Part shown: positions 1 to 64,000 of the stretch, in pieces | Layout of the letters: each line of letters opens with the position of its first letter | Numbering within the stretch: position 1 is the first letter of the stretch | Source of the DNA: Blepharisma japonicum | Taxonomy: Eukaryota; Ciliophora; Heterotrichea; Heterotrichida; Blepharismidae | Reading direction: 5' to 3' | NCBI GenBank assembly: GCA_949751835.1 | Contig: CATKHK010000099.1 | Coordinates: 1-64,000, forward strand | DNA length: 64,000 nucleotides | Translations under genes and position numbers: made by a program | Notes under the pieces: generated by a model | Database searches by the model: none | The model's input: only the letters and a program-made list of their open reading frames with translations | What the model was told of the DNA's origin: nothing

Positions 1-37
1 CACCCTAACACCCTAACACCCTAACACCCTAACACCC
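1..37. repeat. Telomeric repeat, chromosome left end
   Basis: Four full copies of CACCCTAA plus five further bases begin at the first base and stop where unique sequence starts. The C-rich strand reading inward from the end is the orientation expected for a left telomere. The 8-base unit is a permutation of the CCCTAACA repeat known from heterotrich ciliates. The window therefore starts at a chromosome end, consistent with the decayed genes that follow. Confidence 0.93.
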
Positions 38-114
38 ATTCCTAATTAGCATCTACTTTTTAAAAATGATTAATAAGCTGAGCACAGCCTGGAGAAAAAG
101 TATCAAGAAGAAAA

Positions 115-170
115 TATAGTGAAATTCCGAGGATGGCACCATTCCGCGCCATCCTCGGAATGTTACTATA
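115..170. repeat. 56-bp near-perfect inverted repeat, MITE-like or hairpin
   Basis: The left arm (115-137) starts TATAGTGAAATTCCGAGGAT and the right arm (148-170) is its reverse complement with two mismatches over 23 bases. The 10-base spacer is 138-147. The arms begin and end in TA, as in Tc1/mariner-type elements with a TA target duplication. The arms are much more GC-rich than the flanking AT-rich DNA. No coding capacity exists. It could be a tiny non-autonomous transposon remnant or a structured RNA or DNA element. No second copy was seen in the window by eye. Confidence 0.7.
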
Positions 171-902
171 ATGAGTTAAAACAGAAATCGTATGAAAAAG
201 AAGTAATGTTAAGTACTCAAGAATCCACTATGAAAAATTATTTATTTTGTCAATAGAGCTTAATAATAGATGCACAGAATTAAAAAAAAAGATTATATAA
301 AATCTAAAATTGTGGAACACCTGCTTAGAAATCAAATTAATTATGATAGTGTTGAATCAAAAATGAAACCATTTAAATAATATATAGAATTTAGAGACCT
401 CCAATTTAGCCTTAGAAAGAGAAAATAATTGATTCAAAATTTGAGTAGCCAATTTCCAAAAAGTTCTGTTTTCGCAAATCTGATTTGGAAAATGAAAACT
501 TAGGTCTGAGAAACAGCAATAATGATACTTTCAATAAAGAAATAAAAGATTAAAACAAGAAATAGCTGCTTTAGCTGAAAAAAGCAGATTGTTATTAATG
601 AAAATAATTGTAAAAGTAAAATTGAAAAATTGCAACAAAAAACAGTATTCTAATACCAAACATTGGAACACTTGAAAATAAACTTATTTAAAGTATCTTT
701 AGTAATAAACAATTTATTGCAAGAGAAAATTCATAACCTTGAAGAGCCAGTTATCAGAACAAAATACAGATTTACTGTCAGAAATAGGTGATATACAGAT
801 TATCAGAAAGTTATTCCAATTTATTCCCTGTCTTTAATTAAAAGGATGAATGTGATGAACTAGATAATTATGCAGTAACAATTGCGAAATCTATTATAAG
901 GA
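171..902. other. Subtelomeric AT-rich DNA without a gene
   Basis: No open frame survives when UGA is read as Trp and UAA/UAG as stops. Short stretches rich in Lys, Glu, Asn and Gln codons (around 540-640) look like eroded coiled-coil coding sequence, but no family can be assigned. Confidence 0.5.
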
Positions 903-2174
903 TTAACTATTCTTAACATTTATACATGATGAGAAACGACAAGGAGTCCCAGATAGCAGCACTTCGACTCTACCATTCACATCAAATAGTAATGTAATTC
1001 CAGAAGCTGGATTTCACTTACCAAAACAAAATAGCTTGCCATTTGGGAGTTGAGTTATGCAAGTGCCTGAGTCTAGTGGTTCTGGAGTCTGCAAGATTTT
1101 GACTTCTTTGGTTTCAGTTTCAGTGTTATAAATAATTAATTCAGTTTTGTTGTTATTCTTTTTAAGATTATAAAGAGATGTCTTTTGTTGGTAAGTATTA
1201 AGATAATCTTGGTAAGCTTGCGCTAGCAGTGGATCATAAAGGCTAGAATTGTTCTGGTACGCTGAGCGAGTTGCTTTGAAATCCATCTCTAATTCTTGAT
1301 TGTTTGGTCTACTCAAGAACTCAGCTGTTTTATGTCTTAAGGTATTAATATTCATAAGATTTAATTGGCTTTCTATTTTTTCGAGTTTACTGTTGAGATC
1401 ACTAGTAATGGAGTTTATTTTGGAATTAAGCAGCCTTGCCTCACTCTCATTATCTGTTTTGAATTTTATTAAGTTTTGAAGCACTTTTAGACTCTCACTG
1501 TTCTCATTTGCTTTTAAAGAAATCGAATCCTCAATGTTTGCTACCTTAATCCCTGTCGAATTTATAGTTTTATTATTTGCTTCAATACTGCTTTCTTTAT
1601 TGGAGAGCATAATATTAAGAAATGCTTGAAATCTCTTATTAACGAAAGATGCAATTAAACTTTCTACATCTTTACTGTATATATGAAACAACTTTGCACC
1701 ATTATACCAATGCTTTTCGGCTGAGATCATCGATTTTACTTTGTTTACAGCTTCTTCAGGCTGTAAAGTCAATAACTCTGAAATTGAGTCTTGGTTTGAC
1801 TTTAACGATTTTTTAGCTTTGCAAATTTCTAAAACCAAACCTCTTACATTAACTGAAAAGGTATTTAAATTTCTAGTGAATTGTCTTACATCTTTTTTTA
1901 GATTAGCTATACGCTGATTAAAGGAATCTCTAATTAACTTCTTTAGCTTCCAATACTTTGAATCTTCTTCCTTAAGAAATCTAAGAACAGCTTGTTTTGT
2001 CTCTTCATTAGGCTCTTCAAAAATAGAGTAAATTGAATGAGACGTGCCAGCAATTATATTTTCAATATGCCTTCCGATATGCAGCTTACAGAAGAAAGTT
2101 TCAGGAGAAGTGCATTTGCATGCATACTCAACTTTATTTTCGCAGCCAGGCTTGAAGCATTTCATTTGATCCAT
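903..2174 (-). CDS. B-box-like zinc finger, coiled-coil and truncated kelch protein
   Basis: Predicted 423 residues from ATG at 2174 to UAA at 903-905, with one in-frame UGA (Trp) at 1014. Residues 1-45 carry closely spaced Cys and His (CFKPGCENKVEYACKC, then FFCKLHIGRH), which look like a B-box-type zinc site. Residues 60-280 are Lys/Glu-rich helical coiled coil. From about residue 335 a beta-propeller begins, with a kelch-like blade (TQLPNGKLFCFGKWNPASGI) that aligns with the gene at 37254-38111. The propeller stops after about 60 residues where a full one needs about 280, so the gene appears truncated on its telomeric side. A 15-base GT...AG stretch (1007-1021) could be an intron, but reading through it with UGA as Trp matches the paralogue better. 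The molecular role is unknown; B-box/kelch proteins are often scaffolds or E3-associated. Confidence 0.7.
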
Positions 2175-3698
2175 CTACAATTATTATTATTAAAATAACT
2201 AATTTATATGAAAACATGTATATCAATCTCTTTTTATAGACAATCCTAAACACAGAAATATTAAATAAATAATTTGCATTCTGATGATAAAGAATTTATG
2301 AATAACTAACTAAGGCTTGAACTTGCATTAGCTTAAAATGAGTACTACAAGGATTAATAATGGCAAGCATACCTTTGAAAAATTTTAGGCTATCAAAATT
2401 CTTATATTGGCTACCTGATGATTTTCTTTATAGATTTTCATAGTAAAAAATCTGCATCAAATTTTTCTTTCCTTAACTAGATATAGCCATAAATAATTAT
2501 AATACTGCGATCCTCATATTTACGACTTATCATAATTCATGCTCGTTTAGCTTCCGCTAGAAAGTATAGGCTTGATGCAGTCACCTATTTAGACCACTTT
2601 AGATGTTTGTAAATTTCATTCAGCAACTAAATGACCACTCTGAGTCAATCCCAATAATAGAAGTTTAGGCCTTTACAACTCTCCTTTGAACACAGTAAGT
2701 TTATATGGGTCCTTTAGACGCCATGAGGCACCAGTCTTCCCACCACCTGGAAATTAAATTTCCAAGAGAATTTTCTTTCATTTTGTTGGGAGATATATAT
2801 TGCCACCATCAAAGTTTCAGCTCTGCAAATAAATTTTAAGATCAGCTGATTCACGACAAGCCAGAAAAATTCTATATTGAAGCTATGTGAACAGTCCTCC
2901 TAAACAAAAAGACTCTCAATAAAATCCGCTATGAGACTCTTAAAAGAGAATTTGCCATTGATATGATATGACTGATTATGGCAAAGTTAGAGCATACTAC
3001 TCTGGCGCTGTAGTTTGCCATCTATGCTGGAAATTTTAGTAGTCGCTTGCAAATCAATGGATATTGACCTAAAAAATCATTTGGATACACTGTTAATTTA
3101 TGGGTATACTAAGGAAGAAGAGGTATCCATTGCTGGGTTTCTCACCCAATCACAAGGCGTTTAAATGATTTTTGAAGAAAGCATTAATAGAATTTCTTAA
3201 TTCAGGTCCAAAACCTTCTCCAGATCTACAGAGAAGTTTTAAGACCTTGATTTGAAGAAATTATTGTCAGAGAATAAAAATTATTTGCAAATCAAGAAAG
3301 ACTAAATGAATGCGTCGAAATTATTAACAATTTAGTAAGTCTCTGTGAAGGGGTTGATGTGTCTTCTCCAGCAAAAATGGCAATATGGCTGCTGATGTTT
3401 TTGCTGAAAACAGAAAGCCATGTATCAATTTGTTAGTCTTTTTTGTAAATGTGGTTATAATTTTGCCGGGGGCTTGTATTTGTGAGTTACGACGTCGAAA
3501 AAGGTGAATAAGAATGGAGTTTGCAAGATAACATGCCGATGTACTTAGAGCTTATTAAATGAAAACATGAATATCAAGCAATGCTTATTGATAATTATTA
3601 TCAGTGCTGAATTCCATGAACTTGTAGTACCAAAATCTGATTCACTAGAGCTAAACAAATTAATGAAAAAATTGTTGAGTTCATTCGAAAAAATCAAA
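2175..3698. other. Gene-free stretch with eroded sequence
   Basis: No frame remains open for a useful length on either strand under the UGA=Trp code. Base composition is less AT-rich than ordinary intergenic DNA here, which suggests old coding sequence, but nothing recognisable remains upstream of the SEC63-like relic. Confidence 0.45.
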
Positions 3699-4560
3699 AT
3701 CTCAACCCAAAGATGCTAAAAGATTTGCTGTTATTGCTTGCATATATGAATAGAAAAAAATCTTTCAGATAAAGCCCAGATTTTGAATATGATATTAATG
3801 AAAGAAGTAAATATTATAGAAATATGCTTGATTGGGTGTATATTATTAATTCAGGCGCAAGAACAAAAAAATGAGTATTCTAACATTACTTTACCAATAG
3901 AGGTTGCTCAATTAATCGCCGCAAGTGCTCTGGCTTTATAAAAGCGATCTTTTAATGCTTCCACATATAAATAATAGTAATTTAAATTATTCAGTAAAAG
4001 CAAATAAATGGAAAATTCTGAAATTGACATCAATATTTATCAAAATCCGGAAAATCACTATCAGAACAGCAATTTCTGACATAAAAGAAGTTTTTAATTA
4101 TTTTCCAAAGCTTAAAGTAGAATATCCAGTATTTGTTGATGACAAAGAAATTGCAGATGGAGATGTTATTACTGTAAAAGTTGTAATAACAAGGAGCAGC
4201 TTCAAGAAAATCAATTTTTAAGGCATATCCACGCCCAAGAATTCCCTAATCGAAAAATGAAAAGTGGAGGCTTCTTATTGCAGAGCCAAATTTAATAAAG
4301 TCCTCTAAAATCGTTTTCACCAATGAAAGAGTTATTGAAGACAAAGACTTCAAAGTAGGGCAGAGCCCACAAGGCTTTAATATTGGCCCAGGCGAGCAGT
4401 CATGAAAACTTCACATCGACGCCTGCGAAAAGCTTAACTTTACAGTGAAAAGCCTGGAGATACCAAAAAAGAAGAGTATAAAGTCCACACCTGATTACGA
4501 AAATGCTGAAAAGAACGCTATTTTAAAGTGTGATGACTGGTTTGCAGCCTGAAGAAAAAA
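3699..4560 (+). pseudogene. Decayed SEC63-like gene (ER translocon J-protein family)
   Basis: Pieces in shifting frames follow the order of the SEC63 domain. First comes a helical part with RNMLDWVYIINSGARTKK. Next, in another frame, is ITLPIEVAQLIAASALAL, then SDLLMLPHI matching the family's SPLLQLPHI motif. Then come FPKLKVEYPVFVDDKEIADG and VITVKVVITR, matching the family's GSLVTVLVKLTR strand. Last is EKWRLLIAEPNLIKSSKIVF, matching the WW-containing strand. Lesions seen are in-frame UAA near 3770 and at 4219-4221 and frame changes near 3870-3930 and after 4221. Normal SEC63 assists post-translational import into the ER and has an N-terminal membrane and J domain, neither found here. A functional copy presumably lies elsewhere. 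Confidence 0.7.
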
Positions 4561-5187
4561 GTTCAGAAGAAGAAAATATCCCTGAGCTAGAAGAAATCCC
4601 TCAAGGTAAATCCGAAGGTTTTCATATTTCAGCTGATATGGCTTATGCTATGCATTCAAATTATGCTGAAAAGCACTAAGTAAGCTACTGGCCAACTGTA
4701 GATGGAGAGGTTGTTATAAAAAGAAATCCAATTAAAGGTATGCGACCGATATGTTGGGAGCAAGCTTATTAAAAGTCCATTCGGAGAGTAATGGAATTTT
4801 TACGCAGGAATTTATAGTGACAAATGAGTCTCCTTGTGGAACGACCATTGGCCTATTTTTTTACCATGATGGGGACTGATAATATCCCCTATTATGCAGC
4901 CTTAACGAAATCATGCTATCAAGATTCCTACAATTTTAGCAAAGGTGCTGCTTAGCCATGGCTCCAAAGGATTTGATACAAATCCGTTCCCTTTGAATGG
5001 GATTTTTGCTTCATTGTAACTCTATATGGAGGATCTTTTGCTACAACTTCGTGAACTTCGCAGCAGCAACTTCAGCATCCACCCCCAGGAGGTAGTCTAA
5101 CTGACAATCTTAATTTTGTGCTTGGTTTTAGCAATTTTCCAGCATTAGCAAGATCTGGGGAGTCCTTGTGCTCCAGAATATACACAA
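4561..5187. other. Eroded sequence between two pseudogenes
   Basis: Several short open segments on the plus strand (for example around 5090-5160) read like former coding sequence but are broken by UAA/UAG and frame changes. I do not recognise a family. Confidence 0.4.
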
Positions 5188-5815
5188 ATGGATATCCTAA
5201 GATTTTAGAGCACCTAAATGACCTTCAGTAGAATACTTCTAAGAAAAACGAGTTTATGCACTTCACCGAAGATTTGCGGACTTTACTATTAGAATCTTCC
5301 AAAAAATCTTTATTGACCTGCTTAACACGTCAACTTACCACAAATAGCATGATTTCCATGCTCAATAGCCTTCTTCCCAAACAGTCCAACATCAAGAGAT
5401 TGACCTCTTCAGTTTATTAGCAAAACATGCAAATTCTGCTAAACTCAATTAAATATACCGACAACCCTAATCAGTGAGTTACCTGGGCTATATATAGTAC
5501 AAACCAAAAAGGGGAAAAATTATTTTGGCATAGGAATGCACGCTTGAGGAATTTTTAAGCTTGATTGCAGCCAAAAATGACTCGGATTTCCCTCACTTTT
5601 TGTTATAAAATCTCTGTGAAAGAAGTTGTGGCTACTTTTTCAGAACATCTACTGAAAGATTGTGAAATTCTTCTGAAGACCATGCAATTTTGCAGAATTT
5701 CATACAGAGCAAAGACGAATCCAGCCACAATTGCAAGGGTTTTGTGGAGGCGAGAATGAAAAATAAGTATTTTACTCTCATAAGCCTCAAAAAGTGTCAA
5801 GAAGACTCAAGATAA
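5188..5815 (+). pseudogene. Decayed copy of the N-terminal half of the globin-like fusion family
   Basis: The relic starts with ATG and, across frames, gives PKILEHLNDL, where the intact gene at 59777-61768 begins MDIPRILEHLNDY. It continues with SMISMLNSLLPKQSN (intact: TMISRINNLLPKSPN), then FPHFLL (intact: FPSFCF). The family signature follows as TNPATIARVLWRR (intact: ANPSAITRVLWKK) and then MKNKYFTL in another frame (intact: TKNKYFTI). Order and spacing match the intact N-terminal region for about 200 residues. Several UAA/UAG codons and at least three frame changes make it non-functional. The haem-domain half is missing. Confidence 0.8.
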
Positions 5816-5905
5816 GTGTTACCATTACTGCAGGGCTCTTTTTGGGAAGAAATAAGCTTATACATAATAAAGCTAACTTTTCTTTAGCAAATGATATAAA
5901 ATAAT

Positions 5906-6090
5906 ATGGCTTCGAAAATATGCTCCAAGCAGGACTGTGGACTTGAAGTCAAGTGTTTATGCAACTAGTCTAATTCTGAAACTTACTTCTGCTATTTTCA
6001 TTTTGCAATGTATCCTAATTGCAGATAAAACTCATGCTATTTTGGTAAATCAGAAGATAATTATTTATTTTTTGATCATCTTTACATGTT
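5906..6090 (+). pseudogene. Decayed N-terminal fragment of a B-box-like protein
   Basis: From ATG at 5906 the frame reads MASKICSKQDCGLEVKCLCN, then a UAG, then ETYFCYFHF. This mirrors the start of the gene at 903-2174 (CFKPGCENKVEYACKC, then ETFFCKLHI), with the same Cys spacing. A UAG and later a UAA interrupt it and no downstream coiled coil or propeller is readable. It is a second relic of the family found at the telomere. Confidence 0.65.
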
Positions 6091-6132
6091 TTTATATAGA
6101 AATTATTCGTCTTATCATTATATTACTATTGC

Positions 6133-8388
6133 TTAAAATTCTTCATCCCCAAATTTTCTTTGAATTCTTAATTTCCGTGGTGGATAGCAAAGATGTCCTA
6201 ATTTAGCACATTCGCTGCACCTATCTGGTAAATAATCATCTTCAAGACTTTCTGGTTTCTCTGCATACCATCTACAATCAGGCCTGTGATAGTGATTTCC
6301 ATGGGCCATCGTAGGAGATCTATAGCACGCACAAGTAAAGCAGAACACTGCTTTACATCTCGGTTCCATGCATTCTACATGCTCACATCCTTCATCTTTT
6401 ATATATGGCAATTTACACCCAGGACACTGAGATACAGCTTCTCCATTTCTCTCTAAATCTCTTATCCTACTCTTAATAAAATTTTTCTGGCAGTCTCCTT
6501 CTTCATGCCAAATCTCACTACAAGTAGTACAAAATTCATATTGGCAGTTTATACATGTAGCTCTTCGTGATTGGGGCGATTCGAATTGCTGATGACAATT
6601 TGGGCAGTTAATAATCCTGAAATCGCGATTTATCATATAAATATTCAGCTTGTTCCATGAATCTTCAGATAAAATATCTTGCAATAAAAGGGAGCCAATT
6701 TCTCCAGGGCAGTTTTCGTGAGGACATCTCATGGCTCTGGCTAAGGAATTTTGTTCAATATAGTATTCGATCATTCGTTTTAAATCGCTTTCACAGAAAT
6801 AATGGCTGCATGAGAGTTCTCTCAAGCAGCTGACTGTTAATCACTGTTGGCATATACCGCATTCTTTTAATGGTTCGGGAATAGGAACATTAACCACTAC
6901 CTGATTGGGATTTATGATTCTATCAAGAGATGGGCAGAGCTCTGATAAATTGCTGGAGCTGCTTTGAGGAGTGGTTTTTGCAGGAGGTTTTATGTCACTA
7001 TTAGGTATTGAGGGTTCACGGTGTGTCATTAATCGATAAAGTATAACTAATGAAATTACCCAAGCTGCAAAAAGTGATATAGGCACTGCTATAAATATTG
7101 CAAGCTGCCAGTCTGGAACTGAATTGCTGCTTTTTGATTCTGTAGAATTAGTCTCGTTGCCTCCTGATCCTGAACCTCCTGATCCAGAACCTCCTGATCC
7201 TGAGCCTCCTGATCCCGAGCCTCCTGATCCAGAGCCTCCTGATCCTGAGCCTCCTCCTGAATTTTTGCTAATTTGAGACTGCAATCCAACAGTAGTAAAG
7301 CCGATCCGCATCTTAGCCATATCAAAAAGTGTATAAAACCTTCTAAGAAACACATCTCCTAAAACTCATGTGTTTGCTATTGACGAATAATCAAACGCTG
7401 GATAGCAATACTCATTGATTTTTTGCATATACCCAGCAGATAAAATTTTGAATTTGAATCCATCAATTATTAATATTAAATCAGGGTATTTTTCATTGCA
7501 GTTACAAATAATCTGCCCTTTATCATCTTCATTACATGAATATTTATCATACAACTGCTTCAAAATACTAGTGATTACAACTTTTGGACCTAAAATCCAG
7601 CTGGTTCCAGGGCTGATTATCGCTTTAGACCCACCCGTAAAATTTAAATTATCAAAAATAGTATAATCATAATCCATTTGTCAATACCCATTAGAATTTG
7701 CTGCATTTATAAAAGTAAAATCGCTTTCTGCTGCATATTTAGATATATCATAGCCATCAATAATTAGCATTGATTCTCCTTTATTAGGCAAATCTGAATT
7801 GCTGTTTGAATCGTTTAAATAAAGTGAAAAAATCATGCTTGATATATCATTTTGATTGTATAAAGTACTTATAAGCGAATCGCCCCCATCATTTGAGGAA
7901 CTAAATCCTAATCCTAATACTCCATCTGGCCTAAGATCACCTGTTCCAGTCTCCTCATTAACTAAAATGATTCCTTGAGATTTAGCAGTAAGTTTTCCTA
8001 TGCTGACTGAATCACTTGCAGCATAACCTTTCATTTGTCCAACAGTCTCCAATGTTAAATATTTGCTTGTCGATTTATATGTTAGCGACTGACTTGGACT
8101 AAATTTTTTAGTTCAATCCCGGCACTGTTCACAGTCGATTGCATCAACAGCAATCCAGGAGGTTGTTAGGGATAATAGAAAAACAAAGTCTTGCGGAGGA
8201 GTTCCAATTTCAGTCTCAATAAAATATTGGGTCTAATTATATCTCACATTTTGGTCATTTGTGATAAAATTTGATGAAGAAAGAGATCTAAGTGAATTAT
8301 GAAATTTGTATAAAGGCTTTGACTTGTAATGTAAAGGTATCTTAAATGAGGCTTCTGATAAAAATGCTAAGATGAAGAAAAAGATCAT
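6133..8388 (-). CDS. Pseudo-aspartic-protease ectodomain, TM helix and RBR E3 ubiquitin ligase
   Basis: One 746-residue frame from ATG at 8388, interrupted only by a 15-nt intron at 8233-8247 (contains an in-frame UAG) and by UGA read as Trp. Residues 1-14 are a signal peptide. Residues 48-362 are a pepsin-like (A1) fold: QYFIETEIGTPPQDF, DGVLGLGF, a FSLYL strand and WVLGDVFLRRFYTLFD. Both catalytic motifs are altered: DTGSS is SLTTS at 68-72, and DTGTS is SPGTS at 254-258. The domain should be proteolytically dead and may bind ligand. Six SGSGG units (about 374-405) lead to one TM helix (about 422-448). A cytoplasmic RING1-IBR-RING2 follows from 505 (CGIC) to about 725. RING2 keeps GCEHVEC, which holds the catalytic Cys of RBR ligases such as parkin, and ends with HYHRPDC. 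A second 15-base GT...AG stretch (6830-6844) is best left unspliced because it gives normal RING1 spacing. Confidence 0.85.
7160..7249 (-). repeat. 15-bp minisatellite coding the Gly/Ser linker
   Basis: Six consecutive 15-base units (plus-strand consensus CCTCCTGATCCTGAG) differ at one or two bases and encode SGSGG pentads on the minus strand. They sit between the pepsin-like fold and the membrane helix and form a flexible extracellular stalk. The unit length is a multiple of three, so copy-number change would alter stalk length without breaking the frame. Confidence 0.9.
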
Positions 8389-9242
8389 TGATTTTATTAT
8401 CTTAAGGCTATTTATGCAGCAATGTTATAGTCCTTGAGAATTTAGTCGCTATCGCCCTATTTGTTCTACACTTTTTTGACACTATGGCAAATATATACAA
8501 AGATAACTACAAGAGCATAGTGAAAACAACTAAATTTAGCTTGAGAAATATAATCTACCTCATGCAAGTTTTTATGGAAAATCCTATTTTAAGGAATTCT
8601 ATAAAGATTTGGCCTGAAATTGAATAGAAATGCAATGTGAATACTTCTATTAGATTCTAATGTTTTTGTTTATGGTGGTTTTTAAAAGTATAAATTTAAC
8701 TATTTAGAATTAAAGATAATAATTTTAGCTAAATTTTTATTTAAAACCTGTTTCATTTAATGTGAAACAAAATTTTATATATAAATAAAGCATCTTGATT
8801 TAGAGACTGTATATAAAAAGAGTCAATGTGATTTATAATTTAAAAACTGGATTTTAAAAGTTGAAAAGTAGCTATATGAGCTAGTTTAAATTATAACTTG
8901 TATGTAATAGGTCAAGAAGAAAATTATTTAGCCCTAATTATATATTATTTGAATTAGATCAAGGGTTTTATTTCTACATCCTAATGTGCTTTTATTTTAA
9001 AGGCTACAGGCATAGATTACCTTCATATAGGCTGAGCTTGACTTAAATTTCACTCATCTCCCTTGATCAAGGACTAAGTAGTAAGGATAATCTTATGTAA
9101 AGTTAGAAATTATCTCATATAGTAAATAAACCTTATAAAGGCTTTTAAATTGCTAAATCACTAGCAAAAGTAATACGCTTCTAATTTTTTCTTGATATCA
9201 GCCATTTTCATAGGTAACTATTTTATTAATAAATAAATTAGC
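8389..9242. other. AT-rich intergenic stretch
   Basis: It separates two minus-strand genes and includes the upstream region of the dead-protease/RBR gene at its low end. No open frame, palindrome or RNA gene was recognised. Confidence 0.5.
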
Positions 9243-9824
9243 CTAAGATCTTATTAATGAGATATACGCCTCTCGAATCAATTTTTTGAGCTCATCTGCC
9301 TTTTCCTTATTATCAGAAGAAAGAATAAAATAAGCTTTAGTCATAATCGAGTACCCATCTGGGGGTCCGTTTAAATCGCTTTCTATTTGATTTTTAATGC
9401 GTTTCATCCTTCTTTTATTTAAGATTTTTCTGTCTATCTTCTCTTTAATAACACCTGTTCGTTTCCTATAATAGTTCGATTTTCTCTGCTTTTCATTTTT
9501 GAAATGGCTTTCATGCTTTAAGGCTTCTTCTTCCTAAATTGTTGTTACGTTTAAGTAGTAGTTGGATTGATCATCTAATTTAAATATTTTTGGATACCAA
9601 GTCAAGGCATAGTCAACGATTTCAAAGGCATTTTTTGTGGATGGCTTTCCCTTAGTAGTGGTCATCAAATGCCTTATGGTGCTAACATAATCTATTAAGA
9701 TTTCTATTGGAGTATGGCCATGGGCTTTTAGATAGTCTACTAGACAACCAACAGAAGTATATCTATATTTCTGATCAAGATTTCCATTGCTTCTGGCATT
9801 GATTTTATGGCTATTTTCTTCCAT
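9243..9824 (-). CDS. Winged-helix-like small protein, divergent family member 1
   Basis: 188 residues from ATG at 9824 to UAG at 9243-9245, with a 15-nt intron at 9534-9548 that must be removed because it ends in an in-frame UAG. Residues 25-95 align with three other genes in the window: VGCLVDYLKAHGHTPIEILI, a short loop with KGKPSTKN, then IFKLDDQSNYYLN. The helix-helix-loop-helix-strand order resembles a winged-helix fold. The C-terminal half is Lys/Arg-rich and helical (KRTGVIKEKIDRKILNKRRM). The intron falls just after the last wing strand, as in the paralogues. This is the most divergent copy. A nucleic-acid-binding role is inference; no named family was recognised. Confidence 0.7.
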
Positions 9825-11137
9825 TTATAAAGTCAAATATGTAATTATAACCTAAAAGTTAAATAATTTATTTTAAATTATTACAAAATTTAATTCTTAC
9901 CACAATATAATTTTATTATTTGTGTTTTAAGCCACGTTATAATATTTTGTGTGAAATTTAATACTTAGCTTTAATAGTTAATTTTAGAGTATTTCTAAAG
10001 ACTGAATCTCAATTTCATTGAAATTATTTATCTGAAGCAAATATTCGCTATTTTGAACTACAAATAGTCATTAGAAATAAGATGTTCTCTTGATTTTTAT
10101 AATTATGAATTACTACTATAAATCAGCAGGATTTGTGATAAATTTTATTCGAATGCCACTTTATTTAATTTAACTCAATAGATTTTTATATTAAAACTGA
10201 GAAAGTCGCTTAAATTTATAAAATTATAAATACAAATTATTAGATTTCGACTTGCAATTTAAAGAGAGAGGCTTAATTTCGTTTTATCATAAACCATATT
10301 TCTTATAGTGAGAGAATTGTAACTCTTAAATTAATATTTGCAAAATGTCATTTTTTTTATTATTAATCCATCAAATTTCTTTACTCTTGTGCAAAAAACA
10401 ATTATTAGAGGTATAATTTATATTAAGTTATTAACTTATCTTATTGAGAAATTATTTATTCTTTCGAGGTGAAAGATAATGTGATTGGAAGGATATTAAA
10501 ATTGAAATTTTTAAATTATAATTTCTGATAAAAGGCTAGACAATTCAAGGGTATAATGATAGCTTATTAAGCCTGATTTTCTAAACCATTTTTTTGACTG
10601 TTTAAGAGAGAATCTAATTTATAAGAATTATTGATAATTTTTTTGCATTAAATAAAGGATAATTTTTAATTATTCATTATCGATAAATTGAAATAACTGA
10701 TTAGTTTGAGTTTTAGGGGCAAATTATGTCCAAAAGAAGACAAAATTCAATATATGGTAATATTTAATAGACAAAATTGAACAATTTTTCATTTTTAAAA
10801 CAGGCTTTCAATCTGTTAAAGCTTGAAAAGCTTTTGTCTTCATCCAATAAGCTGATCAAAAAGTTCTAGTAGTTCGGCCACTTGAAGTTTTACAATCTAA
10901 TAAAGAGCTGGATTTTTCAATTGCAAGTTGAGACAGTAATTTGGCCTCCTTGCTAAATAAAAACAAATCTTTAAGCCTTAAGGGCGAAGCCTAAGCACTT
11001 TACAATTAAAAAACTAAAGATTTAATATTTAGCTATAATTGATTCTTAAGGCTTTATACCCAAGAATTTCTAAAAAGATTGAGCTGCTTATTCTCATATA
11101 AACAGAAAATTAGAAGAATTAATTGAGAGCAAATCAA
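9825..11137. other. AT-rich intergenic stretch with possible coding relic
   Basis: No gene was found. Around 10800-11000 the plus strand carries less AT-rich sequence with short open pieces such as VRPLEVLQSNKELDFSIAS broken by stops. It may be a decayed gene of unknown family. The rest is very AT-rich. Confidence 0.4.
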
Positions 11138-11686
11138 TTACTTATGCTCTATAATAGAGTCGATATGCTTCAACAATGAGTCTTTGAGATTTTGGGTTTC
11201 TTCATTTTCAGATGTTAAGATTTCATCGATCTCAAGTAGACATCTGAATATTTCTGAATACTTACCATCTTTCTCAATCTCACTTAAGTCCTTATTTTTC
11301 TCCAACTTTTTCTTAGCATATTTTAAAATAATACGAATTTGCTTATTTACAAAATCTTCCAAATTTTGTTCCTATTTATTTATTACAATCAATGCCCAAT
11401 TCTTATTTTGATCCATATGAAAAATTTGTTTATTTCTGATTAAGGTTGATCTAGTGAGCTGTTCTGGACTTTGCACGTATTTCCTACCCTTTGGGTCTCT
11501 TAATAATTCTATACTAGAAGACACGTGTTGTTCCATATCAGATAATGTTGAAGATTCTTGACCCTTTAAAAATTCAATTAAGCAACCTTCTGCAGTAAAA
11601 TTGAACTTTTCAATTGGGTCATAGTAGGAACCTTCTTGTAGGACAAAGTCCTGGGAGTAGGCTGAATCTGAGGAATCAGAATTCAT
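11138..11686 (-). CDS. Winged-helix-like small protein, family member 2
   Basis: 177 residues from ATG at 11686, with a 15-nt intron at 11372-11386 that contains an in-frame UAG and must be spliced. Residues 25-105 hold the family domain: FNFTAEGCLIEFLKGQ, STLSDMEQHV, then RDPKGRKYVQSPEQLTRSTL and KQIFHMDQNKNWALI. Exon 2 opens EQNLEDFVNKQI, close to AENLEDFENEQI in the copy at 20751-21296, followed by a basic-acidic helical tail (KYAKKKLEKNKDLSE). The invariant KGxKY segment and the terminal W-x-L-I strand are the clearest family marks. Function is unknown; winged-helix DNA binding is inference. Confidence 0.75.
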
Positions 11687-11979
11687 ATTAATATATTTAT
11701 TATTCGCCTTATAAAATGGAAGCTTCGATAATTTTTACTAAATTATATCTCATTTAGTGTAATTAGATAAAAAGTGCTTCTAATCTAAAGTATTTATAAC
11801 TTATAAGTTTTCAGCTAAACTTCCAAGCTGAATAGTGTAGCTTTAAGCTTAGAAAAAAAGCCACTTTATACAAACTATTTATCGATATTTTTTTAAAAAT
11901 TGCAGAATAATCATTTAGGTTTCTGAAAAACGTTATATTTCTATTCTTTAAGAAATCTCTAAAATCAATTTTATAAAAA

Positions 11980-12552
11980 CTATTTATCCAAATTATTGAG
12001 ATAGTCTTTATATTTCTCTTCTATGAATTCTTTAATCTTGAGACTTTTACTGTCTCCTAAATCTAATAATTCATCCAGCTTCGATAAATATTCAAAAGGA
12101 CTATTTTCAATTGCCTCTGCGATTTTTTTCCTCTTTTCTTTGCATTTCTTTGTTCGGCTATATTTTCTTTTCATTTGTTTTTCAATAATTTCGATTTGCT
12201 TTTTCTGGAAATTCACGAAATTTTCATTCTGTTTATTCATTACGATAAAATTTCATCTGTAAGCGTCGTCTATGAAAAATAATTGATTATAGGATCTCAG
12301 TGTTGAAATCGTGAGTGATTCAACACTTTGGCTGTATTTTCGACCTTTTTGATTTCTCAAAAGATTTTTCTTAGATGTGATGTATTCTTCTAAAGAGGAT
12401 AAAGATGAGGGTCCATGGTGCGATAAGTATTCTATCAAAGAGCCTTCAATAGTATTATTGAATTTCTGAATTAAAGGGTAAGGAGCAGCTTCTTGCGGTT
12501 CAAAGATTATTGGTGATTTTTTGACTAGCTCATGGTCTGTTAATGAAATCAT
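11980..12552 (-). CDS. Winged-helix-like small protein, family member 3
   Basis: About 185 residues if the 15-base GTAATGAATAAACAG segment at 12229-12243 is removed. Splicing is not forced by a stop codon but is implied by the same intron position in paralogues. An in-frame UGA at 12253 is needed as Trp in the wing strand (DDAYRWNFI, compare DQNQKWSLI). The domain runs FNNTIEGSLIEYLSHHGPSS, then RNQKGRKYSQSVESLTISTL. The tail is strongly basic and helical (KKQIEIIEKQMKRKYSRTKK). It lies about 290 bases from member 2 in the same orientation, which suggests tandem duplication. Confidence 0.75.
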
Positions 12553-14112
12553 TTTATTTTAAAAAATACCTTTAGATTATTATTTCAAATGAAATGCAAG
12601 CCTATTACAAATTTTAAATGCTTCCTCAAAAAAAGTCCAAATCAAAATTTTTGTCAAAAAAAAGGTAATGGTGCGAAAAACCAGCAAAATAGGTAGAAAA
12701 AAGTACATGTGAAAAAATTACTCTTTCGGTAATACATAATATTAAAGCAATAAAAGTTAATTGAAGCCACCACATAATAGATTCATTCATCTATTATCTG
12801 TTTGTAAATATTAATTGCTAAATGATGAATAGAATTAGATTATGGACAATTAAAGGGATTTTTCTGGGTCGTAGGAAAAAAGTTCAATTCAAAATTTAAA
12901 ATAATTATTTTTGATAATGATTTAATCGATATAAATACCTAAAAATAAGAAATAAAATTTCTTAATTAATATGAATATGATATCATAAGCACAGAGTTCA
13001 AAGTCTTAAACAAATGAAGTGAAAGTGACTCTGAAGGAAAAAGGAAAAAAGTAAATGAAATTTTCTATACATAAAAGGTGAAGGAAAAAACACCAAAAAA
13101 GTTCAATTTTTAAAAAGATAAAGATAAAGGAACTATGACACTACAAATGTTATTATAAAACCTTCAATTTTATTATTAAATTAAGTGATTAATTTGTCAT
13201 TCATGATTTTTCTAAGATTTTATCTATATTTTGCCTACTAAAATTATCTATTTTTATTTATCAAATGATAAATTTTAATTTTTCTCGACAAATAATACAT
13301 ATCTTCAAAAAAGTATTTGCCTAGAATTTCCATATCTACTCGTTATAATGAACTATAAGAAAATTTTTAACAATTCAAAAAATTTATAAAAGCATAAAAT
13401 TTATAATTAAGAGATGGGTTGAAAATAAAACAAAAAAGATAATACAAAATATTTTAGCTAATTATATTTTTGCTTTCAATTAATTTCCTAAGTTAAAGTT
13501 TTGACTCCATTTTAAATATTTTTGTCAAAAGTCATTTAGAATTTTTTCAACACCTTGATTTCTTGAGCCTTGAGTCGAGATAATTTATAAAACTTCTCAA
13601 TTTTATGCTTCATCATTAATGTTTATCTTAATGCTCTTCTCTTAGTTCTTAAATTCAATCCTCTTGCACTCAGATTTTTTGTCAAAAATTTAATTCCCCA
13701 TAAAGATAGCTTCATAATTCCTTTTTGCCTTAAGAACATTTTTTATTATTTCCTCGCTAGATTTTGGCTTTTAAGAGCCAAGGCATCTTCAATCCTCACT
13801 TTAATTCCTCATCTTAAAGTACATCTCGATTCAAAACTTCTAATTTTGCAGTTGTTAATAATTTCTTTATTTATGATGACTTGCAAATAATCATCATATA
13901 TCGATTTTTAGTCTTAAACTTCGGTCAGAAGGGCGGCGGAGCTAATTTTCGGATGCGTCATCTTTATAATTATAGCTCTCCTCAGCTTAGGTCCCTATAC
14001 ATAGTAAAAATAAACATTCTCCTTTTAGGCGCAAAAACAAAAATCGAAAAAAAAAATTTTCAAAAAAGGTTCCCTTGAAAATTTAAAAAATCTTTCTGAT
14101 TTAGCAAGTACA
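12553..14112. other. AT-rich intergenic region upstream of the giant surface-protein gene
   Basis: No gene was recognised. On the minus strand around 13550-13850 short pieces in several frames (for example KAKRNYEAIF and KKSECKRIEFKN) look like eroded coding sequence. The last 100 bases before the start codon at 14113 include poly-A/T runs (14040-14060). The promoter of the giant gene must lie here but no motif is evident. Confidence 0.4.
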
Positions 14113-17100
14113 ATGAAAAGTCTCATAAGTTTTATAGCTCTTATTGGACTCGCTACTTGCGTTTCAATTGGGGTTAAAGATTCGACACTGGATCCTGGCA
14201 GAATTATGTGGCCAAAGGAGACTTGGGTCAGCAACCCTATTCAAGTATCTCAAACAAATGCAGGATCAAGCGTTAAGTTTACATTCACTTTCAGGACTAG
14301 CACTGCTATTACTAATGGTGTTCTTGAGGTCGATCTCCCTAGTGGTTTATCTGGAGGTCCTTTATACATCTCTTCAAGCTTTGCTCAAAATCAAGACATT
14401 ACTTTGACTTACCCAACTGCTTTAACTTTACCTTCAAATGCAGGTGTTTATGGACCTTTTGCTCTTATTACTAGATCATCACAAACAGGACAAATTTACG
14501 ATGCAAACTACATTTTCGGTTGTATCGCTACTACAAGTTCTGTTTCTCCTTCAGCAACACTTACGGTAACCAATGCTGCTACGAGTCCAGTAGTTGGAAC
14601 AAGTGACACTCTTTCTTTCGCTTTCAGCTTAAGCCAAAGTCTTTGGAAATATGACATCATTGAAATTGTCCCTGCAACTGGATACACTCCAGCTGGATCA
14701 GTTACTTGTGCATCTGTCACTCTGAGTGGAGTAACCAATATTCTTTATGGACCTAAAGGAGACAACAACTTGCCTTGTGCCGTAGCAGCTCAAAGCACCT
14801 CTACAGCTGGCCCTCAAACTGTCTCATCAACCTCAAACAGTGTTTATATCTATGGCCTTGCTCAAGATGTTTACTTATCCTCAAGCACTTTATCTGTAAA
14901 ACTCAGCGTTGCTAGCATAAACTATCCTACATATAAGCAGCAATCCTCTGCAAACAATTGGAAAGTCAATATTTGGAGATGGGGAACTAACAATTTACTT
15001 GCTCAATACACTGCATCAAGTGGTCCAACTACACCTGTTGAAGGCACAATCACTGCTACATGGGTTCCTATTAATAGTGCACTTTCGGCAACTGATGTTG
15101 TAAATTCTATGACTATTTTTACGAAAATAACCTTCACAACTCAGCACGATATCCCAGCTGGCGGCTCTGCTATAATTGTTGTCACAAGTGCTGATATTTC
15201 TGTAAATTGGTGGTCTGATCTCTCTGGCTCAGCAAGCGACTCTGGTTCTAAATGCTACCTGACAACACCAATTAGTGGAGCTACATGCACAGTTAGCGGT
15301 ACTACTACAGTTACGATTGCTTTCACAAATAAGCAATCAGCAGGAACAGTTAGCATAGCTCTCGCAGCTACTTTGTCAACAGGTGCTAAAATCTCATCAA
15401 TAACAACTCAAAACTCAACTCCATTAAATATTGACTACGTATCAAGCACAGCTGGCTGGACTCTTAATACTTCAAATCTTTTGTATCAATACTTTAAGTT
15501 CCATGGATACACTGCTGCAAGTGGAGCCTCCTATCCAAAGCTTGGAAGCACTGGAACATATACTGCAAGTGTAATAATGGGCGCTGATACAAGTATAGAT
15601 CTGTTTTGGGCCTTTAAGCCTAATTCAGGTGTTACATGGTCTACAGCTACTTCCATAACTATCAATCTTCCATTAACTACATCAGCAGTTTCACTTACTC
15701 AACCTTACATTGGAAGCAGTGCCACTAAATATGAGTTGGATAGCGCACTTGGAAGTAGCGATACAGTCACTTTCACTACACCACTAGCCAAAGGCGCTTT
15801 TGCTGTATCTGGAAGCACAATTACAGTTACATTTGCATCAACTGCTCCTTCTCTAGGATACTATGTTATGGCCATGGGAAATACCTATGCTGCTCTGCCA
15901 TACGTTGCTTCTAACTTGGGTACTTTTTATGAATGTTATGCAACATCCTCAACAACAGCATCAGGGGTTACTAAAAAAGAAATAGGAAGCTCAATCTACT
16001 CAGTACTTATTAAGGATTATGCTGGAAGTGGAATAACAACAGTTCCATTTTGCAAATCTACGAATGCGGCAGGCATTCCTCTCGTAAACCAGTTCGTTGC
16101 AAAGTTAATGACTATCGATTTCACTTCTACAACAAATACCTTTGTTCTTGAAATTACAGTAACTAGTGGCGCAGATCTTGCAACTGGATTGACCAAAGGA
16201 AGCACTCTGCCTCTTTCTTCATCTGTAGCTACCGCATCTGCTGTTTTAGATCAAGTTGTAGGTGATACTGTTATTAAAGTTACAGGTTTAGGATCTGTCG
16301 CCACATCAGCAAGTACAATAACTACATTCTTCGCTATGGGAAAGTTAAGCAGTGCATCTCTTTCAACTACATCAAGTGTTTACTTCACTACTTCAGCAGA
16401 TTCAAGCCTTAAAAATTACTTGTACAAGAGCATTGCTACTACTTCCAGCTTAAGTTCTGCTGAAGTCAACGCACCAAGTGCTGGTACGCCATCAGGAACA
16501 TGGCCTATTTCACAGTCTGCTACTTTCTCTGTTACAGCAATAACTGTTTCAACTGCAGTAGCATCAACTTATATTGGAGTTGGGCTTCCTAAAGGGTTTT
16601 CTGTATCCTCAGCAGGAATCTCAGCTGGAGGTTCTGCCGCAACCACAGTTTATGCAGTTGGCAATGCTAATGATTATATGAGTGGAGGATTTGTAATGGG
16701 CAAAGGCTCTGGATCCTATACAATTGCATCTTCTAGTGGAAGCATATCTGTTTCAGGATTAGTTGCGCCTGGGTACGCAGGGTCATCTTCTTCATCCAAT
16801 AGTGTAGCTTTCAATGTTTTTGGTGTTTCAACGTTTGGATCAACATGTGATATTTCCTCGCAAACAATGGCTACTGGATCAGTTACTTTAGGAGCAATTA
16901 CAACTGTCACATGCAGCTCATCACAGTTAACAGCCGCAGGCCCAGATTCTGTTGATACAACATTGACAATTGGAGTGACAACTATTCATAACATTCCTAA
17001 AGACGGTAAAATAATACTCACCTTAGTATCATCCTGGACCTATTATTCTACTACTTGCACTGTTTCAGGGTTATCCGATTTAGACTCAAATAATAAAGTA

Positions 17101-20100
17101 TCATGTTCCATCTCTTCAACCACTTTAACAATTAGCAGCTTTGCAGCTTTTACAGCTGGACAAATCACTGTTACAATCCCTCATGTTTTAACACCATCTG
17201 CTGCTGGCACTTATAATTGTGTTAGTGCTGTGACCACTCAAGATGCAAGCTTAAATTACATTGATGTTGTAACTTCAGGACTTTCTCAGGGAATTACTAT
17301 AACTGCAGTAGCAACAGCTGGAAGCTCATCTAGCATCGCAGCAACTGCATATCCAAACTTCGCTGGAGCAGTTGGAGCAGACATTTATCTTACATTTGCC
17401 CTCTCTAAAGCTCTCCCAGCAGGAAGTCTTATTGATATTTCTGCAGGTTTTACTACATGGACACGCTCATCTGGAGACATTAAAGATTATTGCTGGGCAA
17501 GCATTGACTATACAGCCTGCACAATAACTGGTGGAAAAGTTGAATTGACTATTACTAATAATCTACCGGCATCCACAACTGTCCAACTTTACCTTGACTC
17601 TGCGCTTACTCTGCCTGGAACAGCTGGAGCAACTACTTCTGGCTGGCAAATTACCACATCATGGCATGGTACTACTATTACAACTGATGCTTCAGGAACT
17701 CCATTTACAGTTGGCACTGCAGTCAGCACAGCAATTACCCTAACTTCTGTCAAAATCAGCGATATTACAAATGCTGGAGAAGCTGCTGCATATGTATTCA
17801 CGCTCTCTAGCGCTGCAGCTGTTGCTGCTGGAGATTACTTTGTTGTTCAATTCCCAAGAGGATTTGACGCTTATATTGGCGATGCTATGAACACTTACCC
17901 TGACTGTTTACCAAACACCTGGTACTTAACCTGTAGCTCAACAGCTCTTGGAAGCGTTTCATGCGCTGCAGACCATTGGTATGTTCTTGTCAGTGGCGTT
18001 TCTAAGACACAAACTGCCGGAACATCTCTTGATTTAACTGTCCAAGGAGTAAGAAATCCAACAGTAGGCGCTACTGGTAACTTCAACATTTACCACTATA
18101 AATCAGATGGAACTGTAAAAGCTTTCGTTACCTCAAGCACCAGCGTTACTACAACTGCAGTTTCTCCAAGCTCAATTACAGTGAAAGATGTTATATCAGA
18201 CTCTACACAACTTGCAGCCTCATCTAAATATACATTTGATTTCTATGTCCCTTCAGGTACATACACTAATGACGCTAAAATTGTGATTTCATTCCCAGAA
18301 CAGTTCAACCTTCAGTTGTATATTGGAAGCACAGCATCAGCGAGTTGTAGCACTACTTATTATGATGAATCAAATACAGCAGGAGTTGACCACACTAAAC
18401 CAATAACATGGATTTCAGTATCATCCTGTTCAGTTAGTGGACAAACAGTAACTATGGCTCTTCCAAGTGGAACTAGTCAAACCTTCGCTAGCACTTCAAG
18501 AGTCCAAATTGTTTTATCTTCAATAAACAACCCTCAATGGGGACTTGATAGACCAAGCACTGATAAAGGATGGGATAATATGTACACATCACCTTATGGT
18601 GATTATTCATATTGGACAAGTAGATTTGGTGTAGCAATAACAAGCACTACAAGCACTGCAATTTCATATAAGAGCTACGGAATTCTCAACTCAGCCTATT
18701 TAGGCTTCGCTTTAAGCACAACTTCAACTCAAGTCGGTAGCTATTCTCCAGATACCAAGAACGGAAAAATACAAGTTGCTCCTGGAACCCAAACCAGTGA
18801 TATTAAAATCTCTCTGGATGACACCTGGCCACTTGCTTCTAGATCAGTTAAGTTGACTCCAACATCAAACGTTAATTATCCAGACAGCGGAAACCTTAAA
18901 TACACTTCAGCCCATTATAACTGGATGATTTATCAAATGTACCCAAGCTTGAATTTCAGAGTTTCTGCTCTTACTGGAACTGCGCAAGGAATTTATTACA
19001 TTGACTGGGCAATAACTGAAGTCCCACAAAGTGGGTTATCTGCCATGTATAGCACTCCATTGAGCGTCATGGTTGAAGTTTGCCAAATATCGACAGCAAC
19101 AATCACCATTGCCACTATTCCAAGCTTAAACGCTGGATCTAAGAGTATTCCAATTGCAGTCACTCTTTCAAATTCTCCAGCCTCTGATTTAACTGTAACT
19201 CCATCATTTGGAACCACCACCAGTGCGATTTCAATTAACCCAACTTCTCTTGTATTCAAGCCAGACGTCAATGTCTTATACTTCCAACTTACCGTTTCCA
19301 GCTCATACACTACTGCTTCACCATCCCTTTCCTTTACTCTAACTGGAACGGATGCTGCTGCCTTTGCTCAGCCATCTGCTAAATCTGTAAGTGTTTCAAC
19401 TACTGCAAGCTCTGCGACTGCAGCAACAGTAACCTTATCTTCAAGTGTAAAGAGTGTTAACGAAGTAGTTGTCACAGCAACTTGTACTCAAAATATTGTT
19501 CTCTATTGGAGCCTTTCTTGCAAAGGATCAGTGATCCCAACTTTCTCAGAAGTTATTGCAACAACTGCAGATCTTATTTCTAGATCTTCAGGAACCTACT
19601 ATCTTCAAGAGCAATTAGACTCTGACTACCAAGCTACTGAAACTGTTCCTGATTACACCAAAGGTGACACTGACATTCAATCTTTATTCAGAAGACAGCA
19701 CAAAGAGCACTGCGCTACTCCATACACTTCTTCTCAAGTCGTTTACAGCGGCTCATCTGCTACTATTGATTTGAATTGGCTTATGGCAGCCACTGACTAC
19801 ACTTTTACTGCTTACGCAGTCAATGAAGTTGCAAATAACACTTCCCCTGTGACTAACAACTTCACTACTTCTTCTCTTCCTTCAGTGTCTACCTACTCTG
19901 TTCAATTCTCAGCAAGTGTTGCGCAAAGCAGCTCAGATAACATAAAATCAACCCTAGCTAAGAATATGGGCATCAATCCAGCTTGGCTCACTGGCTTAGT
20001 TTATACCACAACTGGCTCAAGATTCCTTGCTGATTCAGTGACATCTACATTCACTTACAATATTCTTTATGATAGAAGCAAATCTTACACCCCAGCCAGT

Positions 20101-20628
20101 ATTATTTCTAATATTGACCAAACTCAGCTTACTTCAGACTTAAGCACTCTTGTTGGAACTTCACCAACTTTGACCTCAGGATCACCCACTGCAGGAACTA
20201 CACCAGCTTGGGTTTCAACCCCAGTTACAGGCACTGTTGGAGAAACAACAGCTACATTCACTGCTACCTCCAACCAAGCAGGTACAGTTTATATATCTTG
20301 CACAGAAAGTGTCATTTCAGGAAAGAATGTTTACGCTTGGCAAGTTGTTGATGGATTAGATGGTAACTCAGAAATTGCTTATGGAGCAGTCAACAACAGC
20401 ACAGCCAGCACTAACACCACTTTGACAGTATCAGGCTTAACTGCAGGGACCACCTATTACTGCTATTTGACTGCTTGCAATACTTATCCAGTCTGGCCAG
20501 CTTGCATTGACTATACATCAACTACTCCATTGGTATCATTAACAATTAAGACAGCAACTTCAAGCAGCGATGACAGCAGCGCTATGATTTTAGGTGCTAT
20601 CGCAGGACTATTCTTAATCTTTAACTAA
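14113..20628 (+). CDS. Giant Ser/Thr-rich repetitive surface protein, probably GPI-anchored
   Basis: 2,171 residues with no intron. Residues 1-16 are a signal peptide (MKSLISFIALIGLATC). The last 12 residues are hydrophobic (MILGAIAGLFLIFN) after a small polar stretch (SSDDSS) and reach the stop with no cytoplasmic tail, as in GPI-attachment signals. Between about residues 50 and 1500 at least nine divergent beta-sandwich repeats start near 54, 165, 331, 482, 803, 948, 1090, 1225 and 1373. Each has a pattern like TFTFRTSTAI, hydrophobic strands and a Pro-Gly turn (LPSGL, LPKGF, FPRGF, FPEQF), and several have a pair of Cys. Residues 2040-2150 resemble a fibronectin-III-like fold (TLTVSGLTAGTTYYCYLTA). 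Every Trp is UGG and no UGA occurs, unlike neighbouring genes, which suggests high expression. It is a candidate cell-surface coat or adhesion protein; no named family was recognised. Confidence 0.88.
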   Translation: MKSLISFIALIGLATCVSIGVKDSTLDPGRIMWPKETWVSNPIQVSQTNAGSSVKFTFTFRTSTAITNGVLEVDLPSGLSGGPLYISSSFAQNQDITLTYPTALTLPSNAGVYGPFALITRSSQTGQIYDANYIFGCIATTSSVSPSATLTVTNAATSPVVGTSDTLSFAFSLSQSLWKYDIIEIVPATGYTPAGSVTCASVTLSGVTNILYGPKGDNNLPCAVAAQSTSTAGPQTVSSTSNSVYIYGLAQDVYLSSSTLSVKLSVASINYPTYKQQSSANNWKVNIWRWGTNNLLAQYTASSGPTTPVEGTITATWVPINSALSATDVVNSMTIFTKITFTTQHDIPAGGSAIIVVTSADISVNWWSDLSGSASDSGSKCYLTTPISGATCTVSGTTTVTIAFTNKQSAGTVSIALAATLSTGAKISSITTQNSTPLNIDYVSSTAGWTLNTSNLLYQYFKFHGYTAASGASYPKLGSTGTYTASVIMGADTSIDLFWAFKPNSGVTWSTATSITINLPLTTSAVSLTQPYIGSSATKYELDSALGSSDTVTFTTPLAKGAFAVSGSTITVTFASTAPSLGYYVMAMGNTYAALPYVASNLGTFYECYATSSTTASGVTKKEIGSSIYSVLIKDYAGSGITTVPFCKSTNAAGIPLVNQFVAKLMTIDFTSTTNTFVLEITVTSGADLATGLTKGSTLPLSSSVATASAVLDQVVGDTVIKVTGLGSVATSASTITTFFAMGKLSSASLSTTSSVYFTTSADSSLKNYLYKSIATTSSLSSAEVNAPSAGTPSGTWPISQSATFSVTAITVSTAVASTYIGVGLPKGFSVSSAGISAGGSAATTVYAVGNANDYMSGGFVMGKGSGSYTIASSSGSISVSGLVAPGYAGSSSSSNSVAFNVFGVSTFGSTCDISSQTMATGSVTLGAITTVTCSSSQLTAAGPDSVDTTLTIGVTTIHNIPKDGKIILTLVSSWTYYSTTCTVSGLSDLDSNNKVSCSISSTTLTISSFAAFTAGQITVTIPHVLTPSAAGTYNCVSAVTTQDASLNYIDVVTSGLSQGITITAVATAGSSSSIAATAYPNFAGAVGADIYLTFALSKALPAGSLIDISAGFTTWTRSSGDIKDYCWASIDYTACTITGGKVELTITNNLPASTTVQLYLDSALTLPGTAGATTSGWQITTSWHGTTITTDASGTPFTVGTAVSTAITLTSVKISDITNAGEAAAYVFTLSSAAAVAAGDYFVVQFPRGFDAYIGDAMNTYPDCLPNTWYLTCSSTALGSVSCAADHWYVLVSGVSKTQTAGTSLDLTVQGVRNPTVGATGNFNIYHYKSDGTVKAFVTSSTSVTTTAVSPSSITVKDVISDSTQLAASSKYTFDFYVPSGTYTNDAKIVISFPEQFNLQLYIGSTASASCSTTYYDESNTAGVDHTKPITWISVSSCSVSGQTVTMALPSGTSQTFASTSRVQIVLSSINNPQWGLDRPSTDKGWDNMYTSPYGDYSYWTSRFGVAITSTTSTAISYKSYGILNSAYLGFALSTTSTQVGSYSPDTKNGKIQVAPGTQTSDIKISLDDTWPLASRSVKLTPTSNVNYPDSGNLKYTSAHYNWMIYQMYPSLNFRVSALTGTAQGIYYIDWAITEVPQSGLSAMYSTPLSVMVEVCQISTATITIATIPSLNAGSKSIPIAVTLSNSPASDLTVTPSFGTTTSAISINPTSLVFKPDVNVLYFQLTVSSSYTTASPSLSFTLTGTDAAAFAQPSAKSVSVSTTASSATAATVTLSSSVKSVNEVVVTATCTQNIVLYWSLSCKGSVIPTFSEVIATTADLISRSSGTYYLQEQLDSDYQATETVPDYTKGDTDIQSLFRRQHKEHCATPYTSSQVVYSGSSATIDLNWLMAATDYTFTAYAVNEVANNTSPVTNNFTTSSLPSVSTYSVQFSASVAQSSSDNIKSTLAKNMGINPAWLTGLVYTTTGSRFLADSVTSTFTYNILYDRSKSYTPASIISNIDQTQLTSDLSTLVGTSPTLTSGSPTAGTTPAWVSTPVTGTVGETTATFTATSNQAGTVYISCTESVISGKNVYAWQVVDGLDGNSEIAYGAVNNSTASTNTTLTVSGLTAGTTYYCYLTACNTYPVWPACIDYTSTTPLVSLTIKTATSSSDDSSAMILGAIAGLFLIFN

Positions 20629-20750
20629 GCTTTTCACCTTAAACTGTCTTAATTTAATTAACTTTCTTGTTTTCGGGTTTTTTTATGATATTAAAATGTC
20701 TAATTAAAAAAATATTTTTGTCTATAATGTTTATAATTAAATATTAACCA

Positions 20751-21296
20751 TTAACCATTATTAGTTATCTTGGCATATGCATCATCAATCGCTTTCTTAA
20801 CATTTTCGTTTTCTTTAGTTTCCTCTCTCAGCACTAAATCTAGCTTTCACAAATTTTTGAATACAGAATATTGGGCTTCTTCCTCTTCTCTTTGCTTTTG
20901 TTTTTCAAGTTTCTTTTTAGCGAACTTAGAAATCAACGCAATTTGCTCATTCTCAAAGTCTTCTAAATTTTCGGCCTGAATTAGTGTTACAATAAGAGAC
21001 CATTTTTGATTTTGGTCAATACTAAAAATTCTCCTATTCCTGATTAGGGTTGATCTTGTCAGCTGCTCTGGAGTTTGGACGTATTTTTTGCCTTTTTGAT
21101 TTCTTAACGAGCTAATTTTGCTTTCTATGAAATTTTCAAGTTCACTTAAAGTTGCTGATTCGTGAGATATTAAGAACTCAACTAAGATGCCTTCTGCAGT
21201 TGCATTAAATTTATTAGTGGCGTCATAGTAAGCTGCTCCTTCCATAGAAATTATTTGCGAATTAGCTATTTCGGAGTTGCCTTCGTCTCTTTCCAT
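20751..21296 (-). CDS. Winged-helix-like small protein, family member 4
   Basis: 176 residues if the 15-base GTAACACTAATTCAG segment (20976-20990) is spliced, as the paralogues imply. An in-frame UGA (20847-20849) is read as Trp and the stop is UAA at 20751-20753. The family domain is the clearest copy: FNATAEGILVEFLISHESAT, LSELENFIESKISSLRNQKG, KKYVQTPEQLTRSTLIRNRR, then IFSIDQNQKWSLI. The tail is helical and charged (KKKLEKQKQREEEEAQ). It converges on the giant surface-protein gene with about 120 bases between their stops. Function is unknown; nucleic-acid binding is inferred only from fold-like pattern. Confidence 0.76.
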
Positions 21297-22438
21297 TTTT
21301 ATTATTTCCGATGATGATATCAGGAATCGAAACTGCTTATACGGATTTTTTAAATATTTTGTCTTGATAATTTTAGTATATTTATAAGTATTTTTATGAT
21401 GCAGATGATCAAATAAGAAATAAATTTTTGAACAAACGCTTTATAGAGATTCATAATTAGGCATAAATCAAAAGATTTTAGTCATAGTCATGATAATAGC
21501 CAGGATATTTTTGAGCAAAGTAAACTTTTAATTTTTGATAGAATTACTTTGAATAAAAAGCCTCTATACCAAATGTGAAATAAATTTATCATTTCATTGA
21601 AAAATTTATTAAAAATTCATTCATATTTTAGCAAATAAATTTATCAATTTTGGCTTAAAGCTTTTTGGGATATTTAGATTGACTTCAGCAGCATATGATA
21701 AGATAACTAATTTGCTCATAGGCTTAAATATAAAAAGTCAAAATTCTTCCCTGAAGGTATAATCAATCCTTATCAATCATGTCACTTAAGTCAAGTTGAA
21801 TTTTTTTGGTAATTTTTAGCTTGTAGCTTCTTCCACGTTTATTAATTATTTTTCTATAAAAATTAATTCTAATTCTCTTTTTCATAGAGATTATTTTAAT
21901 TGGCTTTATAAGCTAGACAAACTTCTTCTCTAAGAAATAATGCTAGTCTTAATTTTACTAAATATAGTTATGTGATTCCTCTGCTTAATAAAAAACTTCA
22001 GCGAAGATTTTTACAGTCCACTTATTAGGATTGGGAAATCATTAAAAACTATTTATATTTAGACATTCAAAAATGACTCCAGTATAAAATTTAAAGGGCT
22101 ATTCAGATTCAATTATTCAGATGCCGCTTGCATATTTACTTGTCCATCCCAAATTTCATATTCGCTACCCCTAGGAAATGGATTTAACATAATTCTTGAA
22201 ATTTAATTTCATAATTGAAAGATTTTGACGATAAATATTACCCTAAAATTTGTTTGAACACAAGAAACACCTTAAAAATGGCTTTGAAAAAAAATTCTTA
22301 AAGATTAGGTAGAATTTTCTACCTTGCTAATCTATCAATAAGCTTAATAGTTATATTCATTGCATTTTTGCTTAGAATTCACTAATTTATGAACTAATGC
22401 AAAATAATGAACTTAGATTCAGCCTTTTATAGAATTAA
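21297..22438. other. AT-rich intergenic region
   Basis: It lies between two divergent genes, so both promoters are presumably inside. No open frame, repeat or RNA gene was recognised. Confidence 0.5.
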
Positions 22439-23110
22439 ATGAGTAGTGCTATTAGAATTTATAATTTACCGCTAAATATTAATAAAAATATGCATCATTA
22501 CGTGGTTGCTGCAATTGTCGTGATTTTCATTTTTGTAGCTTCATACCTTCTAAAACCAAAAATAGTTGTTGATCCTCGAAGGCCTGAAAGAGTATATAGA
22601 AGTGACGAGTGCTTACTCTGCTTAGATAGAGTAAATAATCCAGTTCAAACTTCATGCGGGCATGAATATTGTGGTCAATGCATTATACAAGTCTGGAAAC
22701 ACGATAGATCCTTATCCTGTCCAGCTTGCAGAACATCAGTTCATTTGCTTTTCCCTGATTTTCAAGAAACAGAAGAAACAAAAGGCCTAATGAACGACAT
22801 TAATAAATTCAATTCAGATCGCTATCCTAGGACAATCTGGCAAAGCATTGTAGAAGCTCCAACACTGCTATTAAGGTTTATTATTAGTGGAGATTTTTTA
22901 AGGATTTTCAGGTTTTGGAAAGTTATTTTACTTATTGCGTTTTGTGTAGTTTATGTCATGCTGCCTCAAGATATAATAGATGAAGCTGAAGTTGGACCTA
23001 TTGGAAGTATCGATGACCTTATTATAGCTATATTGTCACTTCTATGTGCATCGATTTCTTATTACAACAGAATTAGAAGGCTATCTGCAGAAAGATTAGT
23101 AGTCAATTAA
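22439..23110 (+). CDS. RNF170-like ER membrane RING E3 ubiquitin ligase
   Basis: 223 residues, no intron. One N-terminal TM helix (about 20-40) precedes a C3HC4 RING: ECLLCLDRVNNPVQTSCGHE, YCGQCIIQVWK, then CPACR (about 58-102). After the RING comes FNSDRYPRTIWQSIVEAPTL and two further hydrophobic segments containing YVMLPQDIIDEAEVGPIG, the conserved C-terminal DUF1232-type region of RNF170. Human RNF170 ubiquitinates activated inositol-trisphosphate receptors at the ER. Domain order and length match that family. An alternative start at Met18 would shorten the N-terminus just before the first helix. Substrate is unknown here. Confidence 0.85.
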   Translation: MSSAIRIYNLPLNINKNMHHYVVAAIVVIFIFVASYLLKPKIVVDPRRPERVYRSDECLLCLDRVNNPVQTSCGHEYCGQCIIQVWKHDRSLSCPACRTSVHLLFPDFQETEETKGLMNDINKFNSDRYPRTIWQSIVEAPTLLLRFIISGDFLRIFRFWKVILLIAFCVVYVMLPQDIIDEAEVGPIGSIDDLIIAILSLLCASISYYNRIRRLSAERLVVN

Positions 23111-23310
23111 GTCATTCTTTATGTGATTTTTGTTTATAAAACTCTTTAAATAGCAAAGATATGAAAGATTTTCTTAGTCTTAGTAAAGAAAATTATCAAT
23201 ATGTCATTTAACACTAAATATCAGAAACAATAAATAATTTATTGGAAAATAATGAATTTATCTCACAATAATCAAGATCGATTAGGTTAATTCTAAATCC
23301 ATGACAGCGC

Positions 23311-24387
23311 ATGATAATTAATATGGTTAAAAAGATCAAACTTAACAAAAAGAAAGCAGAAGCCACAAGCATAGAAAACCTCCAAGGAGAAACTACAAAA
23401 CCTAAAATCCCAAAAGATCTCTTCATGATTGATAAAAAAGGTGACGATTCCATCCAAAAGAAATTGGCCCCACAATATCCAGAAAAATTTGCAAAAGATA
23501 AAGAAATCCGGAGCCTCACCAAGGGCGAAAAAAGACGACTTGAAAAACTTAAACCTTCAAAATCCAAACCACAAAAAGAAGAAGATCTTTACGATATATG
23601 GAACGACGACACACAAGCCACTACTCCAGAAACCAAAAAACCACACATTCCTGCAGTATTGGCCCCACATCCTGGGCAAAGTTATCTGCCTTCAAAAGAA
23701 GAGCACAGCGATTTATTGCAAAAAATCATTGAAGAAGAAGAGGATGCAGAGGCGAAAAAGCAAAAAGTCAATGAAATCCTTAATAGCTATAAGGTGGTTG
23801 ATGATTTACCAAGCCCAGTTGAAAGTGAGGAAGAAGACGAAACCCCTGCTAATTTCATTAAGAATCCACCTGTAAAAGAGAAATTTATGACAAATACAGA
23901 AAAAAACGTAAAAATGCGTGGAAAACTTAAAGAGAAGCTTAAGAAAATCCAGGCTGATGAAAGAAAATTCAAAAAGCAGATAGATCAGCTGCCACAGATT
24001 ATTGGAGAAATTAAAAAAGAAGAGAAAATCCGAAAGCAAAGCAAAGAAGATTTTGAAAGACAAAAAAGACTGAGAGAGGAGCTAGAAATAAGAGGAGAAA
24101 AAGCACCGAAAATAAGGATGGGGAAGTTCCGATATGAACTTCCTGAAACAGTTGGGGTTGTTGATCTGCCTAGTAATTTAAGGAAAGTCAGCGTAAAAGG
24201 AAATGTGACTGAAGATAGATTTGATTCCTTGATAAGAAGAAAAATGATTGATATGGATGAAGGAAAGCCAAGGAAGAAGCAAATAATAACGAAGGAGAAT
24301 AGGATTGGAGATACTGCTAAAGCTATGCATGAAGAGAGGAAGAAGAAGGAAGAAGAAAAACTGACGGGAAATATTGCATTGAATTAG
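23311..24387 (+). CDS. NOP53: NOP53/GLTSCR2-type ribosome biogenesis factor
   Basis: 358 residues (354 if Met5, at 23323, is used, which begins MVKKIKLNKKK). It is very Lys/Glu-rich and nucleolar in character. Family landmarks in order are an acidic LYDIWND motif (about 93), the PHPGQSYLPSKEEHSDLLQK block (about 119-139), a long charged helix (190-265), then a C-terminal block with RMGKFRYELPETVGVVDLPS and DRFDSLIRRKMID. NOP53 acts in pre-60S assembly and recruits the exosome-associated helicase for 5.8S rRNA 3' processing. There is no intron or in-frame UGA. Confidence 0.85.
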   Translation: MIINMVKKIKLNKKKAEATSIENLQGETTKPKIPKDLFMIDKKGDDSIQKKLAPQYPEKFAKDKEIRSLTKGEKRRLEKLKPSKSKPQKEEDLYDIWNDDTQATTPETKKPHIPAVLAPHPGQSYLPSKEEHSDLLQKIIEEEEDAEAKKQKVNEILNSYKVVDDLPSPVESEEEDETPANFIKNPPVKEKFMTNTEKNVKMRGKLKEKLKKIQADERKFKKQIDQLPQIIGEIKKEEKIRKQSKEDFERQKRLREELEIRGEKAPKIRMGKFRYELPETVGVVDLPSNLRKVSVKGNVTEDRFDSLIRRKMIDMDEGKPRKKQIITKENRIGDTAKAMHEERKKKEEEKLTGNIALN

Positions 24388-24841
24388 ATAATTAATCTTT
24401 CTGAGTAATTCTATAGAAATTATTTATCAGAATTTTCTTAAATATTATTCACTATTTTATAATAATTTTGGACCGAATTGTACTCTTATTTGAAGGGTAT
24501 TAAATATTAAAAGTTAAATAAACGATAAAACAGCATATTCATAAAAATGGTAAGTGAATAATATCATTTCTTATAAAATTTAAATGTCTTTAGTAAAACA
24601 TAGAATCAGAATTTTCTAAACGATAATTATAAAATTGGGATAATTATAACATGAATAATTTGAAAAAATAGAATAGTTATTATTTATATTTTAAACAATA
24701 TTACTCAGAAGCTATAGATATTTTCTTCATTTTTTATTCAATTTCTGGTAATTACTATATCATTATGTTGGAATAATATTAAGTTTAATCTTATAAGTGA
24801 TTAAAAATCAAAAAAATATAATATCATTTAGTATCCAAAAA
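24388..24841. other. AT-rich intergenic stretch
   Basis: It holds the 3' flank of the NOP53-like gene and the promoter side of the MYB gene. No motif or open frame was recognised. Confidence 0.5.
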
Positions 24842-25927
24842 ATGCAGCGAAAAGGAAAAATTTGGAATGAGCAGGTGATTTTCATATAGGAAGACAAATG
24901 GATTAGAGAGCTTGTAGAAGAATTTGGTGACAAGAATTGGATTTTGATAGCACAGAACCTAGAAGAGCGTCATAAGGTAAAGGGAAGGTAAGAATTACTT
25001 AGAACTGCAAAGCAATGTAGAGAAAGATGGCATAACCACATCAACCCCGTAATAAACAAAGAAGCTTGGACAAAAGAAGAAGAAAAGATCCTCTTCGAAT
25101 ACCAACAAATTTACGGTAACAAATGGTCTGAAATTGCAAGATATCTTCCTGGAAGATCAGACAACTCAATCAAAAACCAATTCTACAGCACAGTCCGAAA
25201 AAACCTTCGACGGTACAATAAAAAACGACCCCAAAATGAGAGGATTTTAGGCAAAGTTAAACAAATTTTACAAAATCCAGCTTACTATGCGCTTTTAGCA
25301 ACAAGTTCTGAAATCCCAAAGGAAACAAGTACAGTCCGTAAATTAGAAGAAAAAAAAACAAAACTTTTGCCTAATAGTAAAGAGTGCCTAAATTCTCCTC
25401 CTGCTAAGAAAGAAGCTGAAGCACCTTTAAAAGATGAGAATATTCAGGACGAAACACCAAATATCCTATGCTCACTATATGAAGAGCCTAAAGAAAAATC
25501 AAGTATTATTTGCCCACCATTATATCAAATAGAAGAAACCAAGCAGGACGAGATTAAGATAGAGCCATCCATGCCAATTTTTAATTTGGCTAATTATCAG
25601 ACTGAGTATAATTTCAAGAAATCTAGCATGCTTAAGTTTCCTGAAGATTTTCCGATTTGCAATTGGGATAACTCTGAAGCGTATGATGGGACATTACAGA
25701 GAGGGGACTCACTAGGCGGGGCGCAAGAAATAGGCCAAGAAATTCAGCGATCTGATTCGCTTCAAAGCCTTAAAAAATATGATTCTTCATCAGGGTGGAA
25801 ATCAGAAATTAGCATGGATTTCTTAAGGCAGCTAAGAGCTTCCAGTTTACAATCCTATACACTCCCTCCCTTTTCTCCGATGGATTCTTTTCAGCATATA
25901 AATATGAATCCTCGTAACAATAGCTAA
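24842..25927 (+). CDS. R2R3-MYB transcription factor
   Basis: Two 15-nt introns, at 24875-24889 (GTGATTTTCATATAG) and 24988-25002 (GTAAGAATTACTTAG), each hold an in-frame stop and must be spliced. The protein is about 351 residues. R2 (about 8-60) reads EDKWIRELVEEFGDKNWILI and, across intron 2, RTAKQCRERWHNHINP. R3 (about 61-112) reads KEAWTKEEEKILFEYQQIYG and NKWSEIARYLPGRSDNSIKN, with QFYSTVRK. The spaced Trp residues of both repeats are present. The remaining 230 residues are acidic and Ser-rich with no domain, plausibly a regulatory region. It is likely a nuclear sequence-specific DNA-binding regulator; c-Myb/R2R3 class is clear, target genes unknown. Confidence 0.92.
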
Positions 25928-26010
25928 GCATTCATGTATTTATCATTATATTGCGCTTATCCTCTTCATAGTCAGTTATCGAATTTCACTTTTTCACAAA
26001 TTTAAATAAA

Positions 26011-29000
26011 ATGGCAAGCAAAGCAGTGTTTTCAATAGGCTCAGATTGGCTTGGACAAGGAGAATTGTTATTCGCCTGGCAACGTTCAGACTCTCTAGTT
26101 GCAGTATGTGGCAGCAGTGGAATTGTGCACATTCTTGACCGCCAAGGCAAAAAATACACTGAACTTTCACTACCCGAGAACCGCCCATTGAAAGATCTTG
26201 ACTGGGACAAAGATGGAGAAGCAGTTGCAATTCTTCAAGAAGGTCTTACCTACGTCCTCGTCTGAAATATAAACACCCGCAACTACACTCAGCTAGAAAT
26301 CGGGTCAAATGACCGTCCGAGTTTCATCAAATGGAGCAAGGTCCAGCCAGTCCTCGCAATTGGCTCAGAAAAAGGCGGTCTGGTCTTCTACAACAAAGGC
26401 ACTCAGCGAAAAATTCCAACAGTCGGCAAGCACTCAATGAAGGTTATATCAGGAGACTGGTCAAAAGATGATCTTTTAATTACAGGAAGTGACGACAAGA
26501 CTTTGACAATTTCAACTATGAATGGGGACACCAAAATGCAGAGCTCACAAATAAAGGCACAGCCTTGGAACTTAAAATGGGGAAATGCAGGAATGGCAAC
26601 TATGATGTTAAAAGATCAATGTTTATTGGCTTATTTTACAAATGATAACTTATCCTCTATAGAAATTTCTTTTCAGCAACATTATGGACGACTTTTGACT
26701 TATGAGTGGTTTAGTGAGGACAGGATTATAGCAGGTTTCAGTGAAGGCTGGGTTGTAGCAATAACTACACATCTCGCGGAGATGGGGAACGAAATAAGTT
26801 CAGTGAAGCTTTTTAACACGACACTTGACGCTATTTGTGTTTGCAAAAATCTTGGGAAAGTGGCTATTGCAGGGGATAATTCTATTAGGATTTTGTCTTT
26901 ATCGAATTTTAAGGAAAGCAGGAGTGATAAAATTGAGCTGGCTTTTGAGGATGGGAGAATAACAAAAATGTATTGAACTGATGATGGGCAAATTTTGACG
27001 GTAGCTACCACAGGTGGGAAATTGCTGAATTTTTTGATGATTATGCCTTCTCTTTCAAGCTCTTTTGGGACTTTGGTAGGACTTTTGACGTCTTTGACTG
27101 AAATTTCAGTTATAGAGTGTTCAGGCGGGGTAAGAACTATCAATAAGGTTACCTTGGAAACCGAGCCTTCTATTATGTGCTTAGGACCGTTCCATATAGG
27201 AGTAGGAATTAATGCCAGTGTCTGGTACTACAGATGAAGAGACCACAAAAAAGATCTCATTGAAGGCGGAGTCTGTGTAAGAAAAAGAGACTATCGAGGT
27301 AGCGCCAAAAGTATGGTAATTAACCATGCCTGAACCGCTACACTTTCTGATGGGATTTGCTCGTTACATTTAATAGAAAATGACGACCCTAAAGCAGAAA
27401 AGCAGTTTCCTGAAGGAAATGATGAAAAAGTCGCTTGCATTGCTATGAGCCCAAATTTCTTATTTATAGGCGATGCTTCTAATAGGATTAGATGCTTTTC
27501 GCTAGAAGATATGAATTTTGTAAGTGAATATAGAATGGAATCCCCAATAGCTGCTGTATACCCAAGCCAAACTGGCACTAAAGTGGTTGTAAAAGATGTG
27601 ACGGGGGCTGGATTTTTATACACCCCAGCTAATGAAAAAAGATTGAGCATCCCCAATTTTTCTAGCAGTGTAATTAAAGTTATATGGGACACCTCTGACC
27701 AAAATTTATTTGTCACTTGCGAGGCTGAAAAAGTGCTGGCGTTTCTTTATAGTCCTGTAACGCTATATGGAGCTACTATAGAGCCTGTAAGGGAGCTTTT
27801 ATCTGTAGAAGATTTGGATAAGAATTTGAGGGAGTCTGTGACTATTATAGAAAAAGGTCAAAAACCTGTGTTGCTTTTTAATGGAATTTTGTTTTGCTTA
27901 TCAGAATCCCAAGGGAATGTAAAAGGAAACTTTTTGTCAAGCCACACGTACCTGAATCAATGGAGAGGCAGAAGTGATACCCCAGAAGGTCACTATAAAT
28001 TTTTCTTGCAAAACTTATCATTAAAGCGGTTTCAGCAGTGCTTTTTGGTAGCAGAAAAATTGGGAGGGGTAAAAATCCCTGAGGTTTTAGGAAATTTAGC
28101 TTTACAAAATCTTGATCTTGAGGTAGCTGAGCGTGCTTACCAGATTTCTAAAAATGTAGGGATGGTGTATGCTATTAAAAATATGAAGCATGAGAGCGAA
28201 AAACAAATTTTGTTAGGAAATGTCGCATTAATTTTACATCAGCACGATTTAGCTCAAGATTTGTATATGAAATCCTCACAGCCAAAATTGGCATTAGAAA
28301 TGAGATGTGACCTACAGGACTGGATTATTGCCTTGCAGCTTGCAAGATCTGTAGCTCCAGAAGAAGAGCCAATTATTAGTAAACAACTGGCTTTGCAATT
28401 AGAAACCCAAGGAAACTATTCTGAAGCTTTAAGATTATTTGAAAGAGCAGCTCAAACTATGCAAGGTTCAGGACTGTCCTCTCAAGAGCTAAATCAAAAT
28501 CTTATGCAGAGTTATGCAGGGATGGCGAGGACCAGTATAAGAAATGGTGACATTACCCGAGGCAATAAAATTGCATTAGAACTGAATGATCCTCAGCTAA
28601 AAGTAGACTGTGCTCAAGTATGTGAGCAAATGAAGCATTATATGGAAGCTGCACAGCTCTACAAGAGCGGAGGACAGCCTGAAAAAGCAGCTAGCCTATT
28701 TATCAGGCTAAAAAAATGGAAAGAAGCCAATGAGCTTATGAACGTCATTAAGACCCCAAAACTCCTTATACAGATGGCCAAAGCTAAAGAAGCTGAAAAT
28801 TCCTTCAAAGAAGCAGAAGAAGCTTATGAAAAGGCTGGCGACTATGAAAGCGTGATAAGACTTAATCTTGGCGCACTTGATAACCCAGACAGAGCTAAAA
28901 CTTTAATAAAAACAAAATGCCCGACAGCATCTGCAGCTTCTATGATGGCTGATTATTTAATTGATAAAGGCAAAAAGGAAGAAGCCTTGGAATTTTTGAT

Positions 29001-30150
29001 TCTGGCTGAGCGCAGATTAGATGCCTTTGTATTAGCTCAAAGCAACAATTTAATGGAAAAATACGCAAAAATTGCTCTAGAAAGAGATGATAAAAACGTA
29101 GAAGAGCATGTGAAAATTGGACTTGTCCTTGAAGGCCAAGACAAGCCTGGGTTAGCTGCCAGACATTATGAAAAAGCAGGAAATCTGCAGAAATGCTTGC
29201 AGCTTTATATGCAAGCTGGAGAAGAGTTTTATGATGAGGCTATTGATATGGCTGGAAGAGTCAAAAGTGATGTCATTTCTATGCAATTGTATGACTTCTT
29301 CATCGGAGAATCGGGGGATGGGATTCCAAAAGACCCTAAGTACATTTTTAGGCTAAATCTAGTAATGGGAAGACTAAAAGAAGCTGCAAATACTGCAATC
29401 ATCATAGCAAGTGAAGAGATGGAAGCAGGAAACTATAAAAAAGCCCACACAATACTATACGACACCACAAAACGTTTAAGAGAAGAAGGTCAAAGAGTTC
29501 CTCAAGCAATGCAAAACAAACTCATGATCGTCCACTCCTATGTCATTGTGAAGAGACTCGCAAAGCTGCAAGACCATTTAGGCGCTGCCAAACTTTTGAA
29601 CCGAGTTGGCAAGAATATTTCTCAATTCCCAGCCCACACTGTGCAAATTCTTACTTCTACAGTCTTAGAATGCACCAAAGCTGGACTTAAAGAAGCTGCT
29701 TACAACTGGGCATGTGTGTTGGTTAGACCTGAATATAGACAATTTTTAGATGACAAATACAAGAAACCTATTGAAAAAGTAGCAATAAAAAGGCCAAAAG
29801 CAGGTGACCCAGAGGAGACAACTTCTCAGTGTCCGTTTTGTAATGCTTATATTTTTGATTATGAGCTAGAGTGTGAGAGCTGCAAAAACTCGATCCCTTA
29901 TTGTGTCGCGTCTGGAAAACATATGATATTGAAGGAATGGAGCCAATGTCCGAATTGCAAATTCCCTGCAATATTGTCAGAGCTAGTCAGGTCATTGGAG
30001 TCTGAACCGACTTGCCCAATGTGTAGTCAAAGTATAACATCTGGCCAATTGAAATTACTGCCGGATCCAGTGAGTGAATTGAGGTCGATGATGGATAAGG
30101 CCGAGAATGAAGGAGAAGAAGGGGAAGAAGAGAATGAAGCAGGATATTAG
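26011..30150 (+). CDS. WDR19: Intraflagellar transport protein IFT144 (WDR19)
   Basis: One 1,379-residue frame with no intron, continuous only when four UGA codons (26263, 26974, 27235, 27331) are read as Trp. The length is close to human WDR19 (1,342). Residues 1 to about 620 are WD40 propellers: WQRSDSLVAVCGSSGIVHIL, KDLDWDKDGEAVAI, GDWSKDDLLITGSDDKTLTI. Residues about 650-1250 are TPR-like helical repeats (CQVCEQMKHYMEAAQLYKSG, AARHYEKAGNLQKCLQLYMQ). The C-terminus has paired CxxC zinc sites (CPFCNAYIFDYELECESC, CPNC, CPMC) typical of IFT144. It is a core IFT-A component for retrograde transport and membrane-protein entry in cilia. Confidence 0.96.
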
Positions 30151-30504
30151 TAATCATAATTATTATAATTTAAAGAAAACCCACATTGGAGTTTATATTT
30201 TCAATATTTTTAGATTATTTCGAATGACAGTAATGAATAATGTGTGAAATGATTAAAAGGATTTAAACAATATAGCTTCTTTGAATTCAATTCTGCTAAT
30301 TTTTGAGCTTATTGTATGGTCAAATCTGTTTAAAGATTATAAAGGCAGTCTTAATCTTTCTATCAGCTGGCAATATGCCATTATGCGAGCTATTTCTATG
30401 TCAGTTGGCTTTTTTGTATATCCAAATTGTATCTTCAATGACAGCAATCAAATTCTCTCTGACTATTTGATAAACATTATTACATTTTTATGGATTAATT
30501 TTAC
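30151..30504. other. Intergenic stretch between convergent genes
   Basis: Contains the 3' flanks of IFT144 and the minus-strand gene at 30505-32157. A 75-codon open stretch (30281-30508, plus strand) starts with a non-ATG codon and has no recognisable features, so it is not called a gene. Confidence 0.5.
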
Positions 30505-32157
30505 TTAAACATTTAGGGATTTTGCCTCACAGTTTTTGTAATACTCAATAATTCCTTCATATTTCTGAAGTATATTATTCATTTGAGAATATTGTACTTC
30601 ATGCTCTTCTTCTTTTTTCTGCATCTCAGCTTGCAAGCTGATAGCTTTTACTTTAAAACTCAAGGATTCTTGAGTGAGACTCTCAATTTTCTGCATCATT
30701 ATCTCAAAAAGCAAAGAAGCACACTTCATCATCGCCTCAAGTGGCTGAGTGTGCTGAGGAAATACCTTATAAATCCCTTTCAGAATAGAGCTCATACAAA
30801 CCAAATAGTCAAGATATAAGCTTTTATAATCTGAGCCATCAGCTATAATTTGCTTCAGCAAACTCATGGACTTATTCTGCAAATGTGCACAAGTAGCTTT
30901 TAGCTTTCCAATTAACTTAATAATTCTATTCATATCAGCTGAAATTACCTCATCTTTAGAACTTTCATTAGGATCTTTAAAACATGGAGTTATTGGGTTT
31001 TTTATTGAAAAAGGAGGTGCTAGCTGAGTAAAAGAAGTTTGCATTAAGGCTTCTGGATTATTTGGCCGCTTGCTTTCATTATTTGTCTCTTTTTGGATAA
31101 ATTGAGGTATTATAATTCTCAAATACTGGGATTTTAATGATAAATCCAAAGACAGTTTATTTCCTCCTATTGAAAAATCAATTGCAAAAGGGCTGGTTTC
31201 CTGCTGGATTTCTTTAGAAGAGCACCCAGACATACTAGGTAGTCTTCTCTTGGGTGGAGTTATTGATTTAAGTCTCCCATTTTCGAACATATTTGAAGAA
31301 ATTGGCGGCGGGTCATGAATTCTTGAGGATTTCTGACTTCGGATCGGCATCTCCAAATTTGACTTGATCTGCATTATAATTGCGATTTGGTCATTTAGCA
31401 TAGCCTCGTTGACTGGAGAAATCAAGCAGTATTCACAATAAGAGCTGGAGTCTGAGACATTAGTCAGACAGAAGCATTTTTTGCACCGCTTGAAGCTTGA
31501 GGTTTCAGAAAGGTCAAAAGTAGAAATATTAGTCTGTGGAAACGAATTTGCTCGCTCTGGTTTTAAGTGGGATATGTTTCTTGATAAATTCGGGTTATTA
31601 GCACGGCAACTGCACCCACATAGCAAGCAGGAGTTTTTTCCTAATTGTCTAATCTCTTTTATATCCTCAGGAGCTAGCTTGGAAACGCCTAAAGCTGACA
31701 CTTTTTCAAGCAATCCTATTCGGTAACTCTCGGTTATTTCATATATTTCGTTATGAACAATGCGTCATTCTTCAATCGAAATTTTATCAAGAAATTGATA
31801 ATGCAGGCTACTGTTTAGTGAGGCCAGATTTTTTGGTTTTGAACTGAGCTGAGTAGTGGCTGAGTCTGGCTCTTCGTTAAGAAGTGTTCGTTCTGTATAA
31901 GATCTTTTGAGGTCTGTAGCTGAGGATTGCCGCTGGTGTTTTAGTCCGTGGGTTTGAGAGCTAGGAGGGGCAAGGGTGTTTAGATCATCTGTAAACGATT
32001 TTGGGATGCTATTAATACTTTGGGCTTTAATTATATCTGCAAAGTCACTTGGTTCAATTTGATGACTTTTTTCTTTGTTATCAATAACTGTTTTCCTGCG
32101 GATTGTGAGCTCAGGAACATTTCTCTGGATTTTTGTAATCGATTCTGCTATTTGCAT
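30505..32157 (-). CDS. Unknown protein with Cys clusters and C-terminal coiled coil
   Basis: 550 residues from ATG at 32157. One UGA (about 31762) is read as Trp and joins the two halves (DKISIEEWRIVHNEIYEITE). Residues 1-130 are polar and Ser-rich. Around 165-240 are clustered cysteines: CLLCGCSCRANN, then FKRCKKCFCLTN and SSYCEYC, which look like one or two treble-clef or zinc-ribbon sites. The middle is low-complexity. The last 130 residues are helical, ending in a coiled coil (KVKAISLQAEMQKKEEEHEV). No family was recognised. It may be a zinc-binding scaffold; localisation is unknown. Confidence 0.75.
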
Positions 32158-32350
32158 ATTTTATGAACAACTATAATTAAATGGAAGCCAATTAATTCAT
32201 TATTTAATTTATTAGTGTAATACCATAATAATATTTGCCAGATATCGAAAGGATAAATTCGGCAAAAGCTTACTTATTAACAATATGGTGCAATGTTATA
32301 TAGCACAGCTTTCTCAACATAAAAATAATTAAAAATTAAAATGCTTTTTA

Positions 32351-33232
32351 TTATAAGCTTTTCTTTTTAATATGTGTATTCATAATCGTACTTTTACATA
32401 AACCTACAATGGTTTCTCTGAATAATTTGCTGAATTTTTCAAGCGTGTCTGGCTTAAAAGTCTGTTTCACGAATTTCGGCTTGGGAATATAAATCCCATT
32501 ATCTTTGCAAATGCAAAGTAAATCGTTGCTTGATTTTGCGATATTTGCTTGGGAGTCCATAGATTCTGACATGCTGCTTATATTATGTTTCCTTTTATTA
32601 TACTCTTCAATATTCCTTTCAATTTTCCTTCATTTTTCTTGCTTTTTTTTCTTTTTCTGGGTTATTGATAAGCTGCAGTGGTCAATGTGCAGCTCGGATT
32701 TTGAAAGCTTCATTTTTATTTTCCTTAGATTAAGCAGGTCCAAGCGAGATTGAGGGACTTTAAGCTGCAGTTTTTTTGACTCTTCTTCTGAATCATCAGA
32801 ATTATCTTGATTTCTAGTGCTACAATTCGTCTTCTCATAGCTTGCATTGTGAACTGCTGCAAAATCTAAAATAGAATTCGTCGAATGGTGTCTCCTATGG
32901 CGCCCTTTAAAGCATGATTTTATATATTTCGCACAGTCCCCAGGTTGCAGATTCTGCAAAGTATCTAGATTTCTCGAAAATTTCATTTTTGCTTGGATTC
33001 TTATAGGAGAACGCTTTTTTTTGGTTTCGTTTTCGTTTTTCCACTTCTTATAATCCATCATATATGCTGGGAACATCTGCATATGGGACAGCGGCTGCGT
33101 GACTGCTGGGCTTTGCATTGGAGATAGTTTTCTAAAAAGTCTTCTGGCATTCAATTCATTAATTCCTAAATTATTGTCAAGCTTATCTTTTCTCTTGACC
33201 TTAAGTGGCTTAAATGCAGGATTTTCTGACAT
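32351..33232 (-). CDS. Unknown basic protein
   Basis: 293 residues from ATG at 33232, with one UGA (Trp) at 32630 joining the two halves (KKKKKQEKWRKIERNIEEYN). It is rich in Lys, Arg and Ser, with MQMFPAYMMDYKKWKNENET near residue 51 and FKGRHRRHHSTNSILDF near 108. The C-terminal 50 residues (GIYIPKPKFVKQTFKPDTLE and KFSKLFRETIVGLCK) look like the most structured part. There is no signal peptide or TM helix. It lies head-to-tail with the gene at 30505-32157, about 190 bases apart. Function is unknown. Confidence 0.7.
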
Positions 33233-33763
33233 GCCGTTTTCTTTAAATTTTTTTAAAGATTATTAATTAGAGATATATTTTCATTTTGGTTTTGAACAGC
33301 CAAATTAAGAGTTGATGTTTATGGTCTATTTAGTTGAGCTATAGGAGTGATTTTTGAAGAAGCAGTGTCCTCTGTTTTATAAAGCCCAGATCCAGCGGTA
33401 TGTTTGCCATAAACCCAATTTTTCTGCAGCATTTGGCTTTTTCTGCCTAGTTTTAAGTTCTAGCACCTTTTCGCAATCTTTCAATCCTGAGGTTCTTATC
33501 TTCTTGGGTTCATCAAAGTTTCCTGGGTTTGCTTAAATGCTTCTATTTAGTGCTCATGCCTTTTAGTCAACGTTTCAAGGCTCAAAAACATTTGGGTGTC
33601 TATCCTTTCTCATGAGTAAGACCAATTAGTCTAGGATTTAGAAGAGAGGAAAATAATAATATTTTGTGATATTTAAAAATAAAATTAAAATGAAAACTTA
33701 AGGGAAAATTAAATTTAAAAGTTTTATTGGAACTTGGCTCAAAATTATATATGGATAAGTTAA
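33233..33763. other. Intergenic stretch
   Basis: A 60-codon open stretch on the plus strand (33354-33536) has no ATG at its start and no recognisable content. Nothing else was found. Confidence 0.5.
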
Positions 33764-34180
33764 TTACTCAAATTTAAGCTTGTCTTGAAGCTTAATATAC
33801 TGTTCGACAGCATATTTTAAAGTATAGCATGGCTTTAGGTCCCTTGTGGATAATCTTTGACGAGTTAATGGGCAGAAGTCATGAAGATTCAGCCATTCCT
33901 CTATATGTCTTCTTTGGAAGCAGTGCCCATAGGGTGTTATGACAGGATCTGTCATCAATTCATGAGAAATTGGGCATAAGAGTGCTTCCATTCCTTCAGC
34001 ATCATGCTCGGTTTCATCGTTCTCTCTTCTTTCAGTTGGGGCTTTTACCTTTTTCCCCTTTATTTTTCTTTTGAGCCATTTGGCAAATTTTTTAAGGTTT
34101 TCTCTTATTGGCTCTTCTTTTGCGGCAATGGCTACTAAAACTATTCCGGCTATTGCTATCTTTACAAAAACTGCAGCCAT
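33764..34180 (-). CDS. Small membrane-anchored U-box E3 ubiquitin ligase
   Basis: 138 residues from ATG at 34180 (MAAVFVKIAIAGIVLVAIAA). Residues 2-20 form a TM helix or signal anchor and a basic stretch (KWLKRKIKGKK) follows. Residues about 70-137 are a U-box: EALLCPISHELMTDPVITPY, GHCFQRRHIEEWL, CPLTRQRL and the PCYTLKYAVEQYI helix, matching the order in CHIP and plant PUB proteins. U-boxes recruit E2 enzymes without zinc. The positive charges after the helix suggest a cytosolic U-box. The target membrane is unknown. Confidence 0.87.
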   Translation of the reverse strand: MAAVFVKIAIAGIVLVAIAAKEEPIRENLKKFAKWLKRKIKGKKVKAPTERRENDETEHDAEGMEALLCPISHELMTDPVITPYGHCFQRRHIEEWLNLHDFCPLTRQRLSTRDLKPCYTLKYAVEQYIKLQDKLKFE

Positions 34181-34390
34181 ATTTAACAATTATTTAAATA
34201 TTTGGCTTGAAGAGAATCTATAATTCTATTATTTTAACACAGCAATAAATATAAACACTAATTTGGCATATATTTTTACTTGTAGACAGTAGTAACACTG
34301 CATTCCCATTAAAAACTTCCCCGATCTCTATAATTAGTATTTAAACCTGCTCTTTTTAATTATAATAATTTTAATATTTTAATTTTCCGC

Positions 34391-36097
34391 TTATAAGAAC
34401 AGTTTCGGAAAGCTGTAGCACAGCATCTTTACAAAATAAGGATTATCAATAAAATCAATATGTCTATTTCTGCAGCACACAAGCATTTTTCCTAAGCCAG
34501 TCTGCTTAAAATGGACATCAATTTTAATGACTTTTTCTTTATTTACTCTTTCATATATATTATTAATCATTTCTCTATAAATAGGATCTTCGCAGCTATT
34601 CTGGCCATTTTCTATTCGTGCTGAATCTTGTGAAACGTAAATATCGTCAGAGCAGCTAAATAAAACAATTTTTTCAAAATATTCTAAGCCTGGGATTTTA
34701 CTTAATTCATAGATATAGCTTCTTTTTGATGGGGAAGAGTCGGAAAGGGACATTTGGTCAAATGACCTTGAATTTTGCCATTTTTTGATTAATCATTTGC
34801 CAAACTCAAATAATGGGCTTCATGAAGCTACAAGACCAAGGTGGGGAGTAGATAGAGTTATAAGGCAATACATGCTTTCTTTTAGGTAAGCTAAATGAGG
34901 AAGTGCAGCACGAACGATCAGCCCTCCTAGTGAATGAGCTAAAAATGAAACCTTCAGATTGGAAAGAGAAATATTGTTGACTCTTAGAAATTGGCTTATT
35001 TCAGTAGCAAGATTTTTCCCTTGGAACCCAATGGTGTGGTTTGATAAATTTTCGTTGGATTTTGAATTTAAAATTGTCAGATTAGGGTATAAGTGGCTAA
35101 GGTAGCCTTTAATTAGAGTCATATCATGAGAACTCCCTTGGAATCCATGCACTAACACTAAAAGATAAAAATCATTGACTCTTCAATATGGATTATCAGG
35201 AATTTCTTGTGGCTTAAATATAGTTTCTCCTAAAATATCATTCGAATTCTCCACTATAAAAATTGGCTGAAAATTTATATTTTTTGTAAAAAAATGCTCA
35301 GGGTATATAAAACTTGACTCAGGGTTTAAGTGCAATTTTAGTCGAAATCTCAAATTTCTCACTTTTAATTTTCTTTCAATAGGATTACTTTCCTCATTTA
35401 CTTCTTCATCAGAAATGAATTGATTGAAATATGCACGGCTTTTATAATGAAACGAAGCTTTCAAAAATTCTAAAAAATTGATATTTGAGTCATAATATCT
35501 TTTTATCATTTCATCCAATGATATTGCAGATGTAGAAGAAAAAATATGAATTGCAGACTCCACAACGCAGAAATAGTCAGGTTCAAAATTCAATGGAATA
35601 TATTGATCTGCTATTCCTCAAATATTTGATACAACATATCTTTTTATAGCTACGGGCTTGAAATTGGCACTTCTATCTATGAGTTTGAGCTTTGGGCTTT
35701 CACTTTCTGCTTGAAAATCAAGATTGTCATGCAAAAGTTCTGCTTCAAGAAACAATGGGGACGATAAATCAAGCGGGACCTCACACAAAAAAACACAAAG
35801 CTCATTGATATTAAATTTTTCTTTTTGATATCTGATCAGAAAGGAGCAAGAGCAATATGAGTGGTCAGTGTCTTGAATATATGATGGAGAAACATAATTC
35901 GGGTCAGATCTTCCTAGCTTTTTGCTGAAAAATCAAAAAAATATGGGCTTTGCGTAACTGAGCTATTTATTTCTTACCTTATTTTGGTACGTATAATAGA
36001 GTTTTATTCGAATTTGGTAAATCCCTTGCTTAAAGAGCTCTATATTCACAAATTTTTCCAAATTGATCGCGATCTTGACTTCTCCTTTCGTTGACAT
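34391..36097 (-). CDS. FAM135-type protein with DUF676 serine lipase-like domain
   Basis: 563 residues from ATG at 36097. A 15-nt intron (35963-35977, GTAAGAAATAAATAG) is required and several UGA codons are Trp. The N-terminal FAM135 domain starts VKIAINLEKFVNIELFKQGI and YQIRIKLYY, matching the LHKFYNVDLFQRGYYQIR region of animal FAM135. The C-terminal half is an alpha/beta hydrolase: LLVLVHGFQGSSHDM (oxyanion region), FLAHSLGGLIVRAAL (nucleophile Ser in GHSLGG-like elbow), ITLSTPHLGL, then a late Asp/His region (SCSDDIYVS and RNRHIDF). It is shorter than animal FAM135 (about 1,500) because the central low-complexity region is absent. It is probably a lipase or acyl-hydrolase; substrate is unknown. 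Confidence 0.88.
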
Positions 36098-36355
36098 TTT
36101 TATGTTTAAATAATCCGTTTTGAGTATCAAATAACAGTATGATTTTGATTTTTGTCCCTTTTTTGGTAAAAAAACGAAATTTGGATATGGAAAAATTATT
36201 TTGAATATAAAAATAACTCTTTTAAATCAGTCAAAGACCTTTTATTTGAAATTGTGTGAAAAAAGATATGGTAAATAATTTTTTAGAAAATTAAAAAATA
36301 TTTTATTTATTAAAATTAATAATCCTTGATAGAAAATGGTTAGTTATAATAATTG

Positions 36356-37228
36356 ATGGAAATTTCAATTCCTCATACTAATCCTAATGCAAATTTTCTA
36401 ATCCAAACAAACTCTTCAATCCTCCAAAACAGAAAATCAGTCCCAGTATCTCATTTACCTAAAATCAAAAATAATGATGAATCAAAGAATGTGCTAGGAT
36501 TACTAGAAGAAAGCAGAAAGCTCGAGCTGATCCACCGAAGCCTAGTCTCAAAAAATAAGCTGACAAACAAGCAAATCCATTATTTAAGGCTTCCCACAAT
36601 CCCGAGAGAAGAATCAGCTGAATTAGAAAAATCATCAGTTAGCGATTCAGCCTATATAAAACTTGAAGTACCCATACATACAGTAAACTTGGAAATTTCA
36701 AAAGAAATTTCCCTACCAAGCAATAGCACTTATATTAAAAGCAAAAAAAAAGTCCCAATTCCAGAAATTGTTTCTGATGAGACCAGCAGAATCCTGGAAA
36801 ATCAATGGGATGGTTCATCAATAATAGACCCAAATATGAAAGATTTCATCTTTCGTCCAAATAAACAGCAGAGAACGACGATTTATCACGTCGAAGATAT
36901 TTTTTCAGCTGAAAGAAAAAGCTCAATTAGGCCTATTACTTCTGAAAGAAAGCAAATTAGCGTAAGGTTTGCTCATAAATCTCTTATAGGAGATGGAGCA
37001 AGGGCTTACGAAGTTTGCTTGAACAAATTAAATAAAAACAATATAAGCAAAAAAATCAAGCCTAAACGATACCCATGCGATTCATTTGGGGTGCAGCTTG
37101 AAAGAAACTTGCCCAGAAAACTAAGGTCAAACAAAGAACTAGAAGCTTGGACTTATTTCGCATATGGAAACGAATCCAAAAGTGTGTTTGATTTATCTGA
37201 TATTGCAGAAAAAGCATATTTGATTTAA
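36356..37228 (+). CDS. Unknown basic protein
   Basis: 290 residues from ATG at 36356, no intron or UGA. Divergent from the FAM135-type gene with about 260 bases between starts. Composition is Ser/Lys/Ile-rich with no TM helix or signal peptide. The best-ordered part is the C-terminal 90 residues (SVRFAHKSLIGDGARAYEVC, KPKRYPCDSFGVQLERNLPR, KELEAWTYFAYGNESKSVFD), which may be a conserved motif block. No family was recognised. Function is unknown. Confidence 0.7.
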   Translation: MEISIPHTNPNANFLIQTNSSILQNRKSVPVSHLPKIKNNDESKNVLGLLEESRKLELIHRSLVSKNKLTNKQIHYLRLPTIPREESAELEKSSVSDSAYIKLEVPIHTVNLEISKEISLPSNSTYIKSKKKVPIPEIVSDETSRILENQWDGSSIIDPNMKDFIFRPNKQQRTTIYHVEDIFSAERKSSIRPITSERKQISVRFAHKSLIGDGARAYEVCLNKLNKNNISKKIKPKRYPCDSFGVQLERNLPRKLRSNKELEAWTYFAYGNESKSVFDLSDIAEKAYLI

Positions 37229-37253
37229 ATTTTTATTGTAAAAACTAGTATTT

Positions 37254-38111
37254 TTAAGGTTTATTTATTAATTTTAACAATCGCAAATCTTTAGATTTCA
37301 AGTCAAATCTGTAAACCTTGTTTTCCAATTCGAAATATCAGGACCCTTGATATACAGTTTTGGACCTTATAATTCCATAATACCCAGCAGCTAAACAGAG
37401 ATTTTCAATGATTTCCCAGTTATATGGATTTTTATATTCGCTTTCATATAATCAAACACCTCTTCCTGCATGATTTGACACAATATACGCCCTATCATCC
37501 CAAATAAATGCATAATTTCTTCCAGATGATGATTTAAAGGCTATTGTATGGGAATTTGCAATAAAATCATAAATTCCAACAATTTCGCCATGGCCAGCAT
37601 ATAAAATTTTGCCACCAAACATTGAAGCATTGCATTGTAGTAAACGGCATGGAAGCTGTGCCAAGGTTACTCACTTTTTCTTGCTCAAATCAAATTTTTG
37701 ACAGTTTGTGTCCAATTTTCCAAGAATATATACTGAATCTTGATAGTAAATACCTTCTGTATATGAAAATTTTTGATTAAATGGAAGATAGGTTATGCTT
37801 TTAGCGTTTTCAATTATAAAGGCAATTCCTGATTTATCATTGATGCGAGTTGCAAGGCAAAAAAGCTGACCATTTGGAAGCTTGCAGATGCTGGCTCCGT
37901 ATTGGATAGGATTTTTTAAGTCATAATCAAAATATTCAGAGGTCCAATCTTCAAGGTTTAGTTTTTGAAGTGTTTTTGAGTCCTCTTTGAAAAAAGATAA
38001 GTAAGGAGATTCAGGCTGGGGTGAAAATGAGAGCTGAAAATTCATTAAAGAGAAAGAGTTTTTACTTTTAGATGTGAGGGTTTCGTCTAAAATTTTATTA
38101 GATATTTCCAT
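37254..38111 (-). CDS. Kelch beta-propeller protein without B-box
   Basis: 285 residues from ATG at 38111 to UAA at 37254-37256, continuous with UGA as Trp (about 37671, 37452, 37347). Kelch blades include GASICKLPNGQLFCLATRIN, GIYYQDSVYILGKLDTNCQK, KWVTLAQLPCRLLQCNASMF and GGKILYAGHGEIVGIYDF. The blade GASICKLPNGQLFCLA is clearly related to TCITQLPNGKLFCFG in the telomere-proximal gene at 903-2174, so both belong to one family. This copy lacks the zinc and coiled-coil N-terminus but keeps a nearly full propeller. Likely a protein-interaction module. Confidence 0.78.
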
Positions 38112-39977
38112 TGTTATAATGCAATGTGCAATTAAGGTTACTAATAAGGCATTCCCTTAATCTAGCTGTAATTTTTAAATTTTTGAATATGCTAAATTAG
38201 ATATAGTATCAAAATTTCTTAAATTTCGCATAAACTTTTATATGTCTAATTTTATCAATTTAATCTAATGCATGCTCATAACAAGATGCTATTAATTCTC
38301 AAACTATTATTGCGCTATTTATTAGCTGCTTTTCGGAATGTAATATAATACCTCTCTGAGTACCCTCCGTAAATCAAAACCCTTATCTGCTCTAAAATCT
38401 ATCTAAATAATTCAAGACCACTTCAAATCCATTATGCCTTAATGCTTTAGAAACTGATCCGAAGAATATATATGCCACTTCAATTTTAATTGACATTACT
38501 AATATATATAATATCTATTTAAATTTAAAACAGCATTGTGATTGCTTATTTTTAAAAAGGCTAAAAACATATGAAAAATATCTATTGCAGTTTTGAGAAT
38601 CTAATCAGACAGATATTCAAGGCTGATGAACATTTTCTTCTGACCGATATGCAGCTTGACCATAATGATCATTACAGAGGATAAACTATATACCCAATCA
38701 AATGAATTTCTCTTTGGTTTGTATATCCACAAATGCAGATTTCAGAAGTCGGAATCCAATTAGAATTTCCAGGATTTTTAATATAGTTGTGGCTTGTGAG
38801 TCTCTGAATCTCTCAAATTCTGCAGAAACTCTAGAGTTCACTGTAATAATTAATACTAATTCTTCCACTAAACTTAAATATTATTACATAAAGAAAACTC
38901 TCACCTAGCTGCTCTAGCATAGCAATGAAGCTAAAATACTGAAATTACATCAAATTAATCTTGAAATTTTGTATAAAGTAAGAATGATAGGGTTTTTAGG
39001 AGGTAATTATGCATCCTCTCTATATACAAAACATTTTGAGCCTGAGATTTTGATTTGATAGTAAAATTTCTGCGTTGCCTACCATTTCTTATGAAATATC
39101 AAGCTCAGTTACCTCTAGACCTCCTTTTATAGTTAACGATCTATTTCTAGGCCTTTTCCACAAGCTAGTTCGAGAATTTTCATGCCAGATGAGCAATCTT
39201 GTGAATAATTTTTGTTAAGAGATATATTAATTAAATAGGTACATATAATTAATATATTAGCCTATATCAATTTCAGAATAATTTATACTCAGATGATCTA
39301 CTTCAAGGTATATATATACTGTCAGCTCGATGATTTATTTTATTTCATTAGAAGAGCTTGAAGCATTTTTCATTAAGATAACTCAAAGAAGACTTGATTC
39401 AATTAAATAATAAAGGTTTTAGCAATTTATAAATTTTCAGCTGGTTAGATAAAAAATCAGCATTTACAATAATAAATAAAATGAAAATTAGTAAAATTCT
39501 TTACTATACATGAAAACGTATTTCCTTTAAGGCTAAATCTAAAAATAGATCAAACTCAACAGTGAAAATAGATATCTATTGGTAATTAATTGGATGGACC
39601 AATGACTGTAAAATGCTAGATTTTCGATCGGCAAAACGAGTTTTTATAAAATTTTTCTAATCTTCGTAGCAAAGTATTACTAGATTGAAATTTGACTTTG
39701 GATTATCAGTAAAAGTCATTTCCAGAAACTTCAGTTAATTGCAGATTGAATTTAAAAATCTGAAGAAAAATATGAAACGGCTGGAATTGAAAATATAAAT
39801 AATACTCTTTATATGAGAAAAAGGAAAAAATACTTTAAAATGTTAAGCAAGCTAGCTTTCCAAATATTAAGGTAAATTAATTAGAATCCATTGTCATATG
39901 CTTATTTAGCGATTTTCTTTAAAATGACTTTTTAGGAATTTATGTATAATTTTAATAATTATGAAAAACAAAAATAA
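38112..39977. other. Long AT-rich stretch, no gene
   Basis: About 1.9 kb lacks an acceptable gene. A 68-codon open stretch at 38702-38908 (plus strand) has no recognisable domain, and the surrounding less AT-rich sequence (38580-38950) may be an old relic. The promoter of the kelch membrane-protein gene at 39978 should lie at the right end. Confidence 0.45.
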
Positions 39978-42900
39978 ATGGGTAAAGTACTTACAATTTT
40001 CGTCTATATCCTATCTTGCTTACAAACCTATTCAATTTCCTTTACTAAGATCCCAGCAATGGACTCTCCACCTTCTAAAAGAGAATATGCATTATTAGCT
40101 TATAACAATGAAACAGATAGCTTGATTGTTTTTGGAGGTAATCTCGATGTATCAATTGTTTATAATGATGTGTGGTCATTTTCCTTAGAAACAAAAACCT
40201 GATCCAACCTTGTACCGCTTTCACAGATTTCGCCCAGTATTTGTTATTATAGTTCCAAGAATATTTTTTGGAGGCTTTGTTGATTCTCTCAAAAATAAGC
40301 TCTATATTTTTGGAGGACTGACAATAAACGGGCCAATTAACGACATGTGAACTTATGATCTTAAAACTTTACAATGAAATAGTGTAAAACAGAAAGGCGA
40401 TATTCCTTCATCCAGGTATAAATTTGCTTATACAAGCTATTACGACACTATTGACAGAAAATTGAAGTTTGCCCTTTATGGTGGATGTCTGCCATATGGG
40501 TACGATAATAATTTATTCATGTAATTTCAAGTTAGATTTAACGTCGAAAACTCCACTTGGACGTTTCAAACTTTTCAAAAAGTAATCACACCTAAGCTAG
40601 ATTTCCCTGTAATAGAGCATCTAAATGGCTTTATATATATGTGTGGAGGAATGGAAAAAGCAAGCCCAAACCCTTTTAACCAAAGATTTTTTAGATATGA
40701 CTTAAACAATAATCTGTGAGAAAATATTACCAATAACGAGCATACATATAAAAGCACTTATTATGCAGGAAGTGCTATAATAGGTACCAATTTTTATTTA
40801 TTATATGGCTGATCTGAAGAAATATATGGGGATTTAGAAAATATTATGACTGTAGATCTTTCAGACCCGACATTTAAATGAAAATATGTTAACCCTGTAA
40901 CTACTGATACTATCTCTTATCCGATTATTAGAGATTCTTTAAGTTTTGCAAGTAAACCTGGATCTTTTTATATGTTTGGAGGATATAGCGCTTCATTAGG
41001 GCTTATTTTGAACAATATGATAGAATACACCTTAAATGGAGCTGAGCTGGAATATAAGTTTATTTCGCCTGAATATTTAAGCCCAAGTGTCAGAGAAAGG
41101 CATTCATTGAATATTATTTATGATAAGCTTTATTTATTTGGAGGGAGAAATCAGACTTTGCTTCTAAACGATTTTTGGGTATTTTATCCAGAAAAAAGCC
41201 TCTGGGAGCCTCTTTTTGTATTGGGAAGTAATCCGCCACCCAGAAGTGGTCACGGCTCTGACTCTCAAGGCGACATCTTGGTAGTTTTTGGTGGAGAAGG
41301 CTATGAGGGCTACTCTAATGATTTATATGTGTATAACGTCCTTTCAAATCAATGGAACTCGATCACAGCTTCTTCATCTGTGGTCCCGACTCCTAGGACA
41401 GGCTCCTGTGTCAAAATTTATTTTCCATACATTTTCATATTTGGTGGCTTAGCCTTAGCTGGCTATTCAAATGAGCTATGAGTTTTTGACATTTCTACCT
41501 ACACCTACACTTTAGTATATGATGGATCTGATGAAGGTCCAGTGCCTACTGCCTTTTCTTCTTGCAAAATCGAAATTGATGACAGTGAAAATATCTTATT
41601 TTTCACATTTTATGGGACTGGCAATGGAGAAGCACCATTAGGAGATGTGGATTATTTTAATTTTACCTCTGATAAATGAACAAATGCCTACACTACAAAT
41701 GCTGAGACTCCTCTAACAAATAGGGCTAATGCAGTCGTCCAAAAGTTATCAGATAAAATTATAGTAATGGGAGGGGATCTATGAGCTATAGACGTCTATA
41801 AAGATATTTTTATTTTGGATTTAAAAGAAAAAAGCTTTTCACAAATTGGTCTACTTCCAGATTATACATATAGAGCAGCTTATGTTTATTATAAGAATAA
41901 TATTTATATTCATGGAGGAGGATCAATTTATGGACACTCTATGAGGATTTTGGTAGGTAAAAATAGTTTTATAAAGGTTGATTTTGAGGAGCTAGATTTT
42001 GAGTGCAGTCCAGGTTTTTTTGAAAATAATGGGCAATGCCAAGCGTGTAGGCCTGGGAGTTATACTCATTTTTATGGGATGAGCAGCTGCGTACTGTGTC
42101 CTGAAGGAACGTATAACCCTTCTTATGGCTCAAATTCTTATAGCCAATGCTACCCATGTCCTGAAAATACTTTTAGCAATGAAATAGGTAGCAGTGTTTG
42201 TAAGAGATGCCCAGTAGGAAAAATTTGTCTGACAGGAAGCGCAAGGCCTCTTGACCAAAGTAATTACATCGATAAAGATTCAATTCAGCCTGATTTGTAC
42301 ACTAGTAGGTCACTAATTTCTGCTTCAGCGTCAAGCACAATTCTCAATTTATCCTTAAGTTTTGGAGTTTTCTTGTTTCTGCTTATTTCTATTAAAAAAC
42401 TGAGGAAAGAAATTGCAAAAATTGATATTTATGATGAGATGCATAATTATGTGAATAATTCTGAAATGATCTTAAGGAGGACTAAAATTGGAGGTACCTT
42501 TACAGCTATATTTATATTCATTGCATTTTTATTAGCCAGCTATGAAATTGGAAGCTATATAAATACAAATGTTCAAGAACTGAAGCATTTCATCCCATTG
42601 ACCACCTTATGAGACCAAGTTTCCGCTTTTTCAGCCAACATCACAGTATCAATTATTGTCTACGGCTATGGAGACTCTTGTGGCTCCAATAAAGTCTGCT
42701 CCAATCTCACTGAATTTTCTTTTCAATATATCTCATATTCCTCCTGCGAAATTTACTGTGCCAAAAACAGCGAAGGTAGCTGCATCATTAATGTAATTTT
42801 TACAAATTCTGAGCTCTCGTATGGCTCACATCTAGAACTGACATTTAAAGAAAAATTCAGCTATGCGTCAGCATTTAAAGTTAACGTTACGTCAACTTCT

Positions 42901-43467
42901 TCAATACCAGACGAAATAAGTAGCATGTATCAGTCATTATCTGCTAATGAATTTACTGTTTTTAGAGGACCCAGTCCAAGTCAGTTTCATTTTTCTTTGA
43001 TTCCTTCGTATTTTACGTCAGAAGTTTCCTTATGGCCTAGTAAACTTACAGGATACCATGTCTCTATTGTAGAAGCTCCAACAGAAGGCTCAGAAGTAAG
43101 CATTATTAGTTTGCCATTTTCAGCTGGATTAAAGTTAAATGTGTGGCTTGACAAGCGAGAAAACTGCTTATTTACAGCAAGATCACAAAAGATATCATTC
43201 AATATACTTGCTAGTGCTTTAATAGGGTCGATTTTTGGCATTGCGAATGGAACTGGTGGGGTCATGAAAAAATTTGAAAAAGCTTATCATGGAGTTGCTG
43301 GTAAAATCAAAAATAAGAAAAATGCGAAAATTTTGAAGCAGAAAAGGGAAAATTTTAGGAATATGCTTAATAACAATGTTATGGAGCAAGTAAATTTTGA
43401 CGAAAATGAGACAAAAAGTGATGTAATTTATACACAACCTTTAAGTTTAGAAACTTTTAATTATTAG
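39978..43467 (+). CDS. Kelch and ephrin-receptor-like Cys-rich membrane protein
   Basis: 1,152 residues after removing a 16-nt intron (40237-40252, which shifts frame) and a 15-nt intron (40521-40535, in-frame UAA). Many UGA codons are Trp. Residues 1-22 are a signal peptide (MGKVLTIFVYILSCLQTYSI). Residues 30-660 carry two sets of kelch blades (NKLYIFGG, GFIYMCGG, KLYLFGGRNQTLLLNDFWVF, ILVVFGGEGYEGYSNDLYVY, IIVMGGDLW). Residues about 670-745 hold Cys-rich ephrin-receptor-like repeats (CQACRPGSYTHFYGMSSC, CVLCPEGTYNPSYGS, CYPCPENTFSNEIGSSVCKR). TM helices occur near 780 (LNLSLSFGVFLFLLISI) and 830 (TFTAIFIFIAFLLASYEIG). A second extracellular-type domain and a hydrophobic stretch (FNILASALIGSIFGIANG) precede a basic tail. 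It is probably a cell-surface receptor or adhesion protein; ligand unknown. Confidence 0.88.
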
Positions 43468-43534
43468 CAAATAGATTTTCGATGAACAAAAAGTTTAAGA
43501 TCGAATATTTAATTTTTTATTAAATAATATAAAA

Positions 43535-44074
43535 ATGACAACTCTAAGGCAATTTTCTCTATGCGATATATTTAGCTTTAACAAAGTCAACCTTGATATC
43601 CTTACAGAAACATATAACGTCGGCTTTTATGGCCGCTACCTTGCTAAATGGCCAGAATATTGCAAAGTAGCAGAAGGTCCAACTGGAGATATTCAAGGCT
43701 ATGTCCTCGGCAAGGTTGAAGGCGAGAAGCACGACGACAACAAACGAGACTGGCACGGCCACGTCACAGCTGTAACAGTGGCTCCCACAAACCGACGACA
43801 AGGCTTAGCATCTGCGTTGATGAAATTTCTTGAAGACACCACTATTGCCCATGATGGCTTTTTCGTTGATTTATTTGTTAGGGCAAGCAATGAGGTGGCT
43901 ATAGGTTTCTACCAAAAGTTAGGCTACATTGTATATCGAGAAGTTCGAGACTATTATTCACAGCCAGAAGAAGACGCCTATGATATGAGAAAAGCAATGC
44001 CCAGAGATCTAGATAAAAGTACGCTGGTAGCGAAAAAGCGAAGCATTAGTCCATCAGAGCTGGAATTTCATTAA
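43535..44074 (+). CDS. NAA20: NatB catalytic subunit NAA20
   Basis: 179 residues, no intron. It begins MTTLRQFSLCDIFSFNKVNL, the characteristic start of NAA20, and continues with NVGFYGRYLAKWPEYC. The GNAT fold has the acetyl-CoA loop RRQGLASALMKFLE (Q/R-x-x-G-x-A) and the NEVAIGFYQKLGYIVYREV motif C region. The last 20 residues vary as usual. NAA20 with NAA25 acetylates N-termini starting Met-Asp, Met-Glu, Met-Asn or Met-Gln co-translationally. It is convergent with the DCAF11 gene. Confidence 0.95.
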   Translation: MTTLRQFSLCDIFSFNKVNLDILTETYNVGFYGRYLAKWPEYCKVAEGPTGDIQGYVLGKVEGEKHDDNKRDWHGHVTAVTVAPTNRRQGLASALMKFLEDTTIAHDGFFVDLFVRASNEVAIGFYQKLGYIVYREVRDYYSQPEEDAYDMRKAMPRDLDKSTLVAKKRSISPSELEFH

Positions 44075-44165
44075 ATTACAAAATAATGGAAATTAGCAAA
44101 AATTGTTTATCTTTATATAAATATATAGAAAATCAATTGAATAAATAAATAATAATTGTCATTAC

Positions 44166-45497
44166 TTATTCATCGCTGTCGTAGGTGTAGGTGTGGATGG
44201 TATTGAGAAATGAAGTTGCGCATATCATAGGCATAAATGGATGCCAAGATACATCTCTCGAACAAGTCTCTCCAGCCAACATCTGCTCATGAGTCAGAGT
44301 TCTTAGCACATTCACAGTCTTTCCTGTGTGCGCATCATAAACATAAACCTGTCCATTATAATCTCCTGTATAAATAAACCTCTGTCCCGTTGTAAAAATA
44401 GGGGAAAAATAGCACCTTATCAACGTAGCCAAAACATGGTGCCCTCGGAAAGTCAATAACGAAGTATCCGCAGCCAATCTCTTCGTATAGCCTTCCATAG
44501 GATACCTATTCCACCTATAATCAAACCCTGACTGATAGTGATGAGTCCTACTAAAAGCTTTATATTCCTGCTTATTCGAGCACTTTCTCAAGTCCCATAG
44601 CTTCAAAGTTTGGTCCTTTGAGTTCGAAATCAAATAAAGTTCATCCCCTTTAGAAGACACATGAGTAATCCCTTCCCTATGCCCTATCAAAACTCCTTGA
44701 CAATCCTTTCCGCCCATCGCTCTGACGTCCCATATCTTTACAGTTGTATCATCAGACCCTGAAAAAATCACATTAGACCCTTCTCTGTCTGCAAAACAGA
44801 CTGTATTTACATCATCCTGATGGGCTTTTGGGACACTACAAATATTTTTTCCCTTTATTAAATCAATGACTTCTAGGCTAAAACCATTTGTCCCAACGAC
44901 TACTTTGTTGCCTTCTCCTGAGAATTTCAAGCTGAAAACAGCATAGTCGTTAAGAGGTGAGGTGTTTATGGCTACTTGTTCATTAATTTGAGAGGAGGAT
45001 ATTTGGTAGACGTTTTCGCTGTCAGGAGAAATATTTGCAAGAAAAATGTGGGAGTTAAAAGTGCTGTATATGATGTATTTTTGGCAAGGGCTGATATCGG
45101 CATCTGTGATAGTTCACTGAATTCCGACCCCGTCGATGGTTTTTAGTAAACTCCAATCTAAGGGGTCTGAAGTATCGTAGATTTTGATATCACCTTGTGA
45201 AGTGCAATAATAGAGATCGCCTGTACAGGAAAATTGTCCATTATAGACTCTTGAGTCAAATTCAAGAGTAGGCGGGATACACTAAGTTAATTTTACTGTT
45301 GACGGGACTAATCGGCTTGAACTCCAATAGCTGTAAGAGCCAGGCAGGCCACATTCTCGATTATAAAGTTGGCTTGAAATTGGTTCGCAGCCAAGATCTC
45401 GTGGCTTTAGCAGAGCATCAGTGAAGCACTGATAGTCTTCTACATCATCGGGAAGCTCAATTCTAGCAGGGCGACTTCCAAATGCAGCTCTAAACAT
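44166..45497 (-). CDS. DCAF11: DCAF11/WDR23-like WD40 substrate receptor of CRL4
   Basis: 438 residues from ATG at 45497 after removal of a 15-nt intron (45282-45296, in-frame UAG); UGA read as Trp at about 45118. WD40 repeats include TVCFADREGSNVIFSGSDDT, VKIWDVRAMGG, GHREGITHVSSKGDELYLIS and NSKDQTLKLWDLR. Diagnostic DCAF11 features are the GFDYRWNRYPMEG linker, FRGHHVLATLIRCYFSPIFT and the terminal CSRDVSWHPFMPM. In animals DCAF11 recruits targets such as NRF2 to CUL4-DDB1. The substrate in ciliates is unknown. Confidence 0.92.
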
Positions 45498-45529
45498 AAT
45501 TAGTAATTATAAGTAAATCATCAAAATAA

Positions 45530-45949
45530 ATGAGATCTCACACATGAAAAACCTCCGGAGAATCAGACTCTGATAAGTCATCTTCAGATGAAAGCTTATC
45601 AGAAGCAGATATAAGCCCTATAGGTTATAAACCGATACGACCGAATTCATTGACTCTAGATTTAACTCAACAAATGATTGCGAGAAAGAAAAGACGGTGC
45701 TCGTTCAATTCTAGTTCAGACGAAGAATCCCCGAATCATAAAAAGAAAGCGACGCATCACCATGCTCACGGAACTTTAGAGCATTCTCATACACAGCCAG
45801 ATAGTTCGCAGTTTGAGCTACCAAAATCAAAGATTTCGCAAGCAAGGCCAAATGAAAATTCGAAACACAAGCTGATAATTGATAAAGAGCTGCTATCTGG
45901 CATTAATTCAAGTAGAGCAGTGTCTTGTTATCGATGCACTGTGATTTAA
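45530..45949 (+). CDS. Small unknown Ser/His/Lys-rich protein
   Basis: 139 residues from ATG at 45530 to UAA at 45947-45949. The frame needs one UGA (Trp) at residue 6 (MRSHTWKTSGESDSDKSSSD). It is acidic and Ser-rich, then basic (ARKKRRCSF, HKKKATHHHAHGTLEHSHTQ). It ends CYRCTVI, a C-terminal CxxC with no known modification signal. It starts 32 bases from the DCAF11 start on the opposite strand, so the two may share a bidirectional promoter. No family recognised. Confidence 0.6.
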
Positions 45950-46134
45950 TGTTTATTAACAGTAATCTTGGCCTTTAGATTACACAAAGGAACCTATTCA
46001 GTCTATTTATTTCTGTTCAGCTAAGAAATTTGTCTATTTAAAAAGTGTTTTTAGCTGCCTACACTCTTGCTAGTTTCTTATAGCATATTATTCAAGAAAT
46101 AATCCTTCTTCTCATATAATGAAACTTAAGATAA

Positions 46135-47820
46135 TTAAAATAACGAGCACATAACTGGGAGAGGAAGCTGAACCTCTCCCTTTATATAATTTTCTCGTTT
46201 AATTTGCTTAATATTCATCTTCGTCTTCGTGATTATTGCCATCTGAACCAAATTTCCAAAAGCATAGTTCCTCAAAATCAGCCCTGCAGATAAATCTCTC
46301 ACACATATCCCCACTGCAGTGTTTCTCAGCACTTCATTATCTTCTACGTCTGGCTGACTGTTCCCTGCCACCACAATTCCGCTTCTCCGATTATCATAAA
46401 CTGAATTCATCGTAATAACTGGGTGGCTATCCACCACCAATATCCCATCACTATTTTCATATATATGGTTTCTCTTTATCCACGACACACCTCCTTGGCA
46501 GTTAAAAATCCCTTCACTTTTGCTTCTATAAATTGAGTTCTCTATTATGGTCGTATCACTATTTTCACAGCCCCCAAAGGCGATATTCGCCTTCAGGTTG
46601 TTATGGACGCTATTCCTTTCTATATGTGCTGAAGATCCTTTTACAAGCAAAATCCCTTGTGTTCCATTCTCAAAAATATCGTTCTTGAGGATCACACAAT
46701 GGGCATTATCCCTAACTTCAATACCTGTTTTTTTACTGTTAGAAATTTTTCCATTGCCGACTATGATAGTGCGGCATGTTGGGCCTGAGCAGACAATCCC
46801 TTTATCGTTTTCAAAAATATCGTTACTCATCAATTTCCCATCACATCTGAGCTCTTTATCACCTTTAAAGATGCAGCCTTCTCCAAGATTCGATTTTATT
46901 ATATTTAAAAACACAAAAGGATCGCCGTTGTCGACCTCGATCCCTTTTTCATTGTTTTTAATTTCGTTGCCTTTTATTTGGGCACAACAGAAAAGACCAA
47001 CTCTTATACCTGACCCGTCGTTATTGAAGATTACACTTTTCTGGATAGTTGGCCTTGATTCTTCGCCTGAGCAGAAAATGCCACAATTCATGTTATTTGC
47101 GACCTGGCACTCAGAAATAAAGATAGAGCTGCTAGGAGTTCCGTATAAAATAAGACCTCCACCTCTGTGGTTAAAGATTTTTGACTTTTTGCAGGCTAGA
47201 TTGGCCTCACTTACGTAGATTCCTACAGTGGGGACTTCTTCATTTCCTTTAATTAAACATCGGTCTAAATTAAGAAGCCCATTGCTACACACGATACCTG
47301 TGAGAGGAGACTTAGCAGAAGCTAAAGAAACTCTACAATTCTCAAGGTTCGCGATGCCACCGTCAATTCAGATTCCACAGCTCATGTTTCGTGAAATCTT
47401 TAGTGACCGAATCCAGTGTTCGCTGCCTTTTTGAGTATCTGATAGTCCATAAAAGCTTTCATCAGTAGCACTGCTGAAACTTTCTTGTCTTTTGCCTGCT
47501 ATTGAGGTATGGATTATTTTTATTCCTTTGATTGTGCAGGATTCGTTATCTTTTAGTGAAACCGTTATTATAGGACCTTGGGGACAAGTAATTTGGACCT
47601 GCCCCTCCGGATCTTCTGGCTCTAATACTAAACCAGGCTGAGTGATCGTAATATTCTGCGTATACAATCCTGAAGCAATCATAATTCTAGTGCCAGGAGA
47701 TGCTGCATTAATAGCTTCTTGAATTGTAAAAAAGGGCCCTTTTCAAGGTACAACTCTTAGCACCTTATACATTTCATCTTCAAATGGCGGGTCAGGTTGG
47801 CCAGGATTAAGATCCAGCAT
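46135..47820 (-). CDS. Right-handed parallel beta-helix protein (FBXO11/NosD-like repeats)
   Basis: 561 residues from ATG at 47820, with UGA (Trp) codons at about 47742 and 47365 joining the frame. It begins MLDLNPGQPDPPFEDEMYKV, then FFTIQEAINAASPGTRIMIA and SGLYTQNITIT, the pectate-lyase-like start of parallel beta-helix domains. About 15 coils follow of the type GIFCSGEESRPTIQKSVIFN and NNDGSGIRVGLF, NSVYDNRRSGIVVAGNSQP, DNEVLRNTAVGICVRDL. The repeats resemble the CASH domains of FBXO11 and SHCBP1. No F-box, zinc finger or signal peptide is visible, so a cytoplasmic binding role is more likely than sugar hydrolysis. Confidence 0.85.
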
Positions 47821-47861
47821 AATTTTGCAAAAATTTATAAAACCATCTTAAATAAGGCTTA

Positions 47862-48611
47862 TTACATTTGATTGATAAAATTCTCAAAGACCGTATCGTT
47901 GTCTGTGCCAACCATACAGAAATCAATATCATCTGTGAATGGGGACTCCTGCAGCTCTGGAGGTGATGTGCAGCTCAATGGAGAGTCACCACTGTCAACT
48001 GAGGATGCTCCATGTGGGATATAATTCATTAAATCTTTACTCGCATAATCATAATACACATATCACAAATCAGAGCCAGGCTGGCATTTTTTCGATAAAT
48101 CTTCATGCCCGTTATTCTGAAACCAGTCTCTAAAAGCAGCTACAAATATTGGCTCAGAAAACAAAAAATTTTTATATTTTTTGCCATAGGACAAGAACTG
48201 GTTACCTTTGCCTGGCTTCCCGCTAGGACCTAGATATTCTAACCAAAATAGCTGCTCAGTTGTGTTGAGCCTTTGCTTGATTTTGGAGTATCTGGATTTC
48301 ATATAAGCACGAAATACACGTAGCCAGTATTTGTCCTTTTCTTCTGTTTTCTTTTTGATGGGATCGTTAGGTCTGATTGGCTTTCGGCCTCGCTTTTTGC
48401 GATTTTCTGAGCCAGGAGACAAGGGTTCGGGCTTAGGCTCGATTTGTGGAGCTATTATGCCTGGGCTGCTGGTTTCAACCTTTATGCCTTGGAATGCGAG
48501 GTTTGGAGGGTTTATTAATGGCTCTGACGTTGGGATTCCAAAGTCTTCTTGCTTCAAGATTGAGTTTAGACGATAATCAAGCTCTTCTTTGTTTAGTTCG
48601 TGATGAGCCAT
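47862..48611 (-). CDS. AT-hook-like nuclear protein of unknown family
   Basis: 249 residues from ATG at 48611, with one UGA (Trp) at 48063. Residues 70-90 carry RKKRGRKPIRPND, an AT-hook-like RGRKP core. A central domain (about 95-180) reads KYWLRVFRAYMKSRYSKIKQ, LFWLEYLGPSGKPGKGNQFL, then FSEPIFVAAFRDWFQNNGHE. Its spaced aromatic residues suggest a small helical domain. The acidic C-terminus (SPFTDDIDFCMVGTDNDTVF) could be an activation region. It is likely DNA-associated by the hook only; no named family was recognised. Confidence 0.72.
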
Positions 48612-48901
48612 ATATTATCGTTATAGCACTCATAATTAGGAGAACTCTGCAGGTGATGATTATTGAGTTATAGGCAAGCAGTAGACGAGCTAAAGGTGAG
48701 AGACTATAAATTATTAGAAAGTTAAAATTGGAGAAACATTATATAAAGGAATCACATATAAGATAACGAAACTTTTTGAACATGGAGAAATTATGGTAAT
48801 TAAAAATAACTATTTTCAGATTTTATCATACTAAGCAGCATGCTCAATGATAATTAGAATAAGAATCGATCGTTTTAATAAAGTTAAATTAGTATATTTC
48901 A

Positions 48902-51826
48902 TTAAAGTGGTAAGGGCAAGTCATCGAATTCAATAGACATCTTATCAGATTCAGAGTCGGAAATATTTGGAGGGCTTATTATCATTTTGCTACCTTTGAC
49001 AGGAGGGACTTGGGCTTTTGCTACAGGTTTTGGAGGCTCTTTTACTGGATTTGGCTTTTGAGGAGATTTGGATGCCAATATAGTTGGATTTTTGTTTACA
49101 GCAGAAAATCCTAGGTTCCAGTCATCATTTATTTCTATGCTACTTCCAGTATCAAATGCTAACACTTCGCCTTGCTCTTGTTTAGGCTGTTGAACAATTG
49201 CCTTGTTTTCCTTTGCAGGGGCTTTTGCAGACGAATTCCATGGATCCTGTTTAAACTGCTGAGGAGGAGCTTTTGAAGAAGGCTTCGGAGATGCTTCCCA
49301 AGGGTCTTCTTCTTCGTCTAAAACATTACTCCATTCATCCTTAGCTACAGCCTTTTTCGGTTCTTCTTTATACACGCTTTGTTTGGGCATTTCTTTAGGG
49401 ATTTTAGGCTCTTCTTTTTTCCTTTGCAGAATTTCTTCTACTATTGATGGCTTTTTAATTTCTTTTACTTCAGGCTGTTTTGGCATTTGTTTAGCGGGCT
49501 CGGGCTGCTTTTGGGCTTGCTTAGCAGGCTCAAGCTGTTTTGGAATTTGCTTAGCAGGCTCAGGCTGCTTTTGGGCTTGCTTAGCAGGCTCAGGCTGTTT
49601 TGGAATTTCTTTAGCCACGACTTCAGGGTTTCTTAAAATCTGTTTAGAAATCCCCTCTTCGGCAGCTGGTTGATTTCTAGGGATTTGCTTAGAAATTACT
49701 TCTGGCTGTTTTGGGATTTCTTTAATCACAGTTTCAGGTAGTTTTTGGCTTCCTTTTACCATGTCCATTGGCGACTTATTATCTTTGACCTGCTGATTTG
49801 TTTTTTGCTGAGGTCTTGGTGCATATTTGATTTCTTCAATACTACTATCATGTCTGCTTGCAAATGAATGATTTGGGCTTAATTTAAGCTGCTTGATATT
49901 TTTTAAGCTGTCATTACTGATATTAAGATTTTTTTCACCTTGAGGAACTTTATAAGAGGAATAAAGATCTTGGTTCCTTTTTCTGACAAATGAGGCTTCT
50001 ACAAAACACCTTTCTAGTTGAGTATTAATTATATTTTTTGTAATTTCTTCGATAAAGGGAGCCATTAGATCATTTCGGCTCATTTTTTTGGGTTCTACTT
50101 GGGGTTGGCGCTTTGGCTCTGCAATTTGAGGGGCTGAGTGTTCTGCATTTTTTGGCTGAGATTTTACTTCAGGAGGCAAAATTGGATTTTCAACAGCTTT
50201 TGGCTGTGGCTTTACATCAAGAGATTTTTGGACTGGCTGTGGGTTTATATCAGAAGATTTTTGAGGTGGCTTTATATCTGGCATGGGAGATTTTTGAACA
50301 GGCTGCAACTTATCTTTCTGTTGAGGCTCTATTTCTTTAATTTCTTTTCCTTCTTTTACAGGCTCCTTTTTAGCGCTCTTTTGAGGCTGCTCTGGAATAT
50401 TAATTCCTTTGAGCACTGGACTTTCTCTTTTACTATCCTCAGGATCTTTTTTGATATCTGAAAGATGTCTTATATCTTCAGGTATCCCTTGAGCTCCAAA
50501 AGAAGACAGTTTCTCAAACTTTGGACTTTCCTTTTCATTATCAAAACCAGCCTTTGCGCTTTTAAAAGGGTTAGCATCTTTTGGCTTTTGAAGAGCCTTT
50601 TTGTCTTGAGCGTATAGCTCAAAATCCCCTTGTTCACTTCCTGAGGACTCATTTTCAAGCTCAATTATCCTATTCTCTAGCTTACTTATCTTTTCTCTAA
50701 TTTCTAGCTGCAAATCATTGGTGTCTTCAAATCTTTTGTTTATTTCTTTAATAATTTCATTGATTTCCTCTCTTTCTACAAGATTTTCTGTATTTATTTC
50801 AACAGGCTGGTTAATTGCTGCTGACTTTCTAATTTCTTCTAAATCTTGCTTAGAAGGATAATTTCCCATACTTTTTTGCAAGTTTGTGAATTGCTTTCGT
50901 AGGTCTCCGATTTCATATTCAATATCCCCAAGTGAAAATTCGTTTTCCAATCTTTGTAATTCGCTTTTCAATTTCCCGCATTCTTCTGAAATACTATTTT
51001 TCACAGCCCCAATTTTCTTACTCCAGTCTTTATTTTCTTCATCAATTCTGTCATTAATTACGTCATTAAAATCCCTGAACTTTTTCTCATACATTTCTAC
51101 TGTCTCTGAATTATAATTTTGTAGTATTTCCCATTCCTGGCTAATTTTATTTTCAATTTCGTTTATTTTTTCAGCTGTTTCTCTTATAACTTCATTTTTC
51201 AAGTCAAGAATTTCTTTAGGGTTTATCATTGATTTTGATAGCTCTCTTAGACGGTTTTCTATCATAATAAAAGCTTCTTCTTTAATCCCATGCAGTTCGC
51301 CCCGTAGATCTTTAAAATCAAGCTCAACCTGGGCTATTTGATACAAATGGGTGTTTTTTACAGACTCTTCAACTATTTTTAAATCATCTTGAGTCACAAA
51401 CCCATGGAAAGTTTCTTCAAGTCTCCTTGTTTCTGCAAGACATCTATTTTCTACAGCATTTAAAGACTTTTGAATGCTCTCTTTATTTGCTTCAGACTGG
51501 GCTTGGTTTGTTTCGAGAATGGCTAATCGATCATTTATACTATTGATGTCTTGTCGCTGGAATTTTAAAAAATCGGTCACGATTTTTTCTATGTGGGTTT
51601 TCATATAATTTTGGTCTATTTGTGGATCTTCTGGCTGATACGCAGTTCTGGGTCTTGATCTGATATCAGATGGATCATTGCCTTGATATACAGTTGAAGT
51701 CGCTGGACGAGACTGCTCTTCATAGAGCTGCTGGAGAGGGGTTTGGATACGATGAAGGTTCATTTCAGTTTTTCTCATTATTGAAGTAATTGAGTCAGCC
51801 CAGTAGGAGCTTTTGCGATATTCCAT
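48902..51826 (-). CDS. Long coiled-coil and Pro/Lys-rich repeat protein
   Basis: 974 residues from ATG at 51826 (MEYRKSSYWADSITSIMRKT); an upstream extension begins with a non-ATG codon. Residues 80-400 are coiled coil (IVTDFLKFQRQDINSINDRL, ENKISQEWEILQNYNSETVE, REKISKLENRIIELENES). Residues 430-880 are Pro/Lys/Gln-rich with a degenerate tandem motif KQPEPAKQAQ/KQPEPAKQIP (about 715-770), coded by repeated DNA around 49480-49620. The C-terminus is acidic with Trp-Asp motifs (DPWEASPKPSS, INDDWNLGFSAVN). It looks like a cytoskeletal or trafficking scaffold; DPW/WNLGF-like motifs can bind adaptor proteins, but this is inference. No intron or UGA. Confidence 0.75.
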   Translation of the reverse strand: MEYRKSSYWADSITSIMRKTEMNLHRIQTPLQQLYEEQSRPATSTVYQGNDPSDIRSRPRTAYQPEDPQIDQNYMKTHIEKIVTDFLKFQRQDINSINDRLAILETNQAQSEANKESIQKSLNAVENRCLAETRRLEETFHGFVTQDDLKIVEESVKNTHLYQIAQVELDFKDLRGELHGIKEEAFIMIENRLRELSKSMINPKEILDLKNEVIRETAEKINEIENKISQEWEILQNYNSETVEMYEKKFRDFNDVINDRIDEENKDWSKKIGAVKNSISEECGKLKSELQRLENEFSLGDIEYEIGDLRKQFTNLQKSMGNYPSKQDLEEIRKSAAINQPVEINTENLVEREEINEIIKEINKRFEDTNDLQLEIREKISKLENRIIELENESSGSEQGDFELYAQDKKALQKPKDANPFKSAKAGFDNEKESPKFEKLSSFGAQGIPEDIRHLSDIKKDPEDSKRESPVLKGINIPEQPQKSAKKEPVKEGKEIKEIEPQQKDKLQPVQKSPMPDIKPPQKSSDINPQPVQKSLDVKPQPKAVENPILPPEVKSQPKNAEHSAPQIAEPKRQPQVEPKKMSRNDLMAPFIEEITKNIINTQLERCFVEASFVRKRNQDLYSSYKVPQGEKNLNISNDSLKNIKQLKLSPNHSFASRHDSSIEEIKYAPRPQQKTNQQVKDNKSPMDMVKGSQKLPETVIKEIPKQPEVISKQIPRNQPAAEEGISKQILRNPEVVAKEIPKQPEPAKQAQKQPEPAKQIPKQLEPAKQAQKQPEPAKQMPKQPEVKEIKKPSIVEEILQRKKEEPKIPKEMPKQSVYKEEPKKAVAKDEWSNVLDEEEDPWEASPKPSSKAPPQQFKQDPWNSSAKAPAKENKAIVQQPKQEQGEVLAFDTGSSIEINDDWNLGFSAVNKNPTILASKSPQKPNPVKEPPKPVAKAQVPPVKGSKMIISPPNISDSESDKMSIEFDDLPLPL

Positions 51827-52156
51827 AATAAAAGTAAATATGAAAAAATTTGAATTATAATTTTCCAAGATTTATTTAGCATAAAAGATCTACCAATGAT
51901 AATTTTCAATTAAATAAGATATCTTAAAATAAAGCTGATTTAGAGAATAAATAATAATTATAGCAATATCCCAATCATAAATTTCATTTACAAATAATTA
52001 TACTTTTGCTTGTCTTTCTTATTCTTTTTTAGTGCGGATATTCTCTGTAACTTCAACAATAAGAATCAATTTATTTATGCAACCATATAGCAAAGGTTCT
52101 TTATACTTATTTAATAACGCGAATAATCTCCAAAAACTCAGAAATAATCCCCTCGT
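51827..52156. other. AT-rich intergenic stretch
   Basis: Lies between the start of the coiled-coil gene and the stop of the cyclin gene. No open frame or motif was recognised. Confidence 0.5.
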
Positions 52157-52663
52157 TTACTCACACTTCTTGGTCAATCCTTCAATTATATCCTTTTCGG
52201 ATACTTGACCGAAATGCTCAAGAAGCGTTTTCTGGTATTTTTGATAGTCCTCTTCTGCAACAAACAAATTGAAATCAAGCAAGAGCAAAAATTGGAGTTC
52301 CAAAAGGTTGAGCTCACAGTTTGAAATCCCTCCTACCTTTGCGTAGTAAGAGTTTTTATAGTAAATGTCCTCTGAAAATTTTGCGGCTATCATCACGCCT
52401 GTTAATATTAGGCGATGGATGCAGAGGGAATCGATGACGAAAAATCGCTCGTTGGACGTTATTCGATCGATATAGATGAGTGCAAGGACATAGCACTCTT
52501 CGGAGCATTTCATGTAATCCTCAAGCCTTCGCAGATAATTCTTAATAGATATGTTGGGAGGCTTTTTAGAATGAAAGTATGTAGTTAGGTTTACACTGGA
52601 TTCGGGATCTGTCTGCTCTAAATAAGTCTCAAGCATACAAGTTACTGCTTGAACCACAGACAT
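52157..52663 (-). CDS. P/U-type (PHO80-like) cyclin
   Basis: 168 residues from ATG at 52663, no intron. A single cyclin box spans most of the protein: SIKNYLRRLEDYMKCSEECY, VLALIYIDRITSNERFFVID, HRLILTGVMIAAKFSEDIYY and the family hallmark KVGGISNCELNLLELQFLLL with DFNLFVAEEDYQKY. Length and the NCELNxLE motif match PHO80/P- and U-type cyclins, which bind CDKs of the PHO85/CDK5 type and are expanded in ciliates. The partner kinase is unknown. Confidence 0.93.
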   Translation of the reverse strand: MSVVQAVTCMLETYLEQTDPESSVNLTTYFHSKKPPNISIKNYLRRLEDYMKCSEECYVLALIYIDRITSNERFFVIDSLCIHRLILTGVMIAAKFSEDIYYKNSYYAKVGGISNCELNLLELQFLLLLDFNLFVAEEDYQKYQKTLLEHFGQVSEKDIIEGLTKKCE

Positions 52664-52850
52664 TTTAATTTAATTACTCGCTTAATATTTAACTAATCAA
52701 ATTAATTAAGATATGAAAAAAGTTAACAATTATTAAGCCTGATTTCTTAGTCTCTAACTGCTATTTCTCTAAATAATCCAATGCACATTATAAATATCAA
52801 TAATGTTAAAAATTAATAAAGATATTTAACCTTTTCAAATTGAAATAATT

Positions 52851-55382
52851 TTATCTAATTTTACTTGCCATCTGCTTTAAGTATAACCCTGCAAATTTTT
52901 CAGCTTGCTGAATCGCATCCCCTCTCTGTATAAACCTCAAATGCATCTTCTCAGGCAAGTTTTCTTCATGGTCATCTAAAACCAACAGTTTCTGATTCAG
53001 CTCTAAATGCCAATCCCCCAAGTTCTTTTCCATAATACTTATTCCAGCCTGCTGTTTTATGCTAGAAATAGGGAGCTCTTTCATTGCGTTAACCAATTCT
53101 TTTATCTTGATAATAAGCTCCACTAAATCTGAGTACTTGAACTCATTTCTATAAAAATCTTCCATTCTCTGAGCAATATGCAAGTATTTGCAGTATAAAT
53201 CTCCGCTAAAGCTCCATGAAGCCAGCTCATGCGATTTTTCTTGAAGCGGGAGGATAATTGACTCATACAAATGCTCATAGAGGGCTTCCCCTTCAAAAGA
53301 AATTATGCATTGAGGGGCAGCATTTTCCATAAAAATGTTATGAGCTCTGTAGTAGTCTTCACAGTTGAGATAGTGCGTGATGGAGTTTAAATAGTCGAAG
53401 GTGGACTCACAAGCGAGACCTTTGGCTTCATCAATCCACGCTTTGGGGATATGTAAATCGTCAATTAAAAACTCTTCTTGAAGGTCAATTTCAAATGCAT
53501 GGCGAGTTATAAGCTGTTTTATCAATTTTTGAGAATTGTTTACAAACATCAGCACATAGGCTGCCCATTGCCAATTTCCATTAAATTCCAGCTCTTCTGC
53601 AAAGGCATATGACAGTTTTTGGAGATTTTTAAAAATTTCGTCAATGTTAGAGTTCAGCCTATTCGACCAAAAGCTGTCAGAAAAATTTGAATAATAGTAA
53701 ACCCCATATAATGCCACCATAGTCATTCATGAAGCTTCTAAATTGAAATTCTGCTGGATTGTGTGGGGGTTTAACGCATAAGCAAGGTTTTCTATTGCAT
53801 CTTTTGGCCTAGAATAAAGCTCTAATAAATAGTAGCAAAGGTCGATTTTTTGTTTATTTATAGGCAGATACGGGTAGCATTCAGAGTTTTCTTCTTTGAT
53901 ATGCTTATCAAAATATTCAAAAGCTTGCTGGATGTCTGAGTTTAAAGGTAGCCCATAGGTCATTACAAGCTGCAGAGACTGTTTTCAGTCAACCAATTGT
54001 GCTATATCAAGCTCTCCAGACAGCAGTCTATAAATTTTATATATAGACTCAGGGAAAAGGTTAACCGTCTTGTTGGCAAGCCAAACTTCTAGCTGTCTTT
54101 TTACACATCTTTTAAAGTCCCCAGACGTGCTTTGGCTTAGCAAATTAGCTAAAAATAGATTTTTGCTTTGGATTGCCGTTATTACTGCTTCTTTGATTTC
54201 ACCTCTAGCCATTTGGCTAAGGATTTTTTCGCCAGCATCCTCAGTTTCTAAACTCTCAAATAAGCAGTTTCATGCCTTTATCCAATACCTGAGGCCTCTT
54301 TTGCGGTTTAGTGAAATATTTTCAGGACTATGCTCAGTGCTGGTTCAGTTTTCAAGATACTCTTGGGAATTTAAAGCTTCATATGTGTTTATTGTAGAGT
54401 CTCCATACAGCACATTTACCAAGCTCCAGAGCATGGCGTGTCCTGGCCACTCTTCTTTGTTTATCTTCATTATATACAGCTTGGCTAATCTTTTCCACAG
54501 ATCTTGCTTATTTTTAAAAGAAAATCCGCTTATTCCTGGAATTTTTTTGGCGATTTTTGGGGGTTCTAGATATTGTAAGTGCAGCTCTAGAGAGTCAGAG
54601 ACATCATGATCTTGTTTGGAGACACTAAACTGGACAAGCTCATTTTTTTCAGTCGGCAAAAAGAATTTGCCGTTAGGGCTGAAGCAGACGTGGAAATGCT
54701 CATTAAGGCAGATATGTTTTGGCTCGTCTGCAGGGTGTTCAACGATCATTTCTGCCTCTTCAGCTTCTATTTTGGCTTTTCCTGATGGCGGCTCTTTGAA
54801 TTCTGGGATATAAATTTGTGCTTCCTCTTCTTCAGAAAATAAGCCTTCTCCTTTGTCTTTGGGATAGTCTGAGTATTTGGTATCTCTAGGATTAGGCTGC
54901 TCTTCATCTGAGGTTGTATCGGTAAAGCCGTAGCGCGTAAAATGGGGCACCTTGAATGTTAAAGAATTGGTACTTTCATTAGATTCAACCACTTTGGACT
55001 AAATATTCCTTACATCTATTGCTGGCAAAAATTTCAGAAGGGCTTGATTATAAACTTTAAGGCTTCTTTTCGCAATGGTATTATAAAAAGTTATTGACGC
55101 TGGCTTATTTAACCCTTTCCCTACTTCAGGCTTGGAATAATCATCATGGTAGACTGAGATATCGTTTTTCTCTATAGACACAATTGTATCAAGGTCCAGG
55201 CCTCTTAGATCGGTGTTGCCTTCAAACACAATTTTTCCATGCTGGTTTGCAATTGTAAATTTGTTAACCTTAGAAAGCTGCTCACTTGAAAAATTAGATA
55301 AAACACTTATGCTTGGGATGGTGAAATAGCCTGGCTTTGTAAGTTTTGGGAAATGTGTGAGACTGGATGGCTCTTTTGACAT
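52851..55382 (-). CDS. Nup98 autoprotease domain fused to Nup96, no FG repeats
   Basis: 838 residues from ATG at 55382; a 15-nt intron (54999-55013) is forced by UAG and at least five UGA codons are Trp. Residues 10-165 are the Nup98 autoproteolytic domain: PGYFTIPSISVLSNFSSEQL, KFTIANQHGKIVFEGNTDLR, LDLDTIVSIEKNDISVYHDD and GKGLNKPASITF. It ends VPHFTRYGF where the usual cleavage site is HF-SKYG, so Thr replaces the nucleophilic Ser. Residues about 170-838 follow Nup96: LNEHFHVCFSPNGKFF, RGLRYWIKAWNCLFESLETE and the helical arch (YLPINKQKIDLCYYLLELYS). Nup96 is a Y-complex scaffold. The Nup98 GLFG and GLEBS parts are absent; only 67 bases separate the start from the next gene. Confidence 0.88.
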
Positions 55383-55449
55383 GTTAATTAATAGAGAAAT
55401 GGGACAAATTTGTATTAAATTTAATGAATTTAGTTAAAATAATAATAAT

Positions 55450-56412
55450 TTATTGAAGTTCATTTAGTATATTCAATGCATTTTGAAGGTTTTTAATTGC
55501 AGGTGCTACGTTCTTATATTCTAGCTCTTGAATAGCGTACTGGGCTTCTTTTTTGGCTTTTTCAATAGCAGCTCTGATTTCTCTTTGCCCTTTTGGTGCT
55601 CCAGATGGGATAGTAGCTGGCTTTGAGGGTTGAGGAGGATTATTTTGAGGTTGAGGAGTTGAATATGGCTGAGATGGAGGAGGCAAATCATACCCAGAAG
55701 GCTGGCTTGGAGGAGGCATTCTTGTCTGAGCTGGTGGAGGTGGATAAAACTCAGAAGGTTGGCTTGGAGGTGGTAATCTTGTCTGAGCAGGTGGAGGGGG
55801 TGGATACAGGTCAGACCCTTGTGATGGGAATCCTGTTGGAGGGCTAGGCATTGTCAAATCATCATACTCCTTCTCCAAGCTCTTATCCCCTTGCTCCGCT
55901 TGCACTTCTCCTTGCTCATTTTCTGCTTGGGCTTCTCCTGGTCCCCCTCTCTGAGGCACAAGTCCAGATTTGAGTGCTTTGCTGATATCATTAGCTTTCC
56001 ACTTACAATACACCCTCTTCTCTTCCCAGTCAGGGGGCAGCTCTTCAAAAACCCTCATTGCTTCTATGAAATAGCTGGTGACCAAAAATGTCTGTGCCGT
56101 AAGTTTTGTTGAGCCTTCTTTGCGATCTTCAGTATCAGCTTTGACGAATAAGGCTGTGCAGAACGACTCAAATTGGTCTTTAGGGTTCTGGACCTCGCCG
56201 AGCTGAGCTTTCTTTTGTTCAGTCTCGTTCAAGAGGGTGATGACATATTGTCGGACCACTTGATTTTTGGAGTTTTGCTTGTGGTACTCCATTGCAAGCT
56301 GGACTGCGTAGAGGTGGGTGTAATAGGAGACCAGCGGCATTGCAGTTTCCATTTCAAGGGACCGCACGAGGAAGGGTTTGATAAATTTCAACTCGTCAGG
56401 TAGCTTCGCCAT
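55450..56412 (-). CDS. VTA1: VTA1/LIP5, Vps4 cofactor of ESCRT
   Basis: 320 residues from ATG at 56412, no intron. The N-terminal tandem MIT-like domain (1-155) reads KFIKPFLVRSLEMETAMPLV, SYYTHLYAVQLAMEYHK, then FVKADTEDRKEGSTKLTAQT and KWKANDISKALKSG. A Pro-rich linker (190-265) contains three tandem copies of a PPPPAQTR/PPSQPS-type motif. The C-terminal VSL helices (EIRAAIEKAKKEAQYAIQEL, APAIKNLQNALNILNELQ) bind the Vps4 beta domain. It stimulates Vps4 in multivesicular-body sorting and ESCRT-III disassembly. Confidence 0.94.
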   Translation of the reverse strand: MAKLPDELKFIKPFLVRSLEMETAMPLVSYYTHLYAVQLAMEYHKQNSKNQVVRQYVITLLNETEQKKAQLGEVQNPKDQFESFCTALFVKADTEDRKEGSTKLTAQTFLVTSYFIEAMRVFEELPPDWEEKRVYCKWKANDISKALKSGLVPQRGGPGEAQAENEQGEVQAEQGDKSLEKEYDDLTMPSPPTGFPSQGSDLYPPPPPAQTRLPPPSQPSEFYPPPPAQTRMPPPSQPSGYDLPPPSQPYSTPQPQNNPPQPSKPATIPSGAPKGQREIRAAIEKAKKEAQYAIQELEYKNVAPAIKNLQNALNILNELQ

Positions 56413-56454
56413 TTATTTTAGTAGAAGGTATAAGATTTTATACTTAATAATAAA

Positions 56455-57117
56455 TTATTTTTTCAATGCTTTTCCTACTTTACCTCTTTTTGGCTGAGGG
56501 CGAACAAATTGCCCAGGAGGTCTAGGATTATTAAAAACAGCTTCTTGTATATCCCGATCTTGAGCTAATGGCAAAAATTCTTGTCCAGTCGTTCTTCCTT
56601 CAGCTCTTCTTTCCCATTCCATCTCATAAAAGACTTCATGCTCTTCTCAGTGTTTATCGCATACCAAGCACAAGAAATTTGACTCAAATCTATAGCAAGA
56701 GCATAATATACAAGATTGGGTATTTGGGTTATGCTCTTCATGGGTATGATTGCATTTGCATTTTACTCTATAAGTATTTATATTGAATTCTTTACGTCTA
56801 GGCAACCACCATTCTCCGACCTCTTCTGGTCTTTGTGGGATGAACTGAAATCTTTTACAGACACAACCTTGGCAAGGATTTGTTTTCTTATTAATATCAT
56901 GGTCTTGGAAAAAGTGTCCACAAAAGCATTTGCAGCCTGGACCTACTCGGGTGCATTCGTGCCTTGTAGAAGATGATCTCCAAGTTATATAGAGCCCTCT
57001 TTCTATTGCCAGCTGAGCTGCTTGCATTTCTAGGCTTAGCATAGCTTGGGCGCCTGGGGCTGGCCCAAACCTATTGACAGCATTTCTGATTGATGCCTTA
57101 TCAGTTGCTTGTATCAT
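56455..57117 (-). CDS. FAM221-family Cys-rich protein
   Basis: 220 residues from ATG at 57117 to UAA at 56455-56457, with one UGA (Trp) at 56647 (CDKHWEEHEVFYEMEWE). Family landmarks are RVGPGCKCFCGHFFQDHD, NPCQGCVCKRFQFIPQRPEE, VGEWWLPRRKEFN and VKCKCNHTHEEHNPNT followed by CSCYRFESNFLCLVCD. The Cys/His spacing suggests several bound zinc ions. FAM221 proteins occur mainly in ciliated organisms, so a ciliary role is plausible but unproven. It is divergent from eIF4A3 with only 39 bases between starts. Confidence 0.88.
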
Positions 57118-57156
57118 ATTTAAATTTATACATTATGCTTAATTATTATTTTTTAA

Positions 57157-58326
57157 ATGGAATCAGTGACATTCGAGAGTTCTGAAGACATCAGGGTTGT
57201 ACCTTCTTTTGACTTATTAGGCCTTCGAGAAGACCTTTTAAGAGGGATCTACAGTTATGGCTTTGAAAAACCATCAGCTGTCCAACAAAGAGCGATTTTG
57301 CCAATAATTGAAGGAAGAGATGTGATTGTGCAAAGCCAGGCAGGAACTGGTAAAACATGCGTTTTCTGTGTCGCAGCTTTGCAAAGCCTTGACTTATCAG
57401 TCAGAGAGCCTCAATGTTTGATCCTTTCTCCTACAAGAGAGCTTGCAGAGCAAAGCCAAAGAGTGGCTATGGCTCTCGGCGACTATATGAGTGTCCAAGT
57501 TCATGCTTGCATAGGTGGTAAATCCCTTGCGGAGGACATCAGAAGGCTTGACCATGGGGTTCATATAGTTTCTGGCACTCCTGGGCGAGTTTTTGATATG
57601 ATCCAGCGTCGAAATCTCCGAACCCGATCAATTCGTCTGCTAATTCTTGACGAAGCTGATGAAATGCTTAGCAAAGGCTTTAAAGATCAAGTCTATGACA
57701 TCTATAGATACCTCCCCTTTAATACCCAATGCATTGTGGTCTCTGCGACCCTCCCTAAAGAAATCCTTATCATGACTGAAAATTTCATGAAAAATCCTGT
57801 CAAAATTCTTGTAAAAAGAGACGAACTTTCCTTGGAAGGAATCAAGCAGTTTTTTGTAGCTGTAGAAAAGGAAGAATGGAAATTTGACACGCTTTGCGAC
57901 TTATATGATACTTTAGTTATTACACAAGCTGTTATTTTTGTGAATACAAGAAGAAAAGTAGAATGGCTTACTTCAAAGATGAGAGAAGCTAACTTTACAG
58001 TAGCCATGATGCATGGAGAAATGCCACAGAAAGAAAGAGACGCAATTATGGAGGATTTTAGGAGTGGGACTAGCAGGGTGTTAATTGCGACTGATATATG
58101 GGGTAGAGGGCTGGATGTGCAGCAGGTCTCACTTGTGATTAATTATGATATCCCAACCAATAGAGAACTATATATACATAGAATCGGGAGAAGTGGGAGA
58201 TATGGAAGAAAAGGAGTTGCTATTAATTTGGTGAGAAATGAAGATGTGAGGCTGTTGAGGGATATTGAACAATATTATTCGACACAGATTGATGAGATGC
58301 CAAAAGATATTGCTGAGCTCATTTAA
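57157..58326 (+). CDS. EIF4A3: eIF4A3/Fal1-type DEAD-box RNA helicase (exon junction complex)
   Basis: 389 residues, no intron. All helicase motifs are present: Q motif ([11 protein letters not shown]), motif I AQ-like SQAGTGKT, Ia PTRELA, GG, Ib [50 protein letters not shown]. The segment [20 protein letters not shown] and the C-terminus [19 protein letters not shown] are diagnostic of eIF4A3 rather than eIF4A1. In other eukaryotes it anchors the exon junction complex after splicing and acts in rRNA processing. Here spliced introns are 15-16 nt, which makes the EJC interesting. Confidence 0.96.
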
Positions 58327-58683
58327 TTGAACAAATAATAATTTTGAAAGAAAAAATAAAATTTATGAAATTGTGATTGGCCATTTATAATTTTCAAAGT
58401 TAAAATACTTCTTATTAGGGTTAAATTAAAATTAAGAATAAGAAAATATAAGATTTTTTAGAAGTTTATGCATAATTATTTAAACTAGATTGGGCTTGAG
58501 TCATTTATGTGGAGATTCCTTTAAAATTTATTTTAGTAACTAATCATTTATCATTAAAAAAGATAAGAGTAAAATTTACAGAAGAAACTTATAAAACATT
58601 ATCAGGACTGTAAATAGAGAAACTCTAATAATTCTTTTATTTATCAAATTATTCAATTAAAATTTTTTAAATATAAATAACTG
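58327..58683. other. AT-rich intergenic stretch
   Basis: Lies between two plus-strand genes. No open frame, repeat or RNA gene was recognised. Confidence 0.5.
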
Positions 58684-59718
58684 ATGCCTCCAAAAACTGC
58701 AGGGAAACCTGGAGGTCGATCCAAAAAAGACATGCTTCAAGACGAAACCACAGAAAAAGTCTATAGAATGTACAGAAAAAATCTCCAAGCAGCTGGTCTT
58801 TCCATGCCGCGTAAGCTAATAGAAAAATTCATTATTTTAAGAGATGAAAAAACACCAGGAAATCTAGAAGAGCTCGCCCTTTGAGAAAACATAGGTCCAG
58901 AAGGAATGAAATGTCTAGCAGATGCCTTAAGAGAATATGACTATAAGTACTTAAAAGAAGTCCATTTATGGGATGCTGGAATCGAGGATGAAGGTGCAAG
59001 ATCTCTTTCCATGTATTTAGTAAACGCCATCTCAATGAGGACTATAGAAATTGTGAATAGTAAGATCAGTCCTTTAGGCTGTGAGTTCATAGGCCAGATT
59101 TTTGGTATCGGCTCAAGGAATTTTATATTGAGCTTAAAGCTAGATTACAATAACTTTGGCGACGCTGGAGTAGAGCTGCTTTCTCGAGGGCTTCGGTTAA
59201 ACCAGACTCTATTTCATTTAAGCCTCGCTTTTTGTGGGATAACAGGAGAAGGAGCAAGATATATCATGGAAATCATCATTAATCAGCAGTGCAATATTAA
59301 GGATTTAAATCTTCAAGGGAATTGTTTAAGAAACCAAGGAGTCGTTATTTTATTTAGAGGTTTAATGATAAACAGCTCAGTTGTGTCAGTAGATTTGACT
59401 GATAACCAGTTTGGAGAAGAAGAATTAGTCCTGACAACACTAAGAAATTTGATTTTTACTAATAAATCACTGAAAAATTTGGATTTTACGCATAATGGTT
59501 TTTACGAGACTGGCGCACAATTTATTCTTGGGTTTTTGACTGAGAAAAATGAAGAAGGTGGAGACATTGTCTACGCCATAAATGAAATTAAGCTGCCAGA
59601 AAAAATCTCTAGAGACACTATTAAAGCAATTGAAAAAGCTATAAAAGATAACAAAAAGCTGAGGACTAAAGGGAAAAAGAAGAAAAAAGGGAAGAAGAAA
59701 GGCAAGAAAAAGAAATAA
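58684..59718 (+). CDS. Leucine-rich-repeat (RNI-type) protein with poly-Lys tail
   Basis: 344 residues, continuous with UGA (Trp) at 58882 (ELALWENIGPEGMKCLADAL). Repeats of ribonuclease-inhibitor type run from about 70 to 270: LKEVHLWDAGIEDEGARSLS, LKLDYNNFGDAGVELLSRGL, LFHLSLAFCGITGEGARYIM, KDLNLQGNCLRNQGVVILF and SVDLTDNQFGEEE. The last 20 residues are almost only Lys and Gly. Similar proteins occur in ciliary and cortical structures of protists, but no specific orthologue was recognised. Confidence 0.85.
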
Positions 59719-59776
59719 ACTTGCTAGTAATTTATTTTAAATATTTCTTATATAAAAAATTAGAAGACTTATTATA

Positions 59777-61768
59777 TTATGCGTCTTTACAAATCAAGCT
59801 TTTCATCATACTAATTTGGGACATCATCCCTTGGACATCTTCTTCATCTACCTTAAACTCAGTAAGTGTCAAATAAAACATTTCGGCGTAGCAATTGTAT
59901 TCTTTAACTGTAATTCCTTTTGCATGATGAGCAGCTCTTAATCTTCCTCTTAATTCTAAGTTAAAGCTCCCATGGAACATTTTAAACATTCCTTTTACGA
60001 TCATTTGGAAGCTTTCGATTTTTGAGTCTTTAAAATATTTATTTAGCTCTTCACAGCTCAATACTTTGTTATAAAGAGAAACTATAAATTTGCTCCAAAA
60101 AGTTTCCCCACCATATTTTGTAAATAAATTTATTTTTTTGGTTTTTGCGATATTTACATTCATTTTCATTTCTTCATAATTGTCTACAGCTTCTGAAAAA
60201 TATTTTCTTGTAGATAACACCACAGGACTTTCGTCATGTTTTTGTTCTCCAAATGGACATTTATCAAATTTTGTAACTGAAGCATGAGTAGGGGTCAAGT
60301 CTGGGAGGTGAGGCTGAAAGTTATTATAATTACTGAGATAATTTTGGATACTTTCTGACCTCGTCAATGACGAATGAGTAATTTTTTGTGAACTTAAGCG
60401 GTCTATTTTTTCATTAACTTTGTTAAACCTTTCATAAATATCGTTCATTTTTACAGTTGCTTTTCTTTTCTTAATCGGGCTCAGCCTTTCCATTGTGCTC
60501 CTTCTTTGAGCTTGTTTAGCTCTTGCAGTTCTTGGGTGGTTCATCTCGCTCATGCTGCCTGTATCAGTTCTGCATATCCCTGGGATGTCCATATCAGTTA
60601 ATTTTAATGGGTATCTTGGGCTATGCGCTTTATTATTTTTTTCCATATGCTTAGAATGGTCAATTAGATATTCTTTGCAGTCAAGCAAAAACCATTTATT
60701 ATTAATATCCTTCACAAAGTCAAGTACCAGTCCTTTTGTTTCTCTGTTAAATACATGATAAGTCAAAAACTCAGCCACCTCATTTACCATCTCATCAATT
60801 TCCTCAATTTTCCCAAAACTTTCACTAGCAAGACAGCTTGAGGTATCATTTGTGATGACTAAATATTCTTTGCATTTATTTCCATGAATTACCATATTTT
60901 TCTCAATTAAGTTGTCAAAATTTGTAGCAAATTTTGTGTCGTTGGAAAAGGTTTTAAAAATATCAGACTTCCTGGATTTATTTTTGGACATATAAGGGGA
61001 GCCAAATTGGTTTTCTCCTTTGGAAGATTTTTTGGATTTAAATGGATATGTAGGAGAAGGGCTAGGCAATGAGGCAAGAGAATATCGGAATCCAGCTGTA
61101 AGCTTCTTTCGTTTAGCTGTTAGTGTCCCTGAAGAGTTGTGTGTAAGTCTTTTTGTGGCTGCTTTTCTGTTTATTATAGTAAAATATTTATTTTTTGTCC
61201 CTTTTTTTCATAACACCCTTGTAATAGCTGACGGATTTGCTTGGCTTTGTATAAAAAATTGCATTAGAGCTTCTTCACTGCTAGAACTTCACAGTTTGGC
61301 TGCAGTTTCTTTTGAAAAAGCAACAACAATTTCTTTTGCAAAATTTTTAAAGCAGAAAGATGGGAAACCAGGGCTGCTGCTTGTGCTTTCCAGCTCAAAA
61401 AATTCTTTTTCCTCACATTCTCTTATTTCCACAATATTTTTTTTATTGGTTTGAATCAGCATAGGAGACGGTTCTGAATTTAGTCTAATAAGGGTTGTTG
61501 GGATATTAATATTTAGTTTAGCTGAGCTTGCATGTGTCGCAAGCAGACTAAAAAATTTGATTTCTTGGTGGTTAGGGGACTTTGGTAGAAGATTATTGAT
61601 TCTACTAATCATTGTGTTCCAGCTGATATCGGTGCCAATGCTATCTAAAATTTTGGTAGATTCAGTCAGTAGGGTTTTGATTTCTTCACTGAAAGCGTCA
61701 ATTCCATTTTCGTCGTTGGGATTTTGATGGTAGTCGTTTAGGTGTTCTAATATCCTTGGAATATCCAT
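59777..61768 (-). CDS. Large protein ending in a truncated-haemoglobin-like domain, copy 1
   Basis: 663 residues from ATG at 61768; UGA is Trp at two sites including the signature RVLWKKG. Residues 1-235 are a family-specific region: MDIPRILEHLNDY, EFFELESTSSSPGFPSFCFK and IQSQANPSAITRVLWKKGTK (about 173-192). A middle region (near 285-340) reads EEIDEMVNEVAEFLTYHVFN and DINNKWFLLDCKEYLIDH. Residues 548-663 align by eye with group-1 truncated haemoglobins: KYGGETFW, SLYNKVLSCEELNKYF (B10 Tyr and the VLADPRLAPFF region), GMFKMFHG, RLRAAHHAKGI (His about 614 at the proximal F8 site), then YNCYAEMFYLTL and the H helix. A haem-binding sensor is inferred. A decayed copy lies at 5188-5815. Confidence 0.78.
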
Positions 61769-62278
61769 TTAGTAAAGAAATGGAAGAGATGCAATTAAAT
61801 TCTTGTTTTTTATTTAGCAGAAAATATTATAGTCAGATATTTGATTATTTGATGAATAAGGGAGGATATTTTAGGGTGACTTTTTTAATTTTGATTTGAA
61901 GACGAGAGGTTAGGCAAAATAAAAGTTTATTAATTAAATATGTTTTCCAGAATTGGTGATAAATCCTAATATGCTATTTATATTTATTTTTCAATTTTTA
62001 TTTATATACCTCTCTTAGCTTTTTAACTAGCTTTCTAACACCAATAATTATTTCATGTAATATATTCAAGACTTTTATATATCGATACCCTATTCCCGAA
62101 GGCTAAGAAAGAGAATTAAAGTGTTAGAGCAAATCTTCCATCGTTTTTGAAACAAAATAATCATTATTCCTTATCCTCCCATTGAGCAGTTAAAAACCAT
62201 TGCTGATAATATGGCACAAATAATAAGATATAATAAAAAATCAATAAAAATGAATACATCTTAATTTATCAGCTGAAA
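61769..62278. other. AT-rich spacer between tandem globin-like genes
   Basis: About 510 bases separate the ATG of copy 1 from the UAA of copy 2. No open frame was recognised. Confidence 0.5.
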
Positions 62279-64000
62279 TTAAAGGGTTGACTTACATATT
62301 AGACTTTTCATTGATCTTATCTGTGACATAATTCCTTGTCTATCCTCTTCAACAATATTGAAATCCACTATTGTGTCCTCAAAAATATCAACATAGCAGT
62401 TGAACTCTAATTCACTAATCCCTTTCGCATAGTGAGCTACCCTAAGTCTTCTTCTTAAATCTAAATTAATATTTCCTTGAATAATCTTAAACATTCCGAC
62501 AATGATTTTTTCAAAGCTCTCCATTTTGCAGTCTTTGAAATGTCTGTTTAAAATATCGCATGCCAGCACCTTTTTATATAGCGAAATAATAAATTTATTC
62601 CAAAATTCAGCTCCACCGTATTTTTTTACGATATTTTGCTGCTTAACTTTGGCTGCTCTCACATTTGTTTTCATTTGTTCAAGATGATCAATCACTTCTG
62701 TAAAATGTTTTTTAATGTAAATAAGCTCATTGTCTACAATTGGTAGCTGGTCTGTGTGTAAATATGATTTTGATTCACTAAAAACGCGAGAAGTATTAGG
62801 GACTGGCGTTCCTCTATACGAAGGGTTCTGGCTATTAAAATTTTTGACATAATAGCTGATCCCTTCTTCTTTCCCTGAGATAAATGGATTCCTAGGTGTT
62901 TCAAGTGCAATCGGGTGATGTATTTTTTCATTAATCCTATTCAACCTTTCCATAAAATCTCTCTCTGTCAATGAAGAAGACTCAAATCTTCTTGGTTTTG
63001 ATCGTATTTTAAATGGACAAGTTTCAGGTTCAGCTTCTAATCTCGAATTTTCTTCAACTGTAGGTGTTAAAAATCTGGTTTCCGACTCACATCTTGGCTG
63101 GTGCACTTCTATTTTGGGTAAATTTAGTGGGGTTTTTGGTGTGTCCAACCTTAATGACGTCTTTTTTTCTTTCAGTTTTTCGTTATTTTGTTCAGTGCAG
63201 TGCTCTCGGCTGTCTAATAAAATTCAGCTGTTATTTTTGTCTTTTAAAAAATCAATCACGATCCCTTTAAGCTCGTTACGTTGAAATGCTTGGGAATTGA
63301 GGAAATCGACGATTTGGTCAACCATGAACTCGATTTCGTTTATTCTTGAAGAGCTTTTGCATGCATAGCAGCTTTCGGTGTTTCGGGTTAAAACAAAAAA
63401 TTCCTCGCTTGATTCCACTTGTCAATGAGGGATACTTCGCGTTGTGATTGGGCTGTAAGTGTCGGTTTCTTTATTCTTAAATAGAGATTTCAAGGAGTCA
63501 TGATGTATGGCTTCTTCATGCCACTCAAAAGGGCACATTGTTAAGTGTTTTCGCCGATTATTACGATTCAAAGGTACGGGAAGAGGAAAAGGATCAGGAT
63601 CTGGTTCTGGAGTTGGAGAAATTGAGGCTTGATGACTAATTAGATCTGTTGACTGTTTGCTTAGTCCTCCTCGTCTATGAGTTGGATTTGAAGAATTGCT
63701 AGGTTGTTTGTGTAATTTTTTTACAACTTTTTTACGATTTGTAATAGTGTAATATTTATTTTTAAATCCTTTTCTCCACAACACCCTGGTAATTGTAATA
63801 GGATTCGCATTGCTCTGCACATAGCTCTGAATTACTGCAGCAGTAAACGATGAATTCCATAACTCCAAAGCACTTTCTTCTGAAAATAAAGTGACAGGAT
63901 TTTTTCCTGATATTTTATAACAGAATAAAGGGAAATAATTATCATTTCCGATGCTTGGCAGACTGAAAAATTCATGCTCTGTGCATTGCTTGGATTGTAT
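62279..64000 (-). CDS. Large protein ending in a truncated-haemoglobin-like domain, copy 2 (5' end outside window)
   Basis: 573 residues are visible; the start lies beyond 64000. UGA codons are Trp. The visible N-terminal part matches copy 1: EHEFFSLPSIGNDNYFPLFC, then QSNANPITITRVLWRKGFKN and KYYTITNRK. The middle block is IEFMVDQIVDFLNSQAFQRN and GIVIDFLKDKNNSWILLDSR. The C-terminal 115 residues are the globin-like domain: KKYGGAEFWNKFIISLYKKV, LACDILNRHFKDCKMESF, GMFKIIQGNINLDLRRRLRV and AHYAKGISELEFNCYVDIF. The proximal-type His (RVAHYAKGI) is kept. Same strand and order as copy 1, so a tandem duplication. Protein divergence is high outside motif blocks, so it is not recent. Confidence 0.78.

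Follow-up and report, generated by a model that had tools for sequence, protein, structure and literature searches.

A pepsin-like gene with a ubiquitin-ligase tail

The gene at positions 6133-8388 of the window (the whole 64,000-nucleotide stretch of Blepharisma japonicum DNA that was analysed) raises the question of whether a pepsin-like domain and a RING-IBR-RING (RBR) ubiquitin ligase belong to one protein and, if they do, what a protease-like head without its active site would do on such a ligase. The joined frame described in the first-pass annotation was found at these positions; it lies on the minus strand, which that annotation had not named, and has a 15-nt intron near its 5' end (Table 1). 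Exon 1, of 47 codons, is joined across the intron (8247-8233) to exon 2 (8232-6133), in which 699 codons are open in one frame with UGA read as Trp. The gene has four in-frame TGA codons, all read as Trp, and the chance of a 699-codon open frame is about 5e-17 from base composition alone. Passages on B. stoltei (PMC9942806) give UGA as a Trp codon, 15/16-bp introns as typical and CCCTAACA as the telomere unit, and these marks of the somatic genome are present here: UGA for Trp, introns of 15-16 bp and (CCCTAACA)n at contig ends.

Table 1. Features of the gene and of the contig end in the window.
Feature	Position	Strand	Basis or remark
Whole gene	6133..8388	(-)	ATG at 8388, TAA at 6133, 746 aa
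Exon 1: signal-peptide-like start (MIFFFILAFLSEASF) and pro-like stretch	8248..8388	(-)	Paralogues with the same exon layout
15-nt intron, GT..AG	8233..8247	(-)	Place common to all 12 clade loci
A1 pepsin-like domain, residues 49-361	7291..8229	(-)	Pfam PF00026 and solved pepsins
First active-site motif altered, SLTTSW (68-73) in place of DTGSSN	8155..8172	(-)	
Flap region TVGQMKG (110-116), Tyr missing, loop one residue shorter	8026..8046	(-)	
Second active-site motif altered, SPGTSW (254-259) in place of DTGTS	7597..7614	(-)	
Gly/Ser stalk	7159..7255	(-)	15-bp tandem repeat, 6.5 copies
One transmembrane helix (residues 425-445), flanked C-terminally by basic residues	7039..7101	(-)	Hydropathy
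RING1, residues 505-555, zinc ligand 6 = Asp530	6709..6861	(-)	Alignment to ARIH1 and paralogues
IBR, residues 590-628	6490..6606	(-)	PF01485
RING2, residues 650-700	6274..6426	(-)	PF22191 and ARIH1 alignment
Predicted catalytic Cys663 in GCEHVEC	6385..6387	(-)	ARIH1 alignment
Telomeric repeat (CCCTAACA)n	1..36	.	Contig end about 6 kb from gene

The proposed architecture of pepsin fold, Gly/Ser stalk, one transmembrane (TM) helix and RBR was borne out by Pfam matches, hydropathy, the 15-bp repeat and alignment to ARIH1. The signal peptide was judged by eye and by hydropathy; from hydropathy and charge only, the protein has a signal-peptide-like start, one strong TM helix and a basic C-terminal flank, a pattern that would fit a type-I topology. 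An inverted repeat around GGATGGCACC was seen by eye near the telomere, at 131-165 of the window. According to passages of PMC9942806, Blepharisma adds telomeres at many places, and the nearness to a telomere of the window gene, and of the C78 cluster described below, may therefore be incidental.

The ectodomain has a predicted pepsin fold and an altered active site

The Pfam Asp profile (PF00026) matched residues 49-361 with an E value of 2.5e-46 over profile positions 1-314 of 315, a whole-domain match of the kind that defines the A1 pepsin fold. Among the solved pepsins, the best match was porcine pepsin, which aligned end to end with the ectodomain (E 3.7e-36), and six ectodomain cysteines correspond to those conserved in the family. 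An active A1 peptidase has two Asp residues in D[TS]G motifs and a flap Tyr; the window protein has Ser68 and Ser254 opposite pepsin Asp32 and Asp215, and the Tyr that is present in the five active relatives compared is missing from its shortened flap. The change of both catalytic Asp motifs to SLTTS and SPGTS, reported in the first-pass annotation, was thus confirmed; the second motif still has its GTS. As read from these alignments, the fold of the ectodomain is complete and its catalytic machinery gone.

The C-terminal half is a predicted RBR module

In the window protein Pfam called IBR (PF01485, residues 579-628, E 3.1e-8) and IBR_1 (PF22191, residues 647-683, E 2.6e-9), but not RING1, which was recognised by alignment to ARIH1 and to the paralogues; RING1, IBR and RING2 follow one another in the order of an RBR ligase. 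ARIH1 and ARIH2 aligned over the RBR (best E 1.2e-11), and the parkin alignment started in the middle of RING1. Within RING2, the Cys of the ARIH1 GGC-x-H motif, which we take to be its catalytic Cys, stands opposite Cys663 of the window protein (C663-E-H), so that a predicted catalytic Cys and the His that follows it are both in place. The ligase had been described as active-looking, and the kept GCEHVEC region agrees with that description; the predicted metal and catalytic residues of the RBR are present, with the minor amendment that RING1 has Asp instead of Cys at zinc ligand 6 (FCESD). All receptor-type RINGs found in this genome have an acidic residue at ligand 6, namely Asp, or Glu in two of the three copies of L007.

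The nearest RBR relatives in this genome are multi-RING proteins encoded on contigs C97 (53 and 50% identity) and C90 (43 and 41%), which have Cys at RING1 ligand 6 and in which no hydrophobic helix was found (best 19-residue mean 1.35). In a tree of RING1-IBR, the receptors and the C97 and C90 proteins formed one group (support 100/99), and the remaining 23 RBR rows fell outside it. The best tree did not show a common origin for the receptor RINGs, since it nested the C97 proteins inside them, though one receptor clade was not rejected (p-AU 0.33). Of 23 other RBR frames of at least 350 aa examined from this genome, 21 have two to five hydrophobic stretches, which lie behind the RBR in those frames that were inspected for order. 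C125:85000-105500 is a tandem array of RBR genes, and in the eight longer frames inspected there, two to four hydrophobic stretches lie behind the RBR.

One locus on C90 (L075, C90:75600-82400) encodes, in a single frame, an otubain-type deubiquitinase domain (PF10275, E 1.7e-25) together with several RINGs and a complete RBR, and is, as judged from its domains, a putative deubiquitinase-ligase fusion. A second tandem copy beside it, similar by eye, is spread over two frames. Pfam did not match the otubain domain in the C97 multi-RING proteins; the one C90 protein scanned was positive.

The window gene belongs to a clade of pseudo-pepsins with different tails

Searches of this genome (assembly of 45.2 Mb in 224 contigs) at the DNA and protein levels gave 12 loci in the clade of the window gene (Table 2), seven of which have a RING-type tail. 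The first-pass annotation had pictured a lone protein of new architecture. The architecture holds, and it was not described, among the matches listed, in the open-licence literature that was searched; the protein is not alone, being one member of a modular family. Contig C193 closely matches part of C78 (90-94% identity in long matches and 87% along a stretch of 945 bp) and may represent another allele of that region, so that the independent genes may number nine, three loci being possible alleles. The C78 loci form a tandem cluster of pseudo-pepsin receptors (C78:13842-37578) about 14-36 kb from the telomere of that contig, with the near copy on C193, a 20-kb contig.

Table 2. Tails of the 12 clade loci.
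Locus (contig)	Tail	Remark
Window gene (C99)	RBR	
L069 (C78) with L081	RING1-IBR, long stretch without Pfam domain, kelch, same frame	Kelch_6 in L081, E 2.5e-6, above cut-off
L008 (C193) with L082	RING1-IBR, long stretch without Pfam domain, kelch, same frame	Kelch_6 in L082, E 3.5e-5, just below cut-off
L071 (C156), L072 (C189)	RING1 and half IBR, terminated by stop	Pfam RING matches weak or absent
L007 (C78)	Three RING1 copies	zf-RING_2, E 9.9e-11
L074 (C193)	RING1	Read by sequence, outside Pfam scan
L004 (C78)	Kelch only	Kelch_6, E 4.4e-8
L003 (C78)	Like L004	89% DNA identity to L004 over kelch part; frame shift ahead of kelch
L002 (C8), L005 (C78), L006 (C193)	Short	

In a maximum-likelihood tree, the 11 usable loci formed one clade (support 100/100) in which the window gene and L002 are sisters (99/97); L074, whose sequence runs over two frames, was omitted from the tree and from the active-site table. 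The 13 rows labelled 'dead2', from which L079 was excluded because it keeps the first Asp, also formed a clade (99/95). Both catalytic Asp residues are lost in all ten of the 11 tree members that could be read at both sites: the Asp32 place is Ser or Asn and the Asp215 place Ser or Thr in these ten aligned dead members, and both are Asp in the five chosen active relatives. The motifs of L074 read SLRYS and SSGTS, and L004 is interrupted at the first motif. The catalytic loss is fixed in the clade. The interruption of L004 (C78:27652-31452) is an insert of about 640 bp (reverse strand, about 755-1397) that its sister L003 does not have, and may be a retained IES or a mobile piece.

The intron, of the 15/16-nt type, has an identical place in all 12 clade loci, the gene of L069 being read through the overlapping L005. 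It was found at the same place in L076 (16 nt), in both L077 and L078, and in three L080 genes; the anchor used for the comparison did not reach L079 or one further L080 gene. Outside the clade, L077 and L078 (C21) have also lost both Asp residues, a single Asp is retained in L079 and in each of the three L080 frames included in the tree, and L076 (C59), L033, L035, L027 and L030 keep both, together with a TM helix and a short tail. The L080 tandem cluster (C1:291500-300900) and L079 (C1:264700-266700) thus comprise TM-anchored pepsin-like genes with one catalytic Asp lost, apparent half-way states.

Among clade members, an intact RING2 was found in the window gene alone. Decayed RING2 pieces with stops lie downstream of L069 and L008 (E 1.5e-8 and 6e-6), within L081 (C78:17300-20700) and L082 (C193:3800-6700), and the L069/L008 cluster therefore probably once had a full RBR too. 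L002, with an ectodomain 68% identical to that of the window protein, lacks a RING tail, and a search for an RBR remnant in the 1.2 kb behind it gave no match; the E3 half is therefore dispensable for at least some members. Because the nearest active-looking relative, L076, is a pepsin with a TM anchor and only a short tail behind it, the likely history is an anchored protease that lost catalysis and then gained E3 modules.

Constraint acts on the ectodomain, with no excess in the cleft of the dead clade

The ectodomain dN/dS was 0.19 between the window gene and L002, and 0.29 (window/L003), 0.30 (window/L071), 0.29 (L071/L007) and 0.34 (L005/L006) in other pairs; these ratios point to purifying selection on the ectodomain. 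The value of 0.54 for L069/L008 corresponds to weak constraint. Synonymous sites of the RBR were saturated in the comparison with C97, and its constraint was therefore judged only from a dN of 0.35 and from the kept residues.

We then compared conservation in and outside the cleft, using a list of 33 positions that we take to line the pepsin cleft, of which 29 could be mapped, and 5000 random position sets. For the five active relatives, cleft conservation was 0.772 as against 0.622 elsewhere, a value reached by 6 of the 5000 sets (11 on repeat); without the eight catalytic-motif positions it was 0.686 against 0.622, reached by 754. The ten dead members gave 0.659 in the cleft and 0.703 elsewhere, with 4225 of the 5000 sets as high, and 0.619 against 0.703, with 4772 as high, when the two motifs were taken out; omission of the two C193 copies led to the same outcome (0.651 and 0.701). 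The idea that the cleft is under special conservation in the active relatives and was freed from it in the dead clade was considered and rejected, since the motif-free control attributed the excess mostly to the motifs themselves. This test of ten members gave no sign that the cleft was retained for binding in the dead clade. Without the motifs, conservation of the cleft there is, if different at all, lower than that of the fold; the cleft has diversified or relaxed and has not been kept.

A receptor-like ligase is the preferred reading

The best-supported mechanism is the one put forward in the first-pass annotation, a pseudo-protease that would bind a ligand and control ubiquitination across the membrane. 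We regard it as moderately probable that the protein is a ligand-binding, type-I transmembrane receptor-like E3 with a dead pepsin head and a cytosolic RBR. The catalytically dead domain would face the lumen or the outside and serve as a putative binding domain, and the flexible Gly/Ser stalk and the membrane helix would hold the complete RBR in the cytosol. A protein or peptide bound from the lumen or the outside might cluster the RBR, bring it to a substrate or remove it; the RBR would pass ubiquitin from an E2 onto Cys663 and then to the receptor itself or to membrane partners. The most likely outcome would be the dispatch of receptor and cargo to endocytic or food-vacuole degradation.

A dead-enzyme head with several different inner tails looks like a home-made receptor family. 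A wider reading, which we put forward tentatively, is that these are lineage-specific, ligand-gated ubiquitin ligases built on a pseudo-pepsin, in which the dead cleft would have turned into a recognition site that diversifies, either extracellularly or inside the food vacuole, and a single head would have acquired RBR, RING-IBR-kelch, multi-RING and kelch tails one after another; ciliates would then have evolved a modular receptor-E3 system of their own, separately from the ZNRF3/PA-TM-RING type of animals. If the receptor reading is right, this RBR ligase spans the membrane and has a large binding domain on the lumenal side, and a protease active site was retired while its fold was reused as a receptor head. 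The steps stand side by side in one genome (active anchored pepsin, half-dead, fully dead, and dead with E3 or kelch tails), and the question of how a pseudo-enzyme becomes a receptor could accordingly be put to the test by comparison and simple assays in one organism.

Several other explanations were weighed. The head may bind no ligand, so that the dead pepsin only folds, anchors the ligase and targets it to an endolysosomal or food-vacuole membrane. Descent from, or an ancestor common with, the short-tailed anchored pepsins that keep both Asp residues (L076, L033, L035 and L027) is consistent with this idea, as is a cleft without extra conservation; however, an anchor would not need a whole 310-residue fold with the family cysteines, kept at the window/L002 dN/dS of 0.19, and the same head was retained while tails were exchanged. 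We consider an inert head unlikely. Somewhat more doubtful is a regulator of sibling proteases, in which the dead domain would pair with active pepsins or act as a decoy for their substrates, propeptides or inhibitors, and the RBR tail would ubiquitinate and remove the complexes. Potential partners are plentiful, with 99 Asp-domain matches in this genome (exon pieces counted apart), many of those read having intact motifs and several being TM-anchored, but the interaction is putative, and such a regulator would be a special case of ligand binding.

There is only a slight chance that the locus is decaying or artefactual, either an assembly chimera or a pseudogene near a chromosome end. Its subtelomeric place, the broken frames or insert of L003, L004 and L074, and the stop-bearing RING2 relics near two paralogues would suit decay; against this, the window copy is fully open and retains the intron, the cysteines and the RBR residues, and pepsin, TM helix and RING occur together in six other loci, in five of them in one unbroken frame (the frames of L074 are broken). 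With these six loci, the clade-wide loss of the active site and the common intron, a chimeric assembly was rejected, and the sequencing error or false join that the first-pass annotation had named as possible flaws is very unlikely. It is highly improbable that the protein is still a protease, working through the substituted residues: the fold and the second-motif GTS persist, but neither catalytic Asp (Asp32, Asp215) nor the flap Tyr has been kept, and this holds consistently across the clade.

Comparison with known systems

The receptor-like ligase preferred here resembles in overall plan the PA-TM-RING ligases and ZNRF3/RNF43. The former (GRAIL/RNF128, RNF13, ZNRF4) are described in passages of PMC4021871 as having a signal peptide, a lumenal protease-associated (PA) domain, one TM helix and a cytosolic RING-type E3, and the latter, in passages of PMC3905715, as membrane-spanning ligases that remove Wnt receptors and are under the control of an extracellular ligand, R-spondin, which their protease-associated ectodomain binds. 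In contrast to their PA domain and RING-H2, the window protein has a whole pseudo-pepsin and a RING-IBR-RING with a predicted catalytic Cys; Pfam gave no PA match in it at E values up to 1, and an RBR takes the place of a RING-H2 finger. Judged by domain content, the likeness would be one of convergent plan and not of kinship, as no domain beyond RING-type zinc fingers is common to them.

Inactive A1 proteases, namely Bla g 2, the pregnancy-associated glycoproteins (PAG) and the TAXI xylanase inhibitors, have a pepsin fold without a working active site, as here, and PAG and TAXI resemble the window ectodomain in this respect. Proteins of this kind are secreted and single-domain, and to our knowledge none has a TM helix or an E3 tail. 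Bla g 2 is termed an inactive aspartic protease in the abstract of PMC9541408. It matched the window protein with an E value of 6.7e-14; TAXi Pfam matches were below the cut-off.

Membrane-anchored pepsins, such as BACE1/2 and, in this genome, L076, share with the window protein the A1 domain and stalk and, as predicted, the signal peptide, TM helix and cytosolic tail, whereas the window protein has lost both Asp residues and gained a large E3 tail. Human membrane RBR ligases begin with the RBR and end with the TM part. Passages of PMC4021871 describe RNF19A/B, RNF144A/B and RNF217 as an RBR module with hydrophobic segments. Unlike in these ligases, the RBR of the window protein is the C-terminal tail of a predicted type-I protein with a large lumenal domain.
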